A DNA stretch of 64,000 nt from Streptomyces tsukubensis. GTDB lineage: Bacteria > Actinomycetota > Actinomycetes > Streptomycetales > Streptomycetaceae. Shown here in pieces: positions 1 to 64,000 of this stretch. How positions within the stretch are numbered: the first letter of the stretch is position 1; each line of letters begins with the position of its first letter. A model generated the notes under the pieces. The model made no database searches, had not been told where the DNA came from, and was given only the letters and a program-made list of their open reading frames with translations. Position numbers and translations under genes: made by a program. The DNA is taken from assembly GCF_009296025.1 (NCBI RefSeq), contig NZ_CP045178.1, positions 1,054,001 to 1,118,000 of the forward strand, given 5' to 3'.

Positions 1-512
1 GGGAAGCCGAGCCTGGCCGGGCCGCGCAGGAGGTGGCGCCCGTCGGTCTCGTCCGTCGGCACGGAGTTCGGCAGTTCCGCGGCGGGGCGGGACGGCAGGA
101 GGCCGAAGAGAAGCAGGTGCCCGTCGGAGGAGCTGAGGGCGTCGACGAGCCGTACATCGCGGCTCTCCGCGTCGATGCCCGTCTCCTCCCCGAGTTCGCG
201 GACGACGGCGCTCCGCCAGTCCTCACCGTGGTCGATGAAGCCTCCCGGCAGAGCCACCGAGCCTCGGGCCGGCTCGATGGCGCGGGTGATGACGACCAGG
301 CCTGTGCCCGCCGTGTCGTACACGGGCTGGAGGGCGACGGCGACGGGAAGCGGGTTGCCGTACGCGACGGCGCCGCAGACGGCACACGTACGCGGCCAGT
401 CGGTGACGCCTCCGTAGGGCGCTCCACAGCTCGAACAGTGGGAGCCTGGCACGGCTTCCGCACCCGTGCTGGCTTCGGGGGATTCGGCGGTTCGGTGGTG
501 AGTCCGGGACAC
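1..512 (-). CDS. Nudix hydrolase with N-terminal zinc ribbon (3' end cut by window edge)
   Basis: The reverse strand reads from a GTG at 512 to the window edge without a stop. About 25 residues in, two Cys-x2-Cys pairs (CSSC and CAVC) form a zinc ribbon like that of NADH-pyrophosphatase-type Nudix proteins. A complete Nudix box follows: GGFIDHGEDW, then RELGEETGI, which fits the GX5EX7REUXEEXGU pattern and supplies the metal-binding glutamates. The family hydrolyses a nucleoside diphosphate linked to another group; the substrate cannot be told here. An in-frame TAA lies 15 bases upstream of the GTG, so the start cannot be much earlier. No clear ribosome binding site is visible, so the message could be leaderless. 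Confidence 0.85.
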   Translation of the reverse strand, partial: MSRTHHRTAESPEASTGAEAVPGSHCSSCGAPYGGVTDWPRTCAVCGAVAYGNPLPVAVALQPVYDTAGTGLVVITRAIEPARGSVALPGGFIDHGEDWRSAVVRELGEETGIDAESRDVRLVDALSSSDGHLLLFGLLPSRPAAELPNSVPTDETDGRHLLRGPARLGF

Positions 513-749
513 GCGCGGACTTTATACGATGCCGACGCGGCGGTTGTGCGCACCTCCCCCCGTATCCGTACGCGCACCTCTTCCGCCTCCCCCACACACC
601 TCATCAGCGCCTCCGTACGCATCTCTCCCATATGCGTACGTACACCACACGCGCCTCTCCCGTATCCGTACGGGGCGGGGGTGGTGGATCTTCCGCCCTG
701 TGTGTGTTCGGCTGCCGAAGGAGGCGCACATCTGGTAGATGAAGGGCAC
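513..749. other. Divergent promoter region with a direct repeat spaced 100 bp
   Basis: This gap lies between the divergent Nudix and dipeptidase genes. The 14-mer CCCGTATCCGTACG occurs at 559-572 and again at 659-672, exactly 100 bp apart, and a related GCGTACGTAC lies near 635. The repeats could be regulatory sites, but nothing identifies the regulator. Confidence 0.4.
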
Positions 750-1610
750 ATGACACGTCTCTCCTCCGTTCTGCGTGGCCTGCCGATCGCCGCCGCCGCA
801 CTCCTCACCCTCACGGCCGCTTCCTCGACGGTGTCGGCCGCGCCGAGCGCGCTCACGGCGCCCGGCACCGCCTCGGCCTCCTCCACCCCGTCGGCGCGGG
901 AGCCGCGAGCCCCCGAGGAGTTCGTGGCGCTGCACGATGTGGCGCCCACGATCATCGAGGAGATGCGCTACTTCACCCCGCACGACTTCATGGGTGTGTC
1001 CGTCGACGGCTATCGGGAGCCGAGGTGCCTGGTCACCCGGCCGACCGCACTCGCGCTCCGCTCGGCGCAGCGCTCGCTGCGCCGCCAGGGCTACGCGCTG
1101 AAGGTCTACGACTGCTACCGGCCACAACGGGCCGTCGACCACTTCGTACGCTGGGCCAAGGACCTCGACGACCAGCGGATGAAGCCGGAGTTCTATCCCC
1201 GGGTCGACAAGACGCGGCTCTTCGACGACGGTTACATCGCGGAGAAGTCCGGGCACAGCCGTGGTTCCACCGTCGACCTGACACTGGTCGAACTGCCCGC
1301 GCGGCCGACCAGGCCCTATGTTCCCGGCGAGCCGTTGGCCCCCTGCTACGGGCCGCAGAAGCACCGTTTCCCTGACAACTCCATCGACATGGGCACCGGT
1401 TTCGACTGTTTCGACACGCTGGCACATACCGACGATCCGCGGATCACCGGCATCCGGCGGACCAACAGGGATCTGCTGAGGGACGCGCTCACCGCGGTGG
1501 GGTTCACCAATCTCCCGGAGGAGTGGTGGCACTTCACCCACACTCCCGAGCTGTTCCCCGACACCTACTTCGACTTCCCCGTCGCGCGCCGCTCGCTCAC
1601 TCGCCCCTGA
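750..1610 (+). CDS. Secreted VanX/DdpX-like D-alanyl-D-alanine dipeptidase (M15 family)
   Basis: The 286-residue product begins with a Sec signal peptide: basic MTRLSSVLRG, a hydrophobic core to about residue 25, then an Ala-rich cleavage region. The mature part has the M15D zinc site. SGHSRGSTVDL gives ligands His169 and Asp176; EEWWHF gives catalytic Glu258 and ligand His261. Arg124 in DCYRPQRA matches the VanX active-site arginine. Such enzymes cleave D-Ala-D-Ala or wall dipeptides, here outside the membrane. No vanHA or vanRS genes are nearby, so wall recycling is likelier than glycopeptide resistance. The reading frame is open far upstream, but the signal peptide fixes the start at ATG 750. 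Confidence 0.88.
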   Translation: MTRLSSVLRGLPIAAAALLTLTAASSTVSAAPSALTAPGTASASSTPSAREPRAPEEFVALHDVAPTIIEEMRYFTPHDFMGVSVDGYREPRCLVTRPTALALRSAQRSLRRQGYALKVYDCYRPQRAVDHFVRWAKDLDDQRMKPEFYPRVDKTRLFDDGYIAEKSGHSRGSTVDLTLVELPARPTRPYVPGEPLAPCYGPQKHRFPDNSIDMGTGFDCFDTLAHTDDPRITGIRRTNRDLLRDALTAVGFTNLPEEWWHFTHTPELFPDTYFDFPVARRSLTRP

Positions 1611-1654
1611 CCGGGCCGGGTCATGGCCCGCGCGCAGGCGTTACCGTGCGGGCC

Positions 1655-1999
1655 ATGGAGCGGACTTTCAAGAGCTACGAGGAATTCTGGCCCTACTACG
1701 TCGCGATGCACTCCAGGGCGGCGACCCGGTGGGTGCACCTCGCGGGCACGCTCACCGGTCTCGCGGTGAGCGCCTACGGTCTGGCGCGCGGACGCGGGCG
1801 GTACGCGGCGGCGCTGCCGCTCATCGGCTACGGGACGGCGTGGCCCGCGCACTTCCTGATCGAGGGGAACAATCCCGCGACCTTCGGCCACCCGGCGTGG
1901 TCGCTGCGGGGTGACGCGCGGATGATCCGGATGATGCTGGCCGGCCGGGACAACGAGCTGGCGAGGACCGCGGCCACCTGGCTCGCCGAGAACACCTGA
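1655..1999 (+). CDS. DUF962/Mpo1-like small membrane protein
   Basis: This 114-residue protein reads MERTFKSYEEFWPYYVAMHS, followed by two hydrophobic segments (about residues 28-42 and 50-65). It ends with FLIEGNNPATFGHPAWSL, the typical signature of the DUF962 (yeast YGL010w/Mpo1) family. Family members sit in the membrane; yeast Mpo1 is a dioxygenase of fatty-acid alpha-oxidation, but bacterial functions are mostly unproven. The ATG at 1655 fits the family N-terminus. It lies 44 bp after the dipeptidase gene on the same strand and may be co-transcribed. It faces the conservon across a 163-bp convergent gap. Confidence 0.8.
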   Translation: MERTFKSYEEFWPYYVAMHSRAATRWVHLAGTLTGLAVSAYGLARGRGRYAAALPLIGYGTAWPAHFLIEGNNPATFGHPAWSLRGDARMIRMMLAGRDNELARTAATWLAENT

Positions 2000-2162
2000 G
2001 CACGGAGAAGTTCACGACGCGCGTGTGGCGTGCGACGCGCCCGCGCCGTCGAGGGCCTGCCGTGCGACGCCGTGCGGGTCCGTGTCCATCCGTGCCGGCC
2101 TTCGGGCGCGGGCGGCCACGACCACCGCGCCCGACAGCCTCTCAAATCCCGGCTCCCCGCTC

Positions 2163-2768
2163 TCAGGGCAGGGCGGGTTCGCGGGCGGCCTTCGCGATGG
2201 CCCTGGCGTGTTCGACGACCTCGATCAGCACTTCCTTCGCGGAGGGGCGTTCCCGCGCGTCGCACAGCAGGACCGGCACCTCCGGGTCGAGGTCGAGCGC
2301 CTGGCGTACCGTTTCCGCGGGATAGCGCGCCGCGTCCGCGAAGCAGTTGACCGCGACGACGAACGGGATGGAGCGGCGCTCGAAGTAGTCGACGGCGGCG
2401 AAGCTCTCCTCAAGCCTGCGGGTGTCCGCGAGCACGACGGCGCCGAGGGCACCCTGGGCCAGTTCGTCCCAGAGGAACCAGAAGCGTTCCTGGCCTGGGG
2501 TGCCGAAGAGGTAGAGCACCAGGTCGTCGCGGAGGGTGATACGGCCGAAGTCCATGGCGACCGTGGTGGTGCGTTTGCCCTCGACGCCGCTGACGTCGTC
2601 CACCGGGCTGCCCACCTCGGTGAGGGACTCCTCGGTGCGCAGTGGCCTGATCTCGCTGACGGCTCCGACGAGGGTCGTCTTGCCCACGCCGAAACCGCCG
2701 GCCACTAAAATCTTGAGCGTGACCGGTTCGACGGGGGCCTTGTCACGCTGGGAGCGCCCGAAGATCAT
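2163..2768 (-). CDS. cvnD: Conservon GTPase-like ATP/GTP-binding protein CvnD
   Basis: The product has 201 residues. The P-loop is GGFGVGKTT (residues 24-32), and a Ras-like switch motif, GTPGQERFWF, lies near residue 75. This pattern is typical of the small G proteins at the end of Streptomyces conservons, which form a membrane-associated module with CvnA, B and C that resembles eukaryotic GPCR signalling. The ATG at 2768 gives the usual MIFGRS start. There is a 121-bp gap after cvnC, wider than the usual near-overlap. Leu21, directly before the P-loop, is encoded by TTA (2706-2708), so translation should depend on the bldA tRNA. Confidence 0.93.
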   Translation of the reverse strand: MIFGRSQRDKAPVEPVTLKILVAGGFGVGKTTLVGAVSEIRPLRTEESLTEVGSPVDDVSGVEGKRTTTVAMDFGRITLRDDLVLYLFGTPGQERFWFLWDELAQGALGAVVLADTRRLEESFAAVDYFERRSIPFVVAVNCFADAARYPAETVRQALDLDPEVPVLLCDARERPSAKEVLIEVVEHARAIAKAAREPALP

Positions 2769-2889
2769 GTGGTCTCTTCTCCTGCCTCGCTGTCGCGAGT
2801 TGCCGCGCGTTCGTTCGGTAAGCCGGTGCGGGAGCGCAACGGGTGGCTGAGCGGGAGGGCGTGCCTGCGGCCTGCGTGCGCGAAGCGGT

Positions 2890-3285
2890 TCACAGCGCCC
2901 GCAGACCGCTGATGACATCCCGCAGGATGTCCTCGTCGGGGAGTTCCGCGGGCGGTACGGGACGGGTCACCCGTACGAGGTCCTCCTCGACGAGGTCACC
3001 GATGAGCACCCGTACCACTCCCACGGGCAGATCTAGCTCCGCCGCCAGTTCCGCGACCGACTGCGGAGCGTCCCTGCAGAGGCCGACGATGTCCACATGC
3101 TCGGGTGACAGCGTCCTGTCGGCCTCGGGATCACCGGCGTGCGGCTGCGCGGCCACCACCGCGATCAGGTCGAGTCGGTGCTGGCCCACGCTGCTCGTAC
3201 GGCCGCGGGTCATCGCGTAGGGGCGTACGACAGGGCCCGCGTCGCCGTCGAACCAGTGCGGGGTCTCCTGACCGGCTTCGCTCAT
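2890..3285 (-). CDS. cvnC: Conservon DUF742 protein CvnC
   Basis: This 131-residue protein starts MSEAGQETPHWFDGDAGPVV. It carries the DUF742 winged-helix-like region (HVDIVGLCRDAPQSVAELAA, then LPVGVVRVLIGDLVEEDLV), and ends ILRDVISGLRAL. DUF742 proteins are the third component of conservons. The gene begins 9 bp after the cvnB stop, as expected for one operon. Its role is inferred from family and position; it probably links the kinase/roadblock proteins to the G protein CvnD. Confidence 0.93.
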   Translation of the reverse strand: MSEAGQETPHWFDGDAGPVVRPYAMTRGRTSSVGQHRLDLIAVVAAQPHAGDPEADRTLSPEHVDIVGLCRDAPQSVAELAAELDLPVGVVRVLIGDLVEEDLVRVTRPVPPAELPDEDILRDVISGLRAL

Positions 3286-3294
3286 ACCCTCCCT

Positions 3295-3738
3295 CTACCC
3301 CCCTGCGGCCACATCGGCGCGCGGCGCGGCGCCCAAATGTGCGCCGACCCGTTTGACCAGCAGTGTCATCTCGTAAGCCACCTGCCCCACATCCGAGTCG
3401 GAGCCCGCGAGGACGGCGAGGCAACTGCCGTCCCCCGCCGCGGAGACGAAGAGGAACGCGTCGTCGAGCTCCACCATGGTCTGGCGGACGCGGCCCGCGT
3501 CGAAGTGCCTGCCGACGCCCTTGGCCAGGCTGTGGAATCCGGAGGCGACCGCGGCCAGATGCTCGCTGTCCTCCCTGCTGAGGTCCTGGGAGACCCCGGT
3601 GGGCAGACCGTCACCCGAGAGGATGAGCGCCTTACGGATGCTGGCGACGCGGTCCACGAGGTCGTCGAGGAGCCAGTTGAGGTCGCCGGAGCCCTTCGAG
3701 GGGCTTGCGGCGGTGGATGCGGCCTTCGGTGCGGTCAT
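3295..3738 (-). CDS. cvnB: Conservon roadblock/LC7 protein CvnB
   Basis: This 147-residue protein has a single roadblock/LC7 domain: LNWLLDDLVDRVASIRKALI, SGDGLPTGVS and AFLFVSAAGDGSCLAVLAG. MglB-like roadblock proteins act as regulators of small GTPases, which suits a partnership with CvnD. The start overlaps the cvnA stop by 4 bp (ATGA), giving translational coupling. The gene is the second of the cvnABCD operon. Confidence 0.94.
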   Translation of the reverse strand: MTAPKAASTAASPSKGSGDLNWLLDDLVDRVASIRKALILSGDGLPTGVSQDLSREDSEHLAAVASGFHSLAKGVGRHFDAGRVRQTMVELDDAFLFVSAAGDGSCLAVLAGSDSDVGQVAYEMTLLVKRVGAHLGAAPRADVAAGG

Positions 3739-6599
3739 CGACCGTCCCTTTCCGATGTCGTTCGTTGCGCTGTGCTGTCGGGATGTACGTCGTCCTGGTG
3801 CGGGGCTTCGCGGTGTCCGCCCCGCCGGGGCCCGCCGTCGTCCGCACGTCGGTCGACGGGGGCACGGTGGTCATTGTCCTGCGGGGTGGCGGCCGTTGCC
3901 TCCTGGTCGTTCTCCGCACGCCCCCGCTGCCAGCCACGCTGGAGCGACGCCATGCGGCTGCGTACCTCTTCGGCGTCGCGGTCGTCCATGTGGACGTTAC
4001 CGCTCCGGTCGGGTTCTCGTTCCGCCCTTTGTCCTGGGCCGTCCCGCAACTGCCGCGCGAGACTGGCCTGGCGGACCCGCTGGGGCAGCCCTCCCGCGGG
4101 GGCGGGGGTGAGGGGGCCGGTCACCCGGGCCGAACCGTTTTCGGTGCCGGGTCCTGACTCCGCTGCCGGTACGGCGGAGTCCGCCGCGCGGCGGGGGGCG
4201 GGGCCTTCGGACCGGCGGGGCGCGGGGCCTTCGGCCGGCGAGGTGTGGGACGGGGAGGGGCCGGGGCGTGGCCCCGCCCCTGGCACCCGGCGTCCGTGCG
4301 AGCTGATGAGAGTGGGGGTCCCGCGCCTGGGCAGCGGGGCGTGGCCCGTCGCACCCGGGGTCTCGCCCGGCCTGGCCCGGTCCTTGGGGCTCTCGCGTTC
4401 GTCCCTGGCGTGCTGGTGCTCACCGGGGCCGCCCGCGAGAGGCCTGCGGGGGCGGAACAGTCCGCCGCGTTCGCTGTCCTCGTCGCCGAGCGCTCCGGGG
4501 AAGTCGTCCATGTCTGAGGTATCGAGCGGAGTGTCGAACCGGCCCGCGCCCTCCGCTTCTCCCGCCCCCTCCAGGACGGAGGCGGGCAGGCCGGGCAGCG
4601 GGGATTCGGCGAGTCGTGCGATGGCCGAGCCCCTCGCGCGCTCCGACCCGGCGGGCCACGCGTCCCGCGCCATCGATCCGAGGGGCAGCCCGGCTCCGTC
4701 GGTGTCGGGCGCGTCGGTCAGCAGGGAGTCGGGGATGAACACGATCGCGGTGGTGCCGCCGTAGGGGGACTGCTGGAGGGAGACCCGCACGTTCTGGCGC
4801 TGGGCGAGTCTGCTGACCACGAAGAGTCCGAGCCTGTCGGTGTCGGAGAGTTCGAACTCGGGTGTCTCCGCGAGCCGCAGGTTGGCGTCGAGCAGGGCCT
4901 CGGGGGCCATGCCGAGGCCCCGGTCGTGTATCTCCAGGGTGAAGCCGTTGGCGACCTGTTCGCCGACCACCTGTACGGCGGTGTGCGGGGGTGAGAACAC
5001 CGTCGCGTTCTCCAGGAGTTCCGCGGCGAGATGGGTGAGGTCGGCCACCGCGGGGCCGGTGACGGCGAGCCTGGGCAGCCTGCGGACCTCGACGCGCTCG
5101 TAGTCCTCGACCTCGGAGACCGCGGCGCGTACGACGTCCATGAGCTGGACCGGTTTGCGCCACTGCCGGGAGGCGGCGGCGCCGGAGAGGATCACCAGGC
5201 CCTCGGCGTGCCTGCGCATCCGGGTCGTCAGGTGGTCGAGCCGGAAGAGGTCGGCGAGTTCGTCGGTGTCCTCGGTCCTGCGTTCCATGGCGTCGAGCAG
5301 GGTGAGCTGCTTGTGCAGGAGTACCTGGCTGCGGCGGGCGAGGTTGACGAAGACCTCGGAGACTCCGCGCCGCAGCTCCGACTGGCGTACGGCCGCCTCG
5401 ACCGCGGCGTGCTGGAGCGTGTTGAGTGCCTGGCCGACCTGGCCGATCTCGTCCTTCTCGTATTCGAGGCGCGGCGCCTCCGTGTCGACGTCGACCGTCT
5501 CGCCCGCCGCGAGTCTGCGCAGCACACCAGGCAGCCGTACCCCGGACGCCTCGTGCGCCTGCTGACGCAGCCGGGAGAGGTCGTGGATGAGGCTGCGGCC
5601 GATGCGCACGGAGAGGTAGAGCGAGAAGAGCAGGGCGAGGAAGCCGAGAGCCCCGGTGAGGGTGGCGCGCAGGATGACCCCTGTGGCGTACGGGTTCACC
5701 TCGTCGCGGTAGCGCTGGTCGGCCTCCGCGTCGCGTTCCGAGAGCCCCTTCAGTACGGAGTTGGCGGAGTCGGTCCAGTACTTGGCACCGACGGCGCTCG
5801 GTCCGCTGGGCTCGGACTGGCTCACGGCGTACTCGGCGGAGCGCAGCGGCGACGTCTGGGCGCCCTTCCAGTAGTTCTGATAGCGGTCCCGTTCCTGGGC
5901 CGGCATGAGGGCCCAGTTGGACTCGTAGAGCAGGTCGCGCTGGACGGTGAGGTCGGACACCTGCTGGATCTCGTCCTCGCTGATCCTGCGCGCCACCAGT
6001 GCGGAACCGACCAGAGCGTCCTCGCGGGAGAGGAACTCACGGGCGCGGGCCAGTCCGACGACGGTACGGCCCCGCTTGTCCAGCTCCACGTCCTTGAGGG
6101 CGCGCAGGTCACTGAGGAAGGTGAAGCACGGGTCCACGAGCTTGTTGTAGAGATCGAGGGCGAAGACCCGGGTGACGCTGCCCTCCTCGACAGCACTGCG
6201 CAGTGAACCGATGCCTTCGAACGCTTCGGTGACCGCGTCGACGCGGTTCCTCGAAGGGGCACTCATACGGTCACGGACGTCCTTGTCGGCGGCGTTGCGC
6301 TCGACCCGCGCGATCCCCTCGTCGGTGGCGGTACGGCTGCGGCGCAGCGCGGCGAGGGCGTCTGAGGCGCGGGGGTCTGCCAGATAGACGAGGGTGCTTC
6401 TGCGCTCCTGCTGGAGGAGGCCTGTGACGTCCTCCACCGGGGTGCCTATCTTGTCCAGGACCTCGGTGACGCCGAATACCTGGTATGCCTCCCTGCCGGT
6501 GATCACCGTGGCGAAGACCCAGATGGCCGAGAGGGAGAGGAGGGGGACGAGGAGCAGCGCCACGATCTTCCGGCGGATGGACTTCCCGCGAAAGCGCAT
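3735..6599 (-). CDS. cvnA: Conservon sensor kinase CvnA (nitrate-sensor-like domain, HAMP, HATPase)
   Basis: The 954-residue protein has a membrane segment at about residues 12-32 and an extracellular helical region to about 300 resembling NIT nitrate/nitrite-sensing domains. A second membrane segment lies near 310-335, then a HAMP linker. The LDHLTTRMRRHAEGL helix fills the dimerisation/phosphoacceptor position. An ATPase domain with N-box ELLENATVFSPP and G1 box DRGLGM follows. The last 300 residues are Pro/Gly/Arg-rich and look disordered. It is first in the operon and is read through into cvnB by a 4-bp overlap. No response regulator gene follows, as is usual for conservons. Confidence 0.93.
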   Translation of the reverse strand: MRFRGKSIRRKIVALLLVPLLSLSAIWVFATVITGREAYQVFGVTEVLDKIGTPVEDVTGLLQQERRSTLVYLADPRASDALAALRRSRTATDEGIARVERNAADKDVRDRMSAPSRNRVDAVTEAFEGIGSLRSAVEEGSVTRVFALDLYNKLVDPCFTFLSDLRALKDVELDKRGRTVVGLARAREFLSREDALVGSALVARRISEDEIQQVSDLTVQRDLLYESNWALMPAQERDRYQNYWKGAQTSPLRSAEYAVSQSEPSGPSAVGAKYWTDSANSVLKGLSERDAEADQRYRDEVNPYATGVILRATLTGALGFLALLFSLYLSVRIGRSLIHDLSRLRQQAHEASGVRLPGVLRRLAAGETVDVDTEAPRLEYEKDEIGQVGQALNTLQHAAVEAAVRQSELRRGVSEVFVNLARRSQVLLHKQLTLLDAMERRTEDTDELADLFRLDHLTTRMRRHAEGLVILSGAAASRQWRKPVQLMDVVRAAVSEVEDYERVEVRRLPRLAVTGPAVADLTHLAAELLENATVFSPPHTAVQVVGEQVANGFTLEIHDRGLGMAPEALLDANLRLAETPEFELSDTDRLGLFVVSRLAQRQNVRVSLQQSPYGGTTAIVFIPDSLLTDAPDTDGAGLPLGSMARDAWPAGSERARGSAIARLAESPLPGLPASVLEGAGEAEGAGRFDTPLDTSDMDDFPGALGDEDSERGGLFRPRRPLAGGPGEHQHARDERESPKDRARPGETPGATGHAPLPRRGTPTLISSHGRRVPGAGPRPGPSPSHTSPAEGPAPRRSEGPAPRRAADSAVPAAESGPGTENGSARVTGPLTPAPAGGLPQRVRQASLARQLRDGPGQRAEREPDRSGNVHMDDRDAEEVRSRMASLQRGWQRGRAENDQEATAATPQDNDHRAPVDRRADDGGPRRGGHREAPHQDDVHPDSTAQRTTSERDGR

Positions 6600-7190
6600 G
6601 GTCTCCCCCAGATCGATCCCACTTAGACCCCGCGCGGACGGGGGCGCACACGTTCCTCATAAACGGCGCGAGCTTACTACCGTCCCAGTGACAACTCGAA
6701 GGAATGTCCGGATACTTTTCGGCCGATCTCGGCAAACCTGAGTGGGCGTATTCATCAGTTGTCCCGCCATGGCAGGAGATGAGTGGGGCGTGCCAGGCGA
6801 ACATGCACGCCGGGGCGTGCGCCGTGCGAAACGGCGGGTGATCTTTTCCCGGCCACTGGCCGCCGTCGCGTCCTGTGCCTTCCCCGGCCTGCCCCACCTG
6901 CGCGCTTGTCCGCGCACCCGGGCTGGGACGGATCTGACAAAGGTGGGCACAACGCGGCGCGGTGGGAATCTTCGGACCGCGCTGTTCGTCCAGTAGTACG
7001 AGAGCCGGTACGGGCGGCGGTACAGAAGCCGGGCACGGGCGGCGCGTCGGGGGAGGCGGATCCGCGTCCCCCGCCGGTCCGCGGACGAACGGCTTGCGTA
7101 AAGCTTTGTGGGGCGGGCAGCCAATCAAGGAGTCGATCTGACTTCGCCGGAGGCGGCCGGCCTGCGAGGCGGTGGGGAGTTGACGGGTTG
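6600..7190. other. 591-bp divergent intergenic region
   Basis: The region separates cvnA (leftward) from a membrane-protein gene (rightward). The cvnA-proximal 170 bp is clearly less GC-rich than its surroundings and probably holds the conservon promoter; a GGGGGA ribosome site lies just before the cvnA ATG. No open frame here looks like a protein, and no clear -35/-10 pair can be assigned. Confidence 0.5.
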
Positions 7191-8150
7191 ATGGGCACAG
7201 CAGAACTCGACGGGGGACCCGCGAGCACGTCCGTCGCGGGACCGGGTTCCGCGGCAGGAGCGCGGGGCGTGTACCGCTCCGGGCCCGAGCGCACGGAGCG
7301 GCGGCCTGCCGGACAGGACCCGGGCGGGCGACCGGTGGGGGCGGAGGGGGACGAGGAGTACGACACGCCTCTTCCGCTGTACGGCCTCGGCGAGTCCGGG
7401 GGCGAGGAGACGGAACGCGAGGAGACGGGTATCGAGGCGGCACGGGTCGACGAGGTGGGGGTCGACGAGGCGCGGGACGGCGAGGCGAGGGGCGAAGCGG
7501 TCGGCGACGGAGCGGGTGGCACCGGCGCGCGTGGCGGGACGGCCGGGCGCGGGCCCGGCGGTCGGACGCCGGACGGGCGTAGGCCGGAGTCAGGTCGGTC
7601 CTGGCACGCGACCGGGCACGCCTCTTCGGCCGGTGCCGGGCCGCAGGGGGCGTACGCGGCGCGGGAGACGTACGGGGCGCGGGAGACGTACGGGGCGCAG
7701 GGCTCCGGAGCACGCGAGGGACGGAGTCCCGGGGCGCGCACACCACGTGATCCGCTCTGGGTCGAGGAGCCCGCCGTACGGCCGCGTATGCCTGACCCCG
7801 TCCGTACATCGGCGGTACGTGCGGTGATCATCGTGTCGGTGACGCTGATTCAGGCGATGACGGCGTTCCTCAGCACGCTCGCCGGCTCCTGGCTGGCCTT
7901 TCCCATGGTCATCAGCAGCGTGGCCAGTACGGTCCTCGCGACCTGGGCGGTGCTCGACGTGTGGGTGACCCGCCAGGTCTGGCGCCAGCGTTACGGCGTG
8001 CTCTCCCAACCGGGCAGTACGGCCCGTCAGTTGCGCAAGGAGCGGCGACGGGCTCGGAGGGCGGCGCGCGCCTCGTCCCGCGCCCGGCCAGAGAGGGGCG
8101 GCGGCCCCATATCCGCCGGCGGCGCGAGGCGCCGTTTCTCGCACTCGTGA
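7191..8150 (+). CDS. Streptomyces membrane protein with long disordered N-terminal tail
   Basis: The product has 319 residues. The first 205 or so are low-complexity (Gly, Glu, Ala, Arg), including short Tyr repeats such as YAARETYGARETYGAQ. Two membrane segments follow, about residues 210-230 (AVIIVSVTLIQAMTAFLSTL) and 235-257 (WLAFPMVISSVASTVLATWA), then a basic tail. I do not recognise the function. The start at ATG 7191 is plausible, but the frame is open upstream. The gene is divergent from the conservon. A run of 21-bp tandem repeats begins inside its last codons. Confidence 0.6.
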   Translation: MGTAELDGGPASTSVAGPGSAAGARGVYRSGPERTERRPAGQDPGGRPVGAEGDEEYDTPLPLYGLGESGGEETEREETGIEAARVDEVGVDEARDGEARGEAVGDGAGGTGARGGTAGRGPGGRTPDGRRPESGRSWHATGHASSAGAGPQGAYAARETYGARETYGAQGSGAREGRSPGARTPRDPLWVEEPAVRPRMPDPVRTSAVRAVIIVSVTLIQAMTAFLSTLAGSWLAFPMVISSVASTVLATWAVLDVWVTRQVWRQRYGVLSQPGSTARQLRKERRRARRAARASSRARPERGGGPISAGGARRRFSHS

Positions 8151-8244
8151 CAGGGGGCCGCGCACTCATGACAGGGGGCCGCGGACTCGTGGCGAGGACC
8201 GCCGGCCTGTGACAAGGGTCGTGGACTCGTGACAAGGGCCGCGG
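8143..8244. repeat. Imperfect 21-bp tandem repeat, about 5 units
   Basis: Units based on ACTCGTGACAGGGGGCCGCG start at 8143, 8164, 8185, about 8206 and 8225. The array begins in the last codons of the upstream membrane-protein gene and runs to within 20 bp of the reductase stop codon. The units drift in sequence, as expected of an old minisatellite. Confidence 0.8.
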
Positions 8245-8262
8245 GGCGGGTGTCCCCGTGTG

Positions 8263-9465
8263 TCAGACGGGCGCCAGGCCCCGCTGTGCGGAGAGCAGTT
8301 CGCGCCTGACCCGCGTGAAGGGCCTGGACCTGCCGACGGCCAGCGCGGCCGTGGTCCTGCCTGCCCGCTCGAAGACCGCGAGGAATCCGTCCTCGTCCAG
8401 CGCCCCGTCGGTGATCCTGACCGTGTCGCCGTCCCCGCGACGGCCTGCGAACTGGATGCGGGTCCCGTACTGGTCGGACCAGAAGTAGGGGACCGGGCGG
8501 GTGGTGTCGACGGTGGCACCCGCGAGCAGGTTGCGGACGGCGACGGCGGGCTGCTGGGTGGCGGAGGTCCAGTGTTCGCTGCGGACCCCACCGGCGCGTG
8601 CCACGTCGCCGACGGCCACCACTTGGGGGAGGCGGGTGACGCAGCCGTCGTCGCACAGGACTCCGTCGTCCACGGCGAGGTCGGACCCCGCGAGCCACTC
8701 GGTGTTGGGGACGGCTCCGATCCCGACCACGACCACGTCGGCGGGGAGCACCCGCCCGTCGGAGAGTTCCACGGCGGCGACGGTGTCCCGGCCGCGATGG
8801 CCGGCGGCAGGGGTGACGGAGGCCCGCCGGCCGTGCAGTTCCCGCACGCCGGTCCCGGTGAGCAGCCGCACTCCCCCTCGGTCGTGCAACGCCGCGCAGG
8901 CAGCCGCCAGTCGCTCACCGAGGTGGCCGGCGAGCGGGAGCGGCGCCGCCTCCACCACGGTGACGTCATGGCCGAGGGCGGCGCACGAGGAGGCGGTCTC
9001 CGCGCCGATGAAGCCGCCACCGATCACCACCACATGGCAGGGGCCGGCGGTCAGCGCTCCACGGAGATCTCTGGCCTCCTCCAGAGTGCGCAGGGTGTGC
9101 ACACCGGCCGGCACGGCTCCGGGCAGACGCCTGGCGCGGGCCCCCGTGGCGATCACCACTCCGTCGGTGGGGACGGTGCGGCCGTCGTCGAGCAGGACGG
9201 TCCTGCCTCGGACGTCGAGACCGCGGGCACGGACGCCGAGCAGCCACTCGGCGGCGAGTTCGTCCGTCTCCTCGGCGTCGCCGAGCGCGAGTGTCTCTTC
9301 CCCGGCGCCGCCGGTGAGGAAGCCCTTGGACAGCGGGGGCCGGTCGTAGGGGGCGTGCGGTTCCTCACCGACCACGACGAGGCGGCCGTCGAAGCCCTGG
9401 GCGCGCAGTTCCCGCGCGGCATACAGTCCGGCGAGCGAGGCGCCCACCACGGTCACGGTCCTCAT
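8263..9465 (-). CDS. FAD-dependent ferredoxin reductase for a Rieske oxygenase system
   Basis: The 400-residue protein has an N-terminal FAD-binding Rossmann motif (VVGASLAGLYAARELR) and a second dinucleotide motif, VVIGGGFIGAETASS, near residue 150 for NAD(P)H. A PQVVAVGDVA motif near 270 closes the FAD site, and a C-terminal reductase domain follows. This is the layout of reductases that feed ring-hydroxylating oxygenases through a ferredoxin. Its start overlaps the Rieske ferredoxin stop by 4 bp (ATGA), so the two are made together. The only oxygenase component in the window is the GbcA-like gene at 15432, which makes it the likely final acceptor; that link is inference. Confidence 0.87.
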   Translation of the reverse strand: MRTVTVVGASLAGLYAARELRAQGFDGRLVVVGEEPHAPYDRPPLSKGFLTGGAGEETLALGDAEETDELAAEWLLGVRARGLDVRGRTVLLDDGRTVPTDGVVIATGARARRLPGAVPAGVHTLRTLEEARDLRGALTAGPCHVVVIGGGFIGAETASSCAALGHDVTVVEAAPLPLAGHLGERLAAACAALHDRGGVRLLTGTGVRELHGRRASVTPAAGHRGRDTVAAVELSDGRVLPADVVVVGIGAVPNTEWLAGSDLAVDDGVLCDDGCVTRLPQVVAVGDVARAGGVRSEHWTSATQQPAVAVRNLLAGATVDTTRPVPYFWSDQYGTRIQFAGRRGDGDTVRITDGALDEDGFLAVFERAGRTTAALAVGRSRPFTRVRRELLSAQRGLAPV

Positions 9466-9782
9466 GCGGCGGTGCCTTCCTCGGCGGCGAGGTGGAGATG
9501 GACGACGTCGTCCTCGACGGTCACCCGGTGGGTGCGGACGGGGCGGCGGGCGGGCAGGCAGGTCGGGCGTCCCGTCCTGAGGTCGAACGAGGCGGCGTGC
9601 AGGGGGCATTCGACGAGACACCCCTCAAGCCACCCTTCGGAGAGGGAGGCGTCCTGGTGGCTACAGGTGTCGTCGATGGCGTACAGCTCGCCGTCCGCGT
9701 TGAAGACGGCGATGGGCGGGCTGGTCTCGACGCGGACCGCCTCACCGGCGGGAAGGTCTTCGAGACGGCAGACGGGAATCAT
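9462..9782 (-). CDS. Rieske [2Fe-2S] ferredoxin
   Basis: This 106-residue protein has the complete Rieske cluster motif: Cys40-x-His42 (CSH) and Cys59-x2-His62 (CPLH). Its size is right for a bare Rieske ferredoxin of the kind that carries electrons to Rieske oxygenases. The ATG at 9782 is preceded by GAGGTGGGG. It is the first gene of a two-gene unit with the FAD reductase. It is divergent from the IclR gene and probably controlled by the inverted repeat at 9834-9871. Confidence 0.9.
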   Translation of the reverse strand: MIPVCRLEDLPAGEAVRVETSPPIAVFNADGELYAIDDTCSHQDASLSEGWLEGCLVECPLHAASFDLRTGRPTCLPARRPVRTHRVTVEDDVVHLHLAAEEGTAA

Positions 9783-9833
9783 GACCCCACCTCTCGGTCC
9801 AGGACTCCGTCCATGGACTCTTGGGTAACATGC

Positions 9834-9871
9834 TGTTCCGTATGGCGCAGACTTGGGCGCCATACGCAACA
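9834..9871. promoter_or_regulatory. Putative IclR operator: 15-bp inverted repeat with 8-bp spacer
   Basis: The left arm TGTTCCGTATGGCGC (9834-9848) and right arm GCGCCATACGCAACA (9857-9871) are inverted copies with 14 of 15 positions matching. The site lies between the divergent ferredoxin and IclR genes, so it could control both. A second site with the same 15-8-15 spacing lies before mscR. Binding by the adjacent IclR protein is inferred. Confidence 0.72.
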
Positions 9872-9953
9872 CGATCCGGGCGAGATGCCCTTGGCGTCAA
9901 GGGTTTTCCTGCAACGCGGCCCGAACCGGCCGCCAGGTGGTGAGAGTTGATCC

Positions 9954-9971
9954 ATGAGTGTGGACCTATGA
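9954..9971 (+). promoter_or_regulatory. Possible 5-codon leader peptide coupled to the IclR gene
   Basis: The codons ATG AGT GTG GAC CTA TGA encode MSVDL. The stop overlaps the IclR ATG as ATGA. The purine stretch GTGAGAG is about 8 bases before this ATG but more than 20 before the IclR start. Ribosomes may therefore load at the leader and restart at IclR. CTA is a rare codon here. Confidence 0.35.
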
Positions 9972-10864
9972 GCAGTGAGCGACGCGAGGCGACCAAACGG
10001 AGCCCAGAGGCCGAAGACGCACGTCGGAAGGGTGGAGACAACCGCGAAGAGGCCCTCGCGGACACCGCGTCCGAAGGGCCGGTCGAGGGGCGGTCCAAGT
10101 CGGCCAAGGGCGCGGGATCCGTACAGTCCGTGGACCGCGCGGTGAGCGTCCTTGAGATCCTGGCCCGGCACGGCGAGGCGGGGGTCACCGACATCGCCGA
10201 CGAATTGGGGGTGCACAAGTCCACCGCCTTCCGGCTGGTGGGCGTCCTGGAGAACCGCGGCCTCGTCGCGCAGGCGAAGGACCGGGGCAAGTACTACCTG
10301 GGTGCGGGCGTGCTGCGGCTGGCCGGCGCGGCGGCCGTGCGGCTCGACATCTCGCAGGAGGGGGCCCCGGTCTGCCGGGAACTCGCCGACGAACTGGGCG
10401 AGACGGTCAACATCGCGGTCCTGGACGACGACGCGGCGGTCAACATCATGCAGGCGCGCGGTTCCGCCGCGGTGACCGCGCAGAACTGGCTGGGCAGACG
10501 GACCCCCCTGCACGCCACGTCGAGTGGCAAGGTCCTGCTGGCCCATCTGCCCGACACGCTCCGGGAGGGACTGCTCGCCCGGCCCCTGCCGCGTTTCACC
10601 GACCGGACGGTGACGGGGACCGTCCCTCTCCGGGCGGAGCTGAAGTCGGTCGTCGAGCAGGGCTGGGCCGTCGCGGTCGAGGAGTTGGAGGTCGGGCTCG
10701 CCGCCGTCTCCGCGCCGGTCCGCGCACACGACGGCAATGTCATCGGGGCGTTGAGCGCCTCGGGCCCCGTCTACCGGCTGACCCCGGAGCGGCTCGCCGA
10801 GCTGGCCATCCGCACCGCGGCGGCGGGCGTCGACCTCTCCCGGCGTATGGGGTACGGCTTCTGA
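9968..10864 (+). CDS. IclR-family transcriptional regulator of the demethylation locus
   Basis: The product has about 298 residues. After a 45-residue charged, probably disordered leader there is an IclR winged helix: SVDRAVSVLEILARHG, then ITDIADELGVHKSTAFRLVG-type residues. The effector domain contains NWLGRRTPLHATSSGKVLLA and EELEVGLAAVSAPV, typical of the family. IclR proteins usually repress catabolic operons until a substrate or intermediate binds. The gene lies between the ferredoxin/reductase pair and the mscR-oxidase-oxygenase run. The ATG at 9968 overlaps by 4 bp the stop of a possible 5-codon leader frame at 9954. The only good ribosome site (GAGAG near 9943) is spaced for that leader. 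Confidence 0.9.
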   Translation: MSSERREATKRSPEAEDARRKGGDNREEALADTASEGPVEGRSKSAKGAGSVQSVDRAVSVLEILARHGEAGVTDIADELGVHKSTAFRLVGVLENRGLVAQAKDRGKYYLGAGVLRLAGAAAVRLDISQEGAPVCRELADELGETVNIAVLDDDAAVNIMQARGSAAVTAQNWLGRRTPLHATSSGKVLLAHLPDTLREGLLARPLPRFTDRTVTGTVPLRAELKSVVEQGWAVAVEELEVGLAAVSAPVRAHDGNVIGALSASGPVYRLTPERLAELAIRTAAAGVDLSRRMGYGF

Positions 10865-10890
10865 CGGCACGTCAGCAGCGAGCGACATGT

Positions 10891-10924
10891 GAGGGCGGGG
10901 ACCGGGAAGCCGGTCCCCGCCCTC
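10891..10924. terminator. Strong hairpin terminator after the IclR gene
   Basis: GAGGGCGGGGACCGG (10891-10905) pairs perfectly with CCGGTCCCCGCCCTC (10910-10924) around a GAAG tetraloop. It stands 26 bp after the IclR stop and has no U-tract, which is common in actinomycetes. Confidence 0.85.
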
Positions 10925-10983
10925 ACGCACGGGTGGGTCGGGGAGTGACCGGCGCGATTTTTCCGGGGGTTGACCTCGCCCTC

Positions 10984-11050
10984 TTGACGGCCCCCGGATG
11001 CGATTCTCAGTATGTTCCTCGTCGCGCAACATAAAGCGCTATGCGCAACA
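10984..11050 (+). promoter_or_regulatory. mscR promoter with second IclR-type operator
   Basis: TTGACG (10984-10989) and CAGTAT (11008-11013) could be -35 and -10 boxes 18 bp apart. Directly after lie TGTTCCTCGTCGCGC (11013-11027) and GCGCTATGCGCAACA (11036-11050), again two 15-bp arms around 8 bp. The right arm differs from that of the 9834-9871 site at 2 of 15 positions; the left arm is more degenerate. A bound protein here would block transcription, which suits an IclR repressor. Confidence 0.6.
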
Positions 11051-11101
11051 GCGCCGTGCAGATGATCGTGCGGCCAGGCGCAGCAGCAGAGGAGTGATGT
11101 C

Positions 11102-12187
11102 GTGTCGCACGAGGTCCCTGCCGTCGTCGCTCTCAAAAAGGGCGCCCCCGTGGAAATCACGACGATCGTCGTGCCGGATCCAGGACCGGGGGAAGTACTG
11201 GTGTCCGTGCAGGCCTGCGGTGTGTGCCACACGGATCTGCACTACCGGGAGGGGGCCGTCGGCGACTCCTTCCCCTACCTGCTCGGCCACGAGGCGGCGG
11301 GCACGGTCGAGACGGTCGGCGCGGGGGTCGACGACCTCTCCCCCGGTGACACGGTGGTCCTCGCCTGGCGGGCGCCGTGCGGCGGCTGCCGTTCCTGCCG
11401 TCGGGGCCGCCCCTGGTACTGCTTCGACTCCCGCAACGCCACCCGGCCCATGACCCTCCTCGACGGCACTCCGCTCACCCCCGCGCTAGGTATCGGCGCC
11501 TTCGCCCCGAAGACCCTGGTCGCCGCGGGCCAGGCCGTGAAGGTCGACCCGGCGGCGCGCCCCGAGGCGGCCGGCCTCATCGGCTGCGGGGTGATGGCCG
11601 GTTACGGCGCGGCCGTCAACACCGGCCAGGTACGGCACGGCGACACCGTGGCGGTGATCGGCTGCGGCGGCGTGGGCGACGCGGCCGTAGCCGGGGCATC
11701 GCTCGCGGGTGCGCGGCGAGTGATCGCCGTGGACGTCGACGACAAGAAACTCGACGCCGCCACCCGCTTCGGCGCCACCCACACGGTCAATTCCCGGGGC
11801 ACGGATCCGGTCGCCGCGGTCCGTGAGCTGACGGCGGGTCACGGAGTCGATGTCGCCATCGACGCGGTCGGACTCCCCGAGACGTACCGCCAGGCCTTCA
11901 CCATGCGCGACCTGGCCGGTGTGCTGGTCCAGGTCGGTGTGCCACAGCCGGAGGCCACGGTCGAGCTCTCCCTGGCCGATCTCTTCTCGCACGGCGGCGC
12001 GCTCAAGTCGTCCTGGTACGGGGACTGTCTGCCCAGCCGGGATTTCCCGATCCTCATCGACCAGTACCTCAGCGGCAGGCTCAATCTCGGCGCCTTCGTC
12101 AGCGAGACCATCGGTCTCGGCCAGGTCGAGGAGGCGTTCGCGAAGATGGGCCGAGGGGAGGTGCTGCGCTCGGTCGTCACCCTGTGA
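11102..12187 (+). CDS. mscR: S-(hydroxymethyl)mycothiol dehydrogenase (formaldehyde oxidation)
   Basis: The 361-residue zinc alcohol dehydrogenase has catalytic-zinc motif [13 protein letters not shown] and GHEAAG. The structural four-Cys lobe is [15 protein letters not shown], and the NAD-binding motif GCGGVGDAA lies near residue 185. [14 protein letters not shown] near the C-terminus is characteristic of the mycothiol-dependent formaldehyde dehydrogenases. The enzyme oxidises the mycothiol adduct of formaldehyde, the by-product of oxidative N-demethylation, which explains its place before the dimethylglycine-oxidase-like gene. GTG 11102 is preceded by AGAGGAG at good spacing. Confidence 0.9.
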
Positions 12188-15104
<2,917 letters not shown>

Positions 15105-15431
15105 CGAGGCCGCCGGGGGTCGGGACCGACCCACGCTGGGTGTCGGGGTCGCCCGGCGCAGGGCGTCGGGACCGACCGGCGCAGGGCGTCGGGACCGACC
15201 GGCGCAGGGCGTCGGGACCGACCGGCACCGGAGAGCGGCTTCCGGCGCCACCCTCGCGCCCCGGCGCCCGCGCGATGCACCGCCACCGTCCCGCTCGTCC
15301 GAAGAGTCACCGTCCGGCTCGTCCGGTGGAGTCACCGTCCGGCTCGTCCGACGGAGTCACCGCCACCGCCACCGCCCGTACGAGCTTTACCGCCCCCGCC
15401 CGTCCGACGTACACGCCCCGAGGAGTCAGCC
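15105..15431. other. 327-bp gap with two further minisatellites
   Basis: Between the flavoenzyme and oxygenase genes, a 23-bp unit based on CGTCGGGACCGACCGGCGC recurs about 4.5 times from 15118 to 15227. A separate 25-bp unit starting GTCACCGTCCGGCTCGTCCG recurs about 2.5 times from 15290 to 15360. No gene or clear promoter is seen; GAGGAGTCAGCC at the end gives the oxygenase ribosome site. Confidence 0.75.
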
Positions 15432-16568
15432 ATGACGACGGCGCCGCTCTCGCACACGTCACTCCCCCAGAGCCTCCACCCCACCCTGCCCGGCCACTAC
15501 TACACCGATCCCGAGATCTTCCGTCGAGAGCAGGAACACGTCTTCGAGACCCACTGGATCTGCGCGGTGCGCTCCGCCGACCTCGCGAAGCCCGGCGCCT
15601 TCCGCACGGCCCAAGTGGGAAGGGAGAGCGTCCTCGTCGTCCGGGGCAGGGACGGGGCACTGCGGGCCTTCCTGAACATCTGCCGGCACAGGGGCGCCCG
15701 GCTCTGCATGGAGCCCCGAGGTGAAGTGCGGCGCGCGCTCCAATGCCCGTACCACGCCTGGACGTACGGCCTCGACGGCAGGCTGTCGGCGGCACCCGGG
15801 CTCACCGGCATGCCGGACGTGGACCGGAGCGGCTACGGGCTGATCCCGGTGGCGCTGCGGGAGTGGCTGGGCTACGCCTGGGTGTGCACGGCCGACGAGC
15901 CGCCGTCCTTCGAGGAGACGGTGGTCGGTGCGGCGGTGGAGCGGCTGGGCGACGCCGCCTCCATCGAGCGGTACAGGACCGAGGACCTGGCGCTCGGCGA
16001 ACGCGTCACCTACGACGTGCGGGCCAACTGGAAACTCATCGTCGAGAACTTCATGGAGTGCTATCACTGCGCTACGATCCACCCCGAACTCACCGACGTA
16101 CTACCGGAGTTCACCGACGGATTCGCCGCGCAGTACTACGTGGGGCACGGCGCCCGCTTCGCCGAGGAGGCCGAGGGGTTCACGGTGGACGGCAGCGCCG
16201 GGTTCGGGACGCTGCCGGGGGTCGGTCCTGAACAGGACCGGAGGTACTACGCCATCACGGTCAGGCCGACGGTCTTCGTCAATCTGGTGCCCGACCATGT
16301 GATCCTGCACCGGATGTACCCGATGGCCGAGGACCGCACGGTGGTCGAGTGCGACTGGCTCTACGCCCCCGAGGTACTGGAGTCGGGGGCCGACGTCTCG
16401 AAGTCCGTGGAGCTGTTCCACCGGGTCAACTCGCAGGACTTCGAGGCGTGCGAACGCACCCAGCCGGCGATGTCGTCGCGCGCCTACCGCGCCGGTGGGG
16501 TGCTCGTACCGACCGAGCACCACATCGGCGCGTTCCACACCTGGCTGACCGAGCGGCTCGGCGACTGA
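15432..16568 (+). CDS. Rieske non-heme iron oxygenase, GbcA-like (glycine betaine/N-methyl demethylase)
   Basis: The 378-residue oxygenase has the Rieske cluster ligands Cys84/His86 (CRHRGARLC) and Cys105/His108 (CPYHAWTY). The mononuclear iron site is in ENFMECYHCATIHPEL (His212, His217). Its N-terminus (LPGHYYTDPEIFRREQEHVF) and length fit the betaine/stachydrine demethylase branch rather than aromatic dioxygenases. With the dimethylglycine-oxidase-like enzyme and mscR next door, the likely path is betaine to dimethylglycine to sarcosine with formaldehyde removal. The exact substrate is not proven; stachydrine or carnitine are alternatives. Electrons probably come from the ferredoxin/reductase pair at 8263-9782. 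Confidence 0.85.
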   Translation: MTTAPLSHTSLPQSLHPTLPGHYYTDPEIFRREQEHVFETHWICAVRSADLAKPGAFRTAQVGRESVLVVRGRDGALRAFLNICRHRGARLCMEPRGEVRRALQCPYHAWTYGLDGRLSAAPGLTGMPDVDRSGYGLIPVALREWLGYAWVCTADEPPSFEETVVGAAVERLGDAASIERYRTEDLALGERVTYDVRANWKLIVENFMECYHCATIHPELTDVLPEFTDGFAAQYYVGHGARFAEEAEGFTVDGSAGFGTLPGVGPEQDRRYYAITVRPTVFVNLVPDHVILHRMYPMAEDRTVVECDWLYAPEVLESGADVSKSVELFHRVNSQDFEACERTQPAMSSRAYRAGGVLVPTEHHIGAFHTWLTERLGD

Positions 16569-16576
16569 GCCGGACC

Positions 16577-16606
16577 GAGGGGGGCGTGCTGCGGCCCGCC
16601 CCCCTC
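16577..16606. terminator. Bidirectional hairpin between convergent oxygenase and SMC-like genes
   Basis: GAGGGGGGCG (16577-16586) pairs perfectly with CGCCCCCCTC (16597-16606) around a 10-base loop. It fills the 36-bp convergent gap and touches the stop codon of the SMC-like gene. Confidence 0.8.
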
Positions 16607-19600
16607 AGGACGGGCGCTTGTACATGCGGGTCGCGGTGATCTCGCCGTGCACGGTCTCCTCCTCGGGATCCTGCTGCGGCAGCCCCGGGCGGAGATGCTC
16701 CTCCACCCGGATGTACTTGAGCCCCGCCCGCAGGTCCGCGTCATTGCGCAACCGGATGACCAGCGGGAACTCCGCGAGCGCCGTCGTGTCGAAGAGCCCG
16801 GTGGTGTAGAGGAGCTGCACGCCGAGCGCGTCGGCGACGGCCCGCTGGAGTTCCAGCAGATACGTCGCGTTGGCGCGGCCGATGGGGTTGTCGAGGAAGA
16901 GCGTGCCCGCGTGACGGTGCTTGTCACGGCCCCTGTCGTTGCTGCGCAGCGCGGCCATCGTGCAGTAGAGGGCGATGGCGGCGGTGAGGAGCTGACCGCC
17001 GGAGAACACGTCGCCCATCTGTCCGACGGGCACCCGCTCGGCGCGCAGCACAGCGTCGGGCTTGAGAATCTCCACGGCCACCCCGCGTGGCTGGAGCGCC
17101 GCCTGCACACCGCGCAACAGCAGCGACATACCGTCGCGGCGCAGGTCGGAGTTCTTGCGCACGGCGGAACGGGTCGCCTCGTCGATGACCTCGCCGAGCC
17201 GTTCCGCGAGGGTCGCCTGGTCGGGTTCTTCGAAACGGATCCGCAGGAACTCCTGGCCCGACCACTCCCCCAGCCCCTCCGGCAGCCGGGAGAGGCGCTG
17301 GGCGGAGCGGAGCGTGGCGAGGGACGACTCGACCAGCCCGCGCAGCCGGTCGACGATCGAGTCGCGGTTGCGCTCCAGCTGCTCCAGTTCGTCGGTGAGG
17401 ACCCGCAGCCGGGGCGCGAAGGCGTCCGCCCATTTCCCCGCGTGCTCGGGCAGCGTGGCGGCGGGCAGTTCGCGGATCTGCTGGCGGGCGGGGGTGCGTA
17501 CCTGTTCGTAGCGGGTGGAGTTGGCGTGTCTGACGAGGATGTCGCTCGCCTCCCTGACCGCGGCCTCCGCCGTGGAGAGGTCGGTGGCGCAGCCGCGCAG
17601 GGAGCGGCGGGTCTCGGCTGCCGACTGCCTCGCCTCCTCCAGGGTGCCGGGATACGGCTCGGGCGCCTCGGCGGGTTCGCCGTCGTCGCCCGGCTGCGGT
17701 TCGCGCAGCAGGTCCCGCAGGAGGGCGGCGGTCTCCTCGAAGCCCGCGGTGGCCTCCTCCGCCGCCCGGTGCGCGTAGGACAGTTCGGAGTGCGCGGCCC
17801 GCGCGGTGGCGAGCGCGTCGGTGCGGGCGGCGAGGTCTCCGGTGGCGGTGCGCAGCAGGGACTGGGCGTGTTCCGCGTCGCGGGGGGCGAGTTCCTCCGC
17901 GAGGTCGGTGTGGGCTCCGCCCTCTTCCGGGGCGTGGCGTTCGGCCTCGCCGCGCAGCCTGCCGAGCTGTTCGCTGGCGGACTGTGCGCGGGTCTCCAAC
18001 TTCTGCACCAGCTCTTCCGCGCGGCCGGCGGCCGCCTGTCTGGAGGGCCCGTCGGCGCCGTCCGGGCCTTCGAGGAGCTGGGCCGCGCGGGTGCGGACCT
18101 TGTTGCTGAGGCGGTCCAGTTCCGCGCGGGCCGCGCTCTCGTCGCTCTCGGCGCGGGCCTGTTCGGCGCGGAGGTCCGCGCCGACGCCGACCTTCTCGTA
18201 GAGCTGGGAAGCGGCCCGGTACGCCTCGCGCAGGGTGGGCAGCGCGGTGCGGGGCGCCTCGGGGTCGGGTTCGGGCAGTTCCTCGGGGGCGCCCGCGATC
18301 TCCGCGCGTTCGGCCCGCAGGGCGCGGGCGGTGCGGCGGGCGTCGTCGGCCGCGCGCTGGGCCGCCCTGCGGTCCTCGTCGGCGGCGCGGGCCCGTTCCA
18401 GGCAGGTCTGGGCCCGTGCCTCGGACTCGACGGCCTCCTCCCCGAGTTCCCTGAGCCTGCTGGTCCAGGCGGCGCGCTCGCGCAGCCGGTGGGCGAGGCC
18501 CGCGAGGACGTCGGCGACGCGGCGGGCGCGCTGGGCGGTCTCCTGGCGTTCGTCACGCAGCGCGGCGGCCTCCGCCGCGGCCTCGTCCGCCTCCGTGCGC
18601 AGGGCGCGGGCCTCGGCCAGCCGTTCTGCCGCGGCTTCCGCCTCCTCGCGCGCCCTGCGGGCGGTGTGCTCCAGTTCGGTGAGGTGTCCCGTGGGGCACC
18701 CGGCCCGCCAGGAGGTGAGGCGGGCCGCCAGCTCGCGGTCCTTGGCAAGCCGGGCCGCGAGGCCGCGGATCTCCTCGTCTCGGGCGGCGGCCCGGGTCCT
18801 GAGCTGGGCCCGCTCCTCGTCGGCCGCGTGTTCGTCGTGCATGGCCGGGTTGGGCGGTACGAGGAAGACGCCGGTCTCCGTGGCGCCCTGGCCCGGTGTG
18901 GGGGCGAGCAGGGCGGCCGCGGTGCCGACGGCGACGGTGGAGCGCGGCAGCAGGGCCGCGCCGGTCAGGACCTCGCGGGCGCGGGAGTGGGTGTCGGGGT
19001 CGGTGATGACGACGCCGTCGACCAGCTCGGGGCGGGCGGCGAGGACGGCCGCGTGGTCGGCGGGGTCGACGGCCTGGGCGAGGTAGCGCCAGCCGGGCAG
19101 TGCGGGGATGCCGTGTTCACCGAGGAACTCGACGGTGGTGAGGACGTCGGGCCCTGGCGGGAGCAGACCCCCGTCGCCCAGCGCGCCGAGGATGCGGGAG
19201 TCGTCGGCCGCGACGGTGCGCAGGTCGAAGAGGTGGCGCTCGGCCGAGGCCACCGCCTCCTCCAGCATGTCGCGCAGTCCGTCGGCGGCGCCGTCGAGTT
19301 CCGGCGCGGTCAGGGGGCCTTCTGTGCCGAGGCGGGTCTCCGTGGTGGTGCCCGCGGTGGACGTGGCCCTCGCAGCGCCGTCGGGCGCGGGTCCTGAGCG
19401 GCGCGGGCCCGGTACTCCCGCCGGTCCGGGGGTGCTCGGGAGGCTCAGCAGTTCGGCGAGCCGCTCCTCCGCCGCGAGGCTCGCGGCCGCTGACCTCTCC
19501 GCGTCGTAGGCGCGTTCGGCGGCGGTCGCCGCGTCGGCCGCGCGGGCCGAGGAGAGTTCGGCGCGGGCCTCGGCGGAGGCGGTTTCCTTGGCCCGGTCGG

Positions 19601-21278
19601 CCGCGCGCCCCGAGGTCTCCCTGGCCGCGTCCCACGCGGCGACTGCCGTCTTCTCCGCGTCGCTCGCCGCGAGCGCGGCGCGGGCCGGGTCGGCGTCGGG
19701 CGCGGTGTCGTCCAGCCATCCGGCCGCCACGGCGTCGGCCGTCTCCTGCTCGACCTCGGCGAGGCGCTGGCGGAGGTGGCCCGCCTCGCTGCGGGCGCGC
19801 TGCGAGTCGGTGGCCGCGGCGGTGGCGTCCCTGTGCGCCGCCTCGCCCTGCTCCTGGAGGACGGCGGAGCGCTCCTCCTCCTCGTTGGCGTGCCGCTCGC
19901 CGTTCTCCGCCGCGGTGTGCAGCGCCCGGACGAGGTCGGCCGCCGCTGCGGCGCGGGCGGCGAGCGCGGGGGCCGCGTCCCGCTCCGCCTCGCGGATGGC
20001 GACGGAGACCCTCGCCGAGCGGTCGGCGGAGGCCCGATGACGCAGCACGGCCTCCGCTGCCTGCCAGGCGGAGTGCAGGGTACGCGCGTCGGCGAGTTCG
20101 CGGCGCTGGGCGGCGGCGGCCTTCTCGGCCGCGGTGAGGGCCAGGGAGGCGTGCCGGTAGGCGAGTTCCGCGGCGATGAGGGCGCTGCGGCCCCGGGTCC
20201 CTTCCGCCTCGGCGGCGGAGCGGGAGGCGTCGGTCACCTGCCGCGCGAGGTCACCGGCGCGCTCGCGTTCCTGTCCCGCGCGGGCGGTGAGCCTGCGTGC
20301 GAGGGTCCTGGTGCGCCGCTCCGCCGCAGTGTGGACCTCACGGGCCCGGCCGCGGTGGACGGTGGCGTCGACGATCCGCCCGAGGAGGTCGACGGAGCCC
20401 GCGGTGAAGTCGCGTTCGGCGATGAGTTCGGCGCGGCGGCCGAGTTTGTTGCCGAAGCCGTGTACGAGGTCGGCGAGGCCGTCGGTGTCGCGGGTGTCGG
20501 TGACGGCCCGCAGCAGCAGGTCGGTGAAGTCGGAGTCCTTCTTGACGGCGAAGAGCCCGGCGGCCTCGCCTTCGTCCGCGTTCATCTCCCGCTGGTAGCG
20601 GAAGAGTTCGGGGTCGAGGTTGAGTTCCCCGAGGTGCTCCGTCCAGCGTTCGTGGGTCTCCTCCCAGTGGACGTCGAGGTGGGCGTAGAACTTCCCCGCC
20701 TCGGTCAGCGCGTCCCTGAACCCCTTCATGGTGCGGCGCCTGCCGCGCGCGGCGGATGCCCCTTCCGCGACCGGGCGGACGCCGGTGGCCTCGGCGACGG
20801 GCAGCGCGTCGAGGCTCATGCCGGGCCCCGGTCTGAAGGAGTACCAGGCCTCGGCGAACTTGCGCGGGTCGTTGGAGACCTGCCTGCCCCGCCATTCGCT
20901 GACCTTGCCGACGACGACGTACTCGCCCGTGCGGGTGTGCTGCCATTCCAGGGCCACGTGCCCGCAGTCCTCGGCGAGCAGGAACTTGCGCAGTACGCCT
21001 GAGCTGGCGCCGCCGAGGGTGTTGCGGTGGCCGGGCAGCATCACCGAGAAGATCAGCTTCAGCAGGACGGACTTGCCGCCGCCGTTCTCCAGGAAGAGCA
21101 CACCCGCGGGGGCGGGGCGGCGCGGCGGCCCGATGGGCTCGTCCTCGAAGAACTCCGCCTGGGTGGGTGCGGGCTCGGGCACCGCCTGGCCCACACCGCG
21201 CAGGTCAAGCACCGTGTCGGCGTAGCGCGCGCCGGCAGGCCCGATGGAGTAGAGGCGGACCCGGGACAGCTCGTACAT
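16605..21278 (-). CDS. Large SMC/MukB-like coiled-coil ATPase (MksB/JetC-like)
   Basis: The 1557-residue protein has ABC-type ATPase halves at its two ends. The N-terminal half has a P-loop, LFLENGGGKS, with Lys69. The C-terminal half has signature FSGGQ (SGGQ at 1426-1429) and Walker B LFLDN (1460-1464). Between them lie about 1100 Ala/Glu/Arg-rich residues in heptad-like coiled coils, interrupted near residues 640-800 by a hinge-like globular part. This is the architecture of MukB/MksB/JetC condensin-like proteins. Walker B has Asn1464 where most SMC proteins have the catalytic Glu. It follows two smaller genes in an mksF-mksE-mksB order. It probably loads on and compacts or senses DNA; no nuclease gene accompanies it. 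Confidence 0.75.
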   Translation of the reverse strand: MYELSRVRLYSIGPAGARYADTVLDLRGVGQAVPEPAPTQAEFFEDEPIGPPRRPAPAGVLFLENGGGKSVLLKLIFSVMLPGHRNTLGGASSGVLRKFLLAEDCGHVALEWQHTRTGEYVVVGKVSEWRGRQVSNDPRKFAEAWYSFRPGPGMSLDALPVAEATGVRPVAEGASAARGRRRTMKGFRDALTEAGKFYAHLDVHWEETHERWTEHLGELNLDPELFRYQREMNADEGEAAGLFAVKKDSDFTDLLLRAVTDTRDTDGLADLVHGFGNKLGRRAELIAERDFTAGSVDLLGRIVDATVHRGRAREVHTAAERRTRTLARRLTARAGQERERAGDLARQVTDASRSAAEAEGTRGRSALIAAELAYRHASLALTAAEKAAAAQRRELADARTLHSAWQAAEAVLRHRASADRSARVSVAIREAERDAAPALAARAAAAADLVRALHTAAENGERHANEEEERSAVLQEQGEAAHRDATAAATDSQRARSEAGHLRQRLAEVEQETADAVAAGWLDDTAPDADPARAALAASDAEKTAVAAWDAARETSGRAADRAKETASAEARAELSSARAADAATAAERAYDAERSAAASLAAEERLAELLSLPSTPGPAGVPGPRRSGPAPDGAARATSTAGTTTETRLGTEGPLTAPELDGAADGLRDMLEEAVASAERHLFDLRTVAADDSRILGALGDGGLLPPGPDVLTTVEFLGEHGIPALPGWRYLAQAVDPADHAAVLAARPELVDGVVITDPDTHSRAREVLTGAALLPRSTVAVGTAAALLAPTPGQGATETGVFLVPPNPAMHDEHAADEERAQLRTRAAARDEEIRGLAARLAKDRELAARLTSWRAGCPTGHLTELEHTARRAREEAEAAAERLAEARALRTEADEAAAEAAALRDERQETAQRARRVADVLAGLAHRLRERAAWTSRLRELGEEAVESEARAQTCLERARAADEDRRAAQRAADDARRTARALRAERAEIAGAPEELPEPDPEAPRTALPTLREAYRAASQLYEKVGVGADLRAEQARAESDESAARAELDRLSNKVRTRAAQLLEGPDGADGPSRQAAAGRAEELVQKLETRAQSASEQLGRLRGEAERHAPEEGGAHTDLAEELAPRDAEHAQSLLRTATGDLAARTDALATARAAHSELSYAHRAAEEATAGFEETAALLRDLLREPQPGDDGEPAEAPEPYPGTLEEARQSAAETRRSLRGCATDLSTAEAAVREASDILVRHANSTRYEQVRTPARQQIRELPAATLPEHAGKWADAFAPRLRVLTDELEQLERNRDSIVDRLRGLVESSLATLRSAQRLSRLPEGLGEWSGQEFLRIRFEEPDQATLAERLGEVIDEATRSAVRKNSDLRRDGMSLLLRGVQAALQPRGVAVEILKPDAVLRAERVPVGQMGDVFSGGQLLTAAIALYCTMAALRSNDRGRDKHRHAGTLFLDNPIGRANATYLLELQRAVADALGVQLLYTTGLFDTTALAEFPLVIRLRNDADLRAGLKYIRVEEHLRPGLPQQDPEEETVHGEITATRMYKRPS

Positions 21279-21362
21279 GGCGGGGGACTCTCGTGTGGGC
21301 CGGTGTGACGGATGAGGGGCGTTCGGGCGGGGTGAGCGGGCGCGGAGCGGGCCCGCGACGGC

Positions 21363-21535
21363 TCAAGGGTGGATCGGGTGGGGATCGGGTGGGGATCGGA
21401 AAAGGGCGGCGGGGTCGCAACGGATCAGAACTGGAACGGATCAGGACCGGAAATGGTCACAAGCAGTAGGGGTCACGCGCAGTAGCGGTCGGGAGCAGTG
21501 GAGGTCGGGAGGGATGGAGGTCGGGAGGGAATCGG
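21363..21535. repeat. Degenerate 11-bp and 16-bp tandem repeats between the SMC-complex genes
   Basis: An 11-bp unit, GTGGGGATCGG, occurs about three times near 21365-21398. From 21421 to 21535 there are about seven 16-bp units. Two are CGGATCAG-type (21421, 21437). Five are GTC-type, for example GTCACAAGCAGTAGGG, and start at 21456, 21472, 21488, 21504 and 21520. The array fills most of the 257-bp gap between the second and third genes. Confidence 0.8.
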
Positions 21536-22429
21536 TCAGGAGTGAAAGGGCAGTCCGGCGTCGGCGACGAGGTCCAGATCGTCGGCCTCGTCCGGTGGGA
21601 GCAGGGTCGCGCTGCCGTCGGTGACGGGGACGATGCCGAGTTCCAGCAGTTCGGCCATGGCCGCTCCGCCCGCCATGTCGCGCACCTGCAACTGGTAGCG
21701 GGCGGTGGTGCGGTAGGTGCCGCCGGACTCGTCGCCGGTGCGCTGGAGGAACCCCGATTCCGTGAGGAAGGCGACGGCTTTGGCGACGATGCCCGTGGTG
21801 GAGCCCGCGAGTCTGCGGGCGTCCTTGGTCGCTCCCGTGGAGCTGCGTCTGGCCCAGACCCGCCAGGCCGCTTCGAGTCCGGGAGCGCCGGTGGTCGGGT
21901 CGGTGTTCTCACCGTCGGTCTCCGCGCGCTCCTCGATACGGCGGCAGGCCTGGCGTACGAAGGCGTCCACGCCGTTGACCGTGACGCGCCCGATGTAGCC
22001 GTCGTCGGCGAGGTCTTCGGGGCGGGGGAAGGCGAGGGCGGCGACCGAGAGGTGGGCGAGGCCGTGCAGGAAGCGGTCGGCCGAGTCGGCGGAGGCGCGG
22101 CGGGCGTAGTCGCCCATACGGACGGCGAAGACCGAGTCCTCGGAGGCGGTGACGGCCATACCGGCACGCGGCGAGACCTCAAGGATGATCAGCCCGAGCC
22201 CGGTGGCGACCGCGTCGGCGAGCCGTGCGAAAGGAGGGTCCTCGCGGTATCGCCGCAGGAGTTCCGCGTACTCGGCGTCGCGGGCGGGCTGCAACTTGGG
22301 CTGGAGCCCGAAGCCGACGAGTCGCGCCGCGTCGGCGGTGTCCGCCGGGGTCACCACCGCGGGGCCGGGGGCGGCCGCACGGTCGTCGGGCTCGCCCCAC
22401 GTGGCGTGCTCTGCGGGGTGCTCGGTCAC
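21536..22429 (-). CDS. MksE/JetB-like accessory subunit of the SMC-like complex
   Basis: The 297-residue protein contains winged-helix-like stretches: LEAAWRVWARRSSTGATKDA, then GIVAKAVAFLTESGFLQRTG and TARYQLQVRDMAG. This is the style of the small KITE-like subunits (MukE/MksE/JetB) that bridge kleisin and ATPase. Primary-sequence recognition is weak; the call rests mainly on its place between a kleisin-like and an SMC-like gene. The GTG at 22429 has AAGGAG 8 bases upstream. A 151-bp gap separates it from the first gene of the unit. Confidence 0.6.
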   Translation of the reverse strand: MTEHPAEHATWGEPDDRAAAPGPAVVTPADTADAARLVGFGLQPKLQPARDAEYAELLRRYREDPPFARLADAVATGLGLIILEVSPRAGMAVTASEDSVFAVRMGDYARRASADSADRFLHGLAHLSVAALAFPRPEDLADDGYIGRVTVNGVDAFVRQACRRIEERAETDGENTDPTTGAPGLEAAWRVWARRSSTGATKDARRLAGSTTGIVAKAVAFLTESGFLQRTGDESGGTYRTTARYQLQVRDMAGGAAMAELLELGIVPVTDGSATLLPPDEADDLDLVADAGLPFHS

Positions 22430-22580
22430 TGCTGGGGCTCCTTGGTGCGGGGAGGTCGGAGGAGACGGGCGTCGGCGGACGGTGTCCGGGGCGGGAAGGC
22501 CGCAGGAACCGCGGGCCGTACGGCTGCCGGCGGACCCGACGATCCGGGCGGGCCCGGCGGCGGCGCGGCCTGCGGGGGCC

Positions 22581-24110
22581 TCACGTCCGCTCCCTTCTGC
22601 CGGGCGTAGCCGCCCCGGCCGCTTCGAGGAGCGCCGTGCCCACTATCAGGTCGGCGCCGCCGAACTCCTCGTCGTGGAGTTCGACGCCGTCGTCCACGGC
22701 GAAGAGCAGCTTCGGTTCGCCCTGTCGGTGAGCCGTGCCGACCGGCGGGCTGGCCGCGTGCACGGCGAGCAGGGCGATCAGGTAGGGAAGTTCACGGTCG
22801 CGGAGTCTCGCCTCGGCGAGGAGTCCCGAGAGCCTGCGCGGAGCGTCGTACTCCAGGTCGAGCAGGTCCATGGCGTCCGCGAGCTGGTCCTCGCTGAAAC
22901 GGCTGTCGTCGGGGGTGGCGATCAGATCCGGGTCAGGCATCTCCACGCCCAGGTGTTCGCGCTCCTGCGGGGGCGTGAGCAGGATGTCCACGAGGTCTCC
23001 GACGCGTACGGAGACGGGGGTGCGCAGCCCTGTGCCACGGGCGAAGAAGGCGTCGGTGACGCGGGTCGCCTGCTCCATGGGGAGCGGCAGCACCGGTGCG
23101 AGCAACTGTCCGTAGAGGTCGAGGCTCGTGTGGCCCGACGGGGCGGCGAACGCCTGCCGGTCCTGCTCCGCGCGGAACAGCGGCCCGGCTTCGAGCAGTC
23201 TGGACTGGAGCAGGGTGTGGCGGCGGATGCAGTCCTTGACGATGTCGACGAGTTCGGCGGCCCGGCGTTTCTGCTCGGGGTCCTCCGACTCGTCGCGTGC
23301 CTTACGGATGTTGGTCAGGATGGCGTTCTCGTGGCGATAGCGGTCGGCGACGTGGTCCAGCGCCTCCGCGATCATGTCGGGCACGGTGGTGAGCCAGTCG
23401 ACCGCGCGGACGTTGCGCCGGGTCGCGTCCAGTGCCCTGCGCAGCGTCTCGGAGTACTGCACGGTGCGGTAGCGGGCCTGCTCCGCCGCGAGCTGCGCGT
23501 CCGCGAGCCTGCCGCGGCTGATCAGCACCTCCAGCTTCACCTCGGCGGCGATCTGCGCGCTGGTGACGTCGGTGTCGAGCGCGCCCACCAGGACGTTGAC
23601 CGCCTCGTCCGTGGTCCGCAGATAGACGCTGCCTCCGTGGCCGGGCACTTCCTCGATGAGTTTGAAGTCGTAGTCCCTGCGGACGTAGGACCCGTCGGAG
23701 GCGAACGTGCCGTAGACCGCGCGGAACCCGCGGTCGACACTGCCGACGTTGATGAGGTTCTCCAGCACCCAGCGGGCCACCCGCTCGTGCTCGACCGAGG
23801 GCCGTCCCGAGGCCTGGGCCGCGACGCGCGGCAGGAGTCTGGCCACTATCTGCTCGTGGTCGGCGCCGGTGTCGAAGTCCATGTTCAGCGTGACGAGGTC
23901 GATGGCCGCGAGCGCCACCTCCGCCATCGCGTACCCGGAGTACTCCCCCGCGAGATTGGCCTTGCGCACGTCGAGATCGTGCAGCGGCGCCGTGCAGGCG
24001 AGGGCCCGCAGCCGCCGCGCGAGCCCTTCATCGGCGGCCGGGCCCGGCGCGGGGCGCGGCCCCACGCTGAGCTGGGGCGGAGCGATGTCCGACGAGGCAG
24101 GCGAAGTCAC
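22581..24110 (-). CDS. MksF/JetA-like kleisin subunit of the SMC-like complex
   Basis: With the GTG at 24110 the product has 509 residues. It starts with a helical, HTH-like region containing HERVARWVLENLINVGSVDR. DDEAVNVLVGALDTDV-type residues and a long amphipathic helical stretch follow (EQARYRTVQYSETLRRALDA, RNVRAVDW). The C-terminus holds more winged-helix-like segments. This order recalls MukF/MksF/JetA kleisins. It is the first gene of the unit, as in mksFEB and jetABC operons. The frame is open to 24323, but the upstream part is Arg/Pro-rich and looks non-coding; no strong ribosome site was found. The function in chromosome organisation or plasmid defence is inferred. Confidence 0.6.
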   Translation of the reverse strand: MTSPASSDIAPPQLSVGPRPAPGPAADEGLARRLRALACTAPLHDLDVRKANLAGEYSGYAMAEVALAAIDLVTLNMDFDTGADHEQIVARLLPRVAAQASGRPSVEHERVARWVLENLINVGSVDRGFRAVYGTFASDGSYVRRDYDFKLIEEVPGHGGSVYLRTTDEAVNVLVGALDTDVTSAQIAAEVKLEVLISRGRLADAQLAAEQARYRTVQYSETLRRALDATRRNVRAVDWLTTVPDMIAEALDHVADRYRHENAILTNIRKARDESEDPEQKRRAAELVDIVKDCIRRHTLLQSRLLEAGPLFRAEQDRQAFAAPSGHTSLDLYGQLLAPVLPLPMEQATRVTDAFFARGTGLRTPVSVRVGDLVDILLTPPQEREHLGVEMPDPDLIATPDDSRFSEDQLADAMDLLDLEYDAPRRLSGLLAEARLRDRELPYLIALLAVHAASPPVGTAHRQGEPKLLFAVDDGVELHDEEFGGADLIVGTALLEAAGAATPGRRERT

Positions 24111-24574
24111 GTTGCACAGAGTAGATCCTCGGTCCGACAACGGTCGAAACGACGCAGAATGCCTGTCGACGGGGGCGGCGTCCGCCGAGCCTCGCGGTCG
24201 GGCTCGTCCGCCTGTACGCACCGGAGTTGGAACGGTACGCCAGGCCCGGCACGGCGCGCTTCCGAGGGGGCACGAACCTCTGGTCGAATGCGGCTGATTG
24301 ACATGATTGCGCCTTTTGTTCATTTACTGGCCCGGTACGCCGCCGACCGATCCGCCACCCCCGTCCGCGCCCACACCCACCTCAGATGCCCCACACTCCC
24401 GTCCACGATCCGCACCCACACGACGTCAGCCGCCCCCACGACGACGACCGCGCCGGGCCCGACGTGGCCGTCGAACCGCAGCTGAGGGATCCTTTACCTT
24501 GTCGGCCCGGCGTCGCCCGATACGACGCCCGCGGCGCTGCGCCGCGAGCGGCCCCGTACGAGAGGGATCTCCTC
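24111..24574. other. 464-bp divergent gap with an AT-rich promoter-like segment
   Basis: The gap lies between the SMC-complex unit and pxpA. Bases 24290-24335 are unusually AT-rich and contain TTGACA (24298-24303), a perfect -35 box on the plus strand, but no convincing -10 box follows at 16-18 bp. The rest is GC-rich without protein-like frames. A small inverted repeat, GCGGCGCTGCGCCGC, lies near 24532. Confidence 0.45.
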
Positions 24575-25351
24575 ATGCCCCCGGTCCCCGCCCCCGCATC
24601 GATCGATCTCAACGCCGATCTCGGCGAGGGCTTCGGGCGCTGGCGGCTCACCGACGACGAACGGCTGCTCTCGGTGGTGACCAGCGCCAACGTGGCCTGC
24701 GGTTTCCACGCGGGCGACCCGGTGACGATGCGGCGGGTCTGTGAGCGGGCGGTGGAGGCCGGTGTGCGCATCGGGGCACAGGTCTCCTACCGGGACCTCG
24801 CGGGTTTCGGCAGGCGCGCGATGGACGTACCCCCCGCGGAGCTGGCGGCCGAAGTCGCCTATCAGATCGGCGCCTTGGAGATCTTCGCCCGCGCCGCCGG
24901 GTCCCGTGTCGCCTACGTAAAACCGCACGGCGCGCTCTACAACCGGGTGGTGCGGGACGAGGAGCAGGCCCGCGCCGTGGTGGACGGGGTACTGCTCGCG
25001 GGCGCCGGCCTGCCCGTACTGGGACTGCCCGGCTCACGGCTGCTCGACATCGCGGACGAGGCGGGCCTCCCCGTGGTGCCCGAGGCGTTCGGCGACCGCG
25101 CCTACACCGCGTCAGGCACCCTCGTGCCGCGCTCGTCGGAGGGGGCCGTCATCACCGACCCCGACACCGTGGTCGAGCGGTCCGTGGGCATGGCCAGGTC
25201 GGGAACGGTCCTCGCGCGCAGCGGAGAACGCATCGGCGTGCGGGCCCGTTCCCTCTGCCTGCACGGCGACACGCCGGACGCGGTGGGTCTCGCCCGGCGG
25301 GTGCGGGCGAAGCTGGAGGCCGCCGGGGTACGGGTGGAGGCGTTCGCGTGA
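24575..25351 (+). CDS. pxpA: 5-oxoprolinase subunit PxpA (LamB/YcsF family)
   Basis: The 258-residue protein has the family landmarks: IDLNADLGEGFGRW at the start, TSANVACGFHAGDP, YVKPHGALYN and SLCLHGDTPDAV near the end. PxpA works with PxpB and PxpC in the cytoplasm to open 5-oxoproline to glutamate using ATP. The ATG at 24575 places the conserved start four or five residues before IDLNAD. It overlaps pxpB by 4 bp (GTGA), so the three genes form one operon. Confidence 0.95.
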   Translation: MPPVPAPASIDLNADLGEGFGRWRLTDDERLLSVVTSANVACGFHAGDPVTMRRVCERAVEAGVRIGAQVSYRDLAGFGRRAMDVPPAELAAEVAYQIGALEIFARAAGSRVAYVKPHGALYNRVVRDEEQARAVVDGVLLAGAGLPVLGLPGSRLLDIADEAGLPVVPEAFGDRAYTASGTLVPRSSEGAVITDPDTVVERSVGMARSGTVLARSGERIGVRARSLCLHGDTPDAVGLARRVRAKLEAAGVRVEAFA

Positions 25352-26022
25352 CCGGGGAGATCCCCCTGCGGACGCGGGCCGTCGGCGAGCACGCGCTGCT
25401 GGTCGAGACCGGCGGCGCGGAGGCGACCTTCGCCCTGCACGCCGAGCTGATCCGCCGTCGCGAGGCGGGGTCCCTGCCTCCGGTACGCGACATCGTGCCC
25501 GCCGCTGCCACGGTCCTGCTTGACGGCGTCGCGGATCCCGGGTCCCTCGCCGCCGCCCTGGTGACCTGGCGGATCCCGCCCGCGCCGAGGAGCACGGGCG
25601 CGCGCGTGGAGCTCCCCGTGCGGTACGAGGGCCCCGACCTGGCCGAGGTCGCCACGGTGTGGGGCGTCTCCCCCGACGAGGTGGTCCGGGTCCACACGGC
25701 CACCGAGTTCCGCGTCGCCTTCTGCGGTTTCGCCCCCGGCTTCGGCTATCTCACCGGCCTCGGCGACGAACACGCCGTACCGCGGAGATCCACTCCCCGT
25801 ACGGCCGTTCCCGCCGGTTCTGTCGGTCTGGCGGGCGCGTACACGGGCGTGTATCCGCGGTCCTCGCCCGGCGGCTGGCAGCTCATCGGGACGACCTCCG
25901 CGGTCCTGTGGGACGTCGACAGGGAACCGGCCGCGCTCCTCGCCCCCGGTACCCGCGTGCGTTTCGTCGCCGTCACGGACACAGCCGACCACCGGGACGT
26001 CCTCGGAAAGGGACCGCGTTGA
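25348..26022 (+). CDS. pxpB: 5-oxoprolinase subunit PxpB (KipI family)
   Basis: The 224-residue protein carries the allophanate-hydrolase subunit-1 domain: LPVRYEGPDLAEVA, VVRVHTATEFRVAFCGFAPG and PGGWQLIGTTSAVLWD. It is one half of the PxpBC catalytic unit of ATP-dependent 5-oxoprolinase; its Bacillus homologue KipI also inhibits a sporulation kinase. The GTG start overlaps the pxpA stop, and its own stop overlaps the pxpC start. Confidence 0.94.
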   Translation: MTGEIPLRTRAVGEHALLVETGGAEATFALHAELIRRREAGSLPPVRDIVPAAATVLLDGVADPGSLAAALVTWRIPPAPRSTGARVELPVRYEGPDLAEVATVWGVSPDEVVRVHTATEFRVAFCGFAPGFGYLTGLGDEHAVPRRSTPRTAVPAGSVGLAGAYTGVYPRSSPGGWQLIGTTSAVLWDVDREPAALLAPGTRVRFVAVTDTADHRDVLGKGPR

Positions 26023-26906
26023 CCGGCCGGGCGCTCGTCGTCGTACGGGCAGGGGCGCTGACGACCGTCCAGGACGAGGGCAGACCCGGCCACGCGCATC
26101 TGGGAGTGCCGCGTTCCGGCGCGCTCGACCTGCCCGCGGCCCGTCTCGTCAACCGGCTGGCCGGAAACGCGCCGGACGCGGCCGTCCTGGAGACCACGCT
26201 GAACGGGTGCGCCGTGCGGGTGAGCGAGACGGCGACAGTGGTGGTCGGCGGCGCCGCTTGCGCGGTGACCGTCGACGGGCGGCCCGTGCCGTGGGGCGCC
26301 CCCGTCCGCGTGCCCGCGGGTTCCGTGCTCGATGTGGGCCCCGCCGCTTCCGGTGTCCGCGCGTACGTGGCCCTGGGAGGCGGGGTGACCGTGGAGCGGG
26401 TACTCGGGAGCAGGTCGACGGATCTCCTGTCGGGGCTCGGCCCCGCGCCCCTCGCCGACGGGGCGGTGCTGCCGCTGGGGCCCGAGCCGTCCGATCGCCC
26501 GCGGGTGGACGTGGCGCCGCAGCCGGGGGCGCCCCGAGAGCTGGTCCTGCGGACGCGGCTCGGCCCGCGCGCGGACCGGTTCACCGAGGCGGCGCCGCGC
26601 ACGCTGGCGACGGGCGCGTACCGGGTGTCGGCCGCGTCGAACCGTATCGGGCTGCGGACCGAGGGCCCCGCGCTCGCCCATGCCTCGACGGCCGAGCTGC
26701 CGAGCGAGGGCATGGTGCTCGGGGCGGTTCAGGTCCCTCCTGACGGACTGCCCGTGGTCTTCCTGGCCGACCATCCGACGACCGGCGGCTATCCGGTGAT
26801 CGGCGTCGTACACGAGGCGGACCTCGCCGCCGCGGCCCAGGCGCCGCCCGGTACCCCGCTGCGGTTCGCCCCCTGGAAGGAACGCGGCGGTGCGCGACGG
26901 GGCTGA
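26019..26906 (+). CDS. pxpC: 5-oxoprolinase subunit PxpC (KipA family)
   Basis: The 295-residue protein has the biotin-dependent carboxyltransferase-like domain of KipA/PxpC: TTVQDEGRPGHAHLGVPRSG, ALDLPAARLVNRLAG and LADHPTTGGYPVIGVV. It completes the pxpABC operon. The best start is TTG 26019, overlapping the pxpB stop as TTGA; the frame is open upstream, but that part is a shadow of pxpB. The gene is followed directly by the large repeat array. Confidence 0.93.
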   Translation: MTGRALVVVRAGALTTVQDEGRPGHAHLGVPRSGALDLPAARLVNRLAGNAPDAAVLETTLNGCAVRVSETATVVVGGAACAVTVDGRPVPWGAPVRVPAGSVLDVGPAASGVRAYVALGGGVTVERVLGSRSTDLLSGLGPAPLADGAVLPLGPEPSDRPRVDVAPQPGAPRELVLRTRLGPRADRFTEAAPRTLATGAYRVSAASNRIGLRTEGPALAHASTAELPSEGMVLGAVQVPPDGLPVVFLADHPTTGGYPVIGVVHEADLAAAAQAPPGTPLRFAPWKERGGARRG

Positions 26907-28011
26907 GGCGGCCCCCGTCGGACGGCTCCGCACGCGCGGGGTCCCGAGGCAGACCCCGCCCGCACCGAACACGCCCGGAAGCGGAACCGTCCCCGTCGAG
27001 CGCGACCGCAGGTACCTGAGGCAGGGCCTGGCCGACCGTGCCCGACGCGCCCGAAGTCGGGACCTGGCCGTACCCAGCGCCCGGGTCGAGACCTGACTCT
27101 GCCCAGCGGCCCGGGGCGGGGCCCGACCATCCCAGCAGCCGAGGCGGGACCCGGCCGTACCCAGCGCCCCACAGCGGAACCGTCCCCGTCGAGCGCGACC
27201 GCAGGTACCTGAGGCAGGGCCTGGCCGACCGTGCCCGACGCGCCCGAAGTCGGGACCTGGCCGTACCCAGCGCCCGGGTCGAGACCTGACTCTGCCCAGC
27301 GGCCCGGGGCGGGGCCCGACCATCCCAGCGGCCGAGGCGGGACCCGACCATCCCAGCGGCCGAGGCGGGACCCGGCCGTACCCAGCGCCCCACAGCGGAA
27401 CCGTCCCCGTCGAGCGCGACCGCAGGTACCTGAGGCAGGGCCTGGCCGACCGTGCCCGACGCGCCCGAAGTCGGGACCTGGCCGTACCCAGCGCCCGAAG
27501 TCGGAACCTGGCCGTGCCCAGCGCCCGGGTCGAGACCTGACTCTGCCCAGCGGCCCGGGGCGGGGCCCGACCATCCCAGCAGCCGAGGCGGGACCCGGCC
27601 GTACCCAGCGCCCCACAGCGGCACCCGGCCGCCCCAGCCGACCCGAGGTGGGACGTCCTGGCCGTCGCGGAGGCCTTGACCGTCGCGGAGGCCTTGGCCG
27701 TCACATCGCCCCGGCTCCGGGCGTTCCACAGCGCGACCTCGGCCCGCAGCCGCTCTGTGGGTTCCACCGGACGGACACGTCCGGGCTCCGCTTCCACTCG
27801 CGCCCACCGCCGACCGGGCGCAGAGCCCAGTACGGACCCGGCCTTACCCAGCGCCCCACAGCGGCACCCGACCGTCCCAGCCGACCCGAGGTGCGACCCG
27901 GCCGTGCTCAGCACCCCGTAGCGGCACCCGGCCGTGCCCGGCAGCGGCCCGAAGCAAGACCCGACCGTACCCAGCACCCCACGACGGCACCCGACCACGC
28001 CGACCTCGCCC
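26907..28011. repeat. About 1 kb non-coding tandem-repeat array with long and short units
   Basis: Three long units begin at AGCGGAACCGTCCCCGTCG at 26980, 27173 and 27394, with lengths of 193, 221 and 223 bp. A related but diverged tail runs from 27617 to about 27985. The length steps come from extra copies of a 28-30 bp subunit of the type GGACCTGGCCGTACCCAGCG. Long open frames on both strands change phase between units and match no protein, so this is most likely a nested minisatellite. It separates pxpC from the convergent AraC gene. Confidence 0.88.
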
Positions 28012-28815
28012 TCAACTCCGTACATCACCGTCATCGTCCGCCCTCGCGACAGCGACCGCTCCGTAGGCCGTAGGCGGTCGCCCGACCACGCTCCCGAAGG
28101 CCGCGGTGAACGCCGCCGGGTTCTCGTAGCCGAGCGTGGCCGCGACCCGGGTGACCGGGGCCCCGGCCGCCAGGTGCCGCAGCGAGTGCAGGACACACGC
28201 CCGCCGACGCCACTGCGTGAAGCTCAGTCCTGTACCGGCGCGGAACAGCCGGCCCAGGGTCCGCTCGCTCACGTGCAGTGCCGCCGCCCAGCGCGCGGGC
28301 GGGTCGTGGATGTCGGGGGCGAGCAGGAACGCGTCGCACAGCCGCCGCAGCCCCTCGTCGGCGGGGAGCGGCACGTCGAGCGGGAGCGGCGTGAGGTTTC
28401 TGATCTCGTGGAGGATGAGCTGGATGACGGTGGCGTCGCGGCCGTGCTCGGGATAGCGGGGGTCCATGTCGACGGCGTCGAGGACGAGTTCCCGCAGGAG
28501 CGCGGAGACGTCGACGACTCGGCAGTCCCTCGGGAACCACGGGACCGCGCCCGGTTCGATGTAGAGGCTGCGGGTGCTGACCCCGACCATGGTGACCTGG
28601 TGGGAGGTGGTGGGCGGAATCAGCACCGCACGGTGGGTGGGCACGGACCAGGCGCCGTCCTCGGTCTCCACCTGCATGACTCCGGTGGCCGCGTAGAGGA
28701 ACTGGGCCCGCCGGTGCCGGTGGAAGGGGAGGAGGTGGTCGGGCGGATAGTCGGTGCCGATGGCGAGTACGGCCCGGTCGAGGCCGTCCGTCTCGGCGAG
28801 GGGGACATTGCGCAC
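28012..28815 (-). CDS. AraC-family regulator with N-terminal cupin-like sensor
   Basis: The 267-residue product has an N-terminal cupin-like domain: LPFHRHRRAQFLYAATGVMQ, then VPTHRAVLIPPTTSHQV. The C-terminal AraC DNA-binding domain includes ARWAAALHVSERTLGRLFRA, GLSFTQWRRRACVL and LGYENPAAFTAAFG. GTG 28815 gives a sensible start; the frame extends to TTG 28881, which collides with the divergent exporter start. Divergence from the TauE gene suggests that it controls that exporter. Confidence 0.88.
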   Translation of the reverse strand: MRNVPLAETDGLDRAVLAIGTDYPPDHLLPFHRHRRAQFLYAATGVMQVETEDGAWSVPTHRAVLIPPTTSHQVTMVGVSTRSLYIEPGAVPWFPRDCRVVDVSALLRELVLDAVDMDPRYPEHGRDATVIQLILHEIRNLTPLPLDVPLPADEGLRRLCDAFLLAPDIHDPPARWAAALHVSERTLGRLFRAGTGLSFTQWRRRACVLHSLRHLAAGAPVTRVAATLGYENPAAFTAAFGSVVGRPPTAYGAVAVARADDDGDVRS

Positions 28816-28880
28816 CCCCCGACGGTAACGCGCGCTGTCGGCTACGCGTAGGAAAGTGGCGAACAGTCGATTGCCCGCCA

Positions 28881-29714
28881 ATGAGAGGGCTCCGTAGCGT
28901 CGAGCCAGTGCTGACTTCTCTTCTCGTCCTCTTCGCGTTCGGCTGTCTGACGGGCGTCACCACGGTGCTCTTCGGATTCGGCGGTGGTTTCATCACCGTC
29001 CCTGTCGTCTACGGGGTCCTGACGCTCGGCGCGGACTCCGGCTCGGACGCGATGCACGTGGCCGTGGCGACGTCCACGGCCGTCATGCTCGTGAATTCCC
29101 TGATGGCTACCGTGGCGCAGCTACGGCTCGGAAGGGTCCGCCGCGCCTACGTATGGCCCCTCGCGGCCTTCGTCGCGGTCGGCGCCGTCATCGGCTCCTC
29201 CGCGGCGACCTGGGTGAGCGGCCCCGTGCTGCGGATTCTCTTCGCCGTCTATCTGCTGGTGACGATCGTCGACAGCCTGCTGCGCAAGGGATTCCTCTCC
29301 GTCGCGGACGGTACGGGCCCGGCGCCGCTGGGCCGGTTCACCTCGACGTTCGGCGGGGTGGGGATCGGCTCGGTCGCCGCCTTCCTGGGGGTGGGCGGCA
29401 GTGTGATGACCGTTCCGCTGCTGCGCCGCAGGGGGCTGCCGATGACCGCCGCGACGGCGATGGCGAACCCGCTCAGTGTTCCCGTCGCCGTGGCAGGGAC
29501 CGTCGTGTACGCGCTTGCCGCGGGAGCCCCCGCGCACTCGGGCCGGGTGGGCTATGTCGACCTGGTATCCGGCATCGCACTGCTCGCCGGGTCGCTGCCC
29601 ACCATCGCGGTGGTGAAGCGCGTCACGGGCCGCATCCCCGACCGTGTGCACTCCATCGCCTACATCGCCCTTCTCGTACTGGTACTCCTGGCCATGGTCC
29701 TCACCGGGAGCTGA
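28881..29714 (+). CDS. TauE/SafE-type anion exporter or permease
   Basis: The 277-residue protein has about eight hydrophobic segments and the family repeat features GVTTVLFGFGGGFITVPVVY near the start and FLGVGGSVMTVPLLRRRGLP in the second half. TauE/SafE proteins move sulfite, sulfonates or related anions across the membrane; the substrate here is unknown. ATG 28881 lacks a clear ribosome site; GTG 28908, nine residues later, is an alternative. It is divergently paired with the AraC gene. Confidence 0.85.
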   Translation: MRGLRSVEPVLTSLLVLFAFGCLTGVTTVLFGFGGGFITVPVVYGVLTLGADSGSDAMHVAVATSTAVMLVNSLMATVAQLRLGRVRRAYVWPLAAFVAVGAVIGSSAATWVSGPVLRILFAVYLLVTIVDSLLRKGFLSVADGTGPAPLGRFTSTFGGVGIGSVAAFLGVGGSVMTVPLLRRRGLPMTAATAMANPLSVPVAVAGTVVYALAAGAPAHSGRVGYVDLVSGIALLAGSLPTIAVVKRVTGRIPDRVHSIAYIALLVLVLLAMVLTGS

Positions 29715-29957
29715 GGGCCCGCGTGGGAGGCGTGGACGACGACCACCGAAGGCGACCGGCGACGGCGGCGACCACCGACGGCGACCGGTTCGGGGAGGCA
29801 GTGAGTACCCGCCGACGCGGTCCGTCCACGCAGGCCGTGACCACTTGGCGGCCCGGTGGCCCGGATATCCCCCGGGCCACCGGCCAAGCCCGTACGCCCC
29901 ACGGAGCACGGAGCACGGAGCCACGGAGCCACGGCTACGCCTTACCCCGCCACCGCC

Positions 29958-29989
29958 TCACGCGGTCACGCGGTCACGCGGTCACGCGG
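29958..29989. repeat. 8-bp tandem repeat (TCACGCGG, four copies) at a gene end
   Basis: Four perfect TCACGCGG units occupy 29958-29989 and include the stop codon of the leftward HEAT-repeat gene (29982-29984). Nearby, 29905-29940 holds ACGGAGC-type short repeats. Slippage here could alter the C-terminus of the HEAT protein. Confidence 0.85.
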
Positions 29990-31400
29990 CGGTCGCGTCA
30001 GGCCCGATCCTGCCCCGGACGGCCGTCTGCACGTCGTCCTCCTCCGCCGGGTCTGAGGCGAGCCGCCTGAGCTGCTCGACGACCCGTGCGTCCGCCGTCT
30101 CCGCGCAGCGGGCCGCGAGTTCACGGGTGGACTCCTCGCAGTCCCACAGGCATTCGACGGCGAACCCGGCGGGGAAGGAGGGGTCGGTCGCAGCGAGGGC
30201 CGCCGCGGCCCTGCCCCGCAGATGCGACGAGGTGGTCTCGCGGTACACGTGGCGCAGGACGGGCGCGGCGCACGCTATGCCCAGCCGTCCCGTGCCGTCG
30301 AGCAGGGTCCACAGGGCGGGGGCGTCGGGCCCCTCGCCCCGCACCGCTTCCCGCAGTGCGCCGAGGACGAGGGCCGCGTCCTGGGTGCCGCCCCGGCAGG
30401 CGAGGACCCGGCCCGCGGCGGAGCCGAGCCGGTCGGGCCGGTGGGCCCAGCGCCTGGCGCGCCTGACGGCGGCGTCGCTGCGCATGCGTTCGAAGGATTC
30501 CAGGGCCGCGTCCACGACCGCCCCGGAAGGGCTCTCCGCGGCGGCCTCGATGAGATCGAGGGCCAGCGGGTCGTGGGCGTCCGCGAGATGTCGCAGGGCC
30601 GTACAGCGGGCCCCGTCCAGGCCGTCGCGGGCGGCGGCGACGATGGCCGGCCGGTCCTCGGGGCCCGCGACGGCGGCCAGACAGCGAGCGGCGGGCACGT
30701 GCAGCGCGGCGCCGCGTTCCAGCCCCTCGTGCGCCCAGGTGAGTACCGCGTCGACGCTCCAGCCGGGCCGGGGCCCCGCGGGGGTGAGCTGGCGCTGCCA
30801 CCTGTCGAAGGAGCCGCGTTCACCCGCGGCCCGTACCCGGGCCCCGACCTCGTCGCGTGGGTCCTGCGCCCAGAGTCGCCACGGCCGGGGTTCGAAGGCG
30901 TCACGGACGGCGGCGGTCAGTTCGGCCTCCCCCTCGGGTGTACGGGGGAAACGGGCGAGTACGGGTTCCGCGAGGGCGCGCAGTGCCCTGTCGTCGTCGC
31001 GCAGTGCCAGCTCGTCGAGGGCCCAGGCCCAGTTCGCGCCGGTGGCGGCGTAGCGCCGCAGCAGCACGAGGGCGTCCCCCCTCCCGTAGGAGGCGAGGTG
31101 ACCGAGGACGGCGAGGGCGAGGCCGGTGCGTGACTCGTCGGTGTGGAGCACGTCCTCGGCGTCGAAGAGGTGCTGGGAGATGCGCGCCAGATCGCCGTGC
31201 AGGTCCAGGTAGAGGCGTGCGTAGTAGAGGGAGCGGTTCTCGACCTGCCAGTCGTGGCGGGGGTCGCGCAGAACACACTGGTCGAGGGCGGCGAGTGCTT
31301 CCGCCCGTGGCGCGGTGAGCGCGTGCAGCGTGCCGTCCCCCCGGCCCCGCTGGAGCAGGCCGAGCAGCGTCCCGCTGGGCGCTATGACCGGATCGAACAT
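29982..31400 (-). CDS. HEAT-repeat/armadillo-like protein
   Basis: The 472-residue protein is almost entirely helical, with repeated HEAT-like pairs, for example LEALAALDQCVLRDPRHDW, AARCLAAVAGPEDRPAIVAA, RAAAALAATDPSFPAGFAVE and RELAARCAETADARVVEQLR. It has no signal peptide or membrane segment. HEAT arrays are protein-interaction scaffolds; no enzymatic motif is seen and the partner is unknown. The ATG at 31400 follows a GAGG ribosome site. The gene is monocistronic as far as the sequence shows. Confidence 0.78.
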   Translation of the reverse strand: MFDPVIAPSGTLLGLLQRGRGDGTLHALTAPRAEALAALDQCVLRDPRHDWQVENRSLYYARLYLDLHGDLARISQHLFDAEDVLHTDESRTGLALAVLGHLASYGRGDALVLLRRYAATGANWAWALDELALRDDDRALRALAEPVLARFPRTPEGEAELTAAVRDAFEPRPWRLWAQDPRDEVGARVRAAGERGSFDRWQRQLTPAGPRPGWSVDAVLTWAHEGLERGAALHVPAARCLAAVAGPEDRPAIVAAARDGLDGARCTALRHLADAHDPLALDLIEAAAESPSGAVVDAALESFERMRSDAAVRRARRWAHRPDRLGSAAGRVLACRGGTQDAALVLGALREAVRGEGPDAPALWTLLDGTGRLGIACAAPVLRHVYRETTSSHLRGRAAAALAATDPSFPAGFAVECLWDCEESTRELAARCAETADARVVEQLRRLASDPAEEDDVQTAVRGRIGPDATAA

Positions 31401-31705
31401 GGAGAGAGCCTCACATCAAGCTGTCGACACAACCGGGACATCGCGTACTACCTGGTCGTGCGACAACACAACGTCAGGGGGCCCGTCGTTCGTTGCTTGG
31501 TGGTGACCATCTTCCTCTGCCTCTCATCGGTGGCCCGGGGGAGGGCCTTTCACGGTCGAGCGATGCGGCCTCTCCTGCCCTGACCGCGCTCCGCCGAACC
31601 ACGACGTCATGATGGCCCAGCGGCTTCAGCCACCGCGACCAGATTTAAGCCGCCCGAGCCGCAGCCGCTCTCCAGCGACCTCGGCTTCCCCCGTGGGCTC
31701 ACCCG
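31401..31705. other. 305-bp gap upstream of the HEAT-repeat gene
   Basis: The part next to the HEAT gene is relatively AT-rich (31405-31500) and probably holds its promoter, but no well-spaced -35/-10 pair stands out. The rest, up to the ankyrin gene stop, shows no gene or repeat. Confidence 0.45.
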
Positions 31706-32098
31706 TCACTCCGCGCTGAACAGCTCCACCAGGTCGGTCTTGCCGAACATGCGGGCCGTGTCGAGCGCGGAGGGGGCACCGGCCGAGGGGTCCGCGCCGC
31801 CGTCGAGGAGCGCCTTGATCACGTCGTCCTCGCCCTTGAAGACGGCCCCGGCGAGGGGGGTCTGTCCTCGGTCGTTGGCCTGGTCGGCGTCGGCGCCGCG
31901 CTCCAGGAGGGCGCGGACCGCGTCGGCGTGGCCGTGGTAGGCGGCGAGCATGACGAGGCAGTCGCCTCGGTCGTTGGTGAGGCCCGCGGGGACGCCCGCG
32001 TCGACGTAGGACACCAGGGTCTGCGTGTCGCCCCTCCTGGCCAGGTCGAAGATCTTGGTCGCGAGTTCGACGACCTCGGGGTCGGGGGTTTCAGCCAT
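31706..32098 (-). CDS. Small ankyrin-repeat protein
   Basis: The 130-residue protein consists of about three ankyrin repeats: GDCLVMLAAYHGHADAVRAL, GADADQANDRGQTPLAGAVF and DDVIKALLDGGADPSAGAPS. A short helical lead (VVELATKIFDLARRGDT) precedes them. There is no signal peptide, so it acts in the cytosol, presumably binding a partner protein. The ATG at 32098 gives the usual MAETPDPE start; the upstream open frame is Arg/Pro-rich noise. Confidence 0.88.
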   Translation of the reverse strand: MAETPDPEVVELATKIFDLARRGDTQTLVSYVDAGVPAGLTNDRGDCLVMLAAYHGHADAVRALLERGADADQANDRGQTPLAGAVFKGEDDVIKALLDGGADPSAGAPSALDTARMFGKTDLVELFSAE

Positions 32099-32469
32099 CG
32101 GCGATGCCGCCTTTCGACGCGGGTGAACGGGGGCCCCTGCGGTGCTGCCGGAGGCCGGCGCAGGGTGGGTACGGCCGTGGAGCCGTACGGGTGAATCGTC
32201 AGGGTACTGCCAGGCGCGGCACCCGACCGGGCCTGACCGAGGCAAAGATCTCCTCTGTCGAAAGCCGCCCGTCGCATGAGGCGTGGAGGTGCCCGCACCG
32301 CGTTCGGGACTCCCTGGACTCCTCCAGGACTCCATCAGGGCTCCATCAGGACTCCGCCAATGGGGCCAAATCGGAGCCTATTCACTCATTTGCACCTTTT
32401 GTCATATGGATACATGCTGTGAGCCTGGAAGAACTCATGGTGACTGTCCCCTCGACCAGGAGAAACCTC
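32099..32469. other. 371-bp divergent gap with promoter-like AT-rich segment upstream of smeA
   Basis: Around 32305-32352 an 11-bp unit of the type ACTCCATCAGG recurs about four times. Bases 32375-32425 are markedly AT-rich (TTTGCACCTTTTGTCATATGG lies inside, shown here only in part as TTGCAC and TTGTCATATGG) and are the likely smeA promoter. No box spacing is good enough to name a sigma factor. Confidence 0.45.
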
Positions 32470-32664
32470 ATGATCCTGTCCATCTCGGGTGTCGTGCTGC
32501 TCGGAATCATCGTCTTTCTCTTCTTCCGCAAGGACGGGCTCAAGGCCTCCCACGGACTGGTCTGCGCCCTCTTCGGCTTCTATCTGGCGGGCACGGCCAT
32601 CGCTCCGAGCATCAAGGCGGGCGGTGCGAGCCTGGCCAGCCTGCTGGGCGGGATCAAGTTCTGA
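32470..32664 (+). CDS. smeA: Small membrane protein SmeA (sporulation septum)
   Basis: The 64-residue protein has two membrane segments, at about residues 3-20 (LSISGVVLLGIIVFLFF) and 30-48 (GLVCALFGFYLAGTAIAP). Its size and its place directly before an FtsK-like gene match SmeA of S. coelicolor, which targets SffA to sporulation septa and affects spore chromosome segregation and wall thickening. ATG 32470 follows AGGAG at 7 bases; an in-frame ATG at 32438 would add 11 residues. It is probably co-transcribed with sffA 106 bp downstream. Confidence 0.85.
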   Translation: MILSISGVVLLGIIVFLFFRKDGLKASHGLVCALFGFYLAGTAIAPSIKAGGASLASLLGGIKF

Positions 32665-32770
32665 CCGCCCGGCCCGTTTTGCCGGGACACCCATCTCCCC
32701 GCGGCCCTCCGCGACACCCGCGCGAACCCCGACTCCCGCAAGGGCCTCGTACGACCACCAGGAGACCGAC

Positions 32771-34456
32771 GTGGCACGGCGACCACTCCCCCGCATTCTC
32801 AGCAACGGCACCGCTTCGCTGACCCGGAGCCGGGAACTGGCAAGGACGGCAGCCGACAACGCCACCGACGTCCTCCACCCGCTGATCACCATCGCTCGCG
32901 GACTGCGCCGGCTGGCGGCCACCGGACGGCGCAAATGGGACCAGACACCCAAGGAACGACGCGGCCCGCTGCTCTTCATGGTGGCCGCGGTCGTACTCGT
33001 GGTGGCGCTCGCCCCGTACGGGCCGCTGCTCGCTCTCATCACTCTGCTGGCGGCGGCAGCCTGGACCGGTCGCGACCGCACCCCACGGATCCCGGAAGGA
33101 CCCGACGAGGCACAACGCCTCCGGCTCCAGTCGCTCTACGAGGCCCTGGTGCCGTACTTCTCCGTCCCCGAGGATCCGAACCCGCTCTTCGCCCACGGCG
33201 GGGAGTGGGAGAGCGCCCTCGGCTCCTACGAGTTCGACGGTTCGGGTCGGGTGACGTCCCTGGTGATCTCGTATCCCGCCTACTTTCCCGACGGTGACGC
33301 CGGTTCGCGGGCCCGGATCGAGCAACTGGTGCACGCCAAGTCGGGCCGGGGCCGCGAGTACCACTTCTCGTGGCACGAGGAGGCGGGCGAGCTGACCGTG
33401 ACGGTCCTGCCGCCGCTGCCCACCGACATCGCGGCCCAGCCTTTCGTGACCACACCGGGCGAGACCGTTCTCGGCTTCTCCGACCCCACCGGCGTGCAGC
33501 GGACACTGCCCGTGCGCGACGGCGAGAACGAAGAACCCCGCGATGTGCCACCCGTCGTCTGGCGCACCGGAGTCCGCTCCACGGAACCCCACCTGTTCGC
33601 CGTGGGGGCGCCGGGCAGCGGGACCACGACCCTGCTGCGTTCGATCGCCCTCCAGGCGCTCCGCCACGGCGATGTGCTGATCGTCGAAGGCGGGGGTATC
33701 GGCGACTACGCCTGCCTGACAGGGCGCGACGGTGTGCTGGCCGTCGAGAGCGGAGTGTCCGGCGCGCTGGCCGCCCTGGAGTGGACGGCGCACGAGACCG
33801 AGCGCAGGCTGATCGCGGCCAACCGTGCCCGGCAGGCTGGACACCCGCAGCCCGACGACACCAAGCGCCCGTTGTGGATTCTGCTGGACCGGCCGAGCGT
33901 CCTCACCCATCTGGCCGAGGCCGACGAACGCCGTGACCCGCAGGATCTGCTGGAGATCCCCCTGCGGCACGGCAGGTCGGCCAATGTCACCGTCGTCGTG
34001 GCCGACCAGTACGACGGCTTCGACGCGCTCAGCGAGTCCGTGCTCCGGCACACCCGCGCCAGGGTCGCGCTCGGCCCGGCGACTCAGGACCAGGTGGAGG
34101 CGGTGCTCGGCGTCCCCCCGCACACCACACCCGTCACCGACATGCCGCCGGGACGCGGTTACGCCCGCCTGGGCGCGGGGCAGGTGCACCGGCTCCAGGT
34201 CCCCGCGACCCCCGACCCCTACGACGACTCCGCGGCCGACTCCCACCGACGGGCCGTGCTCGCTCTCCTGCCACCGTGCTCCACCCGTCCCGGCGAGGAG
34301 GCGCAGGCGGGACCGGCCGAAGAAGGCCCCGCCCGCCAAGACCCCGAGGGCCGCGAAGAAGGCGAAGCGGGCAGCGAGGAAGGCGGTGCAGAGGGCCGCG
34401 AAGGAGGCCGCGACACCGAACCGGTCGCCCCGCGGGTCTCGGTGACCGAGGTCTGA
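32771..34456 (+). CDS. sffA: SpoIIIE/FtsK-like protein SffA
   Basis: The 561-residue protein has an N-terminal membrane hairpin (GPLLFMVAAVVLVVALAPYG and LLALITLLAAAAW, about residues 65-100). An FtsK/SpoIIIE-like ATPase domain follows, and then a Glu/Gly-rich acidic tail. It matches SffA, the FtsK-like partner that SmeA brings to sporulation septa. The P-loop reads GAPGSGTTT (279-287), with Thr285 where the catalytic Lys is expected. WILLDRPS is a Walker B-like strand. GTG 32771 follows CCAGGAG. ATP hydrolysis may therefore be weak or absent, and the protein may be structural or regulatory. Confidence 0.87.
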   Translation: MARRPLPRILSNGTASLTRSRELARTAADNATDVLHPLITIARGLRRLAATGRRKWDQTPKERRGPLLFMVAAVVLVVALAPYGPLLALITLLAAAAWTGRDRTPRIPEGPDEAQRLRLQSLYEALVPYFSVPEDPNPLFAHGGEWESALGSYEFDGSGRVTSLVISYPAYFPDGDAGSRARIEQLVHAKSGRGREYHFSWHEEAGELTVTVLPPLPTDIAAQPFVTTPGETVLGFSDPTGVQRTLPVRDGENEEPRDVPPVVWRTGVRSTEPHLFAVGAPGSGTTTLLRSIALQALRHGDVLIVEGGGIGDYACLTGRDGVLAVESGVSGALAALEWTAHETERRLIAANRARQAGHPQPDDTKRPLWILLDRPSVLTHLAEADERRDPQDLLEIPLRHGRSANVTVVVADQYDGFDALSESVLRHTRARVALGPATQDQVEAVLGVPPHTTPVTDMPPGRGYARLGAGQVHRLQVPATPDPYDDSAADSHRRAVLALLPPCSTRPGEEAQAGPAEEGPARQDPEGREEGEAGSEEGGAEGREGGRDTEPVAPRVSVTEV

Positions 34457-34504
34457 GCCCGCCCGGCCCCGGCCGCCCCACCGCGCCCGCCGCCCCGCCT
34501 CCGC

Positions 34505-36019
34505 TCACGCGATGAGGGTGCGGGGCCCCTCGGTGCCCATGCCCTCACCGCCGCGGACCAGCCTGGCCGCTGCCGCGAGACGCTGCGCGGCCTCGTCGGC
34601 GAGGGCTCCGCCGACGGTGAAGGGCAGCCGCACGAACCCCTCGAACGCCCCGTCCACCCCGAAGCGGGGCCCCGAGGGCACCCGTACCCCCACCCGTTCA
34701 CCCACCTCGGCGATCCGTGATCCGGAAAGTCCCCCCGTACGCACCCAGAGAGTCAGTCCGCCCGCGGGCACCTCGAACTCCCACTCGGGCAGTTCCCTGC
34801 GGACGGCGGCGACGAGAGCGTCCCTGTTCTCCCTCGCCTGGGTCCTGCGCAGTTCCACGGCGTGCTGCCAGCCACCGGTGGTGAGCAGCCAGTTCAGGGC
34901 GAGCTGTTCCAGGACGGGGGTCCCCATGTCGGCGTAGGCGCGTGCGGACACCAGGCTGCGGATCACCTCGGGGGCCGCCCGCACCCAGCCGATCCGCAGC
35001 CCCGCCCAGAAGGCCTTGCTCGCGGATCCGACGGTGACCACCGTCGAGCCCGCGGGGTCGAAGGCGCACACGGGAGGTGGCATGAGGGGCTCGTCCCCCT
35101 GCGCCGCGTCGAGCCGCAGTTCGGCCATCGTCTCGTCGACCACGAGTACGGCGCCCGCGGACCTGGCGGCCTCGACGAGCTGCCTGCGCCTGTCCTCGTC
35201 GGCCAGGGCGCCCGTGGGGTTGTGGAAGTCGGCCACCACGTAGGCGAGCCGGGGCGAGGCCTCCCGCAGCACCTGTCGCCACCGGTCGAGATCCCACCCC
35301 TTGAGCCCGTCCGTCATCGCGACGGGCACGAGCCGGGCGCCCGCCTCACGCATGAGCTGGAGGATGTTGGCGTACGAGGGGGACTCCACCGCGATCCGTT
35401 CGCCACGTCCGGCGAAGAGGTGACAGATCGCGTCCATGGCGCCCATCGCTCCGGTGGTGACCATGATCTGTTCCGGCATGGTGGGGATTCCGCGCGCGGT
35501 GTACCGGTCGGCGAGCGTACGGCGCAGGGCCGGCAGCCCCGCCGGATAGTCGCCGTGGGTGTGGGCGTGCGGCGGCAGCGCTTCGAGCGCTCCCTGCACG
35601 GCGCGGGTCAGCCAGGGCTCGGGGGCGGGCAGTGAGGCGGTGCCGAGGTCGATCATCGAGCCGAGCGACTCGGGCGGCAGCGGTTCCAGCCCTCGCGCGG
35701 GGAGCGGATTTCCCGCGGGTACCGCCGTCCAGCTCCCCGCCCCTCTTCGCGACTCCAGAAACCCCTCGGTGCGCAGCGCCTCGTAGGAGGCGGCGACGGT
35801 GGTGCGGCTGACGGAGAGCGCGAGGGCGAGTTCGCGTTCCGCGGGGAGCCTGGCCGCCACGGGGACGCGGCCTTCGAGTACGAGCAGCCGGATACCGTCG
35901 GCGAGGGCCCGGTAGGCGGGCTGTTTGCGGGCCCCCGAGTGGGCGGCCTCGGCCCGCTGGGAGGCGATCAGCCGCGCCAGTTGCGCGGAGCCCATCGCGG
36001 AAGTCCACTGCGTCGCCAT
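34505..36019 (-). CDS. MocR/GntR-type regulator fused to class-I aminotransferase domain
   Basis: The 504-residue protein begins with a GntR winged helix (YRALADGIRLLVLEGRVPVA, AERELALALSVSRTTVAASY) and continues as a fold-type I aminotransferase. DFHNPTG and SASKAFWAGLRIGW are the PLP contacts, the latter including the Schiff-base lysine. MocR proteins use PLP as a ligand to regulate, often, a divergent gene. The divergent gene here encodes a YczE-type membrane protein, a pairing known from other Gram-positives. ATG 36019 is chosen because the upstream extension is not conserved-looking. Confidence 0.92.
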   Translation of the reverse strand: MATQWTSAMGSAQLARLIASQRAEAAHSGARKQPAYRALADGIRLLVLEGRVPVAARLPAERELALALSVSRTTVAASYEALRTEGFLESRRGAGSWTAVPAGNPLPARGLEPLPPESLGSMIDLGTASLPAPEPWLTRAVQGALEALPPHAHTHGDYPAGLPALRRTLADRYTARGIPTMPEQIMVTTGAMGAMDAICHLFAGRGERIAVESPSYANILQLMREAGARLVPVAMTDGLKGWDLDRWRQVLREASPRLAYVVADFHNPTGALADEDRRRQLVEAARSAGAVLVVDETMAELRLDAAQGDEPLMPPPVCAFDPAGSTVVTVGSASKAFWAGLRIGWVRAAPEVIRSLVSARAYADMGTPVLEQLALNWLLTTGGWQHAVELRRTQARENRDALVAAVRRELPEWEFEVPAGGLTLWVRTGGLSGSRIAEVGERVGVRVPSGPRFGVDGAFEGFVRLPFTVGGALADEAAQRLAAAARLVRGGEGMGTEGPRTLIA

Positions 36020-36119
36020 GGAAACCAGTCCACCTTCCTCGGATTGGCCATGGATGGCCAAGGCCTACGGGCCACAGAGTGTCACGCGTCAGGCCACGGA
36101 TATCAACAGGGGGCACCAC

Positions 36120-36902
36120 ATGGCGGCCACGTCCGCGTCATCACCGCACCACCGCGCCCGCGCCCGGTCGACCGGCCGGGCCGTCTCGGGGGAAGCGGCC
36201 TCGGACACCGGGGAGGCCCCCTCGAAGACCTCGTCCGGGACGGCCTCCGCCGCGCCCGCCCCGCCCCCGGGCCCCCGCCGTCTCACCCGCCGCCTGGTCC
36301 AGCTCTTCGTGGGCCTCGCTCTCTACGGCTTCAGTTCGGGTCTGCTGATCCGGTCCGGGCTCGGTCTTGAGCCGTGGAACGTCCTCAACCAGGGCATCGC
36401 CGAGCACACCGGACTGAGTATCGGGACGGTGGCCATCGTGGTGGGAGCGGCGGTCCTGCTGCTCTGGATACCGATCAAACAGCGCCCAGGTCTTGGCACC
36501 GTCTCCAACGTCCTCGTCGTGGGCCTGTCGATGGACGCCACACTCGCCCTCGTCCCCGACGGGCACGGCTGGCCGGCTCGGGTCGCGCTTCTGGTGGCGG
36601 GGATCGTACTGAACGGCCTGGCCACAGGTCTCTACATCGCGGCGCGCTTCGGCGCGGGACCGCGGGACGGGCTGATGACAGGACTGCACCGGCTCACCGG
36701 CCGCTCGCTGCGGCTGTGCCGCACGGCCATCGAGATCGTGGTGGTCGTCTCCGGCTTCGCGCTGGGCGGCACGGTGGGTGTGGGGACGGTGCTCTACGCC
36801 GTGGCGATAGGCCCGCTGGCCCAGTTCTTCCTACGGATCTGCACTGTCCCCCAAGGCCCACGGGCCGGGGTGCGCGCCGCGCGCGGCATACTGCGCCGGT
36901 GA
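36120..36902 (+). CDS. YczE/YitT-type membrane protein
   Basis: The 260-residue protein has a 55-residue polar leader rich in Ser/Ala/Pro, then five or so membrane segments with family signatures LVQLFVGLALYGFSSGLLIR, GLGLEPWNVLNQGIAEHTG and GLYIAARFGAGPRDGLMTGL. YczE homologues are often regulated by MocR proteins; their transport or folding role is unknown. ATG 36120 follows CAGGGGG. The stop overlaps the GDPD start by 4 bp. Confidence 0.88.
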   Translation: MAATSASSPHHRARARSTGRAVSGEAASDTGEAPSKTSSGTASAAPAPPPGPRRLTRRLVQLFVGLALYGFSSGLLIRSGLGLEPWNVLNQGIAEHTGLSIGTVAIVVGAAVLLLWIPIKQRPGLGTVSNVLVVGLSMDATLALVPDGHGWPARVALLVAGIVLNGLATGLYIAARFGAGPRDGLMTGLHRLTGRSLRLCRTAIEIVVVVSGFALGGTVGVGTVLYAVAIGPLAQFFLRICTVPQGPRAGVRAARGILRR

Positions 36903-37666
36903 CCACGCGCGTTCGCCATCCGTTCCTCGACCACCCCGCCCCGCTCGCCTTCGCGCACCGGGGCGGTGCGGCGGGGGGTCTGGAGAACACCGTGCGCGCC
37001 TTCCGCCGCGCCGCCGCCACGGGCTACCGCTACATGGAGACCGATGTCCACACCACTGCCGACGGCCGACTCGTGGCGTTCCACGACGAGACGCTCGACC
37101 GGGTCACGGACGGCGGGGGACGCATAGCGGAGCTGCCCTGGAGCGAGGTGAGCCGGGCCCGGGTGGGCGGGGTGGAACCGGTGCCGCTCTTCGAGGAGTT
37201 GCTGGAGACGTTCCCCGGCGCCCGGTGGAACGTGGACCTCAAGACGGAGAGCGCGCTGGCGCCCCTCCTCGAACTGATCCGCCGCACGGACGCGTGGGAC
37301 AGGGTGTGCGTCGGATCGTTCTCCGAGTCCAGAGTGGTCAGGGCCCTGCGGCTGGCGGGTCCACGCCTCGCGACCTCCCTCGGCACCCGCGGCGCACTGG
37401 GACTGCGCCTGCGCGGTTACGGCCTTCCCGGAGCGGTACGGCGCTCCGCGCTCAGCGCCCAAGTACCCGAGAGGCACGGGAGGATCAGGGTGGTCGACGA
37501 GGCCTTCGTACGGGCCGCCCACGCCCGTGGCCTCCAGGTCCATGTCTGGACCGTGAACGACGCGGAGCGCATGGCCGACCTCCTCGACCTCGGCGTGGAT
37601 GGCATCATGACCGATCACATCGAGACGCTGCGCGAGGTGCTGGCGGCCAGGGGCCGCTGGGAGTGA
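36899..37666 (+). CDS. Glycerophosphodiester phosphodiesterase
   Basis: The 255-residue protein contains the GDPD barrel motifs: FAHRGGAAGGLENTVRAF (catalytic His/Arg), METDVHTTADGRLVAFHDET (metal-binding Glu/Asp and catalytic His) and VHVWTVNDAERM near the end. It releases glycerol-3-phosphate from glycerophosphodiesters of phospholipids. There is no signal peptide, so it is likely cytosolic. GTG 36899 overlaps the YczE stop as GTGA, and the next MFS gene begins 66 bp on. Confidence 0.93.
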   Translation: MTTRVRHPFLDHPAPLAFAHRGGAAGGLENTVRAFRRAAATGYRYMETDVHTTADGRLVAFHDETLDRVTDGGGRIAELPWSEVSRARVGGVEPVPLFEELLETFPGARWNVDLKTESALAPLLELIRRTDAWDRVCVGSFSESRVVRALRLAGPRLATSLGTRGALGLRLRGYGLPGAVRRSALSAQVPERHGRIRVVDEAFVRAAHARGLQVHVWTVNDAERMADLLDLGVDGIMTDHIETLREVLAARGRWE

Positions 37667-37732
37667 ACAGGCGGGGCCGCCACGGCCCTTGCCCGCGCAC
37701 CGTCCTGCACGGGCACGAGCGAGGGATCACGG

Positions 37733-39091
37733 ATGGGCGCGGACACCGTGCTGGCGGACGAGGCCGGCGACAGGGCGAAGGAGCGTCGGCGTGAACAGCG
37801 CGGCTGGTACTTCTACGACTGGGCGTGCTCCGTCTATTCGACCAGCGTCCTCACCGTCTTCCTCGGCCCTTATCTGACCGGCGTCGCCGAGGCGGCGGCC
37901 GACCGGGACGGCTTCGTGCACCCGCTGGGCATCCCGGTGCGGGCCGGTTCCTTCTTCGCCTACTCGGTCTCGCTCTCCGTGATCGCCGCGGTCATCGTGA
38001 TGCCGCTGGCCGGGGCCGCGGCCGACCGCGGAGGACGCAAGAAGCCGCTGCTCGCGGCAGCGGCCTACACCGGCGCGGCGGCGACGGCCGCGATGTTCTT
38101 CCTCGACGGCGACCGCTATCTGCTGGGCGGCGCGCTGCTGGTGATCGCCAACGCGTCGATCGCGGTGTCGATGGTGGTCTACAACGCGTATCTGCCGCAG
38201 ATAGCCGAGCCGGAGGAGCGTGACGCGGTCTCCTCGCGGGGGTGGGCGTTCGGGTACGCGGCCGGCGCGCTCGTACTGATCGTCAATCTCGTGCTGTTCA
38301 TGGGGCACGAGACTTTCGGGGTGTCGGAGTCGACTGCCGTCCGTATCTGTCTGGCCTCGGCCGGCGTGTGGTGGGCGGTCTTCACACTGGTGCCGCTGCG
38401 GCGGCTGCGCGAGAGGCCGTCGACGCGCACGGCCTCCGAGCGCGCCCCGGGTGGGGGCTGGCGCCAACTGGTGGCGACCGTGAAGGACATGCGCCGCCGC
38501 CCGCTGACACTGGGCTTCCTGCTCGCCTATCTCATGTACAACGACGGCGTGCAGACGGTGATCTCCCAGGCTTCCGTCTTCGGCTCGCAGGAGCTGGGAC
38601 TCGATCAGTCGACGCTGATCGTGGCGGTGCTGCTGGTGCAGGTGCTGGCGGTGGCCGGAGCGCTCGCCATGGGCAGGCTGGCCCGTAGGTACGGCGCCAA
38701 ACGCACGATCCTCGGCTCGCTGGTCGCCTGGACGCTGACGGTCGGAGCGGGCTATCTGCTGCCCGCCGACGCGCCCGTCTGGTTCTTCGTCCTCGCGGTC
38801 GCCATCGGCCTGGTCCTCGGCGGCAGCCAGGCCCTCTCGCGCTCCCTCTTCTCGCATCTGGTGCCCGCCGGCAAAGAGGCCGAGTACTTCTCCGCCTACG
38901 AGATGAGCGACCGGGGAATGAGCTGGCTGGGGCCGTTGCTGTTCGGTCTGACCTACCAGCTCACGGGGAGTTACCGGTACGCGATCCTGTCGCTGGTCGT
39001 CTTCTTCGTGGTCGGTTTCATCCTGCTGGCGCGGGTACCCGTCTCCCGGGCGATACGCGACGCGGGCAACCCCGTACCCGAGAAGATTTAG
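37733..39091 (+). CDS. UMF1-family MFS transporter
   Basis: The 452-residue protein has about twelve membrane segments and UMF1/Atg22-like features: GWYFYDWACSVYSTSVLTVF at the N-terminus, GAAADRGGRKKPLL after helix 3, and YNDGVQTVISQASVFGSQEL at mid-protein. GSQALSRSLFSHLVPAGKEA also fits. The substrate is unknown; yeast Atg22 exports amino acids from the vacuole. ATG 37733 follows CGAGGGA. It probably belongs to the YczE-GDPD transcript. Confidence 0.88.
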   Translation: MGADTVLADEAGDRAKERRREQRGWYFYDWACSVYSTSVLTVFLGPYLTGVAEAAADRDGFVHPLGIPVRAGSFFAYSVSLSVIAAVIVMPLAGAAADRGGRKKPLLAAAAYTGAAATAAMFFLDGDRYLLGGALLVIANASIAVSMVVYNAYLPQIAEPEERDAVSSRGWAFGYAAGALVLIVNLVLFMGHETFGVSESTAVRICLASAGVWWAVFTLVPLRRLRERPSTRTASERAPGGGWRQLVATVKDMRRRPLTLGFLLAYLMYNDGVQTVISQASVFGSQELGLDQSTLIVAVLLVQVLAVAGALAMGRLARRYGAKRTILGSLVAWTLTVGAGYLLPADAPVWFFVLAVAIGLVLGGSQALSRSLFSHLVPAGKEAEYFSAYEMSDRGMSWLGPLLFGLTYQLTGSYRYAILSLVVFFVVGFILLARVPVSRAIRDAGNPVPEKI

Positions 39092-39257
39092 CACCGGACG
39101 GAGAAGAGCGGTAGTGTACGCGTTTGGCCAGCCAGGCGGACCGTTACTGCGCGTCAAAGAACGCGAAACAGCGGGTGACATCTACTACCAGATGTGACAA
39201 ACCGGGCACTGGTGGGTAGAACAAGGGCGGCTACGACGGCGACGTCGACTCGGAACG

Positions 39258-39283
39258 GGAATCTTTACCGCCGACCGGACGTT
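39258..39283 (+). promoter_or_regulatory. SigR-type promoter of rbpA
   Basis: GGAAT (39258-39262, in GGGAAT) and GTT (39281-39283) are separated by exactly 18 bases, the consensus for the Streptomyces disulfide-stress sigma factor SigR. It lies 62 bp before the rbpA start codon. rbpA is a known SigR target in S. coelicolor, so the match is expected biologically. Confidence 0.85.
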
Positions 39284-39344
39284 GACCGGATGACGACGAC
39301 AGCGACACCTGTCCTGTGGGCGACAAGCCCGGGAGGCACGATTC

Positions 39345-39719
39345 ATGAGTGAGCGAGCTCTTCGCGGTACACGCCTCGTAGTGACCAGCTACGAGACCGA
39401 CCGCGGCATCGACCTGGCGCCACGCCAGGCCGTGGAGTACGCATGCCAGAACGGACATCGTTTTGAGATGCCGTTCTCGGTCGAGGCGGAGATCCCATCG
39501 GAGTGGGAGTGCAAGGTTTGCGGCGCTCAAGCACTTCTGGTGGACGGCGACGGGCCGGAGGAGAAAAAGGCCAAGCCTGCGCGTACGCACTGGGACATGC
39601 TCATGGAGCGACGTACGCGTGAGGAACTGGAGGAGGTCCTGGCCGAACGCCTGGCCGTCCTTCGCTCCGGCGCCATGAACATCGCGGTGCATCCGCGCGA
39701 CAGCAGGAAGTCCGCCTGA
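39345..39719 (+). CDS. rbpA: RNA polymerase-binding protein RbpA
   Basis: The 124-residue protein is RbpA. A zinc-binding core has Cys34, His38 (CQNGH) and Cys56/Cys59 (CKVC), and the C-terminal sigma-interaction helices are HWDMLMERRTREELEEVLAE. RbpA binds group-1 and some group-2 sigma factors and RNA polymerase, stabilises open complexes and affects rifampicin tolerance. ATG 39345 follows GGGAGG at 9 bases. A SigR-type promoter lies upstream, and a strong two-way terminator separates the gene from the convergent fxsA-like gene. Confidence 0.97.
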   Translation: MSERALRGTRLVVTSYETDRGIDLAPRQAVEYACQNGHRFEMPFSVEAEIPSEWECKVCGAQALLVDGDGPEEKKAKPARTHWDMLMERRTREELEEVLAERLAVLRSGAMNIAVHPRDSRKSA

Positions 39720-39754
39720 CGCCTTCGGCGCGGGAGGACCTGAAGCACAGCGCG

Positions 39755-39811
39755 ACAACAGGGCTGCGGGCCGGACACATTCACGTGTGCACCGGCCCGC
39801 AGCCCTGTTGT
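39755..39811. terminator. 20-bp perfect hairpin, bidirectional terminator after rbpA
   Basis: ACAACAGGGCTGCGGGCCGG (39755-39774) pairs perfectly with its complement at 39792-39811. The 17-base loop contains a small CAC/GTG stem. It lies 36 bp after rbpA and 146 bp before the convergent gene's stop, so it can serve both. Confidence 0.93.
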
Positions 39812-39956
39812 GTGTCCGGAGCCCGCCCTGGTGCCTGTCCGGCCGTACGGGCCCGGCGGGGCCGGCCGAGCGCCCCCAGCGGGCACGGAGCGGGACCGGG
39901 TGCCCCGACGCGGGCCAGGAGACCCGGCCGAGCGCCCCTCGCGCGTCAGTGGTGGG

Positions 39957-40577
39957 TCAGCGGGTCAGGGGCGGCCTGGGGCCCTCGTCGCCCTCACGGC
40001 CGGCGTCGCCCCCGTCGTGGTCGTCCCTGATGACCTCGCCCCGCACGACCTTGCCGTCCGCCCCGCGCATACGGGACTGCTGGGCCTGCTGGAACGCGTC
40101 ACCGAAGCCGCCCGCCGACGACGCGGCGGCCAGCTTCTTCTCGAACTTTCCCTCGGCGTAGCGGCGCACCAGATTCCGTACGGGCGGCACCAGGAGCAGC
40201 AGGCCCGCCACATCGGAGATCATGCCGGGCACCATCAGGAACAGGCCTCCGAGCATGACCAGCGCGTTCCCGTCGCTGCGCTCCTGTGCGCCGCGTACGC
40301 CGTCCGTGTCGTGGGGCGTCGCGCCACTCTGCCTCTGCAACGTCTCGCTGAGCGCGCGGAAGGCCCTGCGCCCCGCCCGCTTGATCACCACGGCGCCCAC
40401 CACGATCCCGGCCACGATCAGCAGGAAGACGCCCAGCCCGCCGATCGCGCCCGCCACCAGCGTCAGCAGCCAGATCTCCAGCGCGATCCATACGAGGATC
40501 GCGAGCGGTGTGAACCTGCGGACGCGCGAACGCCTGGGCTGCGCGGAACGGGTGGGCGGCGGTGTGCCTGTCGTCAT
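39957..40577 (-). CDS. FxsA-family membrane protein
   Basis: The 206-residue protein has FxsA features: LAILVWIALEIWLLTLVAGA, GGLGVFLLIVAGIVVGAVVI and the conserved LMVPGMISDVAGLLLLVPPV. A charged cytoplasmic C-terminus follows. E. coli FxsA prevents exclusion of phage T7 by F; the Streptomyces role is unknown. The ATG at 40577 places a short basic leader before the first helix. It follows ppm on the same strand across a 137-bp gap. Confidence 0.9.
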   Translation of the reverse strand: MTTGTPPPTRSAQPRRSRVRRFTPLAILVWIALEIWLLTLVAGAIGGLGVFLLIVAGIVVGAVVIKRAGRRAFRALSETLQRQSGATPHDTDGVRGAQERSDGNALVMLGGLFLMVPGMISDVAGLLLLVPPVRNLVRRYAEGKFEKKLAAASSAGGFGDAFQQAQQSRMRGADGKVVRGEVIRDDHDGGDAGREGDEGPRPPLTR

Positions 40578-40681
40578 ACGTCCAGTGTGCCTGGCCCGAG
40601 GCCGGGACGGAACGTCAGGAATGATCAAGAAGGGCGGGAAAGCGGCAAGAAATGCCCCGGCTCCGATCCATCGGAAACCCT

Positions 40682-40715
40682 GCGGACGTCCGCGGGACGC
40701 TCACCGGACGTCCGC
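40682..40715. terminator. Hairpin at the 3' end of ppm
   Basis: GCGGACGTCCG (40682-40692) and CGGACGTCCGC (40705-40715) are inverted copies around 12 bases, and each arm is itself a palindrome. The right arm reaches the ppm stop codon. It probably ends or attenuates transcription between ppm and the fxsA-like gene. Confidence 0.65.
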
Positions 40716-41515
40716 TATGCGCGTGACGTGGGTCTGCGCCCCAGCGCCCGGCCCACCCGGTCCCGTACGCCCCACGAGGTGACCCGCCAGAGCGCCTCCA
40801 CGACGATGTCGCGGTTCATCTTGCTGTCGCCCAGCTCCCGCTCGACGAAGGTGATGGGCACCTCGACGACCCGGTAGCCGGCTCCGATCGCGCGGCGCGC
40901 CAGGTCGACCTGGAAGCAGTAGCCCTGCGAGGAGACCTCGCCCAGTCCGAGCCCTTCGAGGGTCTCCTTGCGGAAGGCCCTGAACCCGCCGGTCACATCG
41001 CGGATCGGTACGTCGAGGAGGAGGCGGGAGTAGGTGCTGCCGCCGCGTGAGAGGAGTTCGCGGGACTTGGGCCAGTTGACCACCCGTCCGCCCGCGATCC
41101 AGCGGGAGCCGAGGACGAGGTCGGCCTGGCTGAGGGCGGTGAGGAGCCTGGGCAGTTCCTCGGGCTGGTGGGAGCCGTCCGCGTCCATCTCGACGAGGAC
41201 TCCGTAGCCGTGCTCGATACCCCACCGGAAGCCCGCGAGATAGGCGGCGCCGAGCCCTTCCTTGCCCCGCCGGTGGAGGACGTGCACCTGCTCGTCGGCG
41301 GCCGCGAGCGCGTCGGCGGTCTTGCCCGTGCCGTCGGGGCTGTTGTCGTCGGCCACCAGCACGTGCGCCTCCGGCACGGCGGCCCGGACCCTGGCCACGA
41401 TCCTCTTGATGTTCTCGGCTTCGTTGTACGTGGGGATGATCACCAGAACCGTGCCCAGTGGGCCGTACTCGGATGTCCTTCCTCCCGCCGCGGAGAGTCC
41501 GCCGCCATCGCTCAC
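40715..41515 (-). CDS. ppm: Polyprenol monophosphomannose synthase (GT2)
   Basis: The 266-residue cytosolic GT2 enzyme has the nucleotide-sugar motifs IPTYNEAENI, ADDNSPDGTG and the DxD site EMDADGSHQP. DVTGGFRAF and FVERELGDSKMNRDI are also typical of dolichol/polyprenol-phosphate mannose synthases. It transfers mannose from GDP-mannose to polyprenol phosphate for protein O-mannosylation; in S. coelicolor the homologue is needed for phage phiC31 infection. There is no acyltransferase domain, unlike the mycobacterial fusion. GTG 41515 follows AAGGGG. Confidence 0.93.
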   Translation of the reverse strand: MSDGGGLSAAGGRTSEYGPLGTVLVIIPTYNEAENIKRIVARVRAAVPEAHVLVADDNSPDGTGKTADALAAADEQVHVLHRRGKEGLGAAYLAGFRWGIEHGYGVLVEMDADGSHQPEELPRLLTALSQADLVLGSRWIAGGRVVNWPKSRELLSRGGSTYSRLLLDVPIRDVTGGFRAFRKETLEGLGLGEVSSQGYCFQVDLARRAIGAGYRVVEVPITFVERELGDSKMNRDIVVEALWRVTSWGVRDRVGRALGRRPTSRA

Positions 41516-42129
41516 TGGTGCCCCTTCTCGGCCGTACACGGATGTCCACCCTAGTTGGCCACAGACCGTCTCCCGAGGCGACGTGGGGGTGGCATGTCCG
41601 CTCCTCGGGGGACCCTCGACGCGCAGATGGCGGTATGCGGGCGGCAGTCGGCCCGGTGGAGCGGGGAACGCTGCCGGGGGCGGTGGGGGACGGTGTCCGC
41701 GGCTGCCCCGGAAGCTGCGGATGAGGGCCCGGCGCCCTTCGGGCCGGCCTGGGATCCGCTGGCTGCGGGTCGACCGAGTGCCGTTGTCTACTGAGCGTCC
41801 GGGCCCCACCCGGGTCACACCCGCCGATCGGCCGGAACGTTCCCTCGCCCCGAGGCGCGGGCGCTGGACCTGGCTCCCGGTGAGAGACGCACCGGGGCCG
41901 GTACGTCCCCCATGGCCCAGTCGCGTTCAGCGGTTGCGGGGAACTTCGCCGATCGGACGTCCAGTGGTGGACTCCGCCGAACCTACCCGCCGACCGCCGC
42001 GTCCTGTCAACACCCGTGCCGCCTGGGAGTCTCTCCGTGGCCCTGTGAAAGCAGCAGGTCAGTGCCGACGCCGACGGGGCGCACGCGGGGCCCCCGAGCC
42101 ATCGATCGGCCGTACGCCACGACGGCACA
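41516..42129. other. 614-bp gap between ppm and the amidohydrolase gene
   Basis: A TAGGGT-type -10 box for ppm lies near 41552 on the minus strand, without a clear -35. The 16-mer CCGTACACGGATGTCC (about 41532-41547) recurs with one change at about 41463-41478 inside the ppm 5' end. The remaining 500 bp show no protein-like frame, repeat array or hairpin that I can support. Confidence 0.4.
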
Positions 42130-43788
42130 TCACTCGTCCGGCCCTGCGTACACGGTCCGGCCGCCCACGACCGTACGCAGGCAGCGCGGCAGCTGCGTGC
42201 CGGGCGTGAGGTCGGGAAGGCCGGGCGTGCCGGACCGCGGGTCGGTCGACCAGCGTGCCACCCGGTCGTCGGGGGCCTGTACGACCAGTTCCTCGGTGCG
42301 CCACACGGCGAAGTCGGCCGGGGCGCCCGGGACCAGGGTCCCCGCGTCGTCGCGGCCGATCGCGCGCCATCCGCCGCGGGTGTGCGCCGTGAAGGCGGCA
42401 CGTACCGACACCCGGTGTTCGGGGGTGCGGTGGAAGGCGGCGGCGCGGACGGTGCCCCACGGGTCGAGGGGCGTGACCGGGCTGTCGGAGCCGAAGGCGA
42501 GGGGCACCCCGGCGCGCAGCAGCGCCGCGTAGGGGTTGAGGCCGCTGGCCCGCTGGACGCCGAGCCGCTTGGCGTACATGCCGTCCTCGCCGCCCCAGAG
42601 GGCGTCGAAGGCGGGTTGGACGGAGGCGGTGAGACCGAGGTCGGCGAAGTCCGCCACGGCCCCGGCGGAGAGCATCTCGGCGTGTTCGACGCGGTGGCGC
42701 GCGGCGCGGATCCTGGCGATGCCGAGTCCGTCGGCGGCGGCCCGTACGCCCGTGGTGACCGCATCCACGGCGGCGTCGCCGATGGCGTGGAAGCCGGCCT
42801 GGAGACCCGCCTCGGTGCAGGCCGTGACGTGGGCGGCGACGGCGTCGGCGGTCAGGTACGCGGTGCCCGTGTGGTCCGTGTCGGTGTAGGGCTCGCGCAG
42901 GCACGCGGTGTGGGACCCGAGGGCCCCGTCGACGAAGAGGTCGCCCGCCGCCCCGAACGCGCCGAGCGCGCGGATCCGGTCGGCGTCCTCCTGGCCCGCG
43001 ACGCGTTCGGCCCAGTAGCCGATGACGCGCGGCCCCGCCTCCCGCGCCGCCAGTTCGAGCAGGCCGGTGAAGTCGTCCTCGTCGGAGATCTCGGGGCCGC
43101 CGCACTCGTGCACGGAGCCGATGCCGAGGGAGGCGGCGTGCCGCAGTGCGGCGCGTTGGGCCTCGACGCGCTGCGAAGGGGTCACCGCGCCGAAGGCGGC
43201 GGCCCGGACGGCGTGGTGGGCGTCGCCGATGAGCGGGGCGTCAGGGCGGTATCCGGAGCGCGAGGTGATGCCGGGCACGAGGTCGAGGAGGGCGGAGGAG
43301 ACGACCGCGGAGTGGACGTCGATACGGGAGAGGTAGAGCGGTCTTCCTCCGGTCGCCGCGTCCAGCTCGGAGCGGGAGGGCGGGAACTGTCCCGGCCAGC
43401 GCGCCGCGTCCCAGCCGTGGCCGAGCAGTACCCGGTCGCCTGGGCGGGCCGTGGCGTGCGCGCGGACCAGGTCGAGGGCCTGCTCGACGGTGTGGGTGCG
43501 CGAGAGGTCGAGGCCGGTGAGGGCGATGCCGGTGGAGGTGGTGTGCACATGCGCGTCGGTGAAGGCAGGGGTGACCAGGGCTCCTTCGAGGTCGATCACC
43601 TCGTCGGCCCCGTCGGCGAAGGCGTCGGCCGCGCCTTCCGATCCCACCCACGCGACGTGGCCGTGTTCGACGACCATGGCGGTGGCGAAGGGGTCGGCGG
43701 GGCTGTGGACTTCTCCGCCGCGCAGCAGCACGGTGCGGGGTTCTGCGGGATCCCCTTGGTCATTGCGGGAATCGGTGCGGGGGCTCAT
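42130..43788 (-). CDS. YtcJ-like metal-dependent amidohydrolase (Amidohydro_3)
   Basis: The 552-residue protein has a composite N-terminal beta domain and a metal site, TPAFTDAHVHTTSTG. It continues with VLLGHGWDAARWP, DGALGSHTACL, FHAIGDAAVDAV and HRVEHAEMLS, and the late Asp in FGSDSPVTPLDPW. This order is that of YtcJ/NfdA-type exoenzyme-like amidohydrolases. Substrates in the family are N-substituted formamides or unknown amides. There is no signal peptide. It is transcribed leftward after the Lrp gene, separated by 91 bp. Confidence 0.9.
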   Translation of the reverse strand: MSPRTDSRNDQGDPAEPRTVLLRGGEVHSPADPFATAMVVEHGHVAWVGSEGAADAFADGADEVIDLEGALVTPAFTDAHVHTTSTGIALTGLDLSRTHTVEQALDLVRAHATARPGDRVLLGHGWDAARWPGQFPPSRSELDAATGGRPLYLSRIDVHSAVVSSALLDLVPGITSRSGYRPDAPLIGDAHHAVRAAAFGAVTPSQRVEAQRAALRHAASLGIGSVHECGGPEISDEDDFTGLLELAAREAGPRVIGYWAERVAGQEDADRIRALGAFGAAGDLFVDGALGSHTACLREPYTDTDHTGTAYLTADAVAAHVTACTEAGLQAGFHAIGDAAVDAVTTGVRAAADGLGIARIRAARHRVEHAEMLSAGAVADFADLGLTASVQPAFDALWGGEDGMYAKRLGVQRASGLNPYAALLRAGVPLAFGSDSPVTPLDPWGTVRAAAFHRTPEHRVSVRAAFTAHTRGGWRAIGRDDAGTLVPGAPADFAVWRTEELVVQAPDDRVARWSTDPRSGTPGLPDLTPGTQLPRCLRTVVGGRTVYAGPDE

Positions 43789-43879
43789 GCGCCCCAGTTT
43801 CGCCCCTCACGGGCCGAGGGCCGCGCGCGGGGCCGCCCTGGCGCGGCGGACCGGGGCGACGCGGACCCGTGGCCGCCTC

Positions 43880-44320
43880 TCAGACGCGCGGGGGCCTGGC
43901 CTCGTAGGGGGTGGAGAGCGCGACGGTCGTACGGGTCGACACGCCCGCCAGGGAACGGATCCTGGCCAGCAGGTTCTCCAGGTCGTGGGGGGTGGCGACA
44001 CGCACTTTGAGGATGTAGTTCTCCTCGCCCGCGACGCTGTGGCAGGCCTCGATCTCGGGCACGGGGGCGAGCCGTTCCGCGATGTCGTCGGGGGCGCTGG
44101 GGTCGAAGGGCTTCACCGAGATGAAGGCGGTGAGCGGGAGCCCGACCGCTTCCGGGTCCACCACGGCGGCGTAGCCGCGCAGCACACCGCGCTGTTCGAG
44201 CCGACGCACCCGCTGGTGCACGGCCGAGGTGGACAGGCCCGTGGCCTTGCCCAGGTCGGTGTAGCTCATCCGCCCGTCCTTGACGAGCAGCTGCACGATC
44301 TGTCGGTCCAGCTCCTCCAT
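43880..44320 (-). CDS. Lrp/AsnC-family transcriptional regulator
   Basis: The 146-residue protein has an N-terminal helix-turn-helix (LDRQIVQLLVKDGRMSYTDL, GLSTSAVHQRVRRLEQRGVL) and the RAM ligand-binding domain (AFISVKPFD, IEACHSVAGEENYILKVRVA). Lrp proteins sense amino acids as octamers. It may regulate the downstream amidohydrolase on the same strand, or the divergent small gene at 44673. The ATG at 44320 gives the standard start. Confidence 0.94.
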   Translation of the reverse strand: MEELDRQIVQLLVKDGRMSYTDLGKATGLSTSAVHQRVRRLEQRGVLRGYAAVVDPEAVGLPLTAFISVKPFDPSAPDDIAERLAPVPEIEACHSVAGEENYILKVRVATPHDLENLLARIRSLAGVSTRTTVALSTPYEARPPRV

Positions 44321-44672
44321 GGCGCAAGAACCTACCGTGCCGGTGATCCGCGGGACACCCGCACGTCTCACGCGCCTCGTACGCGGGGCGTTGGCACTGC
44401 CCTTCGCGCCCCCTCCGCACCCCGTCGTGCGCCGCGTTTCGCGATCCGGCGTCCGCGTATCGGAACAAGCCGGTTCTTCGGGCCCCGCGCGGCCCGTTAC
44501 CCGTGCGGGGCTTATGGGCGGTAGGCTCCTTGACATCCCGTCATGTGATGAACGACACACCTCGATGACCGTGTCTCCCGGGGTGAAACGATTATCGCGA
44601 GGGCACGACGGGAAGTGCTTGCTGTGGTCGAGGCCGCTGTGCCTTGTCGGCCCACCCGAGGGGGAGAATCCC
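44321..44672. other. 352-bp divergent gap with promoter-like boxes
   Basis: On the plus strand TTACCC and TAGGCT, 19 bp apart (about 44497-44527), could be -35 and -10 boxes. A perfect TTGACA at 44530-44535 follows but lacks a matching -10. Several AT-richer patches (44540-44600) support a promoter for the 44673 gene. No open frame here is convincing. Confidence 0.4.
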
Positions 44673-45116
44673 ATGCAGAGTCTTAAGCGACCCAGTCGCG
44701 CCGTGCGCCACCGCCGGCAGCCGGTGGTCGAGCCCGCTCCGGAGGGCGTCGAACCCGTCGAGGACGAGTTCGACGTCTACGAGACCTTCGAGATGTACCG
44801 GGTGATCTGCCCGGACTGCTCTCAGCCGATCGCGCTCCTCGCGGACGAGGACAGCCTGCCGGAGCACGCGCTCTGCGCCACCCGGTGGAACCCGTTCGGG
44901 CTCACCGTGTGCGCGGGGACCGGCCGCGCGGCGGCCGACAGCCGCCCCGCCGAGGAGGGCGCAGAGGTCCAGGAGCAGGAGACGGCGCTGTTGCTGACAC
45001 TCCCCCAGGGGCTCGACTGGCGGACACAGCCCTTCTCGCACGTGGGCGGCCCCGGCTCCCAGCCCATGAAGGCCACCCTGGTCACCCCCGTGCTCCACGG
45101 AGCGGAAGCGGCCTGA
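44673..45116 (+). CDS. Conserved Streptomyces protein with CxxC motif, function unknown
   Basis: The 147-residue product starts MQSLKRPSRAVRHRRQP. It has an acidic stretch and then YRVICPDCSQPIALLADED. Later Cys residues in ALCATRW and GLTVCAGTG could complete a four-Cys zinc site with CPDC. There is no signal peptide or membrane segment. I do not recognise a function. ATG 44673 follows GAGGGGGA. The gene is divergent from the Lrp regulator and followed by a strong hairpin. Confidence 0.75.
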   Translation: MQSLKRPSRAVRHRRQPVVEPAPEGVEPVEDEFDVYETFEMYRVICPDCSQPIALLADEDSLPEHALCATRWNPFGLTVCAGTGRAAADSRPAEEGAEVQEQETALLLTLPQGLDWRTQPFSHVGGPGSQPMKATLVTPVLHGAEAA

Positions 45117-45141
45117 CAGAAGGTCCGACGCACTGTACGGA

Positions 45142-45198
45142 GCGCCCCACCGCTCACAGCAGGCGTGCGCCGCGCGCACGCCCGGAGCGGTGGGGCGC
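45142..45198 (+). terminator. Long nested hairpin after the CxxC-protein gene
   Basis: GCGCCCCACCGCTC (45142-45155) pairs perfectly with GAGCGGTGGGGCGC (45185-45198). Inside, GGCGTGCGC and GCGCACGCC (45162-45182) form a second stem. It begins 26 bp after the stop codon. Confidence 0.85.
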
Positions 45199-45297
45199 CT
45201 CGCTGTCCTCCGCGCCTCGCCCCGGACGGGCGTACCCCGAACTGACGCGCGAATGAGTCGCCCGTGACCTCTACCCTTGGGGGCACGTTGCCCCGGT

Positions 45298-45561
45298 ATG
45301 ACCCAAGTGGACTCACCGACCGGCCGCAGACGCCGTGCCTCCGCCGCGGAACCCCACACGGCGGAGTCGGTTCCACAGTGGCAGACCCCACCCCCCACCC
45401 TCGCCGATCCACCCATCTACCGTGAGCTGATGGCCCATTGGGCCGAGCACGGCAGAACACTCCCGGGCCGCCGCGACCCCGAGTGGAGCAGACTCGCGGC
45501 GCCCCCCGTGCGGAGCGGTCAGTTCAGCGGGATTCGGGACCCGCGAGATGACGGGCGATGA
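45298..45561 (+). CDS. Small conserved protein overlapping the acyl-CoA dehydrogenase end
   Basis: The 87-residue protein has a polar start (MTQVDSPTGRRRRA) and a more conserved-looking second half (PPIYRELMAHWAEHGRTLPG, then RRDPEWSRLAAPP). I recall similar small proteins beside this dehydrogenase in other Streptomyces, without known function. It converges on the dehydrogenase gene and overlaps its last 38 bp. ATG 45298 lacks a strong ribosome site. Medium confidence that it is translated. Confidence 0.6.
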   Translation: MTQVDSPTGRRRRASAAEPHTAESVPQWQTPPPTLADPPIYRELMAHWAEHGRTLPGRRDPEWSRLAAPPVRSGQFSGIRDPRDDGR

Positions 45562-46696
45562 CCATCCGCTGGATCTGATTGGTGCCCTCGACGATCTGGA
45601 GCACCTTGGCCTCGCGCATGTAGCGCTCGACGGGAAAGTCCGCCGTGTAACCGTAGCCGCCGAGCACCTGTACGGCGTCGGTGGTCACCCGCATCGCGGT
45701 GTCCGTGCACAGCAGCTTCGCCATCGCCGCCTGTTTCGAGAACGGCAGCCCCGCGTCGCGCAGCCTGGCCGCGGACAGGTACATCGCCCGCGCCGCCTCG
45801 ATCCCGGTGGCCATGTCGGCGAGCAGGAAGCGCAGCCCCTGGAAGTCGGCGACGGGCCTGCCGAACTGCTCCCGCCGCGTGGCGTAGTCGACGGCCACGT
45901 CCAGCGCCGCCTGGGCGACCCCGACGGCGCACGCCGCGATGCCGAGCCTCCCGGAGTCGAGCGCGGAGAGGGCGATGGCGAACCCCTGCCCCTCCTCGCC
46001 GATCCGCCGCGTGTCGGCCACCCGTACTCCGTCGAAGTGGAGTTGGGCGGTGGGTGATCCCTTCAGCCCCATCTTCCGCTCGGGCGCCGCGGCGCTCAGC
46101 CCCTCGACGCCGCCGGGCACCAGGAACGCCGAGATGCCCTTGGCCCCCTCGCCCCCGGTGCGGGCGAGCACCGTGTGGAAGTCGGCGACACCGCCGTGCG
46201 TGATCCAGGACTTGGTGCCGTCGATGACCCAGTCGCCACCGTCCCGCGTGGCCTTGGTGCGCAGAGAGGCCGCGTCGGATCCCGAAGCCGGCTCGGAGAG
46301 GCAGTACGCGCCGAGCAGCCCCCCGCCGAGCATCCCTGGCAGCCACTCGGCGCGCTGCTCCTTGGTGCCGAACCGGGCGAGGCCGTGGCAGGCCAGGGAG
46401 TGGACGCTGACACCGAGGCCCACGGTGAGCCTGGCCGCGGCGAGTTCTTCGAGAACCTGGAGATACACCTCGTAGGGCTGGTCGCCGCCTCCGTGGGCGG
46501 ACTCGTAGGGAAGGCCGAGAAGGCCGGACTCGGAGAGCAGGGCGAAGGTCTCCCGGGGAAAGATCCCCGCTTCCTCCTCCCGCGCGGCCGAGGGTTCGAT
46601 CTCCCGCCGGGCGATGTCGCGTACGAGCGACAGCAGTTCCCTGGCCTCGTCCGTGGGCAGTTGGCGATCCACCGGCTGCGGGGCGCGATCAGACAT
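45524..46696 (-). CDS. Acyl-CoA dehydrogenase
   Basis: The 390-residue flavoprotein has the family signatures GAYCLSEPASGSDAASLRTK (FAD/substrate site) and QFGRPVADFQGLRFLLADMA. The C-terminal QVLGGYGYTADFPVERYMRE is followed by LQIVEGTNQIQRM, whose Glu sits at the catalytic-base position of short/branched-chain enzymes. It oxidises an acyl-CoA to the enoyl-CoA, passing electrons to ETF; branched-chain or butyryl substrates are likely. It stands alone, divergent from the chitinase. Confidence 0.95.
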   Translation of the reverse strand: MSDRAPQPVDRQLPTDEARELLSLVRDIARREIEPSAAREEEAGIFPRETFALLSESGLLGLPYESAHGGGDQPYEVYLQVLEELAAARLTVGLGVSVHSLACHGLARFGTKEQRAEWLPGMLGGGLLGAYCLSEPASGSDAASLRTKATRDGGDWVIDGTKSWITHGGVADFHTVLARTGGEGAKGISAFLVPGGVEGLSAAAPERKMGLKGSPTAQLHFDGVRVADTRRIGEEGQGFAIALSALDSGRLGIAACAVGVAQAALDVAVDYATRREQFGRPVADFQGLRFLLADMATGIEAARAMYLSAARLRDAGLPFSKQAAMAKLLCTDTAMRVTTDAVQVLGGYGYTADFPVERYMREAKVLQIVEGTNQIQRMVIARHLAGPESR

Positions 46697-47087
46697 GACG
46701 ACGCTTTCCTCCCTGTCGGGCGCTGCGGCGGGCGCACGCTCGGGGTGGGCGGCGCCGCCGGACTCGGTGCCAGGCCGATGTCGCCTTCCCGGATCGCGGG
46801 TGGCACGCCCCCCGCGCCGTAGAGCGGAGAGCGAGGCTGACCAGCGGCTCTGGCGCGTTGAGTATGCCCCGATCGGGGCTCCGCGTCACGGGATGTCGGA
46901 CGAGACCCCTCCCGGCGGGACTTGGTATGAACCATTGACCGCACTGGTCTAGTCCTCCTATGGTGCTGCACCGGACGCCTATCGCGTTCATGTCAAGTGA
47001 CCGTGCCGTCCCTGGACATGACGGCCTTCGGCGTCCAGGAACCACCGCACCACATCCCACCGCCCACCTCCCCCACGAGGAGGCATC
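46697..47087. other. 391-bp divergent regulatory region, dehydrogenase/chitinase
   Basis: Apart from the chitinase promoter and DasR-like site at 46935-46964 and the AGGAGG ribosome site near 47080, I see no further elements. The acyl-CoA dehydrogenase promoter must lie in the left half but has no recognisable boxes. Confidence 0.5.
46935..46964 (+). promoter_or_regulatory. Chitinase promoter with DasR-like operator in the spacer
   Basis: TTGACC (46935-46940) and TATGGT (46959-46964) are spaced 18 bp. Within lies ACTGGTCTAGTCCT (46943-46956), close to the DasR consensus centred on GGTCTAGACC. DasR, the GlcNAc-responsive GntR repressor, blocks many chitinase promoters in this way. Confidence 0.75.
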
Positions 47088-48368
47088 ATGTTCGGCCAGC
47101 ACCGTCGGCGCGCCCGGTTGCGCGCGCTCATATCCACCGCTTGTTGCGCGGTACTCGGCGCGGGGCTGCTCGCGGGGGCGGGCTCAGCCGCCGCGGGCGA
47201 ACCCCACTCCCCCGCCAAGGCCGCGGCCGGCTCCCCCTCCCGGGCCGCGGCAGGCTCCGCGGCGGCGGGCTCCAAAGTCGTCGGTTACTTCACCGACTGG
47301 AGCGTCTACGACCGTGATTACCACGTGAAGAACGTCGAGACCTCGGGCTCGGCCGACAAGCTCACCCACATCAACTACGCCTTCGGCAACGTCACCGGCG
47401 GCAAGTGCGCCATGGGTGACGGCTACGCGGCGACCGACAAGGCGTACACGGCCGACCAGTCCGTGGACGGCGTGGCCGACAGCTGGGACCAGCCGCTGCG
47501 TGGCAACTTCAACCAGCTCCGCGAGCTGAAGAAGCTGCACCCCGACCTGAAGATCCTCTGGTCCTTCGGTGGCTGGACCTGGTCGGGCGGGTTCGGCGAG
47601 GCGGCGAAGGATCCCGCCGCCTTCGCCCAGTCCTGCTACGACCTCGTCGAGGACTCCCGCTGGGCGGACGTCTTCGACGGGATCGACATCGACTGGGAGT
47701 ACCCGAACGCCTGCGGGCTCAGCTGCGACACGAGCGGCAGGGACGCCTTCAAGGACGTGGCCGCCGCGCTGCGCGCCAAGTTCGGCGGCGACAACCTCGT
47801 CACGGCCGCGATCACCGCCGACGCCTCCGAGGGCGGGAAGATCGACGCCGCCGACTACGCGGGCGCCGCACAGTACTTCGACTGGTACAACCCGATGACG
47901 TACGACTATTTCGGCGCCTTCGACGCGAAGGGGCCCACCGCCCCGCACTCGCCGCTCACGTCCTACCCGGGCATCCCGAAGGACGGCTACAACTCGTCCG
48001 ACACCATCGCCAAACTCAAGGGCCTGGGTGTCCCCGCCGACAAACTCCTGCTGGGGATCGGCTTCTACGGCCGGGGCTGGACAGGCGTCACGCAGGACGC
48101 GCCTGGCGGTACGGCGACGGGTGCGGCGGCAGGCACCTACGAGGCGGGCATCGACGACTACAAGGTGCTCAAGACCTCCTGCCCCGCCACCGGCACGGTG
48201 GGCGGCACGGCCTACGCCCACTGCGGCGACAACTGGTGGAGCTACGACACCCCCGCGACCATCGCGGGAAAGATGGACTACAAGAACCAGCAGGGCCTGG
48301 GGGGCACGTTCTTCTGGGAGCTGAGCGGTGACACGGCCGACGGGGAGCTGATCCACGCGATCAAGTGA
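47088..48368 (+). CDS. Secreted GH18 chitinase
   Basis: The 426-residue protein has a Sec signal peptide (basic RRRARLRALI, then a hydrophobic core to about residue 36). A linker rich in Ala/Gly/Ser follows, and then a GH18 catalytic domain from residue 62. Motif FDGIDIDWEYP has the catalytic Glu204; SFGGWTWSGGF and YNPMTYDYFGAF line the cleft. No chitin-binding module is visible, so it may act on soluble or amorphous chitin. AGGAGG precedes the ATG. Position suggests the counterpart of the S. coelicolor chitinase next to SCO1428. DasR control is likely. Confidence 0.94.
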   Translation: MFGQHRRRARLRALISTACCAVLGAGLLAGAGSAAAGEPHSPAKAAAGSPSRAAAGSAAAGSKVVGYFTDWSVYDRDYHVKNVETSGSADKLTHINYAFGNVTGGKCAMGDGYAATDKAYTADQSVDGVADSWDQPLRGNFNQLRELKKLHPDLKILWSFGGWTWSGGFGEAAKDPAAFAQSCYDLVEDSRWADVFDGIDIDWEYPNACGLSCDTSGRDAFKDVAAALRAKFGGDNLVTAAITADASEGGKIDAADYAGAAQYFDWYNPMTYDYFGAFDAKGPTAPHSPLTSYPGIPKDGYNSSDTIAKLKGLGVPADKLLLGIGFYGRGWTGVTQDAPGGTATGAAAGTYEAGIDDYKVLKTSCPATGTVGGTAYAHCGDNWWSYDTPATIAGKMDYKNQQGLGGTFFWELSGDTADGELIHAIK

Positions 48369-48433
48369 CGCGACCGCCGGGCCGGGCGGCTCCGGGCCGG
48401 AGCACTCCGGGCCCGCGGTCGGCGGGCCCGCGG

Positions 48434-48488
48434 TCCACACACCCGAGGGGCGGGCGGCCATGGGGCGCGCGCCCCTCGGGTGTGTGGA
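48434..48488. terminator. 19-bp perfect hairpin after the chitinase gene
   Basis: TCCACACACCCGAGGGGCG (48434-48452) pairs perfectly with its complement at 48470-48488 around 17 bases. It lies 65 bp after the chitinase stop and before the convergent TetR gene. GGCGGGCCCGCGG also recurs at 48411-48433. Confidence 0.9.
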
Positions 48489-48624
48489 GGGGCGCCTCCG
48501 GTCACGTCGGGCTCCGCGGCGGCGCGGATCGCGGCCCGTCAGCGGGGACAGGGCTTCCCCCGCAGCGCCGCCCCGCCGGTCACCTGGCGGAATCCGGCGC
48601 TCCCGCGGTCAGCCGTCCACCCGT

Positions 48625-49272
48625 TCAGTCCCCGTCCGGCGCCGGGCAGCCCGGCGTGAACTCCTCGACGGCCTGGAGTGTGCCCTCCAGGGTGCGCACC
48701 AGCAGGCGCCGCACCGTGTCCCGGTCGGGTTCGCCCCGGCCCAGCCAGTCGAGCGTGACGCCCTCGACGCTCCACAACCAGCCGAGCAGGGCGAGCCTGG
48801 CCGTCGGCGGCAGATCACGGTGGCCGTAGGCCCCTTCGGCGATCACATCGATCATGGCCTCCCGCACGCCGTCCCTGATGGCGCGCACCTCCACGTCGAA
48901 GCCGACGCCGCCGCTGACGAGGGTGCGGTAGGCGGACCTGTGCCGCTCGGCGTAGGACAGGTAGCCGTCGACGGTGCGATGGGCCCGTTCGCCCGGCGGC
49001 AGCTCCTCGACGCTCTCCGCGCGGGCGATCAGTCCGCCCACCGCGTCCTCGACGATCGCCAGGTAGTAGCCGCGTTTACTGGTGAAGTAGTAGTAGATGA
49101 GCCCTTTGGCGACCTGGGCCTCGCGGGCGATGTCGTCCATGGAGAGGGCGTCGTACGGAGTGTCGGCGAAGAGGGAACGGCCGACGGCGAGGAGTTCCGC
49201 ACGGCGGGCCCTGGCGCGCTCCGCACCGTGTCGCGGCCGACCTGCGACATCGCGCTGCTGATCGGTCTTCAC
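48625..49272 (-). CDS. TetR-family transcriptional regulator
   Basis: The 215-residue protein has the TetR N-terminal HTH: LLAVGRSLFADTPYDALSMD, IAREAQVAKGLIYYYFTSKR. A helical ligand domain follows, with YLSYAERHRSAYRTLVSGG and LLGWLWSVEGVTLDWL. The GTG at 49272 fits the usual short lead; upstream codons look non-coding. It is divergent from the GntR/MFS pair and could bind the duplicated palindromes at 49518-49562. Confidence 0.88.
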   Translation of the reverse strand: MKTDQQRDVAGRPRHGAERARARRAELLAVGRSLFADTPYDALSMDDIAREAQVAKGLIYYYFTSKRGYYLAIVEDAVGGLIARAESVEELPPGERAHRTVDGYLSYAERHRSAYRTLVSGGVGFDVEVRAIRDGVREAMIDVIAEGAYGHRDLPPTARLALLGWLWSVEGVTLDWLGRGEPDRDTVRRLLVRTLEGTLQAVEEFTPGCPAPDGD

Positions 49273-49623
49273 ATCGCGTCCTGGTCTGGCGGCGGCACCG
49301 GATCCCGGCAGTATGGCAGAGCGGCCCCCGACGGCCGGGCGGGCCGCGCGGACCTCGCGCCACTGGTGGGAAGAGCCTCCGGATGCCGCGGCGGGGCTGT
49401 CCCGGGTAAGCCCCAGCGGCCGGTCTCGACCATGACGGAGTGCCTCTGCCCCGCTGCCTGCCATCAGTCCGCCAGCCATCTTCCACCCCATCTGAACAGG
49501 TAGGACACCCTCGCACGTACAAACATGGGATGTTAGGAGGACTACAAACATGGGATGTTAGGGTCTCTTAAGTTCCCGCGTGGGACGGCTGAACAATCGA
49601 GGTAGTTGAGTTACGGAGGCGGC
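49273..49623. other. 351-bp divergent regulatory region
   Basis: The region lies between the TetR gene and the GntR gene. Its right third is AT-richer than the surroundings and contains the duplicated operator-like sequence at 49518-49562 and a GGAGG ribosome site at 49615. The left part holds no convincing feature. Confidence 0.5.
49518..49562. promoter_or_regulatory. Duplicated operator: two 20-bp copies containing AACAT-N3-ATGTT
   Basis: The 20-mer TACAAACATGGGATGTTAGG occurs identically at 49518-49537 and 49543-49562, a 25-bp period. Each copy contains the inverted repeat AACAT-GGG-ATGTT. The sites are 62-106 bp upstream of the GntR start and about 250 bp upstream of the divergent TetR start. 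Either regulator could be the binder. Confidence 0.75.
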
Positions 49624-50361
49624 GTGCCCATCAAGGCCACCGAACGGTCCAGTCTGGTCGACCGTGTGATCGAGCAGTTGCAGACCCTGATCGAGTCGGG
49701 AGAGTGGCCGGTCGGGACGAAGATCCCCGCCGAGCCCGTGCTCGTGGATCTCCTGGGCGTCGGCAGGAACACGGTGCGGGAATCCGTACGGGCCCTGGTG
49801 CACAGCGGCATGCTGGAGGCGCTCCAGGGCGACGGGACCTATGTCCGGGCCGCCGACGATCTCGGCGCCGCCCTGCTGCGCCGCCTGCGGCGCGCGGGCC
49901 ATCTTGAGGCGCTCGAAGTCCGCGCCGGTCTCGAAAGGGACGCGGCCAGGCTCGCCGCGCTCCGGCGCACCCCGGAGGATGTGGTGGCACTCCGCGAGGC
50001 ACTGCGCCGGCGCGGCGAGAGCTGGCGCGCCGAGCGGGCCGATGCCTTCATCGACGACGACGTCGCCTTCCACCGGGCGGTCGTCGCCGCCGCGCACAAC
50101 GGCATGCTCAAGGATCTCTACAACCACCTCACGGAGGGGCTGCGCGCGGCGGTCGCCGCGGTGGCCCACGCACCCCTGCCCCCGGGCCAGCGATTCCAGC
50201 TCGATTCGCACGCCGACCTGGTCGACGCGATCGAGGCGGCCGACGCCGACGCGGCTGTCGCGTGTGTGGCCCGGTACATCGACGAGACCATCTCGTCCGT
50301 ACGGCAACTCCAGGACGCCGATCCGCTGCCCGGATCCCCCCACCCTCACGAGAGGAGCTGA
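49624..50361 (+). CDS. FadR-subfamily GntR regulator
   Basis: The 245-residue protein has a GntR winged helix (LVDRVIEQLQTLIESGEWPV, PVLVDLLGVGRNTVRESVRA). The FadR/FCD all-helical effector domain has its typical metal/ligand residues in DDVAFHRAVVAAAHNGML and SHADLVDAIEAADADAA. GTG 49624 follows GGAGG at good spacing. The MFS gene starts 4 bp after the stop, so this is probably a local regulator of the transporter. Confidence 0.92.
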   Translation: MPIKATERSSLVDRVIEQLQTLIESGEWPVGTKIPAEPVLVDLLGVGRNTVRESVRALVHSGMLEALQGDGTYVRAADDLGAALLRRLRRAGHLEALEVRAGLERDAARLAALRRTPEDVVALREALRRRGESWRAERADAFIDDDVAFHRAVVAAAHNGMLKDLYNHLTEGLRAAVAAVAHAPLPPGQRFQLDSHADLVDAIEAADADAAVACVARYIDETISSVRQLQDADPLPGSPHPHERS

Positions 50362-50365
50362 ACCA

Positions 50366-51652
50366 GTGGACAGCACCCGTACGCAGGACCCCGCCGCGCG
50401 AGGTTCCCGCCACTCCCCCGACCCGCTGCCTCCCGACCCGTCGGCCACGACGTCCACCGGCGTCCACCTCGCCATCGGCGTCATCCTGCTGGCGCTCAAC
50501 CTGCGCCCCGCGCTGGTGGCCGTCTCTCCGATGCTGGACGCCATCCGCACCGATACGGGTATGTCGGCCACCACGGCCGGCCTGCTGACCACCCTGCCCC
50601 TGCTCTGTTTCGGGCTGCTGTCGCCGCTGGCCCCGCGAATGGGCCGCAGGTTCGGGATGGAGCCCGCCCTGCTCGGCGCCATGGTGCTGGTCTGCGGCGG
50701 CACGGCGCTCAGGCTGCTGCCGTCGATGGTCGCCCTCCTCGGGGGCACGGTCATCGTCGGCGCCGGCATAGCCGTGGCCAACGTGCTGCTGCCCGGCGTG
50801 ATCAAGCGCGACTTCCCGAGCCGTGTCGGCCTGATGACCGGCCTCTACTCGATGTCCCTCTTCGGCGGGGCCGCGCTCGCCGCCGGTATCACCGTGCCCC
50901 TTGGTGACGCCATCGGGCTGAGCTGGCGTCCCACGCTCGCGCTCTGGGGCGTACTCGGCCTGGTGGCCCTCGCCGTCTGGCTGCCGCAGACGCGCAGGCA
51001 CAGCCGCGTCAGCGCCGCGGAGGCCAGTGGCGCCGCGCATCCGGTACGGGGGATGTGGCGCCACCCCGTGGCCTGGCTGGTCACCGCCTTCATGGGCCTT
51101 CAGTCGCTGACGTACTACGCGGCGACCGCCTGGCTGCCCACGATCTTCACCGACGCGGGCATGGCGCAGGGCACCGCGGGCTGGATGCTCTCCTTCTCCA
51201 GTCTGCTGGGTATCGCGGGAGCCTTCCTCGCCCCCGTGCTGGCCGCCCGCCTGGGGCGCCCGGGAGCCGTCGCCGCGTTCGGCGCGCTGCTGATCATCTG
51301 CGGTTTCGCGGGGATGGCCACGGCCCCTGTCGGGGGCGCCTACCTCTGGATGGCGATGCTGGGCCTCGGTCAGGGAGCGAGCATCAGCCTCTCCATGCTC
51401 TTCATCGTCCAGCGTGCCCCCGACACCCGGCATGCCGCGCAACTGTCGAGCATGGCTCAGACGTTCGGCTACCTCCTGGCGGCGACGGGCCCGCTGGCGC
51501 TGGGCGCCGTCCACGAACTCACCGGAGCGTGGACGGTCCCGCTCATCGTCCTCATGGTGGTGCTGGTCCCGCAGGGACTCGCGGGCCTGGGCGCCGCGCG
51601 GGACCGCCACGCGGCGCCAGCACAGAGGGGCGACAGCGTCACTGGAGGCTGA
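50366..51652 (+). CDS. CynX/NimT-type MFS transporter
   Basis: The 428-residue protein has twelve predicted membrane segments. The CynX-type start is LAIGVILLALNLRPALVAVS, with MSATTAGLLTTLPLLCFGLL after it. LPGVIKRDFPSRVGLMTGLY and GLQSLTYYAATAWLPTIF are also typical. Family members move cyanate, nitroimidazoles or unknown small anions. GTG 50366 follows GAGAGGAGCTG, which lies within the end of the GntR gene, so the two are coupled. Confidence 0.9.
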   Translation: MDSTRTQDPAARGSRHSPDPLPPDPSATTSTGVHLAIGVILLALNLRPALVAVSPMLDAIRTDTGMSATTAGLLTTLPLLCFGLLSPLAPRMGRRFGMEPALLGAMVLVCGGTALRLLPSMVALLGGTVIVGAGIAVANVLLPGVIKRDFPSRVGLMTGLYSMSLFGGAALAAGITVPLGDAIGLSWRPTLALWGVLGLVALAVWLPQTRRHSRVSAAEASGAAHPVRGMWRHPVAWLVTAFMGLQSLTYYAATAWLPTIFTDAGMAQGTAGWMLSFSSLLGIAGAFLAPVLAARLGRPGAVAAFGALLIICGFAGMATAPVGGAYLWMAMLGLGQGASISLSMLFIVQRAPDTRHAAQLSSMAQTFGYLLAATGPLALGAVHELTGAWTVPLIVLMVVLVPQGLAGLGAARDRHAAPAQRGDSVTGG

Positions 51653-51755
51653 GGGCGAGGAGGCGGCGGGGCCTTCGGCCCTGGTGGGCCTGGTCGCGCG
51701 AACCGGCCTGTGCCGGGGAGGCCGCGGACGTCCCCACCGGCCGCCCCTCCCGCCC

Positions 51756-52532
51756 CTACTTGCTCCCGGGGCGCCGGGTGAGCACGAGCGGGCCGTCCTC
51801 GGTGACGGCGACCGTGTGCTCGGAGTGCGCGGTACGCGAGCCGTCCGCCGAGCGGATCGTCCAGCCGTCCGGGTCGTAGACGATCTTGTCGGTGCCTGCG
51901 GCGAACCACGGCTCGATCGCGATCGTCAGTCCCGGACGGAGCTTCCAACCCCGGCCGGGGCGGCCGTCGTTGGGGATGTGGAGCTCCTCGTGCATCGTGC
52001 GGCCGATACCGTGCCCGCCGAACTCCAGATTGACCGGGTAGCCGTACTCGGCGGCGACCGCTCCGATGGCAGCCGAGATGTCCCCGAGCTTGTTGCCCGG
52101 CAGGGCGACCTTGATCGCGGCTTCCAGAGCGACCTCGGTGGCCTCGATCAGCCGCAGGTCCTCCTTGGCCGGGGTGCCGGCGACGACGGAGTAGGCCGAG
52201 TCGGCGGCCCAGCCGTCGACCATCACCGCCATGTCCATGGTCAGCAGGTCCCCGTCGCGCAGCTTGTAGCTGTGGGGCAGTCCGTGCAGCACGGCGTCAT
52301 TGACCGAGAGGCACACCACGTTACGGAACGGGCCCTTGCCGAACGAGGGCTCGTAGTCCCAGTAGCACGACTCCGCGCCGCGCTCCTTGATCCTGCGGCG
52401 GGCATGGTGCTCCAGATCCATCAGGTTGACGCCGACCTTCGCGAGGTCACCGAGCTCGGCCAGCACCTGACCGAGAAACTCTCCGGTGACGTGCATGCGC
52501 GCGATGTCTTGGGGGGTTTTGTGCTCGATCAC
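51756..52532 (-). CDS. map: Type I methionine aminopeptidase
   Basis: The 258-residue enzyme removes the start methionine from nascent proteins. The metal ligands are visible: DMAVMVDGWAADSAYS (two Asp), EFGGHGIGRTMHEE (His), AIEPWFAAG (Glu) and SEHTVAVTEDG (Glu). GTG 52532 is preceded by GAGGAACA. Streptomyces usually carry more than one map; this copy is divergent from a small Xre-like gene, a pairing I recall from related genomes. Confidence 0.95.
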   Translation of the reverse strand: MIEHKTPQDIARMHVTGEFLGQVLAELGDLAKVGVNLMDLEHHARRRIKERGAESCYWDYEPSFGKGPFRNVVCLSVNDAVLHGLPHSYKLRDGDLLTMDMAVMVDGWAADSAYSVVAGTPAKEDLRLIEATEVALEAAIKVALPGNKLGDISAAIGAVAAEYGYPVNLEFGGHGIGRTMHEELHIPNDGRPGRGWKLRPGLTIAIEPWFAAGTDKIVYDPDGWTIRSADGSRTAHSEHTVAVTEDGPLVLTRRPGSK

Positions 52533-52562
52533 TGTGTTCCTCGATTCCCGGTACGACCGACA

Positions 52563-52604
52563 GGTATATTTATACCAGTGGCTTGAGCGAGTGGTTGCCA
52601 CTGG
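52563..52604. promoter_or_regulatory. AT-rich promoter/operator between map and the Xre-like gene
   Basis: GGTATA-TT-TATACC (52563-52576) is an inverted repeat that also offers a -10 box for map on the minus strand. CCAGTGG (52575-52581) and CCACTGG (52598-52604) form a second inverted repeat, and AGTGG-TTG-CCACT a third. These nested palindromes may bind the divergent Xre-like protein. Confidence 0.55.
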
Positions 52605-52630
52605 ATTACCCGCACCCCTAGCATGTGGGC

Positions 52631-52897
52631 ATGGTTCGCTACCCGCTCGCGCCCGACCAGATCGAGGCGGGCCGACGTCTCGGGGCGGCATTGCGCCGCG
52701 CCCGCGCCGGACGCAACCCCGCCGAAGTGGCCCTGGCGGCCGAGATCTCGCCGGAGACCCTCCGCAAGATCGAGACCGGCCGGATGCCGACGCCGGCGTT
52801 CGGCACCGTCGTCCGACTCAGCGAGGCACTCGGGGTCCCCCTCTCAGAACTGGCCGTCGCCTGGCGCACCGACCCCGCCCTGAGCCGGGTCTCCTAG
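52631..52897 (+). CDS. Xre-family helix-turn-helix regulator
   Basis: The 88-residue protein consists mainly of a lambda-repressor-like HTH: GRRLGAALRRARAGRNPAEV, EISPETLRKIETGRMPTPAF, TVVRLSEALGVPLSELAVAW. It probably acts as a dimer on the palindromes upstream. ATG 52631 is chosen; GTG 52625 would add two residues. The stop codon TAG shares its last two bases with the left end of the MITE-like element, so insertion may have trimmed or replaced the original C-terminus. Confidence 0.85.
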   Translation: MVRYPLAPDQIEAGRRLGAALRRARAGRNPAEVALAAEISPETLRKIETGRMPTPAFGTVVRLSEALGVPLSELAVAWRTDPALSRVS

Positions 52898-53072
52898 GGC
52901 GTGTTTCGAAAGTAGCGTCGTCCGCCCGGAGGGCGGGGCCCGCGGCGTCTGGTGCGGTGCATCGCAAGGCGGAGGGTCGTCCGCGTACTGGGTGTACGTG
53001 GGCGATCCCGACAACGCGGCGAGGTGCCGTGCCAGGCGTCGCGGGCCAGACGGGACTTTCGAAACACGCCCT
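52896..53072. mobile_element. 177-bp MITE-like element with 18-bp perfect terminal inverted repeats
   Basis: AGGGCGTGTTTCGAAAGT (52896-52913) is the exact reverse complement of ACTTTCGAAACACGCCCT (53055-53072). Further inside, GCCCGCGGCGTCTGG and the complement of CCAGGCGTCGCGGGC pair imperfectly, so the whole element can fold. It has no coding capacity. Size, terminal repeats and lack of a transposase gene fit a non-autonomous MITE. No clear target-site duplication is seen. Confidence 0.85.
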
Positions 53073-53174
53073 GGGGTCCCTGGCCCGAGCGAGGGCGGAG
53101 CCGATCCCCTTACCCGAGGACCCGAGGCGTACGCCCGCGATCCCCGCGCCCCCGTACCCCCCGTGCCCCCGCGC

Positions 53175-53609
53175 TCAGACCACCTTGAGCTGCCTGAGCA
53201 TGTGCAGCGCGTCGGAGTTGAGCCAGTACTCGACGAACTTTCCGTCCCGCACCAGGAGTGTGTCGGTGCCGGTGAAGGTGACCACGGTGCCGGGGTCGGC
53301 CTTGGCGCCCGGGAAGCCGCCCTGGTAGGTACCGGTGGCGGTCCAGCGCACGGACAGATAGGCGCCGTCGCTCAACGGCGGCACCTCGACGGCGAACTCC
53401 AGGTCGGGAAAGGCCGCACGGCCGTGACCGATCCAGGCGACCAGGCCGTCGACCCCGCGTATGGAGCCGCTGTCGCCGCCGTCGATGAGTACGGTGTGGG
53501 GGCGGAAGTCCTCCGAGACGATGGCGGGCGCCAGCGAGTGATCGCCGTTCCACAGCCTGAGCCAGGCGTCGAGCATGGTTTTCGGGTCGGAGGTCTTGGC
53601 GGTGGTCAT
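53175..53609 (-). CDS. SnoaL-like (NTF2-fold) protein
   Basis: The 144-residue protein has SnoaL/ketosteroid-isomerase-like features: MLDAWLRLWNGDHSLAPAIV, VDGLVAWIGHGRAAFPDLEF and VRWTATGTYQGGFPGAK. The last part is RDGKFVEYWLNSDALHMLRQ. This fold serves in polyketide cyclases and many uncharacterised enzymes. The ATG at 53609 follows GAGAGGAAC. It lies 80 bp downstream of the oxidoreductase gene on the same strand, probably as one unit controlled by the TetR at 54834. Confidence 0.86.
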   Translation of the reverse strand: MTTAKTSDPKTMLDAWLRLWNGDHSLAPAIVSEDFRPHTVLIDGGDSGSIRGVDGLVAWIGHGRAAFPDLEFAVEVPPLSDGAYLSVRWTATGTYQGGFPGAKADPGTVVTFTGTDTLLVRDGKFVEYWLNSDALHMLRQLKVV

Positions 53610-53689
53610 GAGAGTTCCTCTCGGATCGGCACATGAGTAAAGGGGCAAGTGAGTAAGGGGCGGCGGAGACGGGGAAATTCGCAGGAGCG

Positions 53690-54724
53690 TCAGACCCCGG
53701 GCACGAGAACGACCTTGCCGAGGACCGTGCGGGACTCCGCCAGTTCCATGGCGTGGCCCGCGTCGGCCAGAGGGACGCGGGCGGCGACCTGCGGGGTGAT
53801 GACGCCGTCCGCCACCAGCCGCAGGACCTGGGTGAGGTCTTCGTTCAGCCGCTGCCTGAAGGTGTCCTTGCGGCGCTCTCCGGCCCAGAAGTTGTAGAAG
53901 TGGGCGCTCTTGCCATTGGGCAGGGAGTTCCACGCGGCGAGTTGACCGAACAGTTTGAGGACGGGCAGTTGTGAGTTGCCCTCCTCGTCCTTGGTGGCGG
54001 CGGTGCCGTAGGAGACAAGGGTTCCGCCGCGGCGCAGCAGTAGCCAGGACTCCTTGATCGCCTCGCCTCCGACGTGGTCGAAGACGGCATCCACACCGTC
54101 GGGCGCGAGCCGGCGGATGCGCTCATACATGTCGGGCTCGCGGTAGTCGACCGGGGTGGCGCCCAGCTCGCGCACGGTGTCGTGGTGACGGGCGGAGGCG
54201 GTGCCGATGACCGCGGCACCCGCCTGCCTGGCGAGCTGCACGAGGGTGGAACCGACACCTCCGTTGGCCCCGAGCACCACGATGGTGCCTCCGGGACGGA
54301 CCTTGGCCATGCGGTGCAGCATCTGCCAGGCGGTGACCCCGTTGACGGCGACGGCCTCCGCGTCGGCCGGGTCGACACCGGTGGGCACGGGCACCAGGTC
54401 CGCCGCCTCGATCAGCAGGTGGCTGGCCCACGCGCCGGTCTTGGTGATGGCGGCGAATCGATGACCGGTCAGCGTGGGGTCGACGCCGGGGCCGGTGGCG
54501 GTGACCGTGCCCACGATGTCGTAGCCGGGGACGAAGGGGAACGCCGGCTGACGGTAGTACTTACCGCGGCGCATCTGCTGTTCGGCGAAGGAGACGCCGC
54601 TCGCCTCCATGCACAGCACGACCTGACCGGGGCCGGGGGCGGGCAGCTCCCGGCTGCGGAGCTGAAGGCCGCTGGGCTCGACCTTGCCGGGCAGGACGAT
54701 CTCGGTGGCGGCGGTGCTGGTCAT
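53690..54724 (-). CDS. Zinc-free medium-chain quinone-oxidoreductase-like dehydrogenase
   Basis: The 344-residue MDR protein has GYDIVGTVTATGPGV and the NADPH-binding VVLGANGGVGSTLVQLARQA. A quinone-oxidoreductase-type C-terminus with LVSYGTAATKDEEG follows. Zinc-ligand cysteines are absent, so it is likely a QOR-type reductase of quinones or enones rather than an alcohol dehydrogenase. It is divergent from a TetR gene with a palindromic operator in between, which suggests an inducible detoxification unit. Confidence 0.9.
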   Translation of the reverse strand: MTSTAATEIVLPGKVEPSGLQLRSRELPAPGPGQVVLCMEASGVSFAEQQMRRGKYYRQPAFPFVPGYDIVGTVTATGPGVDPTLTGHRFAAITKTGAWASHLLIEAADLVPVPTGVDPADAEAVAVNGVTAWQMLHRMAKVRPGGTIVVLGANGGVGSTLVQLARQAGAAVIGTASARHHDTVRELGATPVDYREPDMYERIRRLAPDGVDAVFDHVGGEAIKESWLLLRRGGTLVSYGTAATKDEEGNSQLPVLKLFGQLAAWNSLPNGKSAHFYNFWAGERRKDTFRQRLNEDLTQVLRLVADGVITPQVAARVPLADAGHAMELAESRTVLGKVVLVPGV

Positions 54725-54752
54725 GGCGTCTCCGTAGGCTTTCCATCGTTAA

Positions 54753-54825
54753 CTTACGAGCGTAAGATTACGCACACCAGTCACCGGCTGACAAGAGAGT
54801 CCGGCGATAAACTTCAGGGCGTAAG
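54753..54825. promoter_or_regulatory. TetR-type operators between the divergent oxidoreductase and regulator
   Basis: CTTACGAGCGTAAG (54753-54766) has perfect 6-bp arms, CTTACG and CGTAAG, around AG. A half-matching copy, CTTCAGGGCGTAAG (54812-54825), lies just before the regulator start at 54834. The spacing suits mutual and self repression by the TetR protein. Confidence 0.78.
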
Positions 54826-54833
54826 GTGACAGA

Positions 54834-55502
54834 GTGAAGGACACAGCATCGACAACGGACACGCCCGCCCCCGGCACGCGGAAGCAGGCGAGAACGCGGA
54901 ACCGTCGGGGCGAGGGCGGACGGCTGCGCGAGGAGATCGTCGACGCCGCGGCCGAGCTGCTCGACGAGACCGGCGACGAACACACCGTCACGCTGCGGTC
55001 GGTGGCCCGCCGGGTCGGGATCGCCGCGCCCTCGATCTACCCGCACTTCCCGGATCAGCCGGCCATCATGCTGGCCGTCGTACGCCGGGAATTCGCCCAC
55101 CTGCAAAGTTGTCTGCGCACCGCGGTGGAACAGGCCGACGACACCCCTCGGAGCCGGCTACTGGCCGTGTGCCACGCCTATCTCGACTTCGCCCGCGGCC
55201 ATCCCGAGCGCTACCGCACGATGTTCGGCGGCCTGTGGGTGCCCGCCCTCGGCGACAGCTCGGTGACCGAGGAGGATCTGGCCTCACTCGGTGCCGATTC
55301 CATGCTGCTGCTGATCGAAGTGCTCGATGACTGCGTCACCGCGGGGCTCGCCACCAGCGACAACCCGGTCGCCGACGCCACGGCGTTGTGGGTGGGGCTG
55401 CACGGGCTCGCCCACCAACGCGCTGTCAGCGCCGCCTTTCCCTGGCCGCAGGACATCGCGGAACGCGTCATCACCTCACTCGCCCACCTGACCGACTCCT
55501 GA
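54834..55502 (+). CDS. TetR-family transcriptional regulator with WHG-type ligand domain
   Basis: The 222-residue protein has a basic leader and the HTH LREEIVDAAAELLDETGDEH, VARRVGIAAPSIYPHFPDQP. The C-terminal domain with FARGHPERYRTMFGGLWVPA and LWVGLHGLAHQRAV fits the TetR_C WHG type. GTG 54834 lies just after the second operator copy. It is the likely repressor of the divergent oxidoreductase-SnoaL unit. Confidence 0.93.
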   Translation: MKDTASTTDTPAPGTRKQARTRNRRGEGGRLREEIVDAAAELLDETGDEHTVTLRSVARRVGIAAPSIYPHFPDQPAIMLAVVRREFAHLQSCLRTAVEQADDTPRSRLLAVCHAYLDFARGHPERYRTMFGGLWVPALGDSSVTEEDLASLGADSMLLLIEVLDDCVTAGLATSDNPVADATALWVGLHGLAHQRAVSAAFPWPQDIAERVITSLAHLTDS

Positions 55503-55820
55503 CCGGCCCGTACCGGGCGTGTGTTCCGTACCGGGCGTGTGCCGTGTACCGGGCGTGTGCCCGTACTGCCCGGGTCCGGCACCCTGAAAGGGCGCCCCGG
55601 CCTTCGCGATGCAGGTGGTCATCGTGTCGCCCCTCTGTGGCAGGGGCAGGCTCATCGCAGGGTTTCCACGGGGGCGATGATCCCGGCCACGTGGTTCTCG
55701 CGATCGCCGTGGCCGTGGCCGCCCGTACCCGTACACCGTGAGCAAGGACGCCAACCGTGGGGTACGTGAGGCGCGGGAGGGGATTCCCGGTCTGTTGGCG
55801 GGCTGACGAAAGGGGACGCC
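55503..55820. other. 318-bp gap with GTACCGGGCGTGTG tandem repeats
   Basis: Three 16-18 bp units built on GTACCGGGCGTGTG occupy 55509-55560 directly after the TetR stop. A related inverted CGTACTGCCCGG follows at 55561. The arrangement can fold and may act as terminator. From 55600 to 55820 there is no recognised element except a GAAAGGGG ribosome site for the next gene. Confidence 0.6.
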
Positions 55821-56306
55821 GTGACGGTCTACGCGGTTACTGGGCACATGGACTTGACCGACGATTCGGTGGCCCTTGTGCGGGAGACACTGCGCGAACT
55901 CCTCACAGCGGACGCTGGGGATCTCGTCGGGGTGTCGTGCATCGCGGCGGGCTCGGACTCGGTCTTCGCGGAGGAACTGCTCGCGGCGGCGGGCCGCCTG
56001 ATCGTGGTGCTGCCCTCGCAGAACTATCGGGACACGAAGGTGACGCCCGAGCACGCGGCGGTCTTCGATCACCTGGTCGAGTCAGCGACCGAGGTGATCG
56101 TCATGCCGCACGAGTCGGCGAACCGAGCAGCCTACGAAGCGGCGAACGCCGAGCTTCTACGGCGCGGGGACCGACTCGTCGCTGTGTGGGACGGTACTCC
56201 TCCATCGGGCAAGGGAGGGGGCACCGCTGACACGGTCGGCATGGCACGGGCGCAAGGGCTTGAGGTAGAGGTCGTGTGGCCCGAGGGCGCCGTCCGGCGA
56301 CATTGA
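55821..56306 (+). CDS. SLOG/LOG-like Rossmann-fold nucleotide-binding protein
   Basis: The 161-residue protein starts TVYAVTGHMDLTDDSVALVR and continues with IAAGSDSVFAEELLAAAGRL, IVVLPSQNYRD and RGDRLVAVWDG. GKGGGTADTVGMAR closes the likely nucleotide site. This is the pattern of the SLOG superfamily (DprA, YpsA/DUF1273, LOG-like). Such proteins bind nucleotides or nucleotide-derived signals; stand-alone members are mostly uncharacterised. GTG 55821 follows GAAAGGGG. A small conserved gene and an orphan CRISPR array follow. Confidence 0.75.
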   Translation: MTVYAVTGHMDLTDDSVALVRETLRELLTADAGDLVGVSCIAAGSDSVFAEELLAAAGRLIVVLPSQNYRDTKVTPEHAAVFDHLVESATEVIVMPHESANRAAYEAANAELLRRGDRLVAVWDGTPPSGKGGGTADTVGMARAQGLEVEVVWPEGAVRRH

Positions 56307-56337
56307 CCGGCTGACAGAGAGAGCGCTTCTCGCCGGG

Positions 56338-56631
56338 GTGGGAAGGCCGGACACGGATCAGCCGGGCAAAGGCGAGCCGACGCCACCCCCGGATGTGCGC
56401 CTCCGTGCGGCGGTGAATGGTCAGGGACTGTCCACACGGCCGATCATCGTGTACCCGCCGTCCCCGACCAGCGGGCGACAGGTGCGGATCGGCGGGGAGA
56501 ACACTGGCCTTGCGCACGGCCCGCGGGACATCGCAGTGCTCTTGGGGCGGGCCGGCAGGTGGCGTATAGACGAGACGGACGGCGCCGCGTCCGGACTGAT
56601 CGACTGGCCCGGAGGCGACCCCGACGTTTGA
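56338..56631 (+). CDS. Small conserved Streptomyces protein, function unknown
   Basis: The 97-residue frame has a polar start and a conserved-looking core: GLSTRPIIVYPPSPTSGRQV, RIGGENTGLAHGPRDIAVLL and GRAGRWRIDE. I recall many Streptomyces proteins with a similar RVR-GE-LGLAHGLRDVAEFLRRAG-like core and no known function. GTG 56338 is one of several possible starts; a later GTG near 56398 is also possible. It lies 31 bp after the SLOG gene and may be co-transcribed. Confidence 0.6.
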   Translation: MGRPDTDQPGKGEPTPPPDVRLRAAVNGQGLSTRPIIVYPPSPTSGRQVRIGGENTGLAHGPRDIAVLLGRAGRWRIDETDGAASGLIDWPGGDPDV

Positions 56632-56717
56632 AACCTGCCCCTTGATGGCCGTACGGCGAGTTCGGCGAAGTAACTCAAAACCCGATGCTCGGCGGGTAAC
56701 GTCGCAGGTAAGGAAGA
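56632..56717 (+). promoter_or_regulatory. Probable CRISPR leader
   Basis: The 86 bp directly before the first CRISPR repeat is AT-richer than its surroundings and contains AACTCAAAACCCGATG, similar in style to type I-E leaders. The degenerate repeat at the other end supports this orientation. Confidence 0.55.
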
Positions 56718-56928
56718 GTGGTCCCCGCACATGCGGGGATGGCCCGCTCCTGTACGACCTGACGGAGCTAAGCGGCAAGTGGTCCCCGCACATGCGGGGA
56801 TGGCCCGCTCCTGTACGACCTGACGGAGCTAAGCGGCAAGTGGTCCCCGCACATGCGGGGATGGCCCCTCCTAACCGCGCAAGTCGAGGTAAAGCTGGAT
56901 GTTGGCCCCTCACATGCCGACACGCCCT
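56718..56928 (+). CRISPR. Orphan type I-E-like CRISPR array: 3 intact repeats, 1 degenerate, 3 spacers
   Basis: Identical 28-bp repeats lie at 56718-56745, 56779-56806 and 56840-56867, with the palindromic core CCCCGCACATGCGGGG. A degenerate fourth copy (GTTGGCCCCTCACATGC and so on) lies at 56901-56928. All three spacers are 33 bp: 56746-56778, 56807-56839 and 56868-56900. The first two are identical. Repeat type and lengths fit actinomycete type I-E. No cas gene lies in the window. Confidence 0.92.
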
Positions 56929-56945
56929 CGCCCCCAAGCCGCTGA

Positions 56946-56975
56946 CGGGACCGCCAACGGGTAGTCGCGGTCCCG
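56946..56975 (-). terminator. Hairpin terminator of the C39 peptidase gene
   Basis: CGGGACCGC (56946-56954) pairs perfectly with GCGGTCCCG (56967-56975). It lies just beyond the stop codon at 56987 of the leftward peptidase gene, between it and the CRISPR array. Confidence 0.7.
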
Positions 56976-56986
56976 CCCCCTACCCC

Positions 56987-58333
56987 TCAGCGAATCCCCA
57001 CCCCGGCCAGCGCACGCTTCTGCGCCCCTGTCACCCGCACGGGGAAATACAGGTAACAGACACCCCCGGTACCCGACACGACCTTGCCCGCCGCGTCGTG
57101 GCGCTTCGTCCTGAGCCAGATCTGTTCCCACTCGGCGCGCCGGTAGACCCTGCGGACCGCCTCGTCGCTCGGGGAGGCCGGGTCGTTGGCGATCACGTCT
57201 CCCGATGTCGTGAAACCGATCACCGTCATCAGGTGGCCTGCGGTGCCGTAACCCGCGCCGGTCAGCTCCTCCTTGAGGAAGGACTGCGACGTGATGACGG
57301 GGATTCCCGCCTTCACCAGCCTCTCCACGTCTCCCAGGGATCCGAGCCGGGTCACCACGCCCTGCATGTCCTCGTACGTCGCCGCGTAGGCCGCGTTGAA
57401 GGGCCAGTTGCCGCAGCCCTCGTACTGGTAGTCGTAGGTGAAGCGAGCGGCGTGGCAGACCTGCGGGTCCGGCAGGCCCGGCTTCACCCAGGCGAGGTCC
57501 GCCGCGGAGGGCTTGCGGCCCCAGTACTCGATGATCATCTGTGAGGAGGTGGGGCTGCACCACGCCTCGCCCCCGTTGTCGTACTCCGGGTACTCCCCCG
57601 CGTGGATGTTCTGCGAGTAGCGCGGCACCCTCAGTTCGCGGGCGGTCCCCGGCTTCGAGGCGGGCACCGTGAAGCGGTCGGGTACGTCGGAGCCCATCGC
57701 CCCGGCGCGCCAGACCATCGGCGTCCCGTGGGCGCCCGGCTCGCGGTACAGGGTGAGGCGCAGGCGGTACGAGGCGACGCGCAGGCCGGATCCGGCGTCG
57801 TCGATGGAGAGGGTGTCGGTGTAGACGGTGGACCTGTCGTCGGTCTGTCCGTCCACGGAGGTGCGTCTGATGTCCACCTTCGCGTCGTCGCCCGAGGCCC
57901 AGCGGCCCATCACGTACCAGGGCGAGAAGGTCCCGTCCGAGTAGGTGGCGCGCAGCTCGACCTGGACCCAGGTGCCGGCGGGGGTGTGCGCGTTCCACGA
58001 GGCGATCACCTCGGTCGCGGGCACGGTGAGCCGGTGCTCGGGGCCGGTCCACCGCGCGTACTCCCAGGTCGTCGTCGTACCGAGGTGCGGGTCCAGGTAG
58101 TCGGTGCGGCCCGCCGGATGGGCGATGGCCACTCCGGGGCGGGCGCCCGAGGCCACCCGGGTCCCCTCGCCCGCGCCGGAGCGCCAGTCGCGGGCGCTCG
58201 TCCAGAAGCGGTTGTCCACGGTCCTCGCGGGGGCGGCGGATCCGGCGGCGGCGAGGGCGGGGGTCGTGGTGACGGCGGCGGCAGCGGCCACCGCCGCGGT
58301 CAGTACGGTGCGGCGGGACGTCGATCCGGTCAT
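56987..58333 (-). CDS. Tat-exported C39-family peptidase
   Basis: The 448-residue protein starts with a Tat signal peptide (TSRRTVLTAAVAAAAAV, cleavage near ALAAAG). A beta-rich region (residues 40-230) precedes a papain-like C39 domain with catalytic Cys in GGEAWCSPTSSQMIIEYWG, His in AGHLMTVIGFT and Asp in VIANDPASPSD. Papain-like C39 members outside ABC transporters are secreted cysteine peptidases of unknown substrate. The ATG at 58333 fits the signal peptide. It is a single leftward gene. Confidence 0.9.
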   Translation of the reverse strand: MTGSTSRRTVLTAAVAAAAAVTTTPALAAAGSAAPARTVDNRFWTSARDWRSGAGEGTRVASGARPGVAIAHPAGRTDYLDPHLGTTTTWEYARWTGPEHRLTVPATEVIASWNAHTPAGTWVQVELRATYSDGTFSPWYVMGRWASGDDAKVDIRRTSVDGQTDDRSTVYTDTLSIDDAGSGLRVASYRLRLTLYREPGAHGTPMVWRAGAMGSDVPDRFTVPASKPGTARELRVPRYSQNIHAGEYPEYDNGGEAWCSPTSSQMIIEYWGRKPSAADLAWVKPGLPDPQVCHAARFTYDYQYEGCGNWPFNAAYAATYEDMQGVVTRLGSLGDVERLVKAGIPVITSQSFLKEELTGAGYGTAGHLMTVIGFTTSGDVIANDPASPSDEAVRRVYRRAEWEQIWLRTKRHDAAGKVVSGTGGVCYLYFPVRVTGAQKRALAGVGIR

Positions 58334-58535
58334 GGGCGCGGGACTCCCAGTCGTTGAGAGGGCCTGGAGCCGCTGTTCCGGCTCCGGACGAGGAACGGCA
58401 GGTGCACGACAGTGCCCCCACTATCGCGGCTCCCCGGGGGCTTCTGCCAGGGTTTCGGGCACCGCGGCGGCTTCCCATACTGGCCTCTCCCGCTGGAGGG
58501 ACCTGCGGCGACGCGCTGACCGTACGCTGGGGACG

Positions 58536-59156
58536 ATGAACGGGACCGACTGCCTCACCCCCACAGCCCACGCCCTGCGCCGGCTGTCACCCTCGTGCGG
58601 CCCTGTCAGGCTCGTCGCCGTCGACGGCCACGCGGGGTCGGGGAAGAGCACCTTCGCGGAACGGCTGGCCGCGGAGCTGGGTGGCGCTCCCGTGCTGCGG
58701 CTGGACGATCTGGCGACCCACGAGGAGCTTTTCGAGTGGACGGCCCGTCTGGAGGAGCAGGTGCTCGGCCCGCTCTCCCGCGGCGAGCGCGCGCGATACA
58801 CGCCGTACGACTGGGTGGCCCGGCGGTTCGGACCCGAGGAGCGCGTCGTGGAGCCGGCGCCCGTCGTTCTCGTCGAGGGTGTGGGGGCCGGCCGGCGGGC
58901 GGTCAGGCCGTGGCTCGCGCGGCTGCTGTGGATGGATCTCGCCACCGGGACGTCATGGGCGCGTGGCCGCCTGCGTGACGGGCCGGAGCTGACGGGCTTC
59001 TGGAACGGGTGGGAACGTGCCGAAGCCCGCCATTTCGCGCTGGATCCTTCACGGCCTTACGCCGATTTCCTGGTACGGCAGTTTCCTGCGGGGTACGAGG
59101 TCGTCAATGGGCCTGCTGTGACTGCCGAAGACCCCCTCCGCCGTCACACACCGTGA
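58536..59156 (+). CDS. Uridine-kinase-like P-loop NTPase
   Basis: The 206-residue protein has a P-loop, VAVDGHAGSGKSTFAERLA, near residue 30, and APVLRLDDLATHEELFEW, which suits a nucleoside-binding Asp. APVVLVEGVGAGRRAVRP is a Walker B-like strand and WARGRLRDG a lid-like segment. This is the layout of uridine kinase/phosphoribulokinase-like enzymes. The substrate cannot be told. ATG 58536 follows GGGGAC; upstream frame is not coding. Confidence 0.85.
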   Translation: MNGTDCLTPTAHALRRLSPSCGPVRLVAVDGHAGSGKSTFAERLAAELGGAPVLRLDDLATHEELFEWTARLEEQVLGPLSRGERARYTPYDWVARRFGPEERVVEPAPVVLVEGVGAGRRAVRPWLARLLWMDLATGTSWARGRLRDGPELTGFWNGWERAEARHFALDPSRPYADFLVRQFPAGYEVVNGPAVTAEDPLRRHTP

Positions 59157-59596
59157 CACCCCGTCAGCACTGCGGCGAAGCGGCCGGAAGCCGTCGCCGT
59201 GACTGCCTCAACTCTGCTTGACCCGGGGGCCGTACAGGACTTACGTTCTCAATGTGCGGTCTTGTCGACCGCCGACAGACTCGAAGCCCCCGGTTGTTCC
59301 CCCGTGATCGGGGGCTTCGTTCTGTCCCTGACACCGCTTTCCGGGTGCGATGGGCCCTCATTCGCTCACCCTCGGTCACCGCGCGCGGGTTCTTCACACC
59401 CGTCGGAACACCCGTCGGATCGGCGGTGCGGCACCCTACGGCAGCAGGTCCCCCCGCAGGTACGATGCCTTCGGTGCGGCTCACGGACGGCTGATACGCG
59501 CACCGGGTCAACACCCGTCCACGGCATGGCGGTTCGAAGAAGGCCGGCGGCGTGGCCCGGCGGCACACCACGGGGGCACGGTTTGTGGGGGACGTG
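59157..59596. other. 440-bp gap with two hairpins, possible small RNA or terminator region
   Basis: GCGGTC-TTGTC-GACCGC (59256-59272) is a small stem-loop. It is followed by the strong hairpin GAAGCCCCCG (59283-59292) / CGGGGGCTTC (59309-59318), which is a likely terminator. I checked 59220-59320 for a tRNA fold and found no T-loop consensus. The remainder up to 59596 has no recognised element. Confidence 0.45.
59283..59318 (+). terminator. 10-bp hairpin terminator
   Basis: GAAGCCCCCG and CGGGGGCTTC pair perfectly around a 16-base loop and are followed by GTTCTGTCC. It lies 126 bp after the kinase-like gene and may instead end a small transcript starting in the gap. Confidence 0.75.
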
Positions 59597-61495
59597 ATGG
59601 ACTTCGGCACGCAGGGCGCACCGGCCCCGGCCGACCTGGCGTGGCTGCGCGGGGTCGACGCCTACACGATGGGGGCTTATCCACAGGCGGAGGAGGAGTT
59701 CAGGGCCGCGGTGCGGATGGATCCGGGGATGGCCGACGGCTGGCTCGGGCTGCACGCGCTGCGGATCGACACTCCGACGGCGCTGCTGCGCATGTTCCGC
59801 CACCGCGACCGCTTCGGGGAACAGCGGGGACGACATCGCCGCACCCTCAACTCCTGGTACTGGCTGGGCTGGTGGGTTCAGCCGGTCCTTGAGAGCCCCC
59901 GCGATCTGCTCCTCGCGCACGCCTCCCACTGGCTGGACGGACGCCATGTCCCCGATCTGGACCGGGCGTTGGTGGGGCTCGCGCCGGTCGAGACGGACCC
60001 GCAGGTACGGTTCCTGCACGCGTGCCGCGCCTACCTGGTCAAGGACTGGGAGCAGTTGGTGCGCCACACCGACCCGCTGATCGACGACCCGATGCTCGGG
60101 ATCGAGGCGGGGCTCTTCGGCGGCATGGCACGGGTGCGTCTTGAGATGTTCGGCCAGGCTGAGCCGCTGCTGTCAGCGGCGCTGATGCGCTGCCGCAGCG
60201 AGCAGCCGCAGCGCAAGGAGCTGCGGTACTGGCTGGCGCGCGCCCACGAGGGGACCGGGCGCAGCGCCGCGGCTCTGCCGCTCTACCGCGCGGTGCACCG
60301 GGTCGACCCGGCTTTCATGGACACCGCCGCGCGGCTCGCGGCGATCTCCGAGGGCGACGGCTACAACGACCTGGGTGATCCGGCGGATCTCGCGGCCATC
60401 GCCCTCGGCGGGCTCGGGCAGGACACGGCGGACGGCCAGGACATGGTGGATCCGCTGTTCGGGTCGGAGGCGGCGCCTGGCGACCCGCGCGATCTGCGGC
60501 TCGCCCCGGAGTCGGAGCCGCCGCCCGTGGTGCCGCCCGTCGACCCCGAGGTGGTGCGGGAGAAGGCGATCCTTCCGGTGCAGCCGGTGCCCGCGCGGCT
60601 GCCGCCGGGGACCGCCGATCCCGTACTGCTGGAGCAGGCGCTCGCGGAGCTTGAACGGATGGTGGGCCTCGAACCGGTGAAGCGCCAGGTCAAGGCGCTC
60701 TCCGCGCAGTTGAACATGGCACGGCTGCGGGCGGGCCAAGGGCTGCCCGTCCAGCCGCCGAAGCGGCACTTCGTCTTCTCCGGCCCCTCGGGCACGGGCA
60801 AGACCACGGTGGCGCGGATCCTCGGCCGGGTCTTCTACGCGCTCGGGCTGCTCGGCGGCGACCATCTCGTCGAGGCGCAACGCTCCGACCTGGTCGGGGA
60901 GTATCTGGGGCAGACGGCGGTCAAGGCCAATGAGCTGATCGACTCGGCGATAGGCGGTGTCCTCTTCGTCGATGAGGCGTACAGCCTCTCCAACTCCGGT
61001 TACGGCAAGGGCGACGCGTACGGCGACGAGGCCCTTCAGGTGCTGCTCAAACGGGCCGAGGACAACCGCGGTCACCTGGTGGTGATCCTCGCCGGCTATC
61101 CCGAGGGCATGGACCGGCTGTTGGCCGCCAATCCCGGTCTCGGCTCGCGCTTCACCTCCCGTGTCGACTTCCCCTCCTACCGCCGCGACGAGCTGACCGC
61201 CATCGGTGAGGTGCTCGCCGGGGACAACGGCGATCTCTGGGACGAGGAGGCGCTGGAGGAGCTGCACTCCATCGCGGGGCATGTGGTCGAGCAGGGCTGG
61301 ATCGACGAGTTGGGCAACGGCAGGTTCCTGCGGACGCTGTACGAGAAGAGCTGCGCCTACCGTGACCTGCGGCTGACGGGGTACGCGGTGACACCGACCC
61401 GCGACGATCTCGCGACGCTCCGGCTGCCCGATCTGATGCAGGCGTACGGGGAGGTGCTCTCCGGTCGGGGTCCGCAGGATCCTGCGTCGGGGTGA
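59597..61495 (+). CDS. CbxX/EccA-like AAA ATPase with TPR-like N-terminal half
   Basis: The 632-residue protein begins with helical repeats (DAYTMGAYPQAEEEFRAAVR, then a long TPR-like region to about 260). A Pro-rich linker precedes a CbxX/CfqX AAA domain with Walker A GPSGTGKTT (near 396), Walker B GVLFVDEAYSLSNSG (near 455), and NGRFLRTLYEKSC as the arginine-finger region. This architecture is shared with EccA of type VII secretion and Streptomyces SpoVK-like proteins; no ESX genes are in the window. ATG 59597 is preferred; GTG 59552 would add 15 residues. Confidence 0.88.
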   Translation: MDFGTQGAPAPADLAWLRGVDAYTMGAYPQAEEEFRAAVRMDPGMADGWLGLHALRIDTPTALLRMFRHRDRFGEQRGRHRRTLNSWYWLGWWVQPVLESPRDLLLAHASHWLDGRHVPDLDRALVGLAPVETDPQVRFLHACRAYLVKDWEQLVRHTDPLIDDPMLGIEAGLFGGMARVRLEMFGQAEPLLSAALMRCRSEQPQRKELRYWLARAHEGTGRSAAALPLYRAVHRVDPAFMDTAARLAAISEGDGYNDLGDPADLAAIALGGLGQDTADGQDMVDPLFGSEAAPGDPRDLRLAPESEPPPVVPPVDPEVVREKAILPVQPVPARLPPGTADPVLLEQALAELERMVGLEPVKRQVKALSAQLNMARLRAGQGLPVQPPKRHFVFSGPSGTGKTTVARILGRVFYALGLLGGDHLVEAQRSDLVGEYLGQTAVKANELIDSAIGGVLFVDEAYSLSNSGYGKGDAYGDEALQVLLKRAEDNRGHLVVILAGYPEGMDRLLAANPGLGSRFTSRVDFPSYRRDELTAIGEVLAGDNGDLWDEEALEELHSIAGHVVEQGWIDELGNGRFLRTLYEKSCAYRDLRLTGYAVTPTRDDLATLRLPDLMQAYGEVLSGRGPQDPASG

Positions 61496-61694
61496 GTGGG
61501 GCGACCCGACGCGTACGGGGCGCGTGGGGCGCGTGCGGGTCGCGTGCGTCGTGTGCGGGTCGGGGCCTGGATCCGGCCCCCGCCTCGGCTCCGGCTCCGG
61601 GTCCGCCCCCCGTTCCTGCCCCCGGCTCCGCCCCCGCTCCGGACAGCAGCCGGCGGGCCCACCCCAGGAGAGGGGCGGGCCCGCCGGTCTGTGC

Positions 61695-61774
61695 CGTGAG
61701 CGCTGCGCCGTCAGCGCTGTGCCGTGAGCGCTGTGCCGTCAGCGCCGTGCCGTGGAGCGCCGTGCCGTCAGCGC
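61695..61774. repeat. 14-15 bp tandem repeat, six units, at the end of a CBS-protein gene
   Basis: Units of the type CGTGAGCGCTGTGC / CGTCAGCGCTGTGC start at 61695, 61709, 61723, 61737, 61751 and 61766. The last unit contains the stop codon of the leftward gene (61768-61770). The preceding 61496-61690 stretch is also low-complexity GC-rich. Confidence 0.85.
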
Positions 61775-62907
61775 GCCAGTGCCTCCTCCGCCGGGTGGTC
61801 GCCGCGCGGCTCGCCGATGTCGGTGGTGGCCGTGGTGAGCGGCTCCGCGAGGACGGTCACGGGGGCCGGTGTCGCGCCCTCCTCGCGGTGGGCGGGGTCG
61901 CGCACCTCCCCCACCAGGAGTTCGAGGACGTCCTCCAGTGCGACGAGGCCGAGCACACGCCCGGAACCGTCGGCGACCTGGGCGAGGTGCGTCGCGGCGC
62001 GGCGCATCACGGTCAGGGCGTCGTCCAGGGGCAGTTCGGCGCGGAGGGTGGTCATCGGGCGCCACACCTGCTGCGGCACCGCGCGGTCCGCGTCCTCCAG
62101 ATCCAGTACGTCCTTGACGTGCAGGTAGCCCATGAAGGCTCCGCCGCCCACCTGGACGGGGAAGCGGGAGTATCCGGTGCGGCCGGTCAGCTCCTCGATC
62201 TGCCGGGGGGTGACCGATGGGTCCACCGTGACCAGTGAGGCCCGGTCGAGGAGTACGTCGGTGACGGGGTGGGAGCCCAGTTCCAACGCGTCCTCAAGCC
62301 GTTCCATCTCCTCCGGGTCGAGCAGACCCGCCTGGCCAGAGTCCTCCACGAGGTGGCTGAGCTGAGCGCTGGTGAAGACCGCCTCCACCTCGTCCTTCGG
62401 TTCGACCCCGAAGAGCTTCAGCACCAGCCTCGCGCAGGTCCCTAGGGCCGCAGTGACCGGCCGGCAGAGCCGGGCGAAGGCCACGAGCCCCGGGCTGAAC
62501 CAGAGCGCGGTCTTCTCGGGCGCCGCCATCGCCAGGTTCTTCGGGACCATCTCGCCGATGACGAGGTGGAGCGAGACGACGAGGACGAGGGCGATCGCGT
62601 AGCCGAGGGGATGGACCACGCTCTCCGGCAGCCGGATCGCGGTGAAGGCCGGTTCGAGCAGCCGGGCGATGGTCGGCTCGGCAACGGCTCCCAGGGTCAG
62701 GGAGCAGATCGTGATGCCGAACTGGGCCGCGGCCATCATCCGAGGCAGGTGCTCCAGGCCGTAGAGGACCCTGCGGGCCCGCGCGGAGTCCTTTGCGAGC
62801 GGTTCGATCTGGCTTCGGCGTACCGATACGAGGGCGAACTCCGCGCCCACGAAGAAGCCGTTGGCGAGGACGAGTACGACCGCGAACAGCAGTTGCAGCA
62901 GGCTCAT
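61768..62907 (-). CDS. CNNM/CorC-like CBS-domain membrane protein (hemolysin family)
   Basis: The 379-residue protein has a DUF21 transmembrane domain (VLANGFFVGAEFALVSVRRS, MAAAQFGITICSLTLGAVAE, VVSLHLVIGEMVPKNLAMAA). Two CBS domains follow, with SRFPVQVGGGAFMGYLHVKD and ALEDVLELLVGEVRDP. It is the compact form of the CNNM/CorC-like family implicated in magnesium or sodium export. The transporter-associated C-terminal domain seen in its neighbour is missing. Its start overlaps the neighbour's stop by 4 bp. Confidence 0.92.
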   Translation of the reverse strand: MSLLQLLFAVVLVLANGFFVGAEFALVSVRRSQIEPLAKDSARARRVLYGLEHLPRMMAAAQFGITICSLTLGAVAEPTIARLLEPAFTAIRLPESVVHPLGYAIALVLVVSLHLVIGEMVPKNLAMAAPEKTALWFSPGLVAFARLCRPVTAALGTCARLVLKLFGVEPKDEVEAVFTSAQLSHLVEDSGQAGLLDPEEMERLEDALELGSHPVTDVLLDRASLVTVDPSVTPRQIEELTGRTGYSRFPVQVGGGAFMGYLHVKDVLDLEDADRAVPQQVWRPMTTLRAELPLDDALTVMRRAATHLAQVADGSGRVLGLVALEDVLELLVGEVRDPAHREEGATPAPVTVLAEPLTTATTDIGEPRGDHPAEEALAR

Positions 62908-64000
62908 CGGACCGCCTCCGCGTACCTGGCCCGGTCGCCGGTCTCCGCGGTCCGCACCAGGCGCACGCGCTCCGCCCGGTAGTGGCCCACTTGGCGTACG
63001 GAGAGCCGCCAGCCGGGCAGCTCGGCCCGGTCGCCGGGGGCGGGGATACGCCCCAGCAGGTCGGCGACGAGCCCCGCGACGGTCTCGTAGGGGCCGTCGG
63101 GCGCTTCGAGACCGATACGGAGCAGGGTGTCGACGCGGCAGCTTCCGTCGGCCTCCCAGGCCGCTCTGCCGTCCTCACAGGTGACGGGGGCCAGCTCGGG
63201 CAGATCCTGCCCGTCGTGCTCGTCCCTGACCTCGCCGACCAGTTCCTCGACGATGTCCTCCAGGGTCACGACCCCCGCGGTGCCGCCGTACTCGTCGACG
63301 ACCACGGCTATCGGCTGTTCGTTGCGGAGCCTGGCGAGCAGCGGCTGCACCGGCAGGGTCTCCGGCACCATCACGGGGAGCTGCGCGATACGCCCCACCG
63401 GGGTGCGCAGCCGTTCGTGCGGTGGGACGGCGAGTGCGTCCTTGAGGTGGACCATGCCGACGATCTCGTCGATCCGCTCGTGGTAGACGGGGAAGCGGGA
63501 GAGGCCGGTGGCGCGGGTGAGGTTGACGACGTCCTGCGCGGTCGCGGAGGACTGGAGTGAACTGACCCGTACGCGCGGGGTCATGACGTGCTGCGCGGTC
63601 AGCTCCCCGAGGGAGAGGGTGCGGACGAAGAGATCCGCGGTGTCCTGTTCCAGCGTGCCGACGCGGGCGGAGTGACGGGCCAGCGAGACCAGTTCGCCCG
63701 GGGTACGGGCGGACGCCATCTCGTCGGTCGGCTCGACCCCGAGGGCCCGCACCAGCCGGTTGGCGACCTTGTTGAGCAGGGAGATCACCGGGCGCAGCAG
63801 CCGGGCGAAGGCGTACTGCGGGCCCGCGACGAAGCGCGCTACCTGCATCGGCTTGGACACCGCCCAGTTCTTCGGCACGAGCTCGCCGATGACCATCTGG
63901 ACGGCCGAGGCGAGCAGCATGCCCACGACGACGCTGAAGCCGGGGACGGTTGCCTCGGGGAGTCCCGTGGCGGTGAAGGGTCCTTCGAGGAGGTCCGCGA
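62904..64000 (-). CDS. CNNM/CorC-like CBS-domain protein with CorC_HlyC domain (5' end cut by window edge)
   Basis: The frame runs to 64000 without a stop. The visible part has the end of the DUF21 domain (MVIGELVPKNWAVSKPMQVA) and two CBS domains (FPVYHERIDEIVGMVHLKDA, then VVDEYGGTAGVVTLEDIVEE LVGEV-type residues). A C-terminal CorC_HlyC domain follows, with VAGLVADLLGRIPAPGD. It is the first of a coupled pair with the 61768 gene, so the two may form a hetero-oligomeric ion exporter. The N-terminal membrane part lies outside the window. Confidence 0.92.
   Translation of the reverse strand, partial: ADLLEGPFTATGLPEATVPGFSVVVGMLLASAVQMVIGELVPKNWAVSKPMQVARFVAGPQYAFARLLRPVISLLNKVANRLVRALGVEPTDEMASARTPGELVSLARHSARVGTLEQDTADLFVRTLSLGELTAQHVMTPRVRVSSLQSSATAQDVVNLTRATGLSRFPVYHERIDEIVGMVHLKDALAVPPHERLRTPVGRIAQLPVMVPETLPVQPLLARLRNEQPIAVVVDEYGGTAGVVTLEDIVEELVGEVRDEHDGQDLPELAPVTCEDGRAAWEADGSCRVDTLLRIGLEAPDGPYETVAGLVADLLGRIPAPGDRAELPGWRLSVRQVGHYRAERVRLVRTAETGDRARYAEAVR

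Follow-up and report, generated by a model that had tools for sequence, protein, structure and literature searches.

A JetD-Less Type III Wadjet Gene Set in Streptomyces: Candidate for a Second, Condensin-Like Complex

The Locus and Its Genes

The window analyzed here is a stretch of 64,000 nucleotides from Streptomyces tsukubensis. The original prediction placed three genes for an SMC-like complex at 16605..24110, flanked by pxpA on the right and a Rieske oxygenase on the left, with no TOPRIM nuclease on either side. Three minus-strand open reading frames (ORFs) are indeed found there, with GTG 24110 at the very end of the interval; both flanks were verified, and no jetD adjoins jetABC in the window (Table 1). 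By homology, the interval is jetA-jetB-jetC of a type III Wadjet system.

The jetA ORF is open up to ATG 24323, which would give 580 aa, and a start at GTG 24110 gives 509 aa. Relatives of jetA have later starts than ATG 24323, and the likely start is GTG 24110 or TTG 24140. A putative jetABC promoter likely lies in the stretch between jetA and the divergent pxpA. Inspected relatives have roughly 3 kb of additional sequence between pxpA and jetA. It was considered as the site of a missing fourth gene and rejected, since its coding content is an MFS transporter plus a GntR regulator.

Table 1. Genes and features of the jetABC locus (positions in the window)
Feature	Position	Strand	Details
Rieske oxygenase	15432-16568	+	flank
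jetC (SMC-like ATPase, type III)	16605..21278	-	1557 aa; PADLOC JetC3 PDLC00588, E=0, 1398 bits
jetB (KITE-position subunit)	21536..22429	-	297 aa; 51% identity to Rhodococcus jetABCD JetB
jetA (kleisin-type subunit, type III)	22581..24110	-	PADLOC JetA3 PDLC00567, E 2.2e-184
Intergenic stretch jetA (-)/pxpA (+), divergent	24111..24385		from gene positions
PxpA/LamB_YcsF	24386-25351	+	flank

Identity of the Three Proteins

An MksFEB/JetABC-type complex had been proposed. That proposal stands, and the PADLOC assignments (JetA3, JetC3) place the complex specifically in type III Wadjet, not in Mks or type I. The subunits had also been described as diverged. That impression arises because Pfam and NCBIfam give no significant match (no Pfam family at E≤1 for any of the three proteins, and a single, non-significant match in NCBIfam), yet PADLOC identifies both JetA3 and JetC3. 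The window JetB has no family match in Pfam, NCBIfam, or PADLOC, the JetB3 model included; its Rhodococcus homologue matches PDLC00573 at 4e-4, and the window protein can be aligned with 71 other JetB rows.

The JetC translation carries a Walker A motif (ENGGGKS), a signature motif (FSGGQ), and a Walker B motif (FLDNP). Core copies of jetABC occupy a conserved genomic place, unlike accessory copies. Among 115 core JetC ORFs, some of which are cut by contig ends, Walker A was found in 112 and the signature and Walker B in 107 each, and judged from these translations the core ATPase motifs are intact. When 80 named loci were chosen by JetA alone, tblastn recovered JetB and JetC relatives at 79 of them, which excludes a chance grouping of genes; the sole exception, L044, is a locus where the sequence stops just past jetA.

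A low-confidence structure model of JetA (mean pLDDT 46.6) had MukBEF or MukE-MukF chains as its six top Foldseek matches, with a best E of 7.3e-4 and TM scores of 0.17-0.28, and did not contradict the kleisin fold predicted for JetA. The JetB model, also poor (mean pLDDT 40.9), gave no PDB match at E≤0.001, and a profile search of PDB sequences with JetB returned no KITE protein. The putative KITE assignment of JetB is accordingly drawn from homology and the order of the genes. When JetA, JetB, and JetC were searched against PDB sequences, no SMC-complex protein was returned, and none of the type III subunits searched matches a solved structure in sequence; the genome's type II JetC matches the solved JetC 9qe0.

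Distribution and Descent

In the genus Streptomyces, the JetA3 model matches 98 genomes out of 101; in the Streptomyces family, it matches 120 out of 121, covering 17 of 17 genera. In a sample of the class, it is found in only 5 of 114 genera.

In agreement with the original prediction, no jetD was found just outside an alternative operon boundary: it is absent from 107/107 testable core copies, a copy being testable if 1.5 kb or more of sequence could be read past jetC, and present in 23/23 accessory or plasmid copies. The most common same-strand neighbor downstream of jetC encodes a 977-aa protein (29 of the 69 core loci having any downstream ORF), and no gene directly downstream of jetC was found to be common to most core loci.

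The genus and the family also contain accessory jetABCD3 copies. Genome G091 holds a JetD-less core copy together with a JetD-bearing accessory type III copy (L174 and L164). In G276, jetD3 stands next to a mere jetC stub, and this accessory copy has decayed. Four plasmid records carry a JetA relative; the fourth gene matches JetD3 in three of them, and the remaining record, NZ_CP108614, has a JetD relative nearby. No JetA relatives were found in the phage collection.

Both trees carry a long-branch warning. With that in mind, a single branch of the JetA tree separates the JetD-less copies from the others (support 100/95), and the JetC tree recovers the same split with weak support (SH-aLRT 80). 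Taken together, the sequences make a single JetD-less lineage a well-supported reading. Transfer between two families is an option to be kept, given that the JetA3 model occurs in so few genera of the class sample. The core genes are under purifying selection, with a median dN/dS of 0.084 for JetA, 0.109 for JetB, and 0.170 for JetC. Values near 1 for accessory copies were disregarded, as median identities of 24-31% mean that alignment and saturation errors dominate them.

What the Complex May Do

We consider it reasonably probable that a type III Wadjet motor lost JetD once and was then retained as a nearly universal chromosomal SMC gene set. The loss would date to an ancestor shared by the Streptomyces family and a second actinobacterial family, or would precede a transfer between the two. 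JetA would be the kleisin bridging JetC dimers, with JetB in the KITE position; the three proteins would form a complex that loads onto DNA, extrudes loops at the expense of ATP, and acts on the chromosome. Without JetD, the cycle would finish uncut, and the outcome would be compaction or alignment of DNA, not its destruction. JetABC would then be a second, MksBEF-like condensin next to SMC-ScpAB and, by analogy with the Pseudomonas complex, it probably acts on chromosomal DNA.

Such a condensin-like housekeeping role, a predicted function, agrees with the near-universal presence, with an inheritance that looks vertical, and with the purifying selection. For the fuller proposal, that the Streptomyces family possesses a second, nearly universal condensin, derived from a type III Wadjet disarmed by one loss of JetD and working on the host chromosome, for example, in folding its arms or compacting spore nucleoids, we judge the chances to be evenly balanced.

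The first rival, which we regard as unlikely but deserving of some weight, is that JetABC still acts against plasmids or phages without JetD, either by silencing small circular DNA through compaction, a mode of action proposed for Smc5/6, or with the help of an unrelated nuclease whose gene lies at another site. Close relatives of the locus are jetABCD operons, both plasmid-borne and accessory, and a passage of PMC10586767 credits the sensing of DNA size and shape in type I to JetABC, not JetD. A conserved defence system would equally show conservation and purifying selection. Against this stand the near-universal presence across genomes, covering 17 of 17 genera, at a conserved place, unlike the accessory copies, and the finding that no single gene follows jetC directly at most core loci.

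The original prediction had also allowed for a defence system with its nuclease elsewhere, and this idea is weakened by the scarcity of JetD. The JetD3 model has no match in this genome at E≤0.001, and the JetD model PF11795 gave no match there either. One JetD-family match did emerge from the search for an unlinked JetD/MksG, to PF09983 (JetD_C); it lies in a separate type II Wadjet ~7.5 Mb from the window locus, behind JetA2, JetB2, and JetC2 of that operon, and was rejected as an unlinked partner of jetABC. PF09983 misses some type III JetD (0 matches for L085 and L086), hence our combination of PF09983 and JetD3 models; a more diverged JetD could escape both. JetD3 matches occur in 16/101 genomes of the genus (9 of these full or near-full length) and in 13/121 of the family (10 of them strong), with nearly all strong matches lying within their own jetABCD.

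These counts bear equally on the second rival, that JetABC relies on JetD supplied in trans by the cell's other Wadjet systems. The type II operon above does offer a JetD-family gene, but PF09983 is found in only 14/101 genomes of the genus, and JetD3 is hardly more frequent, versus JetA3 in 98/101, and we hold borrowing to be improbable. The "IFDR" motif, the JetD contact of type I JetB, was considered as a test and set aside, as none is prominent by eye at the N-terminus of JetD-bearing type III JetB rows. Finally, that an ordinary type III Wadjet decayed recently in this strain is scarcely credible: accessory copies do decay, as in G276, but here jetA, jetB, and jetC are each intact, jetD is missing at every testable core copy, dN/dS is far under 1, and the family-wide pattern contradicts it.

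Significance

Titles and abstract openings of papers on Streptomyces chromosome organization name SMC, ParB, and HU-type proteins. In the titles and abstract openings of publications linking Wadjet, MksB, or JetABCD with Streptomyces, most subscription papers falling outside this scope, the complex is unreported. The lack of a matching Pfam family may have caused it to be overlooked, as may, we suppose, a possible requirement for JetD in searches for whole Wadjet systems. A further SMC-family complex in nearly every species examined would be an addition to that picture. If the loss-and-retention reading is true, another immune SMC complex has been stripped of its nuclease and kept by the host, as proposed for MksBEF, from a different Wadjet type and in a different phylum. 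Because JetD-less core and JetD-bearing accessory type III copies coexist, as in G091, a comparison inside a single organism can show what JetD contributes to the motor. A review calls, in its section 7, for work on Wadjet types II and III (PMC10586767).

Comparison with Known Systems

Type III Wadjet (JetA3-JetB3-JetC3-JetD3) has orthologous JetA, JetB, and JetC in identical order; the core locus differs in lacking jetD at 107/107 testable copies and in being near-universal and chromosomal rather than accessory. MksBEFG/EptABCD of Corynebacterium and Mycobacterium are likewise actinobacterial JetABC relatives, but passages of PMC10123090 and PMC10586767 describe them as type I systems directed against plasmids that still possess their nuclease, MksG/EptD. 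SMC-ScpAB of Streptomyces is likewise a kleisin-containing SMC complex, and its genes share the chromosome with jetABC. It is encoded at a separate locus, the only PF02616 (ScpA) match of the genome lying at C2:1601239, outside jetABC, whereas JetA has no Pfam match. MksBEF of Pseudomonas aeruginosa coexists with SMC, as the abstract of PMC7485682 states. The Streptomyces complex is set apart from it as type III, actinobacterial, and without a Pfam match, and its loss of the nuclease would be independent of the one proposed for MksBEF.

Identity of the locus

The three genes were present where the original prediction had placed them when open reading frames and domains were checked, between a Rieske oxygenase gene and pxpA. 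The start of jetA is probably at or near the GTG at 24110, the coordinate given in the original prediction, in a frame open up to 24323. No Pfam family matched JetA, JetB or JetC of the window at E≤1, and NCBIfam gave a single non-significant match among the three proteins. The PADLOC models identified JetA as JetA3 (2.2e-184) and JetC as JetC3 (E=0). JetB, the middle protein, found no family match in Pfam, NCBIfam or PADLOC; it is 51% identical to JetB of a Rhodococcus plasmid operon, the fourth gene of which carries a JetD annotation and is hit by the JetD3 model (5.2e-94). Because of the two PADLOC matches and the likeness of JetB to that JetABCD operon, the locus is, by homology, type III Wadjet JetABC.

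Coordinates of the features discussed (L-numbers are DNA loci fetched around homologues; G-numbers are surveyed genomes, G000 being the window's own, with contig C2)
Feature	Location	Strand	Remark
jetA	window 22581..24110	-	
jetB	window 21536..22429	-	
jetC	window 16605..21278	-	
Tandem array	window 12409-12519		18 bp x 6.2
Tandem array	window 15111-15226		23 bp x 5
Tandem array	window 15284-15362		25 bp x 3.2
Tandem array	window 26980-27625		units ~193-221 bp, 2.0-2.6 copies; many near-30-bp shorter repeats
Type II Wadjet (JetA2, JetB2, JetC2, JetD-family gene)	L002 5634-14928 = G000:C2 about 8587600-8596900	+	~20 kb from contig end
jetB of Streptomyces sp. ms191	L056 13558-14337	-	jetA and jetC on the opposite strand
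Decayed accessory Wadjet	L215 12065-13978 (G276)	+	jetD3 adjoining a mere jetC stub

Distribution and neighbourhood of the core copy

Within the genus, the JetA3 model matched 98 of 101 genomes, the exceptions being G050 (82% complete, 1,770 contigs), G073 (98%, 1,140 contigs) and G079 (78%). Across the family it matched 120 of 121 genomes and all 17 genera, missing G452, an assembly in 670 contigs; in G398 the model found just one copy, which is diverged and JetD-linked. The chromosomal core copy is found in 119 of 121 family genomes if G451 (76% complete), where the match is broken, is included. A sample of the class gave JetA3 in 43/296 genomes and 5/114 genera, 28 of these genomes belonging to the window's own genus and 15 to one other actinobacterial family, f18.

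The 80 nearest named loci, picked by JetA alone, carry the label Streptomyces in 79 cases and Kitasatospora in one, and on these labels the genus is taken as Streptomyces. A pxpA relative lies inside the fetched DNA in 63 of them; it recurs in 8 of 25 additional loci of the family, for which only ~3 kb upstream was fetched. Since pxpA relatives recur in this way, the position of the core locus looks old. Of the 80, 69 have a GntR gene immediately upstream of jetA and 67 an MFS gene; in the window, both are missing from the stretch that separates jetA from pxpA. Just 8/80 share the Rieske gene as a neighbour. The inverted jetB of Streptomyces sp. ms191 reflects a local inversion or a misassembly. 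Three of the window's tandem arrays lie upstream of a DAO/GCV_T gene or in the gap that separates this gene from the Rieske gene, and a fourth lies beyond the pxp genes on their right side.

Absence of jetD

We read the DNA beyond jetC with a profile built from 15 JetD loci, treating a copy as testable if at least 1.5 kb followed jetC. This gave 107 testable core copies: 71 of the 80 named loci (nine were too short), 11/11 from genomes also carrying an accessory copy, and 25/25 further family loci. None of the 107 has jetD, nor do any of the nine testable JetD-less f18 copies (n=15). It adjoins or overlaps the end of jetC in 23/23 accessory or plasmid copies, a set that omits L161 (contig ends within jetC), L215 (jetC stub) and L217 (partial), includes seven (L209-L214, L216) chosen with JetD already known, and takes in ten from the genus that are all of its second JetA3 copies. 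The profile recovers its 15 source loci by construction; a profile from three plasmid JetDs had found them earlier, and PADLOC's JetD3 model concurs for those within the genus and family JetD3 sets.

In genome-wide searches JetD3 matched 16/101 genus genomes; in nine of these the match is full-length or nearly so (10 copies), and in the others it is weak and partial; exactly 10 accessory JetA3 copies occur in nine genomes, each adjoining one of the 10 JetD3 copies. In the family, 13/121 genomes matched, 10 strongly, and 8 of the 10 strong matches adjoin a JetA3; the remaining two are in G276, where jetD has a mere jetC stub next to it, and in G337, where the operon is split across contig ends. 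JetA3 occurs in 15 f18 genomes, two of which carry a full-length JetD3, each inside its accessory operon; the other 13 show a half-length fragment on another contig (one), weak partial matches (four) or none (eight).

The original prediction had allowed for a defence system with its nuclease elsewhere. Neither PF11795 nor the type III JetD model (E≤0.001) matched anywhere in the window's own genome. PF09983 matched once, at C2:8596379, the jetABC locus being at C2:1076596. Because genes matching JetA2, JetB2 and JetC2 precede it, this JetD-family gene is part of a type II Wadjet, which lies close to an end of the 8.6-Mb contig; the JetD gene itself is best matched by JetD1 models.

Phylogeny

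In the JetA tree (56 rows), a branch supported at 100/95 separates the 39 JetD-less rows (25 core, window included, and 14 f18) from the rest, and a single change of JetD state suffices. Their closest neighbours are JetABCD of Rhodococcus and L161, a truncated copy. The JetC tree (54 rows) gives the same split with SH-aLRT 80, which is not strong; of the 14 core rows that come from other genomes of the family, most fall outside Streptomyces, the pattern expected under vertical descent. Both trees carry a long-branch warning, among JetD-bearing rows.

Signs of function and fold

Among the 115 core JetC ORFs, some cut by contig ends, 112 show Walker A, 107 the signature and 107 Walker B. For the named core copies, the median pairwise dN/dS is 0.084 for JetA (80 sequences), 0.109 for JetB (79) and 0.170 for JetC (70), by Nei-Gojobori on pairs with dS 0.1-1.0, values that are rough at this base composition.

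The Walker B pattern of type III JetC is D-N-P, an aspartate without a glutamate directly after it, in JetD-less and JetD-bearing proteins alike (107/115 core, 10/10 f18, 16/21 JetD-bearing; the remainder lack a pattern match), whereas the type II JetC of the same genome, which matches the solved JetC structure 9qe0, reads D-E.

The AlphaFold models were poor (mean pLDDT 46.6 for JetA, 40.9 for JetB). With the JetA model, the top six Foldseek matches were chains of MukBEF or MukE-MukF entries, the first alone below 0.001 (7.3e-4), with TM-scores of 0.17-0.28; an entry named MukF(1-287) stood at rank 29. The matched chains (310-440) are of a length that we take to suit MukF, not the shorter MukE. 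With moderate confidence, JetA is probably a MukF-like kleisin. The poor JetB model gave no match, and JetB is taken as the KITE-position subunit on homology and gene order only.

Proposed role and comparison with known systems

JetABC is predicted to be a loop-extruding SMC complex that lacks a cutting enzyme, and by analogy with MksBEF of P. aeruginosa it would be a second condensin beside SMC-ScpAB, of which ScpA is present in this genome. In P. aeruginosa, SMC and MksBEF both organise the chromosome and are interchangeable in some activities (PMC7485682). The main rival to a condensin is a defence role exercised without JetD.

Wadjet occurs in 42% of actinobacterial genomes and is enriched towards Streptomyces chromosome ends, according to the available part of an actinobacterial defence survey (PMC10482375). 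In that part of the survey we found no mention of a near-universal JetD-less complex, and the accessible portion of a 2026 Streptomyces SMC paper (PMC13121528) names MksB in its reference list only. Our literature search, whose coverage took in few subscription papers, found no report of such a complex. The parts are those of known Wadjet III; the difference is the nuclease-free, family-wide core form.
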